Source: Bryobacterales bacterium (GTDB lineage: Bacteria > Acidobacteriota > Terriglobia > Bryobacterales > Bryobacteraceae). From it: 35,569 nt of DNA. Both the position numbers and the translations under genes were made by a program. The notes under the pieces were generated by a model, which was given only the letters and a program-made list of their open reading frames with translations, made no database searches and was not told where the DNA came from. Location of the stretch: positions 8,418 to 43,986 of the forward strand of contig PLDO01000596.1 of NCBI GenBank assembly GCA_003136215.1. Reading direction: 5' to 3'. Below are positions 1 to 35,569 of this stretch, one piece after another. Position 1 is the stretch's first letter; every line of letters begins with the position of its first letter.

Positions 1-1
1 C

Positions 2-79
2 AACCCGTTCTCCATCACCCCGGCATTCAAGAATGCCCGAATGAGCTTCAACAGCCGTGAGGAATTCGAGGAATTATGA
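2..79 (+). CDS. C-terminal fragment of an upstream CDS truncated by the window edge (…NPFSITPAFKNARMSFNSREEFEEL*), unknown function
   Basis: Open frame from base 2 to TGA at 77-79; too short to assign. Confidence 0.4.
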   Translation, partial: NPFSITPAFKNARMSFNSREEFEEL

Positions 80-356
80 CTGGGACATCATGCTATCAGG
101 CATGCTCCGGACAGAGACCGTAAGGCTGAGGTCAACCGCAATAGCACTTTTCGCCGAGAGGAACCTTAATTCTAATTCTGAGTCGTCCCCTAGAAAGCGC
201 TGAAATGGCCAAGATGAAGGCGACCCCGCCGCTTGTCGGCAGTCTCTCAGCGGAGCAAGCGAGTTCGCGGCATCTGAGGGTCTCCCAAGCAGCAGACAGA
301 GGCATTTTCGGCGCCGACCGAATGACGCTATACTCAATGTCTGGACCTCTGAGACG

Positions 357-1190
357 ATGGGAGTGTGTATGCTCGGCATCGATCTAGCAGACTGTCCTTT
401 CAACATTATGTGGAATGGCGACAATATCTGGAGCGGCGACTATTCATTTCTGCTGCGCAATCTGGTTCTGAAGGACTTCCGCACGCGTTATCGGAACATG
501 TCCTTGGGAATCTTCTGGTCCCTAGTCAACCCTTTGGTCATGATGGGCGTCCTGACCTTTGTTTTTACGAGAATTTTCCCCAGCACAGCGATACCGAAAT
601 TCCCGGTCTTCGTGCTCTGCGGGATTGTCCCCTTCAACTTTTTCAGCCTGGCTTGGGGCACTGGAACCACATCCATGCTCGACAACGCAAATCTTATTAA
701 ACGCGTGCCCGTGCCCCGGGAGGTGCTTCCCATCTCTAGCGTTTTGGGCAATGCCGTTCACCTGTGCATCCAAGGGTTGCTGTTGTCGTTCATCGCAATC
801 GTTTTTGGCGCCGGAGTGAACCGCTATTGGCTGTTGATCCCACTGATTTTGGCACTCGAAGTCATTTTTTCCTGTGGGTGTGTCCTGTTGTGCTCGGCGT
901 TGGACGTGTACGTCCGAGACATGCGATATATGGTCGAGTCCGCGAGCACGGTTCTCTTCTGGCTGGTGCCGATTTTCTACTCGTTTTCGATGATTCGCCC
1001 AGAGTACGTAGAATTGTACCGCTGGAACCCGTTGGCCGCCGTAGTGCTGGCGCTCCGCGCCGTCATCCTGGAAGCGCAGGCTCCTCCTATGCAGTTGATG
1101 GTCAAGCTATTTGTGGGCTCGTTCACCATGTTTGCTATTGGATGGTACGCGTTCCGCCGGTTAAGCGCTCGCTTTTACGATTATCTCTGA
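357..1190 (+). CDS. ABC-2 type polysaccharide/O-antigen export permease (Wzm-like)
   Basis: Multi-TM protein with [28 protein letters not shown] and [26 protein letters not shown], typical of Wzm/TagG permeases; followed directly by an ATPase gene. ATG at 369 is an alternative start. Confidence 0.9.
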
Positions 1191-1193
1191 GCC

Positions 1194-1934
1194 ATGAACG
1201 TCATCGAATTTGATTCCGTGACCAAGTCATTCGCTATGAACGCGCAACGGACATTTGTGCGTAATCATTTGTCACGTCTGCTATACCGGCGAGAGCGGCA
1301 GCGATTCGTCGCCCTGAGGAAAGTATCCTTCCAAATTCCAAAAGGCCAGACCGTAGGCGTAATCGGAGCCAACGGCGCAGGCAAGAGCACCCTGCTGAGC
1401 CTAGTGTCCGGCCTCTGTCCGCCTGATGCGGGCACGGTTATCGTGCATGGTAGAATCGCCGCCTTGCTACAACTCGGCGCCGGTTTCCACTTGGACCTTA
1501 CGGGAGCCGAGAATCTCCGTTTGAACGCTGCCATGCTGGGCCTTTCCGGTAAGAGGACTGCCGAGATCTTTGACAGCATCGTGGAGTTCTCCGGAATCCG
1601 CCAATTCATCGACGAGCCGTTACGAACATATTCGTCCGGGATGAATATGAGGTTGGCATTTTCGATCGCCGTCCATGTGGACCCGGACATCCTGGTGATC
1701 GACGAAGTACTTTCCGTCGGCGACCAGGCTTTCCAGGCGAAATGCATGGAAAAGATCCTTGAATTCAAACAGCTCGGCAAGACGCTCCTGTTCGTATCCC
1801 ATTCGACCGGCGCCGTGCAAAGCCTGTGCGAGCGGGCACTCTGGCTCGACCATGGCGAATTGGTGATGGACGGGGACGCTACCGAGGTCGTGTCGGTCTA
1901 CGAAGGGCAGTTACCCGAGACACGGAAGCCCTGA
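1194..1934 (+). CDS. ABC transporter ATP-binding protein, polysaccharide export (Wzt-like, short form)
   Basis: Walker A GANGAGKST, signature YSSGMNMRLAF, Walker B ILVIDEVLSVGD; 246 aa, no C-terminal carbohydrate-binding extension. Confidence 0.92.
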   Translation: MNVIEFDSVTKSFAMNAQRTFVRNHLSRLLYRRERQRFVALRKVSFQIPKGQTVGVIGANGAGKSTLLSLVSGLCPPDAGTVIVHGRIAALLQLGAGFHLDLTGAENLRLNAAMLGLSGKRTAEIFDSIVEFSGIRQFIDEPLRTYSSGMNMRLAFSIAVHVDPDILVIDEVLSVGDQAFQAKCMEKILEFKQLGKTLLFVSHSTGAVQSLCERALWLDHGELVMDGDATEVVSVYEGQLPETRKP

Positions 1935-2104
1935 ACGGACGGTGACATTGTGAACTTAAGAAAGTTTTGGCGGCAACTCGCAACTTGGCCGAAACCAACC
2001 CGGACGGGGCGCGACTGATGCTGGGACCAGCACCGTTGGTCGAAGTGTGTAAGGCGCCGACCTGCTTCTCGCCTTACCGGTGACATTTACTTCCGCTAAC
2101 TAAC

Positions 2105-2319
2105 TCCGGTACCAAGAATGTCTACTTGTATGCCGGCGGAACCTCTGGCAATAGTGGCTGGCAGACCCTCGGCACCTGGACAGTGCCGTAGGGGTCCCGT
2201 GATCGCACTTAGCGCCAACCGACGTCCTGCTGGAACTGGAAACCAGCGCGGACCAGGTCGACCGCTCCCTGGTGGGGCAATTCGCCCTCAATGCGGATAA
2301 TTGCTACATCGGACGCTGA
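2105..2319 (+). pseudogene. Decayed fragment of a surface/Ig-like domain protein
   Basis: SGTKNVYLYAGGTSGNSGWQTLGTWTVP* followed in another frame by APTDVLLELETSADQVDRSLVGQFALNADNCYIGR*; coding-like but frameshifted, no start. Confidence 0.3.
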
Positions 2320-3122
2320 ACGGCCGATATGCGGCCACGACGGCTGGGCCACCATGGCAATTCGTGCAATAGCTCGGCGAGGTCCTGCGGATGCTCGATC
2401 AGCATGCGCTCCAGAAGCAGCTTGTTGCTTTCGGACAGACCTTCGAGGGATCGCCCGACAACTCCGACGTTGAACCGACTGTCGTGGACGTCCGTGTCGA
2501 GGATACCCTGGAGCCGTCCATAATCGCACTCCATACCATGGGCCTGGATGATCCGGGAGAAAAATGCGACCTTATCCCGCACCATCTCCTCGTATTTGCA
2601 CCGGATCAGCCATTCGCAGGCTCTCACCCGCCTCCACCCCAGGTGGAAAGAGATTAACCAAGGTAGCCCGTATTGGATCAGGAACTTGTGACGTGCGTCC
2701 CTGGATCGGTTGCGATATTCCGCGTCGTTATCGATGTAAACGGCCGAAGTTTCCCAGTGCTCCCTGAGTATGTGATTGTCCAGTGAGAGAATGGTATCCC
2801 CCAGATTCCGCCACAAGTAAACCACCTTGATCCGGTGCTGCTCGATCAGTTTCAGATTTGGCGGGTACGGCTTGATGTGCAGATGAAGCACAAACCGCGA
2901 TCCAAGCGCAGGCGTGAAATGCGATTCCTGCAGATTCTGCTCGCGGTAGCCATAGTAGTCGAGAATAGAATCCGCAAAGTGGGCATCCAGATATCGGGCG
3001 AGTATCCTGGACACATAAGTTGAGCCGCTTTTTACCGAGCAAGCGACGAGCACCCGAACTGCCGACGCATTCGCGCAATCATCCACGGATTTCCCTTCGG
3101 TGGCCACGCTGTTCCAGCCCAT
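2304..3122 (-). CDS. Sulfotransferase-family-like protein
   Basis: N-terminal P-loop-like VLVACSVKSGSTYVSRIL (PAPS 5'-phosphosulfate loop pattern) and VVYLWRNLGDTILSLDNH (RNP-like sulfotransferase motif). Confidence 0.65.
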   Translation of the reverse strand: MGWNSVATEGKSVDDCANASAVRVLVACSVKSGSTYVSRILARYLDAHFADSILDYYGYREQNLQESHFTPALGSRFVLHLHIKPYPPNLKLIEQHRIKVVYLWRNLGDTILSLDNHILREHWETSAVYIDNDAEYRNRSRDARHKFLIQYGLPWLISFHLGWRRVRACEWLIRCKYEEMVRDKVAFFSRIIQAHGMECDYGRLQGILDTDVHDSRFNVGVVGRSLEGLSESNKLLLERMLIEHPQDLAELLHELPWWPSRRGRISAVQRPM

Positions 3123-3223
3123 CTTATCTATTCCCGCTTGCCAGGGTCAAGCTCAAAGGCCAGAGTGGCCGTGCGTGGATAGGACCGATTGTGGTCTCGA
3201 ACAGTCCGCAGGACCGCTAACAT

Positions 3224-4450
3224 TCAACCGAAACTCTGCACGCCCAGTGCCTTGATCAACCCCGTTGAGACGCGCTGGGAGGCCTTCGAGAGCACCATCC
3301 AAATGCCCCCTTTACGGTACGCATCCTGCACTTGCAGGCAGAGAATTCGGAGATCGCGGGCGATACGTTCCAGTACGATCCCGCTTAGATATGCGCGCGT
3401 CAGATGGCTGGGGCGCCCAAGAAGTCCGGCACGAGTTTCGCGGATGCAGTCGCTCCAAACGCCGGCCACATTCACAACACAGTACTTTTGCCGCACGTCT
3501 TCTTCGCCGCGTCTGGCGATCCGCTCGCGTTGATCGGGTTGCAGCGCCAACAGCAGGAGCGCAGAGAGCCATGCTTTGTCTGAAGAATCCACCAGCAATC
3601 CCGTGACTCCGGGTACTACGGAGCCCTGATAAGGGGGCAGATCGGAGTACACGCCTGCAATGCCGCAAGCTCCGTACTCGCGGTATTTGTTGTTGGTTTT
3701 TGCCCGGTTCGCTGAGTGGTCGCGAAGGGGTGCCATTCCGATGGCCCAGTTCCGCCCGGCCTGGAACCGGATGAAATCGGCATAGGAACTCGTGTGCTCG
3801 AAGAATCGGATTCTCGGGCCTGGTTGGACGCCTCGGGGCATCACACCGCAAAATTCGAAGACCGCATTCGGGATGCGATCGAGAACCGGCTGAATCACCG
3901 GACGAATCAGCTCCAGGTCGTCGCTTCGACTTGGGCTGCCGGCGAAGCCGATCCGGAGCTCCGGAGTCTGTTCCCGGATACAGCCGTCAATCAAGCCAAA
4001 ATCGAAAAATGCCGGCAGCACGCGGAGGCGGGAGCTAAACCGCTGGAGGTAAGACGCAAGAACTTCTGAATTGGTGAGAACCTGATTCGCATGGGACACC
4101 GCAAACTCCAGAGACTGCCTGACATCGGCATCGCGGTAATATTGCCCGACCGGAGAATCGTCTTGGAGTTCCCAGAAGTTATCGTCGATGTAGTAAAGAT
4201 ATGGATGATTCGCGCGACGCAGCAGTTCGATCCAAAGCCCGAGGCCCGGATCCCCACAGCGCACAAACAGTGGAATGGTCCGGCGGTCCAGATGGCTAAA
4301 CGTCAGGGAGGCCAGACTTACCTTGCGGTAGCAAACCCCGAAGGGGCGACAGCTAATCAGGAGCCGTTCAACCAGCTGAGTAGTGGCAATCTCGCCCTCG
4401 ATCACCATCAATACGGACAAGTCCGCGTGGTTCAACTTATCGACCCTCAC
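3224..4450 (-). CDS. Glycosyltransferase (GT4-like/GT-B)
   Basis: IGFAGSPSRSDDLELIRPV…FEFCGVMPRG…NKYREYGACGIAGVYSDLPPYQGSVVPGVTGLLV; GT-B C-terminal pattern. Overlaps the next gene's stop by 4 bp. Confidence 0.78.
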   Translation of the reverse strand: MRVDKLNHADLSVLMVIEGEIATTQLVERLLISCRPFGVCYRKVSLASLTFSHLDRRTIPLFVRCGDPGLGLWIELLRRANHPYLYYIDDNFWELQDDSPVGQYYRDADVRQSLEFAVSHANQVLTNSEVLASYLQRFSSRLRVLPAFFDFGLIDGCIREQTPELRIGFAGSPSRSDDLELIRPVIQPVLDRIPNAVFEFCGVMPRGVQPGPRIRFFEHTSSYADFIRFQAGRNWAIGMAPLRDHSANRAKTNNKYREYGACGIAGVYSDLPPYQGSVVPGVTGLLVDSSDKAWLSALLLLALQPDQRERIARRGEEDVRQKYCVVNVAGVWSDCIRETRAGLLGRPSHLTRAYLSGIVLERIARDLRILCLQVQDAYRKGGIWMVLSKASQRVSTGLIKALGVQSFG

Positions 4451-6681
4451 TGAAACAAGACGCAGGGAAAGAACTGCGTGGCGCCGCGCAACAGGGCCCC
4501 CCTGGCCAATTCATAAACCTGTACGGGCGCGTCGACATCTCTGACGAAAACCCGCAGCAACCAGCCCTTCCTTAAGCCGGCGAGGGGGGCAGGCAGTTGA
4601 AACTCGGTGATTCCATCGCCATGGAGGGCCGCCAGTTGCAAGCACACTTGCGTCAGGATCTCGGAGTCGGCGGAAACAATCTCGATCCCGACGATCCCTG
4701 AGAATCCAGGCAACATTGGCCGTATTGCGAGGGAAACGGACGCCAGGCGGTCTAATTCGAAGGGGATTGCGTACTCCCGGTAGGGCACCTCACTCAAGTC
4801 GTTACTGAGAACTAGGCAGGCCCTCGCGGCGTGAAAGTGGCCATCGCAATATTCTCGTAAGGCAACGAACCGCTTGGGCAACCCCTGATGCTGGCTATCC
4901 CGGCCAATGAGAAAGCCGCCCGCCCGCACCATGTGGGCAAGCTCAGGAGTGCGAGCCTCGAGGCAAAGGGCGCTGAGAGATCGCTTTGCTACGCCCCAGA
5001 GTGTTTTCCAACGCTCACCCTCCTGGGCGGCTTCCGCCGCCTCTCTCCTGGCAGCGGCGACCTCCAAACCGAGCGCCTCTTCTTTTTGGCGTTGCAGGCC
5101 CAACAGGGCTGTCACGGTCTCAAGTTCCGCCCGGGTCAGGCCAAGCTTAGCCCTCAGTACGTCGTTGGATTCCAGGTTAGCCCGAAGATCGCGAACCTGC
5201 CCCATCAAAGACGAGGCCTCCGCTTGCGAAGCGGCTGCGCCCGCAGCCTCCCGTCGAAGATCCACCCGGGCAGACTCCAGTTCGCGCCCGATTCCAGCCG
5301 CCTCATCGCGCAGGATTCGATTGTACGCTGCGGTGTCATGTAACTCGATTGTCGCACGACTAACTACTTCCGTTTGAGCGGCGCAGTGTTCGTGTAGACG
5401 GGTGATTTCCCCGGTGAGGCGTACCGTGTGAGCCCGCCATTCGTTAATTTCGTCTTTCGCTCCCGACAACTCCGGCCGCAGCCGCTCTGAAACCTGCGCC
5501 TCCGCCGCGCAGGCCTGGCGCGCCGCTTCGAGTTGACTGGTGAGTAGCGCCTCGCGCGCTTGGAGTTCACCATGATCTCTCCTCAGCGAGATCAGTTCGG
5601 TTTTCAGATGCTCAGACTCTGCCCTATCGCCCGCGTACGGCTGGCGTAGCTCTGCCAGCTCACTTGTCAGAATCGTTTCTTTCGCGAGCGCCTGGTCGCG
5701 ATCCTGGATGGCCCTGACCTTGGCCTCGATAAGTTGGACAATCTCTCCCTTGGCGCCCACGATTGAGGCTTTTGCATCGAGCAAATGGTTTCGTAAGTCA
5801 AGGCTCTCTGCGAGCGCCGTCGAGAGACTGGAGCATTGTTGGTGATGCTCGAGGCGCAGTTCCTGCAGAAGAGTCTTGTGACGTTCCAGATCGGCGGTCA
5901 ACTCCTCCACGCGCTTGGATTGCGTTGCTGCCGGGGCATCCACCGCTCGGGATTCCAGTTCTACTTCCAAGCGTGCAATGGCTGCCCGCGCTTCTTCCAC
6001 GTCAGTCGTACTCTTCTGAAGTAGCATTCCTCGCCCTCGGTTTCTTAGCAGTGGGATATATTCCGGTTCGTACGGCTGAAACTCGGCTACATAATCGTCG
6101 AACGGCCTGCCTCCACCCTCTCCGTCGCCTTTCCAAACGATCAGGTGGTACATGATCTGCTCGCAGACATCCGTCCGCTCCTGACGCAATCGCCTCTGTT
6201 CGGACGAAGGCAGGCCCGCATACCTGGGAAAGTAGAAGTATTCCATACGAACAAGACGGATGTCGATTCCAGGGTTCGAGTTATCCGTTTTGGACAGGCC
6301 CCATTGATACGCGTGGGGATGGTTGTACTCCTCCGGATCGACTGGGGTATCCGGGTGGTCAGTCCAGAACCGGGGTGTATGCTCGTTGAAAACGCACTTG
6401 TGATACGGATTTGCCCAGTTCAATTTCTGTTCGCTGTATGGCGCGATGATGCACAGTTGCGTCCCGTGCTTACAAATCCGATAGACCTCTTGGATGGTGG
6501 CAAGCAGCTTTTCGACATGCTCCAAGGAGTGCGAAGCTAAGAGTAAATCGACCGAATCTTCGCGAAAGGGTAAGATCCGGTTCATATCCGCGACGACGTC
6601 GACCCCGGCAAGAGGGTATCGGTCCACTCCAATGAAGCCGGGTTGCTTCTTTGTTCCACAGCCCAAGTCAATGCGCAGCAT
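4447..6681 (-). CDS. SAM-dependent methyltransferase (type 11) fused to a long coiled coil and a C-terminal beta-rich domain
   Basis: MLRIDLGCGTKKQPGFIGVDRYPLAGVDVVADMN…DLLLASHSLEHVE; then ~350 aa of Glu/Arg/Leu/Ala-rich coiled coil. Confidence 0.85.
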   Translation of the reverse strand: MLRIDLGCGTKKQPGFIGVDRYPLAGVDVVADMNRILPFREDSVDLLLASHSLEHVEKLLATIQEVYRICKHGTQLCIIAPYSEQKLNWANPYHKCVFNEHTPRFWTDHPDTPVDPEEYNHPHAYQWGLSKTDNSNPGIDIRLVRMEYFYFPRYAGLPSSEQRRLRQERTDVCEQIMYHLIVWKGDGEGGGRPFDDYVAEFQPYEPEYIPLLRNRGRGMLLQKSTTDVEEARAAIARLEVELESRAVDAPAATQSKRVEELTADLERHKTLLQELRLEHHQQCSSLSTALAESLDLRNHLLDAKASIVGAKGEIVQLIEAKVRAIQDRDQALAKETILTSELAELRQPYAGDRAESEHLKTELISLRRDHGELQAREALLTSQLEAARQACAAEAQVSERLRPELSGAKDEINEWRAHTVRLTGEITRLHEHCAAQTEVVSRATIELHDTAAYNRILRDEAAGIGRELESARVDLRREAAGAAASQAEASSLMGQVRDLRANLESNDVLRAKLGLTRAELETVTALLGLQRQKEEALGLEVAAARREAAEAAQEGERWKTLWGVAKRSLSALCLEARTPELAHMVRAGGFLIGRDSQHQGLPKRFVALREYCDGHFHAARACLVLSNDLSEVPYREYAIPFELDRLASVSLAIRPMLPGFSGIVGIEIVSADSEILTQVCLQLAALHGDGITEFQLPAPLAGLRKGWLLRVFVRDVDAPVQVYELARGALLRGATQFFPCVLFQ

Positions 6682-6693
6682 CAGACACCCCGC

Positions 6694-9600
6694 TTATTCC
6701 GCCAGTTGCATGTCGCTATTGATTTCGTGAAGGCGCGATCGCAGGAGTTCCAGTGCCCCACAGGCATCGGGGGTGAGAAGCGGCGCGCGGCCGTCCATTA
6801 TCGTGGAAAGTTCAGGAGCAGAAATGGCCGACTTGTCCATGCATCGAGCCTGTCCAACCGCTGCCTGGCGATAGAGCCTGAAAAGTTCTGTGGAAACGGA
6901 GTACCCGGAACATTCCGCGCAAACCACTTCTCGAGCAAGACTCGTCTTCTCGCGCCAACTGTCGGGGCTCAATCCGAGAGCCTCGGTCAGCGCCCGGCAG
7001 ATGGAGGCGGCGGTGTTGTCGGGCATCAGAATTCCGGTGCGGCGGGAGACGACCTCTCCGATACCGCCGACATTCGGTGCGATAACAAGCCGGCCGGCAG
7101 CCATCGCCTCCAGAATCGCCTGAGGCAGCGACTCCCAGTCGCTGGCACATATCACGGCGTCGAGATCGCGCAGCGCCGCGACGGTGTCTGTGACGAAGCC
7201 GGGGAAACTCACGAGATCCGACACGCCGTATCGCTCCGCCATCTCCCTGCAGGCGGCGAGGTAATCCGGGAAAAAATGATCGTAGCCGTACAGGCGAAGC
7301 CGGACACCGATATCGCACTGTTTCTTGAGCAATCCGACGGCTTCTATTGCCTGTAACTGACCCTTCCGAGGCTGCAAGGTTCCGAATAGCCCAATGGTCA
7401 GATCGCCGCCAGCGGCACGAGAGGCAACCGCGTTCGACGCATCTCCTTCCCTGAAATACTCGTCCGGCACGTAGGCTAGGATTCGTTGGGCAGGTGCGTC
7501 GAGAACCTCGCTCCAGCGGTTGGCATAGAGAAGGGAATCCGAATGGACCACGTCACAATGAAACACGTCTGCTCGAGCATCGGACTCGGTGGCGTATAGG
7601 GACGCGGCATGTGGGATGCCCAGACGGCGCGCGGCCTCCCCCACTTCGCGCATCAGGGTAACAGAGTGCACGAGCGAGATTCGATTTTGCCGCAGCCAAC
7701 GCATGATTGCCGCGATCGCCGATTCGTCGAGTTGTCTCGACACATCCATCTCAGTTTCCACCGTCAGAGGCAGATAGGCAATAGCCATTCCCAGAGCAGT
7801 TGCCCTGTGCTGAACCTCTTCCACCATAGCGCTTACGCAAGAGGGAAGTACCAATACCGGCTCGAATTGAAAAGCCTGAGCCAGAACAGCATGGCGCAAC
7901 AGGTGATTCTCGGCGCCCCCCAGATAAGGGCTGTGGCAAAAGTAGGCAATTCGGGGTTTACCGGTAGGAGCCCGACCCAGCAAACCGTGCAAAACTGCGG
8001 CCTCCAGCGCAGCGGCGAGTCTTGGCGCCTGTACTTCAGTGGTGAATTCCCGCTCAACGCACTGAATGGCCCGCGCGACCATACCTTTACGTTCGGCATA
8101 AGGCAGGGATGCCGCTCTCAGAAGCGCCGCGGTCCAGGCCTCCACAGTGTTTTGGCATTTGATGCCGTTGACTCCGTCAACAACGGGGCGATAAGGCTCG
8201 ACGTCGGAGTACACGCCGAGCGCACCCGCCGACGTAAACTCCAGGAACTTGATGGGGCATTTGGAGCGCTTGGCACGCTTCCCACCAAACAGGGGGGCGA
8301 TCATTATATCGAAACCGCCGGAGGTGAGGCGGTCCAGGTACTCCTCGTAACTGAAGGTGAACGGTTTGCAGCGATATGGCGAATGCAATTGGTCGAGGCC
8401 GTCAGGCGTAAAACCCCAGAACTCAAACTCAACGTTCCGCCCCAACTGCCGACTGACTTCCACGATGGCCTGCCACAACACCGCGAATTCCTCGCGTCGA
8501 GCTGAACCTCCGGCAAATCCGATCTTTAAAGGTCCGCAGCCGCATTCCGCTTGATCGCCGAGTCTGGACCGTGCAGCGGCGAGTCGTTCTCGCCGGATAT
8601 TCGTTTCCAAGACAATGTTCCGCGGATTCAGCTCTTGGACCGACTCCTTTGTTGCCGCCGAGTACGTGATGACGAGGTCGGCGCCGCGGATTAAGGACTG
8701 AAGCGCCAGGTAGCAAGGCGTACCGGGGGCGAGGTAACCGAACTCCTCGGAGATTTCATGAATAGTTGTGAGGTCGTCGTCCATCAGGTAAATGACCGGC
8801 TTGCCGTATCGCCGCGCGATCTCCACCAATTGCTCCGCGTGCTGGTCGATGGCCCGATAGAGCAACAGAATATCCACGCAGCGGATTGTCGCCTCATCAG
8901 CTTGCAGTTGCGGCACAAAGGTGAAGGCGAAGTCACCGGCAAGGATCTCCGCATAATTGCCGATCATAATATCGACGGTAGTGTCGAAATGAGCCTTGAC
9001 GGACAGTACGTGAAGAGGCCGAGTTCTGGGAGGGCGGACCGCCGGCCAAATGTGGCGAAAACGAGATTGATACGGCGCAACCTGCTGGCGCCAAACGGCA
9101 TCGACTTTGCTCGCGCCGAGGTGCTTCAGGTGATCGAGACCATCGATCACGTAAGATCTCAGCGCTTCGGGCCGCAAACTCGCAGTGCGGTCCAAGGCCA
9201 TATGGGACCGGACCACAATTAGGTCGGCAGGTATGGTTTTGCCGATGGAGTCCGCCATCCCACCCTCGACGATGCTTACCGTCTCGTCGACCGATAGAAA
9301 TGCGGCATGACGCCCCCAGCGCAGCCACAGGTCCCAGTCGCAGAGTCGACGCATCACCAGATGCATGTCATAGCCGCCCAACCGCTCCCAGACGCTCCGG
9401 CGATGAACAACGCTGTTATTTGCGATGAAGTTTCCTGCGACGAGTCGGGAGTAGTTAAAAGGACCTCCCAGCATGATCTCCCTGCCGTCCACAGTGCACT
9501 TGCAAACGCCATAAGCGATTTCGACGCCAGGGTCTTTGCGCAATTCGCCAACCAGTGTGGCGAGAGCTGCATCCGTCCACTGGTCGTCATCGAACTGATA

Positions 9601-9933
9601 GGCGCATAGCTCACCGCGAGCCATCAGGAGACCTTCGTTCACGCGGAGCGCCGGCAGACCACAGTTACTGTCGTGCCTCACATGAATGACGCGGTCGTCC
9701 GCCTTGACGTATGCCGATACGAGATCCGCTGTGCCGTCTGTGGAACCATCGTCCATCACGATCAGTTCAAAGCTCGAAAAGCTCTGTCCGAGCACAGTGT
9801 CGATAGCCCTCTTCAGCAGGCCATTGTCTCCCCGGCAAAAGGTTGGGAGAATAATCGAAACATCCGGATCCCGGATCAATCTCGGCGAATGAGAGACCCT
9901 GGGGTCCCGCATGAAGTACTCGGCACGGATCAT
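6694..9933 (-). CDS. Multidomain glycosyltransferase: GT2 + GT4-like + GT4
   Basis: N-term VSIILPTFCRGDNGLLKRAIDTVLGQSFSSFELIVMDDGSTDGT (GT2); middle LKIGFAGGSARREEFAVLW…IKFLEFTSAGALGVYSD; C-term IGLFGTLQPRKGQLQAIEAV…ASDWESLPQAILEAMAAGRLVIAPNVGGIGEVV (GT4). Confidence 0.88.
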   Translation of the reverse strand: MIRAEYFMRDPRVSHSPRLIRDPDVSIILPTFCRGDNGLLKRAIDTVLGQSFSSFELIVMDDGSTDGTADLVSAYVKADDRVIHVRHDSNCGLPALRVNEGLLMARGELCAYQFDDDQWTDAALATLVGELRKDPGVEIAYGVCKCTVDGREIMLGGPFNYSRLVAGNFIANNSVVHRRSVWERLGGYDMHLVMRRLCDWDLWLRWGRHAAFLSVDETVSIVEGGMADSIGKTIPADLIVVRSHMALDRTASLRPEALRSYVIDGLDHLKHLGASKVDAVWRQQVAPYQSRFRHIWPAVRPPRTRPLHVLSVKAHFDTTVDIMIGNYAEILAGDFAFTFVPQLQADEATIRCVDILLLYRAIDQHAEQLVEIARRYGKPVIYLMDDDLTTIHEISEEFGYLAPGTPCYLALQSLIRGADLVITYSAATKESVQELNPRNIVLETNIRRERLAAARSRLGDQAECGCGPLKIGFAGGSARREEFAVLWQAIVEVSRQLGRNVEFEFWGFTPDGLDQLHSPYRCKPFTFSYEEYLDRLTSGGFDIMIAPLFGGKRAKRSKCPIKFLEFTSAGALGVYSDVEPYRPVVDGVNGIKCQNTVEAWTAALLRAASLPYAERKGMVARAIQCVEREFTTEVQAPRLAAALEAAVLHGLLGRAPTGKPRIAYFCHSPYLGGAENHLLRHAVLAQAFQFEPVLVLPSCVSAMVEEVQHRATALGMAIAYLPLTVETEMDVSRQLDESAIAAIMRWLRQNRISLVHSVTLMREVGEAARRLGIPHAASLYATESDARADVFHCDVVHSDSLLYANRWSEVLDAPAQRILAYVPDEYFREGDASNAVASRAAGGDLTIGLFGTLQPRKGQLQAIEAVGLLKKQCDIGVRLRLYGYDHFFPDYLAACREMAERYGVSDLVSFPGFVTDTVAALRDLDAVICASDWESLPQAILEAMAAGRLVIAPNVGGIGEVVSRRTGILMPDNTAASICRALTEALGLSPDSWREKTSLAREVVCAECSGYSVSTELFRLYRQAAVGQARCMDKSAISAPELSTIMDGRAPLLTPDACGALELLRSRLHEINSDMQLAE

Positions 9934-9984
9934 GTGCTAGCTCCTGGCGCTCCCCTCACGTGGCGGGCAGGAGGGGCGAGCCCC

Positions 9985-10521
9985 CTACTGGACACGGAGG
10001 GTGCGCCCGGTATCACAACGCAGGAGGTCATGATCCGACTGGATCAGGAACAGAACCCTGTAGTCCCCGGCGGGCACGTTGAGCGGGGTAGCGTCCAGCT
10101 TAAAGCCGCCGCCTTCCAGTGCGGGGCTCTTTAGTGCGGCACCCAATCCCGGGCGCACGTAGCTCTCAGCGGCAATAAAATATGGCGTCGCTGCATGCAA
10201 CTGGACGCCGACGGCGCTTCCCAATCGCCCCGCCTTCAAGTCTGCAACCGCCCACCCGGCCAGCGACACGGGTGAGCCGGATTTGATAAGAAATGGGCCG
10301 TCCCCGATGGCCACAGCATTAACTGCGTCGAGATAGCAGGTGCCTCCGTCCTTGACACTCAGTCCCGCGAACTTGGCAGGCATCGTAGCCTGCCAGTTCC
10401 CAGCAAGGGGTGGTGTTAGCGATGGCTGTGATGCTGCTGGCTCCTCCTTTCCGCAGCCGACGGAGAACCCAATCGCAAGAACCATCAATGAAATCCTTAT
10501 AAAGCAGCCGTCGCCGCGCAT
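9985..10521 (-). CDS. Small putative lipoprotein, unknown function
   Basis: Start at internal ATG (10519-10521) behind an AGGAGG SD; MRGDGCFIRISLMVLAIGFSVGCGKEE has a signal peptide/lipobox (SVGC). Confidence 0.65.
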   Translation of the reverse strand: MRGDGCFIRISLMVLAIGFSVGCGKEEPAASQPSLTPPLAGNWQATMPAKFAGLSVKDGGTCYLDAVNAVAIGDGPFLIKSGSPVSLAGWAVADLKAGRLGSAVGVQLHAATPYFIAAESYVRPGLGAALKSPALEGGGFKLDATPLNVPAGDYRVLFLIQSDHDLLRCDTGRTLRVQ

Positions 10522-10604
10522 CCTAGCTCCTCCTGAAGCTTCATTCCAGCATAAACGTGTCCGGATGTCCATCGCTCAACCGGTCGAATGAGCGCCGCTG
10601 GGGC

Positions 10605-10735
10605 CGCTACTGAGCGGCACTGCTCTGAAATATTCCTCTAACTTCCGCCGTGGGGCCATGGCCGAGCACTTCTTCAGCCAGATTCTCCGTTCACAAAGGT
10701 ACCGAGGAGATCGGTGCTGTAGGAGGGAACGCCCA
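10605..10735 (-). pseudogene. Relic of the C-terminal end of a Wzt-like ABC ATPase
   Basis: + strand ctactgagcggcactgctc…cgtggggccat…gccagat…gaggagatcggtgctgtaggaggg aligns by eye to 12497-12627 (3' end of the intact ATPase gene); translates to CERRIWLKK then, frameshifted, GHGPTAEV versus CERTIWLDKGKVIADGPTTEV. Confidence 0.65.
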
Positions 10736-10873
10736 GGAATTGCTCGCCAACGTCAATTAAAGGAGGGCACTCATTCTATTTCAGACTGCAAGAACCTGTT
10801 TTGGACAAGAGTGAGTCGACATAACGGACTGTGGGGTATACTGGTTCTTCTTATCGGTCAGTGAGAACCGCCG

Positions 10874-12532
10874 ATGGACCTTCGGGGCAAACGTATCCAC
10901 CACAAACAGGGCGCGCTGACCCGGTCATCGCAACGTGCCACTTCATCGATTACCCGTGGAACCTTGCCAATCGGTAGGGCGGAGGGAAAAGAAGATCAGG
11001 TCGATAGTGGGGTATTGGATAGTACCAGTATGCCGAGAGCGGCGGAATTGCCATTTCCGCAGTCAAAATCCCATCTTGGCGAGCGCCTCCGGACTCACGT
11101 GATCGGTCTGTACAGGGCTGCCCTTTGCTTTGCGTCCGACCCGTCTGATACCACCAGACGGCCCGTGGTGATTGCGACGATTTTTGGCGTCACGCTTTTC
11201 GCTTGGCTGGCACTTTGGTTGGCCGCTTTCTTCCCAGGGGTTATGACGCCGGATTCGATTGATCAGTGGCAACAGGCGACCTCGGGAGAGTACAGCAACC
11301 ACCACCCGTTCCTGCACACATTGACCATCGCGCTGATTCGAAAACTCTGGAACTCGCCGGCAGCAGTTGCTCTCGTTCAAATGCTCCTGTGCGCATTTGG
11401 GATCGGGCTTTCTTTCCGGGTGTTGCAGCGAGCCGGGGCACTTTGGTGGTCGCTGGCCGCGTATGCGGCAACCTACTTCGTGATGCCCATTTTCGGTATC
11501 TACGCGGTAACCCTCTGGAAGGACATCTTATTCAGCCTTGGCCTGCTCTTATTCGCCGTTGTTTGGATCGACGCGCGGCTCTTTCGCGCTCTGGTTGACC
11601 GGAGTTGGTGGTCCGCCGCTGTTGCCGGCCTAGCTGTCGCATACTGTGCTTGTCTGCGTCATAATGGTGTAGTCATCGTTGCAATGGTCCCTCTGATTGC
11701 CCTGACGCGCCGCGATTTTCGCCGGGCGAGCCGGTTCGTCTTCGCGTCGAGCGTCATTCTGTCGTACCTCTTCGCACAGACGATTCTGATAAACGTATTG
11801 CATGCCAGTGCCAGTTCGATACTTGCGGGGGAATTGATGCCCGTGCAGCTCGTTTCGGCTGTGGCCGCAAATAACGGGATCATAACCCCCGAAGAGCGCA
11901 AGACACTCAGCATGATCTCTCCGATGGACCAGATCAAAGCACATTACAACTGTTTTGTCTCTGGATCGATAATGATGGGCAACCCCTCCTTCAACGCAAA
12001 AGTACTCTACGACCCGGCATTCGTGACGGAGTTCCATCGGCAGGCGCTCAACATCCTCATACGCAATGCCCCCATTGTGGCAGCCGACCGTGCATGCCTC
12101 GCCATGCATCTGATAGGACTTGGGGCTCCGTACTTTGCATATCTCTACGAGACCGGGATCACTCCAAATGAGATTGGGCTATCCCAAGCTCCGCTGTCAC
12201 GCATTAGGAGGCCCCTGCTCGCCTATCTGGCCTGGTCCGAGCGGTATCCGCAACGGCTGTTGTTCTGGAGCGCTGTCCCGCTCATCGTGCTATTGCTGAT
12301 TTCATGCTGGAAGGCTGGCCCCGGGCCTCTGAGGCAGGTTACTGTACTTCTGCTTGTCGCCACTCTTGCCATTTTCCTAATTGCACCATCGCGCGACTAC
12401 CGATATCTGTTCCCGCTGGTTCTGATTACGCCCTTTCTGTTTACACGCTGTCTCTGTAAGCACGAGACGACTCGAATTGAAACGATACTCCCGGCCACTA
12501 CTGAGAGGCCATGCTCCGATACATCGCTGTAA
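10874..12532 (+). CDS. Polytopic membrane protein, DUF6020/glycosyltransferase-like
   Basis: Multiple TM segments; FFPGVMTPDSIDQWQQATSGEYSNHHPFLHTLTIALIRKLW and YAVTLWKDILFSLGLLLFAVVW match the DUF6020-type pattern. True start may be internal (MPRAAELPF…). Confidence 0.7.
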   Translation: MDLRGKRIHHKQGALTRSSQRATSSITRGTLPIGRAEGKEDQVDSGVLDSTSMPRAAELPFPQSKSHLGERLRTHVIGLYRAALCFASDPSDTTRRPVVIATIFGVTLFAWLALWLAAFFPGVMTPDSIDQWQQATSGEYSNHHPFLHTLTIALIRKLWNSPAAVALVQMLLCAFGIGLSFRVLQRAGALWWSLAAYAATYFVMPIFGIYAVTLWKDILFSLGLLLFAVVWIDARLFRALVDRSWWSAAVAGLAVAYCACLRHNGVVIVAMVPLIALTRRDFRRASRFVFASSVILSYLFAQTILINVLHASASSILAGELMPVQLVSAVAANNGIITPEERKTLSMISPMDQIKAHYNCFVSGSIMMGNPSFNAKVLYDPAFVTEFHRQALNILIRNAPIVAADRACLAMHLIGLGAPYFAYLYETGITPNEIGLSQAPLSRIRRPLLAYLAWSERYPQRLLFWSAVPLIVLLLISCWKAGPGPLRQVTVLLLVATLAIFLIAPSRDYRYLFPLVLITPFLFTRCLCKHETTRIETILPATTERPCSDTSL

Positions 12533-13247
12533 CCTCCGTGGTGGGGCCATCCGCGATCACCTTCCCTTTGTCCAGCCAGATCGTCCTTTCGCAGAACGTA
12601 CTGAGAAGATCGGCGTTATGGGAGGAGAATACCAATATCTTACCCTGCTCCATGAACTCGAACATCCTCTTCTTCGCCTTTTCAGCGAATCGGATGTCTC
12701 CAGCACCCATTACCTCATCGAGGAGAAGGATCTCGGGATTGATACTCGTGGAAACGGCAAACGCCAGACGGATGAACATGCCGGAGGAATAAGTCCGCAC
12801 GGGATACGAGAGAAACTCGCCCAACTCCGTGAACTCGGCGATTTCATGCAGTTTCGATTCGATTTCGGCGGGCGACATGCCCAGCAACAGGCCCCGGATG
12901 CGGATGTTGTCCCAGCCGGATTGATTCATTTCAAAGCCGGTAGCGAACTCGAACATCGGACAAACGTGACCGCGCCTTTCCACGTGGCCCGCCGTGGGCG
13001 GATAGATGCCGGCCAGAACCTTCAGGAGCGTGCTCTTCCCAGCGCCGTTGAGACCCATGAGCCCGACATGCTCGCCCTGATGAATATTGAGGTTGATGTC
13101 CTTCAGGGCTTCGACACGGTAGCTCTGAGGCGTTGCTGGCTCTTTGATGAAAAGCCGGGTCAGCCAGGCCTTCAGGCCGTCCTGGCCGCCGATCTGCCCT
13201 TCAAAGGTCATCCCCACACCGCGTAAACGAAGGTAGATGTCCCTCAT
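12498..13247 (-). CDS. ABC transporter ATP-binding protein, polysaccharide export (Wzt-like, short form)
   Basis: Start ATG 13245-13247 overlaps the permease stop (ATGA); GLNGAGKSTLLKVLAGIYPP, YSSGMFIRLAFAVSTSINPEILLLDEVMGAGD. The longer ORF to 13547 is an in-frame artefact. Confidence 0.92.
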   Translation of the reverse strand: MRDIYLRLRGVGMTFEGQIGGQDGLKAWLTRLFIKEPATPQSYRVEALKDINLNIHQGEHVGLMGLNGAGKSTLLKVLAGIYPPTAGHVERRGHVCPMFEFATGFEMNQSGWDNIRIRGLLLGMSPAEIESKLHEIAEFTELGEFLSYPVRTYSSGMFIRLAFAVSTSINPEILLLDEVMGAGDIRFAEKAKKRMFEFMEQGKILVFSSHNADLLSTFCERTIWLDKGKVIADGPTTEVTAMYRSMASQ

Positions 13248-14041
13248 AGCAGAATCACGATTCGCGCATCCAGAGATCTTGCAACCAGGCCCGCGAACCC
13301 CCACACCAGCAGAATATAGAGCACTGCGAATGCGTAGGTTTCCGGAGCAGCAAATTCTCCTTGCAGAATGGGGTGTCGGGCGACCTCGAGGAGGTAGTAA
13401 AAGGGATTGACTTGATAGATCAGGGCCAGGTGCCGCTCTTGCAACAGCTTTGCGGGAAACATGACGGGCGTGACAAAGAAGGCCACTTGCAGGATTCCAT
13501 TGGCGGCATGAGGCAGATCTCGGAAGCGAACGCCGAGATACGCGCATACAGTGATATGGCCTAATACCGCCAGGAGTAGGAGAAGCAGGCCTGGCACGGC
13601 AAGCAGCCAGCCAACAATCGAGAAGCTTCGGAAGAATAACTGGACGGGGATGATGGCGGGAAGAGTGATCAGCAGGATAATCGTGCTGGAAACCAAGGTG
13701 CGCAGGAGGTAGATTTGTTTTGGATAACAGAACTGCTTAATGTACCCCTCCGCATTCACAAATGCCCATCCGGATTCCGTGAGCGAGCTGACGATAAAGC
13801 CCCACAGGGTGAAGCCAGTGACCAGATAAGGGAGAAGGATCTTCATCGGCTGGTTGATCATGACGCCGTAGAGGACCCCTGCCCCAACGACGAACAGGGA
13901 CATGTTCAGGAGAATCCAGAGAGGCCCGATCGCGGACCGCCGGAACCTGGCCTTGATGTCCTGGACTCCCAAAAACATCCAAACGCGCCAAACGCGCAGG
14001 GACTGCCAACTATCGCTGAGCAACTGAGGCATCGCCTGCAT
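13244..14041 (-). CDS. ABC-2 type polysaccharide export permease (Wzm-like)
   Basis: VQDIKARFRRSAIGPLWILLNMSLFVVGAGVLYG…VTPVMFPAKLL…NPFYYLLEVARHPIL. Confidence 0.9.
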   Translation of the reverse strand: MQAMPQLLSDSWQSLRVWRVWMFLGVQDIKARFRRSAIGPLWILLNMSLFVVGAGVLYGVMINQPMKILLPYLVTGFTLWGFIVSSLTESGWAFVNAEGYIKQFCYPKQIYLLRTLVSSTIILLITLPAIIPVQLFFRSFSIVGWLLAVPGLLLLLLAVLGHITVCAYLGVRFRDLPHAANGILQVAFFVTPVMFPAKLLQERHLALIYQVNPFYYLLEVARHPILQGEFAAPETYAFAVLYILLVWGFAGLVARSLDARIVILL

Positions 14042-14555
14042 AAGCGCTCCTGGCCAGATCCGTATTCAGCGAGCGGCTCATTCGTATCATACCCTCTGCC
14101 CTTGCTTCTTCGCGGAAGCCGTTTCGCGCGTAGATCTTGATGGCCCTCTCATTATCTTCCTTGACTTCCAGGAAGACGGATTTCAGATTCAAGGTGTCCT
14201 GACAGAACTGAAGAAGCTCCGCACAGGCTTGGCCAATGTAACCCCGTCCGCCGGCTTCCGGCGCGACCAGGAATCGGCCGACTTCCGCCACACCATCCAC
14301 CCAGTCGATGCCATACACCGACGCCTGTCCAACCGGCCGGCCCCCGGCCTCGACGATAAACAGGAAATCGTCGTCCTTCGCTGAGTATCGGAAAAACCAG
14401 GCCCGGTGCTGCTCCAGCGTAATGGCTTGCGAGTTCTTGAACCAGACGCGCACGTCATCGCAATTCCGCCAGCGCATGGTCATATCCAGGTCGGCTTCCG
14501 CGATCAACCGCAATTGGACAATGGCACTCCCGAATGGCTGAACTACCCGCTTCAT
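14010..14555 (-). CDS. GNAT family N-acetyltransferase
   Basis: LRLIAEADLDMTMRWRNCDDVRVWF…VGRFLVAPEAGGRGYIGQACAELLQF…LEVKEDNERAIKIYARNGFREE; ATGA overlap with upstream aminotransferase. Confidence 0.85.
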   Translation of the reverse strand: MKRVVQPFGSAIVQLRLIAEADLDMTMRWRNCDDVRVWFKNSQAITLEQHRAWFFRYSAKDDDFLFIVEAGGRPVGQASVYGIDWVDGVAEVGRFLVAPEAGGRGYIGQACAELLQFCQDTLNLKSVFLEVKEDNERAIKIYARNGFREEARAEGMIRMSRSLNTDLARSAYAGDASVAQR

Positions 14556-15679
14556 TTTGTGTACCGGATGAGGAGATCAGAAACCATGTTAACGTCGTTT
14601 CGCGCCAAATTCATGTGGAGGGGGAGAGAGATGATGTCGCTGCTGGCCCGCGCGGCATTCGGACAAGAGCCGTTGGCGTAGGAATACATGCGGTATTCGG
14701 TATTATCGCGGTAGTGTACGCCCGGATAGACCTGGTGCTCGTTGAGTGCCAGCATCACGGCGTCGCGCCGCTCCACACGGACTTGAAAGAGGTGAGTGGC
14801 GGACTCGCAGCCGGGGGCGACCTCGACGACCCGAACAGAGTCGTGGCCGGCGAGTCTGGCTCGATACCATGCAGCAAGCTGGCGGCGATACGAATTGTCC
14901 TGATCGAGCCACTTCAATTGGACCAGCGCAATGCTCGCCATGATCGAATTCCCGTGGTACTTAAACCCAACCTCTTCGACGTCATACATCCACTTGTAAG
15001 CGCCCTGCGCCGCCGTCCTGGCGTAAGTGTCTTTGTTGATTCCCAGCCAGCTCAGCTTGCGGGCACGCTCGTCGTCTTCCTGGTCTTTGAAGCAGATCAT
15101 CCCGGAATCGGCGGTGGGCAGGTTCTTGACGGCCTGGAAGCTGAATACTACCGCGTCTGGTTCGGGGCCGACCTGTCGTCCACCCGTCCGCGTGCCTGCC
15201 ATGTGAGCCGCATCCAGAATCAGTTTCAAACCACGCTGCTGACATAGATCCACGATCTTGTCGTACTGCCCTGTATTACCGCCTATGCCGACAAACATGA
15301 CCGCCCGGGTTCTTGGGGTAATCCTGGCCGCAACACTGGAAGGATCCAGGCAGAGGAATTCGTCGAGATCGGCAAATACGGGGCGGAGGCGGGAATGGAG
15401 AATCGCGTGGTTCGTAGAGACAAAGGTGAATGGAGTCGTAATGACTTCGTCGTCGTCAGCCCAACCGAACCTGCTCTTCAGGACGTGGAGTGCCAGGTGG
15501 AGGCCAACCGTATTGGAACTGAGGAAATGAGCGTGGGGTAGTTCTGCATATTTCTTCCACGCATCTTCGAACTCAACCGTCTTGAATCCCAGACCCGTCC
15601 AGCCCTTCTCAAGGCACACCCGGATACCGGCCAGACACTCATCGATTCGAAAACTGGGTACGAACAATTGGATCGGCAT
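14552..15679 (-). CDS. DegT/DnrJ/EryC1/StrS family PLP-dependent sugar aminotransferase
   Basis: HFLSSNTVGLHLALHVL…VITTPFTFVSTNHAIL…VDLCQQRGLKLILDAAHMAGTRTGG…VVFSFQAVKNLPTADSGMI. Confidence 0.92.
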   Translation of the reverse strand: MPIQLFVPSFRIDECLAGIRVCLEKGWTGLGFKTVEFEDAWKKYAELPHAHFLSSNTVGLHLALHVLKSRFGWADDDEVITTPFTFVSTNHAILHSRLRPVFADLDEFLCLDPSSVAARITPRTRAVMFVGIGGNTGQYDKIVDLCQQRGLKLILDAAHMAGTRTGGRQVGPEPDAVVFSFQAVKNLPTADSGMICFKDQEDDERARKLSWLGINKDTYARTAAQGAYKWMYDVEEVGFKYHGNSIMASIALVQLKWLDQDNSYRRQLAAWYRARLAGHDSVRVVEVAPGCESATHLFQVRVERRDAVMLALNEHQVYPGVHYRDNTEYRMYSYANGSCPNAARASSDIISLPLHMNLARNDVNMVSDLLIRYTK

Positions 15680-15817
15680 TACATTATTCCTTTGGGATTG
15701 GAATCGAACAAGAGATCGGCAAAACTCCAGGCGACGCTGGATTCCGGGGCGACTGCATTGGCCTTCGAGTGAACCAAAATCGTAGGTTCTGGCGCTTCTT
15801 CTCTGTTTGTTTTGGGA

Positions 15818-17872
15818 TCATAGCCAGGAAGGGGTGGATAGATCGATGGTTTCCAAGCGCCGGGAGAGATTTGGGCTGGAGAAATAGTCGGCCTGCCCCA
15901 GCACACTGCCCCACAGAGTCCAAAAGGCGATCCTCTCATGTAAACTAGTGCCGGTCCGGCGGGTCCTGCCTTCCTCGTGACAGAGGCTGGAGCCACAACT
16001 GAGGACCACTTCGAACCCCGTGCGTTGTGCCCTCAAGCACAAATCCACGTCGTTAAAGTTATTGAGAAAACGTGTGTCGAAGCCACCTAGCTGCTCGAAT
16101 ACGGTGCGGCGAATCGCGAAGCATGCTCCCGTTACAGCAGAGACGTTGCGAGTCGTCTCCAGCCAGGGCCAAAACGGGCTGCCCAACTGGAACCGGCCTA
16201 CGTGACCGACCCCATCGCCTACGCCCGTCACCACACCTGAGTGCTGGATCGTGCCGTCAGGGTAGCGCAACTGCGCGCCAACAATGCCAACCTCCGGACG
16301 TACAAACGAGGCGCACAAATTCTCAAGCCAGCCGTCACTCCGCACCAGGATGTCGTCGTTCATGAAGACAAGATACCGATTCAAAAGGCCGGCGGCGGCC
16401 AGGTTATTCATTAAGCTGAAGTTGAATGGTCCACGGTATTCGAAGACGTGCGCGCCATATCTCCGGCAGATAGCCGCGATCTTCTCATCATCTTGGTTCC
16501 CCTGGCAGTGCAGTATTACATGTACTTCCATCCGGAGTCCATCTTTCACTGAAGGCAGCGACGCGAGCAAGCGTGACAGAAGCTTCGGATTCCGTGTAGG
16601 GATGATGAGGGCAGCTGAATCCTCAGTAGAAAAGAGGGAAGACAATCTGTAACTGTTAGCCGTACGTCCGCTTTTAACTGTGCCTTTGAAGTGACGCCGC
16701 ACGAGAGTTTCCTGGAGTGCTCTCAGACCGGCGTCGTGAGAGTACGGCTTCGCGTCACGATTGAGGGCTGTCGAGCCCTGGTGTTGCCGCCAATGGTAAA
16801 GAACGCGGGGAATGTGCACTACGCTGGCGTCATGGTCGGTCAATCGCAAAACGAAATCGTAGTCTTGGGCGCCGTCGTAAGCGGACCGAAACCCACCAAT
16901 TGCTTTTGCTCGCTCAGTATCCACCACGAGCAGGTGGCCAAAATACATGCAGGACAAGAGCAGCGCCGGCGACCAGGCGGGCTTGAAGACGGGCAGTTGA
17001 GCATTCCCATGCTCATCCACATAATCCTCGTCCGTATATAGAATGTCAGGCTCGTCGTGCAGAATCGCAGCAACCACGTGGCTAAGAGCAGTCTCTTCCA
17101 GAATGTCGTCTTGATCGACAAACGCCGTATAAGCGCCTGAACAGGCGTTGAGCCCCATATTGAGCGTAGAGGAAATCCCCCCGCGATCGCTGGAAATGCA
17201 ATGAATGCGCGAATCCTCCGAAGCGCAGGACTGGAGATGGGCACGCACTTCATCGCTCGGATCGCCGTCGAACACAATCAGCAATTGCCAATTCTGATAG
17301 AATTGGGCTCGGACGGAGTCCACCACGGTTCTCAGCCAAGGCACGTGTGGCTGGTAGACGGGTATAACCACCGAGACGAGAGGGCCAAGGTCTTTAGCGA
17401 TGCGTGACGTGACCCCGGAATTTGCATATGCATAGGGGTCGGTCGCGCGATGCAAGATGAACCAGCGCCGATATTTCTCATCCGGCGCGATGCGGCCCAT
17501 CAGCTTCCGGCAGGGGCCCGCCAAGGGTGTCCGGAGCAGCACGTGGCCGAGCCTTCGATAAACCCTGGTGGCCCACATAGCCATCCTCATCAAACGACTG
17601 AAGGCGGCCTCAAGTCGTCCGATGCGCCATTCGAGAGACTCCAATTCGTAAAGCAACACGCTCTCAGCATCCAGGCCGGCAGTCCTTCCTGCAGCCGAAG
17701 GAGCACAAGAAAATACCCGCGAGTTGAACTCGGTGCTGGCGATGGGCCTCAACACCGGGCGGGAGCGGGAACTTCTCCATCGGGGGGTGTGATCTAGACT
17801 GAGACTTGACACGCTTTGAACTCGGTTTTCTCGGGCGCGTTCGTAACTAGAAAACGCCCGGCTACTTAGCAA
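15818..17872 (-). CDS. Glycosyltransferase with two tandem GT2 domains
   Basis: First domain VSVVIPVYQPHVPWLRTVVDSVRAQFYQNWQLLIVFDGD; second SAALIIPTRN…YLVFMNDDILVRSDGWLENL…VTGACFAIRRTVFEQLGGFDTRFLNNFNDVDLCLRAQRTG. Confidence 0.88.
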   Translation of the reverse strand: MLSSRAFSSYERARENRVQSVSSLSLDHTPRWRSSRSRPVLRPIASTEFNSRVFSCAPSAAGRTAGLDAESVLLYELESLEWRIGRLEAAFSRLMRMAMWATRVYRRLGHVLLRTPLAGPCRKLMGRIAPDEKYRRWFILHRATDPYAYANSGVTSRIAKDLGPLVSVVIPVYQPHVPWLRTVVDSVRAQFYQNWQLLIVFDGDPSDEVRAHLQSCASEDSRIHCISSDRGGISSTLNMGLNACSGAYTAFVDQDDILEETALSHVVAAILHDEPDILYTDEDYVDEHGNAQLPVFKPAWSPALLLSCMYFGHLLVVDTERAKAIGGFRSAYDGAQDYDFVLRLTDHDASVVHIPRVLYHWRQHQGSTALNRDAKPYSHDAGLRALQETLVRRHFKGTVKSGRTANSYRLSSLFSTEDSAALIIPTRNPKLLSRLLASLPSVKDGLRMEVHVILHCQGNQDDEKIAAICRRYGAHVFEYRGPFNFSLMNNLAAAGLLNRYLVFMNDDILVRSDGWLENLCASFVRPEVGIVGAQLRYPDGTIQHSGVVTGVGDGVGHVGRFQLGSPFWPWLETTRNVSAVTGACFAIRRTVFEQLGGFDTRFLNNFNDVDLCLRAQRTGFEVVLSCGSSLCHEEGRTRRTGTSLHERIAFWTLWGSVLGQADYFSSPNLSRRLETIDLSTPSWL

Positions 17873-18059
17873 CGTTAACTGTCCGGCATTAATTGTCCCG
17901 CATTGTCAGATCCATTGCAAATGAATGTACTTGCGCGTCGGGCGATATGGGAAGCAGAACTCGGTGCACTCTGTCGCAGCGGCAGGCGTGGACTTGTTCC
18001 CATTGATGAATGGATGGTGCCGCCCGGGTGGCTTCCTGCAACCTGATACTGCAAGCGCA

Positions 18060-18358
18060 GAGCGGGCCCGATGAAACGCATCGTCCGAAGCCATGCTGCG
18101 CATCGCGAAGAACTGCAGCTTGCACGGATCCTCATCCAGTTTCGCCACCGCCTCGGAGCATTCGACCTGAGCCTCCTGGCCTCAGTCGAAGCGCTGAGGC
18201 ACGAACACTTCCCAGCCGCCAAGCCTCAGTTCCTGCTTTTGCCGCTGTGCGCGTCGCCACACGGCTGCCTCGGCGGTCGGGTGAGTGGGATGCTCCCCGC
18301 GGAGTCGCGTCCAGATCCGGCGCGCCGTGTGCCGCCGCTTTCCGTGTCCGTCGCCTCG
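18060..18358 (-). pseudogene. IS21-family transposase (IstA) relic
   Basis: Reverse strand reads GHGKRRHTARRIWTRLRGEHPTHPTAEAAVWRRAQRQKQELRLGGWEVFVPQRFD*GQEAQVECSEAVAKLDEDPCKLQFFAMRSMASDDAFHRAR; the HTARRI..RL..EH / VFVPQ..DWGQEAQVDW / MRSMAS..AFHRA pattern is IstA. Internal TGA at 18182-18184 (expected Trp). Confidence 0.75.
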
Positions 18359-18575
18359 CAGTAAGAGACCGCCGTTCTGCCAGTGGCTAGAAAGCTCGGG
18401 GCCGATCTTTCTCCGGCCGCCCCCGCCGATTTACGTGCGAGGGTTCGACCGAGATGCTACACCGTCGGCTTACACAACCGTTTCCGGACCTGTTAGCTTC
18501 TCGATCCGCAGGAGATGAGGAGTGAATTCCGGCGGCCATCATAACCGCCGCGGTACTGCGGTTAATAATCCTGCA

Positions 18576-18591
18576 ATAGTACTAGTACTAT
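18576..18591. repeat. Perfect 16-bp palindrome ATAGTACTAGTACTAT
   Basis: Sequence equals its own reverse complement. Confidence 0.9.
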
Positions 18592-18607
18592 AAAGGGCGA
18601 GGGTGCG

Positions 18608-18751
18608 TGACCGTACGCTGGGCTTTGCCTTTACCCGTGACGTGGGTGCTTGACCGTACGCTGGGCTTTCTTTTATCCTTGACCTTGCGCTGGGCTCTCA
18701 GCTATGTTTGATCTGGCGCCAAAATACAGGTGATCTGGCGCTAAATACAAG
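18608..18751 (+). repeat. Short direct repeats upstream of a PEP-CTERM gene: TGACCGTACGCTGGGCTTT (18608, 18651; degenerate TGACCTTGCGCTGGGCT at 18680) and TGATCTGGCGC(C/T)A(A)AATACA(A)G (18709, 18731)
   Basis: Read directly from sequence. Confidence 0.85.
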
Positions 18752-18776
18752 TCTGGTACGTCAAACGGAGGTAGTG

Positions 18777-19430
18777 ATGAGTTCACGTGTTCTTTCTGGA
18801 TTGTGTGTCGGTCTTTTTCTGTGGGTGAGCAGTGGTTTCGCGAACCCAATTACGGTTTTGAACTCCTCATTTGAAAGCCCGTCATGCGGCTCAGTCGCCC
18901 CGGTCACGTGCGCACCGGCCAACTGGGCGCTTACCGGGGTCTCGGGTGCACTTCTCCCTGCTACCACTGCCTGGGATAGCATTCCCGACGGAGTCCAAGT
19001 AGGCTTTGCCAACCTCGGTACTCTAACGCAGAACCTCGCCGTAAACCTAGCTCCAGATACGACATACACGTTGTCGGTGTGGCTCAGTCGGCGGACAACC
19101 GAGGGTCAAGTGTTCTCGCCTGAGATTGATCTGCTCGCCGGCAGCACTGTGCTGCTAGCGATGGATAATTCCAACCCGGGCGGTGCAGCACCGACCACGA
19201 ACACAGATGGGACCTACAACTGGGTGGATTGGACCATGTCGTGGAAGTCGCCGGATTCGGGCGCGATTATTGGTCAGGCACTGTCAATTTCACTTGGGTC
19301 AGCCGCCTCTCAGACGGATTTTGACAACGTCTCGCTCTCGGGCACTACCTCAGCGCCTGAGCCGGGAATGTTCCTGTTGATCGGCGGCGGCTTGATCGGT
19401 CTCGGACTTCGGCGCCGTTTCGCGAATTAG
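18777..19430 (+). CDS. PEP-CTERM sorting-domain exported protein
   Basis: ATG at 18777 after ACGGAGGT; signal peptide SSRVLSGLCVGLFLWVSSGFA; N-term ITVLNSSFESP; C-term APEPGMFLLIGGGLIGLGLRRRFAN (PEP-TM-RRR). Confidence 0.88.
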   Translation: MSSRVLSGLCVGLFLWVSSGFANPITVLNSSFESPSCGSVAPVTCAPANWALTGVSGALLPATTAWDSIPDGVQVGFANLGTLTQNLAVNLAPDTTYTLSVWLSRRTTEGQVFSPEIDLLAGSTVLLAMDNSNPGGAAPTTNTDGTYNWVDWTMSWKSPDSGAIIGQALSISLGSAASQTDFDNVSLSGTTSAPEPGMFLLIGGGLIGLGLRRRFAN

Positions 19431-19461
19431 GCGCCTGGACCCAAGATTCCACGCTTCACCC

Positions 19462-19494
19462 ATGGCCCGGCTACCTTTTGAGGCGTCGGGCCAT
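19462..19494 (+). terminator. Candidate intrinsic terminator hairpin after the PEP-CTERM gene
   Basis: ATGGCCCG…CGGGCCAT 8-bp stem followed by ccgtttatt. Confidence 0.4.
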
Positions 19495-19747
19495 CCGTTT
19501 ATTACTGCTCCTCCCGCGCCCGTGCGCCACTCTCTTTGGCTCACTCCGATCACCCTCCACTCCACTGGGCTGGCGAGATTCGTGCCGTACATCCGCCCTT
19601 CTTGGGAAACCTCCGTTTGCAGGCAAGCACTTTTTTATTGAACAATGAGGCTGGAGGCGGGAGCGAAGCAGCCCCCGCTAAGGTTCCCTTTCTTGGTCAG
19701 ATTCTTGAGTTCCGGAACGGGCCCAGGCGAGGGGGGCTGCTGCCGTC

Positions 19748-21421
19748 ATGTTCTTTGCCTGGGTACAGCGCGGAAACTCCCGAACTGCGGTGCCCTCGGT
19801 CGCCCGTCAGTATAGGAGTGCCCTTACGGACCCACAGGGGCAGCACCGCCGCAGCGGCACCTGCGGTGCGCAGGCGCCGCAAACTTGCGCGTTTTCCGGT
19901 GATGGAGGACTCGCCACCAGCGCGAACCTCTGCAATCCGGCACAGCTCGCCTTCGACAAAGCAGACGGCTTATGGGTCGCCGATTTTGGCAACGCCCGCG
20001 TACGAAGGATCTCGCCTGAGGGCATCATCGCCACAGTGGCTGGAAGCGGGCAACCTGTTCCCGCCGGGCAAACCGGTGGCGCCATCAGCTACTCCCCCGC
20101 GAATCCATTTTCGAGCGGCGACGGAGGCCCAGCCATCCACGCGACATTCGACCGGGTAGGGGGAGCCACATTCGATGCCGCGGGGAACTTGTATGTGAGC
20201 GACTCTGGAGGGAATCGCATCCGTAAGATCGCTCCCGATGGGACCATCGGCACATTTGCAGGAACCGGCCAAGCCGGATATTCGGGTGATGGCGGGCCCG
20301 CGCTGCAAGCAACTCTTTTCGGTGCAGGGCCCCTCGCAGTGGACCCAAAGGGCGACCTCTATGTAATCACCGGCGACAGCCGCGTTCGCAAGATCGCTGC
20401 GGACGGGACCATCCATCTGGTTGCGGGTACCGGGACTGGCGTGGGCCTCGATCGCGCGCAGGGCGACGGTGGTCCGGCAGTCAACGCGACTCTCAACGAG
20501 CCCGGCGGCGTGGCATTCGACGACCAAGGCAATACCTACATCGCGGATACTTCCAACGCCCGCTTGCGCAAGATCGACGCCAGCGGCATCATCACCACCA
20601 TTGTCGGACCCGGACAACAGGGCACGGATTACTACAATGCGGTTGCGATCGATCCTCAGGGAAACATTTTTCTGGCGTGGACTCATGCAGCCTTGTACCC
20701 CGCGGTTGCTACCAATGCAGTCTCAGGAATGGTACTCCGGGTGAACCCCGGCGGAACTCTGAGCCGGGTTGTGGGAAATGGACAGCCGTGCACGGGCGGA
20801 CCGGGGAACACGCAGTTCGCCTTCGACGGCATGCCCGCTTCAGACGCTCAGTTGTGCGAGGTTCGGTCCATCATGATCGACAAAGATGGCGTCATGTATC
20901 TCCCTTACGGATCGCAGATACTGCGCGTGACTACCGATGGAATCATCCATACGGTAGCCGGCAACGCTCTCGCGACGGCAATCGGCGACGGCGGCCCGGT
21001 TCTCGATGCCGGCCTGAACGCCATTAGCCCGGGAACGCCAACGTTCGACTCGAACGGGAACATGGTGATTCCGGAACCTGGCCTCGATCGAATTCGGGAT
21101 GTGACCGCGACGGCGTATCGGCTCACGCTGTCGCTGGATGACCCCAACTCGAGGGCCTCTCAGCCACAGACTTGGCTTATCGCGACATCGGCGAATTTCC
21201 TTGAGCCGTTTCCCTACGCCGTCCGCGTGAGCACTGATGATGGCGGCTCCTGGCTCAGCGTGAACCGCTTGACCGGCCTCGTTGGGGAGCCGATCACGGT
21301 GAGTGTCAATCCGGCCGGTTTGGTTTCCGGCTCCTATCACGGCACAGTTTCGGTAATTGCCGAAGGCGGAGTGTCCCAGCAGGTGAATGTTCCGGTCACT
21401 TTGTCCCTACCATCGCAGTGA
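19748..21421 (+). CDS. NHL-repeat beta-propeller protein with C-terminal Ig/BACON-like domain; 5' end looks truncated
   Basis: Repeated GDGGPA…LDAAGNLYVSDSGGNRIRKIAPDGTIGTFAGTG units; C-term SGSYHGTVSVIAEGGVSQQVNVPVTL. No recognisable signal peptide. Confidence 0.8.
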   Translation: MFFAWVQRGNSRTAVPSVARQYRSALTDPQGQHRRSGTCGAQAPQTCAFSGDGGLATSANLCNPAQLAFDKADGLWVADFGNARVRRISPEGIIATVAGSGQPVPAGQTGGAISYSPANPFSSGDGGPAIHATFDRVGGATFDAAGNLYVSDSGGNRIRKIAPDGTIGTFAGTGQAGYSGDGGPALQATLFGAGPLAVDPKGDLYVITGDSRVRKIAADGTIHLVAGTGTGVGLDRAQGDGGPAVNATLNEPGGVAFDDQGNTYIADTSNARLRKIDASGIITTIVGPGQQGTDYYNAVAIDPQGNIFLAWTHAALYPAVATNAVSGMVLRVNPGGTLSRVVGNGQPCTGGPGNTQFAFDGMPASDAQLCEVRSIMIDKDGVMYLPYGSQILRVTTDGIIHTVAGNALATAIGDGGPVLDAGLNAISPGTPTFDSNGNMVIPEPGLDRIRDVTATAYRLTLSLDDPNSRASQPQTWLIATSANFLEPFPYAVRVSTDDGGSWLSVNRLTGLVGEPITVSVNPAGLVSGSYHGTVSVIAEGGVSQQVNVPVTLSLPSQ

Positions 21422-21526
21422 CCAAAACGGCCACTTTTGCTCTCCCTCTCCCGCTGAACCGGCTGGGCTGGGCCGTCCGCCAACGCGCCTGGGAGGCGGC
21501 CCGCGGGGAACTGTGCTAAAAGAAAC

Positions 21527-22549
21527 GTGATGCGACAGGCGGTCATGACCATGCCCGGCACCATCGAGTTCCGGCAGGTCCCCAAGCCCGTCCCGGGCAA
21601 TGACGAAGTGCTGGTGCGCGTCAGGCGGATCGGCGTGTGCGGCTCGGATATCCACGTCTATCACGGCCGGCACCCCTACACCACGTATCCCGTGGTCCAA
21701 GGCCACGAGGTTGCCGGAACCGTGGATTCGATGGGGGCCGGGGTACGCGGATTCGCCGCCGGCGACCGCGTCGTCATCATGCCCCAGGTTACTTGCGGCG
21801 CCTGCTACGCGTGCCGCCAGGGCATGTATCACATTTGCGACCATCTCCGCGTGATGGGTTTTCAAACCGGCGGCGCCGCCCAGGAGTATTTTCCGGTGAG
21901 CGCTGCCATGACACTGAAAATCCCCGAGCCTGTCGGTCTGGACCAGGCCGCGATGATCGAGCCGCTGGCGGTCGCGGTGCACGCGCTTTCCAGGTTCGGC
22001 GAGGTTCGGGGAAAATCCGTGGCGGTGCTCGGCGCGGGAACCATCGGCAACCTGACGGCGCAGGCGGCGCGCGCCTCGGGCGCAAAGCGCATCCTCATCA
22101 CCGATGTCAGCGAGTACCGGCTCGAAAAGGCGCGCAGGGTTGGTTTCCCGCTAGTGGTCGACCGGCGGCACGAGGAACTCGGCGAGGCTTGGAAGGCCTT
22201 CGGCCCGGACGGTGCAGATGTGATTCTGGAGTGCGCGGGATCGCCGGAAGCGATGGCCGATGCCATACGGCACGCGCGCAAAGGATCGACGGTGGTGGTG
22301 GTGGGAGTCTTCGCGACGCCGCCGGCGGTGGACATGGGCCTGGTGCAAGACCGCGAACTGCTCCTGGCGGGCTCCCTGATGTACCGGAAGAACGACTACG
22401 AGGCGGCAATCGCCATGGCGGCCTCCGGCGTCATCGACTTCGACGAATTGATTACCCACCGCTTCGCGTTCGAAGACTATCCGGCGGCCTACCAGACGAT
22501 CGACGAAGCCCGTGGGAATATCATGAAGGTGATCATCGCGTTGGATTAG
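21527..22549 (+). CDS. Zinc-dependent alcohol/polyol dehydrogenase (MDR family)
   Basis: RIGVCGSDIHVYHGRHPYTTYPVVQGHEVAGTVDSMGAGVRGFAAGDRVVIMPQVTCGACYACRQGMYHICDHLRVMGF; Rossmann VAVLGAGTIGNLTAQAA. Confidence 0.92.
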   Translation: MMRQAVMTMPGTIEFRQVPKPVPGNDEVLVRVRRIGVCGSDIHVYHGRHPYTTYPVVQGHEVAGTVDSMGAGVRGFAAGDRVVIMPQVTCGACYACRQGMYHICDHLRVMGFQTGGAAQEYFPVSAAMTLKIPEPVGLDQAAMIEPLAVAVHALSRFGEVRGKSVAVLGAGTIGNLTAQAARASGAKRILITDVSEYRLEKARRVGFPLVVDRRHEELGEAWKAFGPDGADVILECAGSPEAMADAIRHARKGSTVVVVGVFATPPAVDMGLVQDRELLLAGSLMYRKNDYEAAIAMAASGVIDFDELITHRFAFEDYPAAYQTIDEARGNIMKVIIALD

Positions 22550-22575
22550 TCCGCTTGCCGCGGAAGGAGGATTCT

Positions 22576-23619
22576 CTGAACACAAGACATGGGGCATGGG
22601 CCATCGCGGCCGCGGTGGCGTTGGGCACGGCGGTCCTGGCGGGCTGTGGAGCCCCAACCCCGCCGGCTGCTTCCCGGACGGCGCTCCCCGCGGCAACCGG
22701 AGCGGCCGCGCCCAAAGCGGCCAAGGAGATCACCATCGGCCTCTCCATGTATACCCTCGCCGCCCCGTATTTCGCGGCTCAGACCAATGCCGTGAAGAAG
22801 AAGGCCGCGGAAATGGGAGTCAAGGCCGTGATCGCCACCGAAGCCCACGACGACATGAACAAGCAACTGGCGGATGTCGAGGACCTGCTGTCCAAGAATA
22901 TCGATGTCCTGATTCTGAACCCCAAGGACCCCAAGGGGCTGGTCCCCGCGACCAAGGCGGCCGCCCGGGCGGGCATCCCGGTGATCGTCATCGACAGCTC
23001 CATCGATCCCTCGGCCGACTACGTGACCACCGTGCAGTCCAACAACCTGGCCAATGGCGAGCTGGTTGGCGAATGGCTTGCGTCCCGCATGAAGGGCCAG
23101 CCAATCCGCATGGCCCTGTTGAGCGGCACCCAGGGCAATCCCGTCGGCAAGGAACGCCGCCAGGGCGTCTTCCGCGGCATTATCGAGCAGCAGCTTCGCG
23201 ACAGTAATAAATCGGGTTTCGAGATCCTCACCCAGGGTTGGGGCAACTGGACGCACGAAGGCGGACTGAAGGCCATGGAGGACATCCTGGTGGCCCGGCC
23301 GGACGCCAACGTGCTGCTGTGCGAAAACGACAGCATGTGTCTCGGCGCGCTCAAGGCCATCACCGAGGCCGGCCGGAAGGGCCAGATCCTGGTGGCCGCC
23401 GCGGCCGATGGTCAGAAGGAGGCTTACGAAGCCATCCGCAGAGGCGAGTACGGCGCAACTGGGCTGAACGATCCCGCGCTGGTGGGGGGCACCGCGGTGG
23501 AGATCGCCCTCGGGTACCTGGCGGGGCGCCGCGATTTCCCGAAAATCTATTACACGGAGGCGGCGGCGATCACCAGGCTCAACGTGGACAAGTTCTACCG
23601 TGCGAACTCGGATTTCTGA
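22576..23619 (+). CDS. Sugar ABC transporter substrate-binding lipoprotein (RbsB-like, Peripla_BP_4)
   Basis: LNTRHGAWAIAAAVALGTAVLAGCGAP lipobox; EITIGLSMYTLAAPYFAAQTNAVKKKAAEMGVKAVIATEAHDDMNKQLADVEDLLSKNIDVLILNP. Apparent CTG start 5 nt after AAGGAGG. Confidence 0.9.
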   Translation: MNTRHGAWAIAAAVALGTAVLAGCGAPTPPAASRTALPAATGAAAPKAAKEITIGLSMYTLAAPYFAAQTNAVKKKAAEMGVKAVIATEAHDDMNKQLADVEDLLSKNIDVLILNPKDPKGLVPATKAAARAGIPVIVIDSSIDPSADYVTTVQSNNLANGELVGEWLASRMKGQPIRMALLSGTQGNPVGKERRQGVFRGIIEQQLRDSNKSGFEILTQGWGNWTHEGGLKAMEDILVARPDANVLLCENDSMCLGALKAITEAGRKGQILVAAAADGQKEAYEAIRRGEYGATGLNDPALVGGTAVEIALGYLAGRRDFPKIYYTEAAAITRLNVDKFYRANSDF

Positions 23620-23621
23620 CC

Positions 23622-25139
23622 GTGGCGCCTGAGACCTATCGTGTCGAGATCGCCGGCGTGAGCAAGTCGTTTCGGGCGGTCCAGGCATTGAAGGATGTGT
23701 CTCTCAATGTCCGGCCGGGAGAAATCCACGCCCTGGTGGGCGAGAACGGCGCCGGCAAGTCCACCTTGATGAACATCCTCTCGGGCGTTCTCCGCAAGGA
23801 TAGCGGCACCATCCGGATGGACGGCAGCGCCGTGGAGATCCCCGACCCGCGCGCGGGCCGCCAGCTCGGAATCGGCATCATTCACCAGGAACTGGCGCTG
23901 GTTCCCTCTCTCACCGTTGCCGAGAACATTTTCATCAGCCGTTTGTCGCGCCGCTTTGGCCTGGTGGACTGGCGCGGCCTGAACCGCCGCGCCGGAGAAC
24001 TGCTGGCACGAACCGGATTCCCCGAAATCGATCCGCGCGCCACGGTGGCGAGTCTTGGCGTGGCCTACCGTCAGATCGTCGAGATCGCGAAAGGGCTATC
24101 GGAGAATGTGAGGGTTCTGATACTGGACGAGCCGACTTCCGTACTGGCGCCCCAGGAAGTAGAGAGCCTCTTCGCGGCGCTCCGCATCCTGCGGGAACAG
24201 GGAGTCGGACTGGTATACATCAGCCATCGTCTGGACGAGATATTCCGTATTGCGGACCGCATCACGGTGCTCAAGGATGGCGCCGTGGTGCGCACCGTCC
24301 TGCCTTCGGAAATCACACCCGGCGATCTGATCGGCCTGATGATCGGGCGCACGCTGACCGCGATGTTCCCGAGCCGCGGCTCCCGTGCCGGCGTTGAGGT
24401 GCTCCGCGTCGACGCCTTGAGCCGCGGCGGAAAGGTCCGGGACGTTTCCTTTGTCGTGAGGGCGGGGGAAATCGTCGGGATCGCGGGATTGGTGGGCAGC
24501 GGCCGCACGGAGATCCTCCGGACCATTTTCGGCGCCGATCCGAAAGACAGCGGGACAATCTCGGTGGGTGGCCGCCGGTTGCGCATCCACTCGCCGCGGG
24601 ATGCGGTCCGCAACGGCATCGCGCTGGTGCCGGAGAGCAGGAAAGACCATGGCGTCATCCTCAGTATGTCGATCCGCAAGAATATCACCCTGCCCAGCGT
24701 CGGCCGGATGGCGGGCGCTCTCGGGATCATCCGGCAGCGCAAGGAAAGAAGCGTCGCGCAGACGCTGGCCGGCAGGTTGCGGATCAAGGCCCGGAACATC
24801 GACGCGGAGGTGGCCGACCTGAGCGGGGGCAATCAGCAGAAGGTGGTTTTGGCCAAGTGGCTCGGCACCGATTGCCGGGTTCTGCTGCTGGATGAACCTA
24901 CCCGCGGCGTGGATGTTGGGGCCAAGGCGGAACTCTACAGCCTCATCGCGGATCTGGCCGGCGCCGGCATGGCGATCGTCATGGTCTCCTCCGAGATGAT
25001 GGAGATGATCGGGCTGTGCGACCGGGTGGCCGTCGTCAGCCAGGGCAGGATTGCGGGCGTGCTGGAAGGCGCCGCGATTACCGAAGAAAACATCATGCGG
25101 CTGGCAGTCCGCAGGTCCGGATGTGGAGGAGGCGGGTGA
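23622..25139 (+). CDS. Sugar ABC transporter ATP-binding protein with two ABC domains (RbsA/MglA-like)
   Basis: GTG start at 23622; GENGAGKSTLMNILSGV and second-domain GLVGSGRTEILRTIFG, LSGGNQQKVVLAKWLGTDCRVLLLDEPTRGVDVGAK. Confidence 0.93.
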   Translation: MAPETYRVEIAGVSKSFRAVQALKDVSLNVRPGEIHALVGENGAGKSTLMNILSGVLRKDSGTIRMDGSAVEIPDPRAGRQLGIGIIHQELALVPSLTVAENIFISRLSRRFGLVDWRGLNRRAGELLARTGFPEIDPRATVASLGVAYRQIVEIAKGLSENVRVLILDEPTSVLAPQEVESLFAALRILREQGVGLVYISHRLDEIFRIADRITVLKDGAVVRTVLPSEITPGDLIGLMIGRTLTAMFPSRGSRAGVEVLRVDALSRGGKVRDVSFVVRAGEIVGIAGLVGSGRTEILRTIFGADPKDSGTISVGGRRLRIHSPRDAVRNGIALVPESRKDHGVILSMSIRKNITLPSVGRMAGALGIIRQRKERSVAQTLAGRLRIKARNIDAEVADLSGGNQQKVVLAKWLGTDCRVLLLDEPTRGVDVGAKAELYSLIADLAGAGMAIVMVSSEMMEMIGLCDRVAVVSQGRIAGVLEGAAITEENIMRLAVRRSGCGGGG

Positions 25140-26092
25140 TGGAACGGCGGATACGTCGGGAGAGCCTCATTCACCTGGTGCTGGAGTACAACACGGTCCT
25201 CATATTCCTGGCAATGCTCGTGCTTGCGGCATCGCTGTCGGATGTTTTCTTCAGCCGGAACAACATCTTCAATCTCCTGCGGCAGGTCGCCGGGCTGGCG
25301 GGGATGGGCCTGGGCATGCTGCTGGTGATTCTGACGGCGGGCATCGATCTGTCCGTCGGTTCCGTGGCGGCGCTGGCAAGCGTCATGGTGGCTTATTTGC
25401 TTGGCGTAACAGGCCTCGGGTTCGCGCTGGTGCTGACCGTCGCCATCGGTTCGCTGTGCGGCGCCGTGTCCGGCTATCTGGTGGCGGCGAGAAATATGGC
25501 GCCGTTCGTCGCCACCCTTGCCATGATGACCATTGCCAGGGGCTTCGCCTTCATCGTCTCCAAAGGATCTCCGATTATCATCGCCGATCCGAGATTGAAC
25601 AGTTTCGGGTCCGCCTATTGGCTGGGGGTTCCGACGCCGGTCTTCGTCATGGTTGTCATTTTTGGATTGGTGGCGTTTCTCCTGCGATTCACGGTGTTTG
25701 GAAGAATCGTGACAGCCATCGGGAGCAACGAGGCCGCGGTCAGGCTGGCGGGGATTCGGACCGGTTGGTACAAGTTTGCCGTCTATTGCATTTCCGGCGC
25801 CTTCTGCGCCATCGCCGGGATCATCAGCACGAGCCGCACCGGCGTCGGATCGCCGATCGTCGGAACGGGCGCCGAGTTGGATGCCATCGCCGCCGTGGTG
25901 ATCGGCGGAGCGAGCCTCGCCGGCGGCAAAGGAACCGCCTTTCAGACTCTGTTGGGCGTGCTCATTCTCGGCATCATCGGCAACATCATGAACCTGATGA
26001 ACATCCCGGGCTATCCACAACAGGTCGTCAAGGGCCTGATCATCATTTGTGCCGTGCTGCTTCAGGGATGGCGGCGCAATTCGGAAGCTTGA
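25139..26092 (+). CDS. Sugar ABC transporter permease (RbsC-like)
   Basis: GLAGMGLGMLLVILTAGIDLSVGSVAALASVM; ATG overlaps ATPase stop by 1 nt. Confidence 0.92.
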   Translation: MERRIRRESLIHLVLEYNTVLIFLAMLVLAASLSDVFFSRNNIFNLLRQVAGLAGMGLGMLLVILTAGIDLSVGSVAALASVMVAYLLGVTGLGFALVLTVAIGSLCGAVSGYLVAARNMAPFVATLAMMTIARGFAFIVSKGSPIIIADPRLNSFGSAYWLGVPTPVFVMVVIFGLVAFLLRFTVFGRIVTAIGSNEAAVRLAGIRTGWYKFAVYCISGAFCAIAGIISTSRTGVGSPIVGTGAELDAIAAVVIGGASLAGGKGTAFQTLLGVLILGIIGNIMNLMNIPGYPQQVVKGLIIICAVLLQGWRRNSEA

Positions 26093-26294
26093 GGCAACGC
26101 TATCCCCGCCGCTAGTTCTGCGTGAAGCGCAACCGCGCGGCGCTTCCGTTGGAGATCCTCGGCCAGCAGCAGGAGGATCGGACGACAATCCTGCTTTGGA
26201 GAGTTAGCTCAGCCGCGGCGCGTCACACCGCCTCCGGCAGCCCATTTCGATTATCCACGAACGCCGCTTCATCCTGATCCGGCACGTTCAGGTT

Positions 26295-26401
26295 CTAAGG
26301 GTGGCGGGGCGGCTGCGTGGATTCCGCGTAAGCCTGAATCACCTGGCTTACCGGCCGGTTTGCGTTACACGGCCGTGGTCCAGCCACATGGCGCGGTCAC
26401 A
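26295..26401 (-). pseudogene. Relic of a Wzt-like ABC ATPase C-terminus
   Basis: Reverse strand reads [17 protein letters not shown] then, frameshifted, VSQVIQAYAESTQPPRHP*; compare CERALWLDHGELVMDGDATEVVSVYEGQ of the intact ATPase at 1194-1934. Confidence 0.7.
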
Positions 26402-26426
26402 GTGGACCCCTAAGGACTGGATCGCG

Positions 26427-26591
26427 TGCGATGGGGACCAGCCAGAACAACACCGTATTGATGGATTCGACGATATAGCGCGTATCGCGAACGTACACAT
26501 TTAGCGTGGAGGTAACGAGGGCCAATCCACACACAAAAACGATTTCGAGCAGCCAGAGCAGCGGCAGCCAGAGCCCCTGAACCCGCTCATT
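26427..26591 (-). pseudogene. Relic of a Wzm-like ABC-2 permease
   Basis: Reverse strand reads [55 protein letters not shown]; compare [53 protein letters not shown] in the intact permease at 357-1190. Confidence 0.8.
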
Positions 26592-26896
26592 TTATATACC
26601 GCGTTCGCTGTGTACGCCCGACGGTCAGCTTCCCACCAGCCGACTTCCGGCCCGTGTGGCCCCCCTTTCCGATATGGCGGTTTCCTGCCGGAACGCGTGG
26701 TCAAGACAGGCCTCCATGTTCAGTCGCGGCGCGTTCGCGATCAGAACTTGCCCTGCTCGCCGGAAGCCAGAGGCGGGGCAGTTTTCAATAACCCCGCGCC
26801 ACTTCCGGCCGGATTATGTGGCATTGTTCGACATTTCTTGCCATTATTTCATGGGTTGTTATTTTTAATCGAGGTTGCCGCGCGCGTCCTAGTACC

Positions 26897-26906
26897 TTGA
26901 CCGTAC
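26897..26906 (+). promoter_or_regulatory. TTGACCGTAC element shared with the upstream region of the other PEP-CTERM gene (18650-18659)
   Basis: Identical 11-mer CTTGACCGTAC in both upstream regions. Confidence 0.3.
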
Positions 26907-26982
26907 TCCATTCATTCCAGTTAACTTGCTCTTTGTTTTGGAATTGTGGGATCATTCGTCCAGGTTTGAGGAGAAGACGCAC

Positions 26983-27627
26983 GTGACGAATCGACATTTG
27001 CTTTCGCGGTTGCTCGTTCTTGGCTGTTTGATGGCGTTCCTCGGGTTCGCCGGTACGATCACGAATCCTAGCTTTGAAAGTGGGGACACGTCGGCGGTCG
27101 TCTCGTTCAATGGTCTCGGATATGGTGGACAGTCCGCCGCAACTGCTTGGAATATATGGAACAACACGGCAGGCCTAACCACAACGGAACTCTGCACCGC
27201 CGCAGCTTGCCCCTCTGGCGCCAGTTCTGTGCCGGCGCCCGTTGACGATACTTATGATATCCACATAACGTCTAACGGAACGGGAAATGGAATTTATCAG
27301 ATCCTCCCGGAATCCTACGCGACAACAGCCGGAGTATATTTGAATATCGTGACTGGGTCCGTGCAGGTCGCTGTCATTGGTCCTGACGCGTTTTTCTCTG
27401 AAACCTTCACGTCCAGTGGCTTGGCGACCCTGAGCTTCTCCAGTTCACGCATTGACGAGATTGTTGTGTATGGCCTTGGTAACACTGATGGTATTTCAGA
27501 CTTCTACGCCGACGCAACGACGCTTACTTCGGATTCCAGTGCGCCAGAACCTACAACGCTTCTCCTCGGTTTGGGAGGCCTCCTTACTGTGATTAGCGCT
27601 GCAAGACGCCGCCGTTCGCAATCGTAA
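26983..27627 (+). CDS. PEP-CTERM sorting-domain exported protein
   Basis: GTG at 26983 after GAGGAGA; VTNRHLLSRLLVLGCLMAFLGFAGTITNPSFESG; C-term SAPEPTTLLLGLGGLLTVISAARRRRSQS. Confidence 0.88.
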   Translation: MTNRHLLSRLLVLGCLMAFLGFAGTITNPSFESGDTSAVVSFNGLGYGGQSAATAWNIWNNTAGLTTTELCTAAACPSGASSVPAPVDDTYDIHITSNGTGNGIYQILPESYATTAGVYLNIVTGSVQVAVIGPDAFFSETFTSSGLATLSFSSSRIDEIVVYGLGNTDGISDFYADATTLTSDSSAPEPTTLLLGLGGLLTVISAARRRRSQS

Positions 27628-27695
27628 ACCGAGCAGGACAGACCGTGATCTTTTTGCCCCCCGTTTTCGCCTCGTCCTAAGAATAACCGAGCAAG

Positions 27696-27715
27696 TTGAT
27701 ACATTAAAGTATCAA
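27696..27715. repeat. Perfect inverted repeat TTGATAC-ATTAAA-GTATCAA
   Basis: 7-bp arms, 6-nt loop, between convergent genes. Confidence 0.6.
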
Positions 27716-27959
27716 TTGGTTAGTATTATTTTCATAGAAAAGTGCTCAAACTCCTAATAGTTTTAAAGTTCTTTTTATGTTCCCTCTTAGCAATCGATTG
27801 GCGTCGGCTCGGATGAGAGTGTGGCCCTCTGCCGTGGTTGCTTGCCGTACAAGGGCCTTGTTCGGTGGACAATACGGGAAGCGCGCCTTCAGCGTTATTT
27901 CCGCAAGCAGGGAATTGCCGGAAGGCACCAAGCGTGGGGAGCACTCCCACGCTTCGACC

Positions 27960-28715
27960 TCAAAGCCCCTTGTTTCCAGCGCGACCACCTCTCGCCCTCC
28001 GCTGCCTGCCTCCCCCATGTGAAGACCATGGGAGTGGTCCCGCAAACAACTCCGGACCCTGGTGTCCCAGCAGAGCGACGAGTTCCGGACAGCTCTCGCG
28101 GTACCCATGATGCCGGCGGAAGACATTGCGGGCTTCACGCTTTCTTGCCGGCTCCGATGTCGCGCCATAGGGATCCCGCTCGAAGAGAGCGGCGCGCGCT
28201 TTCTCAAACGGCAGGTTCTCGTCCAGCGTCGGCGGGTTGTTTACGCCTTCATAGCGGAAGCGTGCCGCGGGAAACCGCAGGGCGCGCCGGTGAAGATCGA
28301 AGCGCGGGCCTTTGAATTCCCAGCCCACCACGACGATACGAGCGGGGTAGCCGCCGGTCACCTCTCGAAAGCGGCAGATACCGTAGAGCAAATTCTGCAA
28401 CGAATCGAGCGAGAACTCTTCCGTGGTGGCACGTCCGCGCACCTCCGGATGACCGAACCAGTCGAAGTGGTCGGCGGCCAGCCAATAGCCCTGGCCTTCG
28501 CTGCGCGGACCCGCCGCGGCATCCGTTTGGCCGCCTCCAAAGATGAGCAGGCTATCGGCGTCTTGGGCGGCAATGGCCACGCCGCGCTTCACGTGGTCGC
28601 GGTAGAGTGAGCCTTCTCCCGCTTGAAAGGGCTTCAGGAACCATCCGTCGTCGCGCTCCAGCCGGTCAAAGCGGTAGGGAATCGCGTGGCCTGCCACCAG
28701 CACCAGATTCTTCAT
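27960..28715 (-). CDS. DUF218/YdcF-like protein
   Basis: ATG at 28713-28715: MKNLVLVAGHAIPYRFDRLERDDGWFLKPFQAGEGSLYRDHVKRGVAIAAQDADSLLIFGGGQTD…SEGQGYWLAADHF. Confidence 0.65.
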   Translation of the reverse strand: MKNLVLVAGHAIPYRFDRLERDDGWFLKPFQAGEGSLYRDHVKRGVAIAAQDADSLLIFGGGQTDAAAGPRSEGQGYWLAADHFDWFGHPEVRGRATTEEFSLDSLQNLLYGICRFREVTGGYPARIVVVGWEFKGPRFDLHRRALRFPAARFRYEGVNNPPTLDENLPFEKARAALFERDPYGATSEPARKREARNVFRRHHGYRESCPELVALLGHQGPELFAGPLPWSSHGGGRQRRARGGRAGNKGL

Positions 28716-28740
28716 GACGTGAGGAGTCGGCACACGCACC

Positions 28741-29025
28741 TTAGCGACCGGTTTCGATGAGCCCCTTAGCTCCGAGGCGAGCCAGGAACTCAAGCAGATC
28801 GTACTCCAGTTGTTTTGCCTCGACGTCATACTCAGGGGTGAGTGTATCCACGACCTGGCGGACAGTGTTGCCCTGCGACAACAATTCCCACATCCGGGCA
28901 CCGACCGGATCGAGACCGTAATAGGCACCCGTCTCCATATTCAGGAGCACAATTTCGTTGGCGACCTGCCGCGAAACCACCGGGTCGGATGCGGTAACTG
29001 TGCTATCCAGCGTAAACTCCAACAT
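28741..29025 (-). CDS. PqqD-family protein (second discrete RRE-like/lasso B1-like protein)
   Basis: MLEFTLDSTVTASDPVVSRQVANEIVLLNMETGAYYGLDPVGARMWELLSQGNTVRQVVDTLTPEYDVEAKQLEYDLLEFLARLGAKGLI. Confidence 0.88.
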   Translation of the reverse strand: MLEFTLDSTVTASDPVVSRQVANEIVLLNMETGAYYGLDPVGARMWELLSQGNTVRQVVDTLTPEYDVEAKQLEYDLLEFLARLGAKGLIETGR

Positions 29026-29030
29026 CCGGT

Positions 29031-29978
29031 TCACCCTTTCTCCCGCAAATGACGGAACAACTTTTCGCAAACGGCCGGCAGCGCGGAGAAGTCCCGGGGG
29101 AATGAAAGCTTGTATACCAGTTTCGAACGGGCCGCGCGTGCGACGCGTCCGAACAGTTCCGCTGTGCGAGGTGCGTCCATGGGATCCAGCACGAAAGCAG
29201 ATTTCATCAGCTCCTCGAAAGCTCCCGATTCAGGCAACGATTCGATATGAACCGCGCCCGCCGCGCCACCGTCGGGTTCGGCTAGAGCAAAAACCCGCCT
29301 GAGGGGGGCTGCCGCGGAGCAAAAGGACAGATCCCTGGCATCGCCCATCCGCACCTTTTCCGTGTAATGCGCCACCTTAGACAGTCGAGGCCGATCGCCA
29401 CCGAGTGCGCTCACGGTATCAGGCCATAAGCGGACACCCGGATAAGCAGGGACAGCCACAAGTGAAGGGCCGGCGTCGTCCACAATGAGGTAGTCGTCGG
29501 TGACGAGGGGCAGGCCCTCCCGGGCAAGCGCCAGGGCGAGAGTTGACTTCCCTTCGCCGGAAGTGCCGAGAAACGCGATGGCTCCCCACGGACTGAGAAC
29601 CGCGCTGGCGTGCAGCACCAGTTTTCCCCAAACGCTCTGGGCAAGCGGAAGAACCTGATCGAGCAGAAGGTGGCGGACCGTTGCGCGCGCGATCCCGGGA
29701 CGAGGGCGGCATCCGATGCGCTCCGCAGTTCGAGATACCACGAAGTCCGCCATCCCGGTAAAGCGGACCAGGTAATCGGGACCGTGCCGGAAGAATTCCG
29801 CCCAGACGTGGCCATCGTCGTCCAGCCATTTGTGAAAAGGCTCGACTCGAGGGCGGTGAGCGCGATAGAGTCCAAACTCCAGCCGCACCGGGGTCCCGCC
29901 GTTCTCGCGAACTACACGAGGGAGTTCCGGAAGAGGCGTTGTGGTCGAGAGTGTGAGATCGCAGAGTTGATAAAGCAA
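29031..29978 (-). CDS. HPr kinase-like (HprK C-terminal-type) P-loop protein, lasso-cluster-associated kinase candidate
   Basis: LVLHASAVLSPWGAIAFLGTSGEGKSTLALALAREGLPLVTDDYLIVDD (Walker A plus DD motif). Confidence 0.82.
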   Translation of the reverse strand: MLYQLCDLTLSTTTPLPELPRVVRENGGTPVRLEFGLYRAHRPRVEPFHKWLDDDGHVWAEFFRHGPDYLVRFTGMADFVVSRTAERIGCRPRPGIARATVRHLLLDQVLPLAQSVWGKLVLHASAVLSPWGAIAFLGTSGEGKSTLALALAREGLPLVTDDYLIVDDAGPSLVAVPAYPGVRLWPDTVSALGGDRPRLSKVAHYTEKVRMGDARDLSFCSAAAPLRRVFALAEPDGGAAGAVHIESLPESGAFEELMKSAFVLDPMDAPRTAELFGRVARAARSKLVYKLSFPRDFSALPAVCEKLFRHLREKG

Positions 29979-29984
29979 CGGAGC

Positions 29985-31106
29985 CTACTCGGAGTAACGG
30001 GTGACCACCTCGGCTACAAACAGGGCGGCCTCCTGCTCGGAATGAAACAAATCGCGGTGGCGGCGCCAGACTTCCGCCTCTATTTCAGACAACGGCCTGT
30101 GGCCGTCGCACAGTTGGAGGACCGTGGCACGGCCCTGTCCCCGCGCTGTGAGGCGCGGAGCAAAGTCGGGTTGGGTTCGCCTGAGTTCCTCCTCACACAC
30201 CAGTAGGCCCTTCCAGGTGGAGTGAGAAAAGGTCCGGTCGCGAACCTGCACCCGCCAACTGATAATCGTATCCTGGGGAATGACCTGAATCCGGATGCGT
30301 ACGACTTCGCCTTTGGCGACAGGGACGGCCTCGCCGATCGGGAAAAAGACGTTCCGCCGATTGATGCGCTGTTCCGCCAGCGGCGAGTTGGTCATGGTCA
30401 CACCTGGCGAGAGGCGCGCCAGGAACCAACCGCCCACGCCATGGAGTACTCCATCGCGAGAGATGGTGATCGCAACTTCCGCTCCAAAAGGCTCCGCCGC
30501 CACAGTCTGAAGCGAATGAGAGACGAGCGTGGCTGGATCACCCAGCAACTGCCCCGGCTCGAACGCGAAAGGATAACCCGTATTCGCCGCGATCGTATAC
30601 GCCGGACGATAGTCCAAACCGGCGACGGGTGCTTTCCAGAACTCGACCTGTTCGAACCCCGAAGGATGCTCGACGGGCGCGATACACATCTCCACGCTGG
30701 AGGGAATCAGCGCGCCCCCGGGCTTTAGCAGCCGGTTTCTGGCGTCCGAGAAATAATCCAGCAGGCCGGCCTCAAAGCCGAACCGCCCGATCTGGTCGGA
30801 GACAATCAGGTCGAACTTCTCCGGGAGGTTGACGTGGGTGGATAGCCCGTGAACGAAGACCATGCGGTCATCGAGTGCATTCGCGCGGGAAAGCTGCCGG
30901 GCGAGTTCCACCATCCCGGTAGACTCCACCGAGTAAACCCGCCGCGCGCCTGCCTGGCAAGCCAGGTAGCCGAGTATCCCCGTTCCGGATCCCAAGTCGA
31001 GCACAACGCTTCCCGGCTGCACTATTTCACGAAGAGCGGCGCGAAAAGCGGCAAGGCGAGGCGCGTCGGCAAGGTACTGCCGGTGTTCATCGAGGATCAA
31101 AGACAA
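29985..31106 (-). CDS. PRMT-like SAM methyltransferase with a C-terminal PqqD-like domain
   Basis: VQPGSVVLDLGSGTGILGYLACQAGARRVYSVESTGMVELARQLSRANALDDRMVFVHG…; C-term RGQGRATVLQLCDGHRPLSEIEAEVWRRHRDLFHSEQEAALFVAEVVTRY. TTG start. Confidence 0.8.
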   Translation of the reverse strand: MSLILDEHRQYLADAPRLAAFRAALREIVQPGSVVLDLGSGTGILGYLACQAGARRVYSVESTGMVELARQLSRANALDDRMVFVHGLSTHVNLPEKFDLIVSDQIGRFGFEAGLLDYFSDARNRLLKPGGALIPSSVEMCIAPVEHPSGFEQVEFWKAPVAGLDYRPAYTIAANTGYPFAFEPGQLLGDPATLVSHSLQTVAAEPFGAEVAITISRDGVLHGVGGWFLARLSPGVTMTNSPLAEQRINRRNVFFPIGEAVPVAKGEVVRIRIQVIPQDTIISWRVQVRDRTFSHSTWKGLLVCEEELRRTQPDFAPRLTARGQGRATVLQLCDGHRPLSEIEAEVWRRHRDLFHSEQEAALFVAEVVTRYSE

Positions 31107-31151
31107 GTGCGCCGCCTTTAAGAGATTGGTCCGAGAGGGTGTAAAACGGTA

Positions 31152-31310
31152 CTACAGGCACATCATGGTCATGCCATTACCAGCATCCGCGCCGTTGCCA
31201 TTCGAGCCGCGTGTCAGCTTGGCCACGTTGCCGTACTCCACGACTCTCGGCGGGCTGTACGGTTTTTTCGGTTGAGGACCTTCACGAGGCTCAGGTTGCT
31301 GATGTTCCAT
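31152..31310 (-). CDS. Lasso peptide precursor (52 aa): MEHQQPEPREGPQPKKPYSPPRVVEYGNVAKLTR|GSNGNGADAGNGMTMMCL
   Basis: ATG 31308-31310, SD AAAGGAGG 31318-31325, TAG 31152-31154. Leader Y18-P21-V23-G27-T33 fits YxxPxLxxxGxxxxxT; Thr at -2; core Gly1 and Asp8 compatible with an 8-residue macrolactam; lies between a cyclase gene and tailoring genes. Absent from the supplied ORF track. Confidence 0.92.
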   Translation of the reverse strand: MEHQQPEPREGPQPKKPYSPPRVVEYGNVAKLTRGSNGNGADAGNGMTMMCL

Positions 31311-31324
31311 CCGGCAGCCTCCTT

Positions 31325-33181
31325 TCATAGCTCTTGGCCAGCCGCACAGTGAACGACGCCTGCCGGGATGGTTTCACAACCCAGTGGCGCGCCCGCGTAG
31401 AACACGGCACTGCACCACAGATTTGTAGCATACGTCATCCAGATTGGCCACAGGTCGTAGTCTTCGTCACCGGATGCGATCGACCGGGCGGCACTTCGGT
31501 ACAAACGCCGCATGACATCATCGCGGAACCAACCGGAGCCAATGGCGCCGGAGGGGAAAAGGGACGCTCCACCGTGGGACTGGAGAGTCCGAAAGGTCAG
31601 CGACGAAAACTCCGCCTTGCCGCTGCGCAGGCGAATGGCATCCGGGTATAAGCCGCGGGTCGCCTGGCGCAGGATGAACTTCGTGTGTCCGCGCGACAGT
31701 TGCGACTGGGGGAGGCTCAAAGCGAACTCGATGATTCGCTGGTCATATAGGGGATGGCGGCATTCAATTCCGAAGGACGCGGCCGACCGGTCCATTGCCT
31801 CAATTGCGAAGGTGTGCCAGGCATCGTAAGCGGTTCGGAGTTTACCGCGGGTGCAGCCGCAGGACTGGCAGCGCGGGCGCCCTGCGATGCGCTCCAACAG
31901 GCGGACCCGGCCGGCGAAGGACGAATCCACCCATGCAGGCAGGCGCGGCGCCCGCCGCACGGCCCGAAGTGCGGCGCGAACAGGCGGGAGAAACGAGTCC
32001 GGCAACAGCCTGCGAACCGCGATCCTGAAGCGATTCCAGCCTTCCGCTCCAGTCAACCACTCGTCCCCCCCCAAACCGGTCAACATAGTGCGGCAGGACC
32101 TCTGGGCTGCCGCCTGGAGCAGGGGGTCCAGCATCACCGAATTCGGCGCGCCGGGGAAGTCGAGCGTCCGCCGGGCAATATCCAGATAGTAACTTCGCGG
32201 CATGGGTTCCGGACAGACCAGAGTGCTCTTGAGGGACAAAGTCCGCACCGTTTCGCCGATGTAATTACTCTCGTCGCAAGCTTCACCAGGGAAGACCAGG
32301 GAAAAGGTCTCGAAGCGGTCGCGCCCCGGCGTTCCGTTGCAAAACAAGTGGTGAGCGACACCGACAACCGAAGTAGAATCCAGCCCTCCGCTCAAGAGGG
32401 CTCCGACACCGGCGGAGGAACGCAGACGGCACCGCACGGCCTCTTTCAGCAGATGGAGAAAGTGTTCCGCGTACTGCGCATCGTTGCGGTACCGGATGGT
32501 GCGGCCCGGGTCCACGCCGGTGTATCGGGCCTTGCGCACACCGCGTGACGAGACCACGGAGTAGTGGGCCGGGGCAAGACGGTAGATCCCCTGGAATAAA
32601 GTCTCTTCGAGATCCACCAGGTCTGACGCCACATATTCCGCGACCATTCCTTCGTTAAGTCGCCGGGGCACGACCGGGTGCTGCAATAACTGATGAAGTT
32701 CGGAAGCCCAGAGGAACACATGGCCGTTGGTGAAGTAGTAGAACGGCTTGATGCCGAGATGGTCGCGGGCGCAGAAGAGGCGGCGATCGCGTTTGTCCCA
32801 AATCGCATAAGCGAAGTCGCCGACGATGCGGCGGGGGGAGTCTTCGCCCCAGGCGGTATAGGCTTTGAGCACGAGTTCGGCGTCAGTATCGTCGCGGAGA
32901 ACAGTCCCCGCCGACTGGAGCGCATGGCCGAGTTCCTCACGGTTATCGATCCGGCCGTCCATCACCAGGCAGAATCCCCCGGTTTCGTCCCAAAGCGGCT
33001 GCGCCTCATGCAACGACTCGGGCGTGTTGCGCATCATGCAGTGCCCGAGGCCTATTTGGTTGTCGATCGAATGGCGGATGCCGTCGGGGCCGCGGTAGGA
33101 GACGGCGGAGGTCATGCGGAGGAGCACGGCGCGGTCCACCGGCCTGGCGTCGAGGTTGAAAATGCCGGCAATGCCGCTCAT
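31325..33181 (-). CDS. Lasso peptide cyclase (asparagine synthetase B-like)
   Basis: MSGIAGIFNLDARPVDRAVLLRMTSAVSYRGPDG (GATase-like, no Cys2 nucleophile), GALLSGGLDSTSVVGVAHHLF (PP-loop). Start ATG overlaps B2 stop (ATGA); ORF to 33565 is an upstream extension artefact. Confidence 0.93.
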   Translation of the reverse strand: MSGIAGIFNLDARPVDRAVLLRMTSAVSYRGPDGIRHSIDNQIGLGHCMMRNTPESLHEAQPLWDETGGFCLVMDGRIDNREELGHALQSAGTVLRDDTDAELVLKAYTAWGEDSPRRIVGDFAYAIWDKRDRRLFCARDHLGIKPFYYFTNGHVFLWASELHQLLQHPVVPRRLNEGMVAEYVASDLVDLEETLFQGIYRLAPAHYSVVSSRGVRKARYTGVDPGRTIRYRNDAQYAEHFLHLLKEAVRCRLRSSAGVGALLSGGLDSTSVVGVAHHLFCNGTPGRDRFETFSLVFPGEACDESNYIGETVRTLSLKSTLVCPEPMPRSYYLDIARRTLDFPGAPNSVMLDPLLQAAAQRSCRTMLTGLGGDEWLTGAEGWNRFRIAVRRLLPDSFLPPVRAALRAVRRAPRLPAWVDSSFAGRVRLLERIAGRPRCQSCGCTRGKLRTAYDAWHTFAIEAMDRSAASFGIECRHPLYDQRIIEFALSLPQSQLSRGHTKFILRQATRGLYPDAIRLRSGKAEFSSLTFRTLQSHGGASLFPSGAIGSGWFRDDVMRRLYRSAARSIASGDEDYDLWPIWMTYATNLWCSAVFYAGAPLGCETIPAGVVHCAAGQEL

Positions 33182-33600
33182 GCGCCGTGCCCCTGGGTGA
33201 CGGACAGGATTGACGCAAACCGCCCCGGTTCGGTCAACCCGATGACCTGCTTCCCGGCGTGCTCGAGCCAGGCATGCGCCGCAAACCCTTCTGAGCCGAA
33301 CGTCGCGACGCCGATGCGGAGGTCGGATGGTTGGCCGTGGCGCGCGAACAGGCGCTGTCCCGCGAGGGCACGGACCAGGCAAGTGCAACCCGGCACCGAA
33401 GTCGCGGCGGCAAGAACGGCCCATGCGAGCCGGCCGGGAGCGACATCCGGGCGAAGCACAACCCGGGGAGCATGGCGGAGCCGCTTTAGCGGGACGAGCG
33501 ATAGGGCAAGGCGAAATGCCCAAAGGTAGAACAAGGCTTCCGCCAACAGCCAGCGATCGCGCCACGACAGCAGCTTGAACTTATTCAGCTTCCGGACCAT
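33178..33600 (-). CDS. Lasso peptide leader peptidase B2 (transglutaminase-like, McjB C-terminal type)
   Basis: MVRKLNKFKLLSWRDRWLLAEALFYLWAFRLALSLVPLKRL…SVPGCTCLVRALAGQRLFARHG…FAAHAWLEHAGKQVIG (Cys and His motif). Confidence 0.92.
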   Translation of the reverse strand: MVRKLNKFKLLSWRDRWLLAEALFYLWAFRLALSLVPLKRLRHAPRVVLRPDVAPGRLAWAVLAAATSVPGCTCLVRALAGQRLFARHGQPSDLRIGVATFGSEGFAAHAWLEHAGKQVIGLTEPGRFASILSVTQGHGA

Positions 33601-33910
33601 GGAGTCGAACGAGTCCTTTGGCGAGCAGATGATCGATGAGATCCGCGAGGTCGCGCTCGCAGGCTTCGGGCGCCACGTCGAACTCGGCCACGATGGCATC
33701 GCGAATCGAGGCGAGGGAGCGCGGTTGGCCGATCAGATTCCATACGCGCGCTCCAACCGGATTCAAGCCGTAGTAAAGTCCGTCTTTCAGGTTGAGAACC
33801 GCGGCTTCGCTGCCGAGGTCGCAGGAAACCTGATCAGGTGACGATTGGACGATGGAATCGGCAGTCGCGGCCTTGCGAGAAGTGCTGGTTTTCCGAGTCT
33901 GAATCTTCAC
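33581..33910 (-). CDS. Lasso peptide leader-recognition protein B1 (PqqD/RRE family)
   Basis: GTG at 33908-33910: VKIQTRKTSTSRKAATADSIVQSSPDQVSCDLGSEAAVLNLKDGLYYGLNPVGARVWNLIGQPRSLASIRDAIVAEFDVAPEACERDLADLIDHLLAKGLV. The 353-aa ORF is an extension. Confidence 0.92.
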   Translation of the reverse strand: MKIQTRKTSTSRKAATADSIVQSSPDQVSCDLGSEAAVLNLKDGLYYGLNPVGARVWNLIGQPRSLASIRDAIVAEFDVAPEACERDLADLIDHLLAKGLVRLHGPEAE

Positions 33911-33927
33911 GCACGCCTCTCTTTCAT

Positions 33928-34857
33928 CTAGGCGGCCCGCTGAACCAACACGTCGATTCCAGCCTGCAGTAGCAGCAGCCCGAAGAAGAACGCATGGCGC
34001 ACAGCCGCCCACGGGCTGTCGCGCAGTGCGATCTGATATGCGGCGTGCCGGATCTTCCAGGACAGGGGCCGCGGCTGCGCAGGGTGCGGGAGAACAGGCA
34101 GGATTTTCGGCCATGCGCGCCTCATTACCGCGTTGGGACGTAATCCCAATGCGGCTAACGCGGCTGGGCCACTCCGTTTGGCCCTCAATTCCTGAGAGGC
34201 GGCCCACAGGGCCGTCTGCAAACGCAGTTGGCGAGCCCTCTCCCCAATGACATGCCATTTCAGATTCCTGTGATTCGAGATGAATAACTCGAGGTCGTCG
34301 AGCCACATGGAGCGCTCGAAGAAGTGGCGTGCGGCATGGGCACAGAGGAAGATGAATTCGTCCTCCGGCTCCATGATATACGCCTGGCCGCCCAGGCTGG
34401 TGCGATACGCGCGCCGGCGGTCCAGAAACGCGGCCGCTTCGTGGCGCTTGCCCGGCATATCCGAGAAACGGTAATGGAGTTCCACGCAGGGCGCGCCACG
34501 CTTTTCGAAAACAGAGTGAAACTCCAGAGGATTTGCCGGCCACCCCGGCCACAGGGGTTTCGCAGGCGAGTAGCCCAGTTCTCGAAGTGCGGCCCCTGCG
34601 GCAGGCAGGTCCCGACGCGACACCATCAGGTCGAGGTCGCACGATTGCCGGGAGCCTTCATTCGCATAGATCCGTTCGGCCAGGACCGGGCCCTTCATGG
34701 TCAGTGCCGCCACACCGCCCCGCTCGAGCACGCGAAAGACTTGCGCCAGCGCGGAAAGCATGCCTTCATGGCGCAGTTCCAGGGCGACGCTGTAGCGGCG
34801 CTCCGCTGTCATGGTGGAGCCGCGCTCAAGTTGTCGGTGAGGGATGGCTGCGGGCAT
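33928..34857 (-). CDS. Nucleotidyltransferase family protein (NTP_transf_5-like)
   Basis: VAALTMKGPVLAERIYANEGSRQSCDLDLMVSRRDLPAAGAALRELGY…VELHYRFSD…FLCAHAARHFFERSMWLDDLELF. ATG at 34812 is an alternative start. Confidence 0.82.
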   Translation of the reverse strand: MPAAIPHRQLERGSTMTAERRYSVALELRHEGMLSALAQVFRVLERGGVAALTMKGPVLAERIYANEGSRQSCDLDLMVSRRDLPAAGAALRELGYSPAKPLWPGWPANPLEFHSVFEKRGAPCVELHYRFSDMPGKRHEAAAFLDRRRAYRTSLGGQAYIMEPEDEFIFLCAHAARHFFERSMWLDDLELFISNHRNLKWHVIGERARQLRLQTALWAASQELRAKRSGPAALAALGLRPNAVMRRAWPKILPVLPHPAQPRPLSWKIRHAAYQIALRDSPWAAVRHAFFFGLLLLQAGIDVLVQRAA

Positions 34858-34877
34858 AACTTCGACAGACTCGCGCC

Positions 34878-35561
34878 TTATCGGCGGACGGCGTCGGCGG
34901 ATGCTGCAAATCGACCAGTTCGTATGATGCGCTTCAGCAGACTGGTGCTCGGATTGTAGTCCGGGACGACGTCCTTGAGCGCCACCACGAGGCGGCCGAT
35001 GTCGCGAGACTCGCAGATCTCCCGCAGGGTGTCCAGCCAGGTCAGCATGTCGCCTTCCGGCATGCCGTTGGCGATGAAGATCCTGATCTTTTCATGGGCG
35101 GTGGGCGCGGTGTCCTCGGACACATCGTTCACCTCTTCGTAGAGCTTCTCGCCCGGGCGCATGCCGGTGAATGCAATCTTGATGTCCTGATCCGGCCGCA
35201 AGCCCGACAGCAGAATCAAGTTCCGCGCCAGATCCACGATCTTGACCGGCTTGCCCATATCCAGGACACAGATCTGGCCGCCCTCCCCGATGGCCGCGGC
35301 TTGCAGCACAAGCTGGCACGCTTCGGGGATGGTCATGAAGAAGCGGCGCATCTCGGGATGCGTTACGGTAACCGGCCCTCCCGCGGAGATCTGCTTCTTG
35401 AAGATGGGGATGACGCTGCCGTTGGAACCGAGCACGTTGCCGAAGCGCACAGCCACGTACTTGGTCCCGCCGTTTTGCAGGTACAGAAGCAGCAGTTCGG
35501 CTATGCGCTTGGTGGCGCCCATGACGTTGGTGGGCCGCACGGCTTTATCGGAGGAGATCAT
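34878..35561 (-). CDS. CapD/FlaA1-type nucleoside-diphosphate-sugar epimerase/dehydratase, C-terminal part (truncated by window edge)
   Basis: MISSDKAVRPTNVMGATKRIAELLLLYLQNGGTKYVAVRFGNVLGSNGSVIPIFKKQISAGGPVTVTHPEMRRFFMTIPEAC. Confidence 0.9.
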   Translation of the reverse strand: MISSDKAVRPTNVMGATKRIAELLLLYLQNGGTKYVAVRFGNVLGSNGSVIPIFKKQISAGGPVTVTHPEMRRFFMTIPEACQLVLQAAAIGEGGQICVLDMGKPVKIVDLARNLILLSGLRPDQDIKIAFTGMRPGEKLYEEVNDVSEDTAPTAHEKIRIFIANGMPEGDMLTWLDTLREICESRDIGRLVVALKDVVPDYNPSTSLLKRIIRTGRFAASADAVRR

Positions 35562-35569
35562 GACGAAGT

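Follow-up and report, generated by a model that had tools for sequence, protein, structure and literature searches.

The HPr-kinase-like enzyme encoded at 29031-29978 in the 35,569-nucleotide stretch of Bryobacterales DNA analysed here (the window) belongs to a lasso peptide cluster and to a clade of kinases in which no precursor found carries a Ser or Thr among its last two core residues. We consider it a genuine precursor kinase whose acceptor is a ring Ser/Thr near the core N-terminus (positions 2-5), in this peptide Ser2, with the resulting phosphate then probably decorated by the nucleotidyltransferase (NTase) of the cluster, a reading that we place just on the probable side.

Among known systems, PadeK/ThcoK/SyanK and PsmK phosphorylate a C-terminal Ser (PMC9266682, PMC8498205), and in pseudomycoidin the NTase PsmN adds a hexose to the phosphate made by the kinase (reviews PMC9266682, PMC8498205). 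The first-pass annotation took a C-terminal Ser as the target of lasso kinases at large, a premise that holds for the paeninodin group but is outdated as a general one. BsfK was reported in 2023 to phosphorylate core Ser3 of the linear precursor, taking Thr but not Tyr as acceptor, never using Thr2 of its own substrate, accepting ATP and other NTPs, and being accelerated by B1 (PMC10368454). In 2026, LppK was reported to phosphorylate core S3 of the non-lasso lpp RiPP, with S3T not accepted (PMC13381572). That such kinases can phosphorylate an internal residue is already on record, which partly explains the surprise at the absent C-terminal Ser.

The lasso cluster and its kinase

Every cluster gene lies on the minus strand, and the order NTase-B1-B2-cyclase-precursor-PRMT-fold methyltransferase-kinase-B1 makes a complete lasso cluster with the following features:

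33928..34857, minus strand: NTP_transf_5 nucleotidyltransferase (PF14907, 131 bits), PsmN/BsfN type by context
33581..33910, minus strand: PqqD-family B1 (RRE) adjoining B2, from profile matches
33178..33600, minus strand: B2 leader peptidase, transglutaminase-like (NF033537, 79.8 bits against a cut-off of 33)
31325..33181, minus strand: lasso macrolactam cyclase (C), asparagine-synthase type
31152..31310, minus strand: lasso precursor peptide, 52 aa (NF033521), ATG with AAAGGAGG upstream
31155..31208, minus strand: predicted core GSNGNGADAGNGMTMMCL, placed by the T(-2) rule and the 17-residue leader module, Gly1-Asp8 ring expected
31203..31205, minus strand: Ser2 codon, favoured phospho-acceptor by analogy with BsfK Ser3 (sole ring hydroxyl)
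31167..31169, minus strand: Thr14 codon, weak acceptor candidate, not conserved
31158..31160, minus strand: Cys17 codon, residue -2 in the conserved C-terminal Cys-Leu, either a rival acceptor or the target of the methyltransferase
29985..31106, minus strand: PRMT-fold methyltransferase, 373 aa, between precursor and kinase
29031..29978, minus strand: HprK/PEPCK-fold lasso-precursor kinase, 315 aa, TTG start 6 nt past the methyltransferase stop codon
28741..29025, minus strand: second B1, PqqD-family RRE, directly after the kinase

The precursor start was set at the ATG at 31310, right behind AAAGGAGG. The peptide matches the lasso leader motif NF033521 (29.2 bits, cut-off 19), its leader residues Y-17, P-14, V-12 and T-2 fit the YxxPx(L/V) motif, and Gly1 and Asp8 of the core define the eight-residue ring of a lasso precursor. 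As the first-pass annotation had read, Ser2 in the ring and Thr14 in the tail are the only Ser, Thr or Tyr residues of the core, and the sole thiol is that of Cys17. The core ends in MMCL, not in the C-terminal Ser of the paeninodin type, and its position 3 is Asn3, not the Ser3 used by BsfK, the nearest hydroxyl being Ser2.

A second B1 stands behind the kinase also in L033, L034, L154 and L165, and by analogy with BsfB1 this protein probably presents the precursor to the kinase. Past it lies an ORF at 27960-28715 (minus strand) that matches nothing in Pfam or NCBIfam and has no relative among the first family loci compared, and which may be an orphan or a cluster member. Further observations in the surroundings are a PEP-CTERM-type secreted protein at 26926-27627 (plus strand; ..PEPTTLLLGLGGLLTVISAARRRR) and sugar ABC transporter genes (RbsA/RbsC-like by reading) at 23238-26092 (plus strand), upstream of the lasso cluster and on the opposite strand. 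An RNA family search across the cluster gave no match.

The kinase is a real ORF, and its earlier description as an HPr-kinase-like enzyme is borne out by the predicted fold. The AlphaFold2 model, built from an input of 37 window and locus sequences, reached a mean pLDDT of 93.3 and a pTM of 0.91, and Foldseek matched it with probability 1.00 to PEP carboxykinases and to the HprK structures 3tqf, 1kkl and 1jb1, which places it in the HprK/PEPCK structural superfamily. This fold search was needed, as a PDB sequence search with the kinase returned nothing meaningful. In profile searches, sequence likeness to HprK was limited to the P-loop region, with scores of 17.8 bits for PF07475 (cut-off 33.3), 16.3 bits for TIGR00679 (cut-off 240) and 32.7 bits for TIGR04355 (cut-off 200). 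Because the PF07475 and TIGR00679 scores fall far under the curated cut-offs, the profiles indicate that 'HprK-like' fits the enzyme, which shares the P-loop fold with HprK, and that 'HprK' does not.

All published lasso-kinase residues are kept (H123, G138, G141, G143, K144, S145, D161 and D162), and their presence in the alignment excludes the loss of catalytic residues that the first-pass annotation had named as a ground for refutation. H, G138, G143, K, S, D and D are invariant in 37/37 clade kinases, window included, and G141 has one exception. The gene is intact, and its product is expected to bind NTP-Mg. With precursor, B1, B2 and C all present, it is a lasso-cluster gene. The 7.1-Mb draft genome (93% complete) gave no match to HPr (PF00381) or to canonical HprK (PF07475 at E 0.001), and a single lasso-leader precursor was found in it; the precursor is the only obvious substrate of the kinase.

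Relatives and the clade-wide tail rule

Kinase homologues are present in 35 of 237 genomes of the same family, many of them within lasso-type clusters; eight other genomes of the genus searched yielded no kinase match, and a single-protein kinase scan of the named genomes found no relatives. Scanning the named genomes with a methyltransferase alignment gave 80 loci. In other families of the Acidobacteriota, the closest methyltransferase relatives show 49-51% identity and have a kinase adjoining. In the close loci the genes run B1-B2-C-precursor-MT-kinase, and an NTase is usually present as well (21 of the 27 loci inspected); the hosts are Nitrospira, Acidobacteriota, Burkholderiales, Binatota, Rokubacteria and a deltaproteobacterial bin. 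The combination of PRMT-fold methyltransferase, kinase and Cys-Leu tail in one clade is apparently undescribed in the open-access PMC literature.

In the kinase tree, which comprises 88 rows, the window kinase falls in a starred clade of 37 rows with support of 100/96 and members from several phyla. Two references fall outside it, L284 and L328. L284, the one paeninodin-type locus retained as a control from a plasmid search that offered few references, lies on a plasmid of Priestia aryabhattai, has a precursor with a C-terminal Ser (..DLTFES) and is about 21% identical. L328 is very probably BsfK itself, because its residues counted from the MENTD start (H148, G163, G166, G168, K169, S170, D186 and D187) coincide with the published BsfK numbers and its precursor (..IIR, then GTSGNEVDGSTPADRGNNPGD) fits the published BsfA in Ile-2, Gly1, T2, S3, Asp8, S10, T11 and a C-terminal Asp. 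The window kinase does not group with BsfK, and the two stand in separate starred clades.

The window enzyme resembles BsfK, from the bsf cluster of Bradymonas sediminis FA350, in being an HprK-like lasso kinase with an identical set of H-G-G-G-K-S-D-D residues, and the bsf cluster also has B1, B2, C and an NTase, a precursor without C-terminal Ser, a G1-D8 ring and hydroxyls near the core N-terminus. Apart from the separate clade, bsf differs in its acceptor, which is restricted to core Ser3 (the window core reads Ser2, Asn3), in its Ile(-2) leader and C-terminal Asp, and in having no PRMT-fold methyltransferase and no Cys-Leu tail. With PadeK, ThcoK, SyanK and PsmK the window kinase shares the HprK-like fold family, the H-K-D-D motif and, as in pseudomycoidin, the pairing of kinase and NTase, but not the C-terminal Ser of the substrate. 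LppK is likewise an HprK-like peptide kinase found with an RRE and an NTP transferase, whereas its lpp RiPP is no lasso peptide and has a different leader peptidase.

Ser or Thr in the last two core residues occurs in none of the 36 clade members with a precursor, against 29 of 51 for other lasso-type kinases. The trait is strongly clade-structured (parsimony needs 11 changes on the tree, where shuffling gives a mean of 24.6), and the Fisher value for this difference (3e-9) overstates independence. The missing C-terminal Ser, earlier flagged as unexpected in this cluster, is a rule of the whole clade and no oddity of the window. Tails outside the clade include SG, SR, KTG, KSG and NKT. Separately, other kinase groups (L122, L123, L124, L055-L057, L067, L068 and L070) have clade-specific tails with a penultimate Ser (..SR, ..SG), a rule that goes unmentioned in the open-access literature surveyed.

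Ring hydroxyls and the Cys-Leu motif

Of the 38 clade cores, 37 have Ser or Thr at core positions 3-5, as do 25 of 56 cores with other kinases and 6 of 20 cores from kinase-free clusters (Fisher on de-duplicated sets, 1.3e-5), a range that was fixed post hoc after tests on positions 1-5 and 1-7. A column shuffle within the clade predicts 7.1 cores without such a residue where one is seen (P 0.0004; de-duplicated 0.0008), and a simulation that runs each of the three columns on its own along the kinase tree yields P 0.008; no coupling at 3-5 appears for the other kinases in the column shuffle (P 0.74). For positions 1-5, all 38 clade cores contain Ser/Thr (shuffle P 0.003, tree simulation P 0.10). 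Restricted to the Cys-Leu group, the ring-hydroxyl shuffle test was not significant (P 0.08), and an independent-pairs test of tail against ring hydroxyl had too few informative pairs. The residue shifts among positions 3, 4 and 5 and is hardly ever lost, a pattern as would be expected of a selected acceptor. The sole clade core without Ser/Thr at 3-5 is that of the window, where Ser2 is the only ring hydroxyl.

The first-pass annotation passed over the C-terminal Cys-Leu motif and the neighbouring PRMT-fold methyltransferase. Nearly every precursor of the close loci has a Cys-Leu end: of the 28 different cores in this Cys-Leu group, 27 have Cys at -2 followed by Leu at -1 and the other ends in Cys; the precursor finder relied on the leader motif alone, so the tail was not selected for. 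Within the kinase clade, Cys occurs in the last two residues of 25 of 36 members, compared with 1 of 51 outside, and Cys(-2) is the most conserved nucleophile, ahead of any hydroxyl. Cys-Leu is nearly invariant in lasso cores that are otherwise hypervariable (L140-L178; window 31155-31160). Its distribution also follows the methyltransferase. Clade kinases with no methyltransferase found nearby (L037 ..VRRF, L038 ..TRRH, L230 ..RPRP, L286 ..NRNRC, L315 and L317) never have the motif. L141 combines a Cys-Leu tail and a window-group methyltransferase with a kinase of another clade, and L198 is the reverse, its kinase falling inside the clade and its methyltransferase being distant. Exceptional tails beside a window-type methyltransferase occur in L139, L147, L148 and L149. 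Across these loci the motif tracks the methyltransferase no less closely than the kinase, and it may serve the methyltransferase.

The methyltransferase itself is modelled as a complete PRMT fold (AlphaFold2 pLDDT 92.2), with PRMT6 as the best Foldseek match (27% identity, E 4e-29), and the window core contains no Arg despite this enzyme in the cluster. In its PRMT-type acidic loop the first Glu is apparently replaced by Asp (D104) and E112 is kept. A C-terminal PqqD/RRE domain on the methyltransferase was considered and rejected (profile comparison probability 0.85%).

Some loci in the wider set depart from the usual lasso layout. At 9229-9405 of L118, a Cys-Leu precursor (TCGITTKATGNMLRVCL) has no Asp or Glu at core positions 7-9, which makes the usual lasso ring impossible. 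L036, L044, L052, L058, L243 and L272 contain B1, B2, kinase and NTase with no cyclase detected nearby, some of them with lasso-leader peptides (..ITQ, then MLLAITHH), and are possibly a non-lasso RiPP type. In L040/L214 and L062, lasso-leader precursors with very short Asp-ending cores (ASGLGDMND, VDNALCVSGCID) lie beside a cyclase and a kinase.

The acceptor and its rivals

In the pathway that we favour, the kinase would phosphorylate the linear precursor ahead of leader removal and cyclisation, while the PqqD-type B1 at 28741-29025 would hold the leader and aid the kinase. Just as BsfK acts on Ser3 of BsfA, the kinase would place the phosphate on a Ser or Thr hydroxyl at core positions 2-5, within the N-terminal half of the macrolactam ring, and the only such residue in this peptide is Ser2. 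B2 and C would then mature the phosphorylated precursor, and the NTP_transf_5 enzyme would probably decorate the phosphate as in pseudomycoidin. The first-pass annotation had offered an internal acceptor or, alternatively, a role with the NTase; the internal acceptor is the best reading, and the NTase role is no true alternative since the pseudomycoidin NTase acts on the phosphate of the kinase (reviews). Against this reading stand the position of the window as the lone clade core without Ser/Thr at 3-5, Ser2 lying just outside that range, the failure of BsfK to use Thr2 of its own substrate, the general richness of rings in Ser/Thr, the stronger conservation of Cys(-2) in the clade than of any hydroxyl, and the place of the window kinase outside the BsfK clade.

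An acceptor in the tail could be either Cys17 or Thr14. Phosphorylation of the Cys17 thiol, as the sulphur counterpart of a C-terminal or penultimate Ser/Thr and with the NTase acting on the thiophosphate, agrees with the near-constant Cys at -2 and its concentration in the clade, and with sister groups placing Ser/Thr at this very site (SG, SR, KTG, NKT). We nevertheless think it unlikely: the open-access literature surveyed contains no Cys-using lasso kinase, and the idea that Cys-Leu is simply the kinase acceptor is weakened by the methyltransferase-free clade kinases without the motif (L037, L038, L230, L315 and L317 among them) and by the other-clade kinase of L141. The broader proposal that the clade is a new lasso pathway type, in which a nearly invariant Cys-Leu takes the place of the C-terminal Ser and has its Cys phosphorylated by the kinase, with or without PRMT-fold methylation, seems to us quite unlikely, and no phospho-cysteine on lasso peptides is reported in the open-access literature surveyed. 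Thr14, which the first-pass annotation had listed as a candidate, has a free hydroxyl, and a tail residue in a comparable position is seen in two near relatives (L033 ..GMSMD; L144 and others ..STxCL). It makes a poor candidate all the same, one we hold very doubtful: it is not conserved, and eight Cys-Leu-group cores (L138, L142, L152, L153, L156 and three in L160) have no tail Ser/Thr, with the kinase present wherever the contig covers it (that of L138 stops before the kinase could show). Because of these eight cores, it is unlikely that the general acceptor is Thr14 or any other hydroxyl of the tail.

Two further readings dispense with phosphorylation of the window peptide at a side chain. 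The kinase could act on some other protein or on a small molecule, or form a C-terminal acyl phosphate, and the HprK/PEPCK fold does also serve small-molecule enzymes; the strict linkage of the kinase to lasso genes across phyla, the lack of an HPr match in the genome and the precedent of comparable kinases in the literature, which when tested modify the precursor peptide, render this improbable. Alternatively, the cluster may be decaying for phosphorylation, with an ancestral acceptor at 3-5 lost and the kinase idle, in keeping with the window being alone among 38 clade cores in this respect and with the absence of a kinase match in the eight other genus genomes searched. A full-length kinase with all catalytic residues intact and high model confidence, together with the remaining Ser2, leaves decay with little credit in our view.

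Until now, acceptor choice has been read from single peptides, as the C-terminal Ser of the paeninodin group or Ser3 in Bradymonas. The window clade provides a testable clade-wide rule, in that its kinases never face a C-terminal Ser/Thr and almost always face a ring Ser/Thr. The survey also brings out lasso clusters, apparently not described before, that combine a PRMT-fold methyltransferase with a Cys-Leu tail and occur in Nitrospira, Acidobacteriota, Burkholderiales, Binatota, Rokubacteria and Myxococcota. The window peptide, in which Ser2 is the one hydroxyl of the ring, is a useful test case for the range over which the acceptor can shift.
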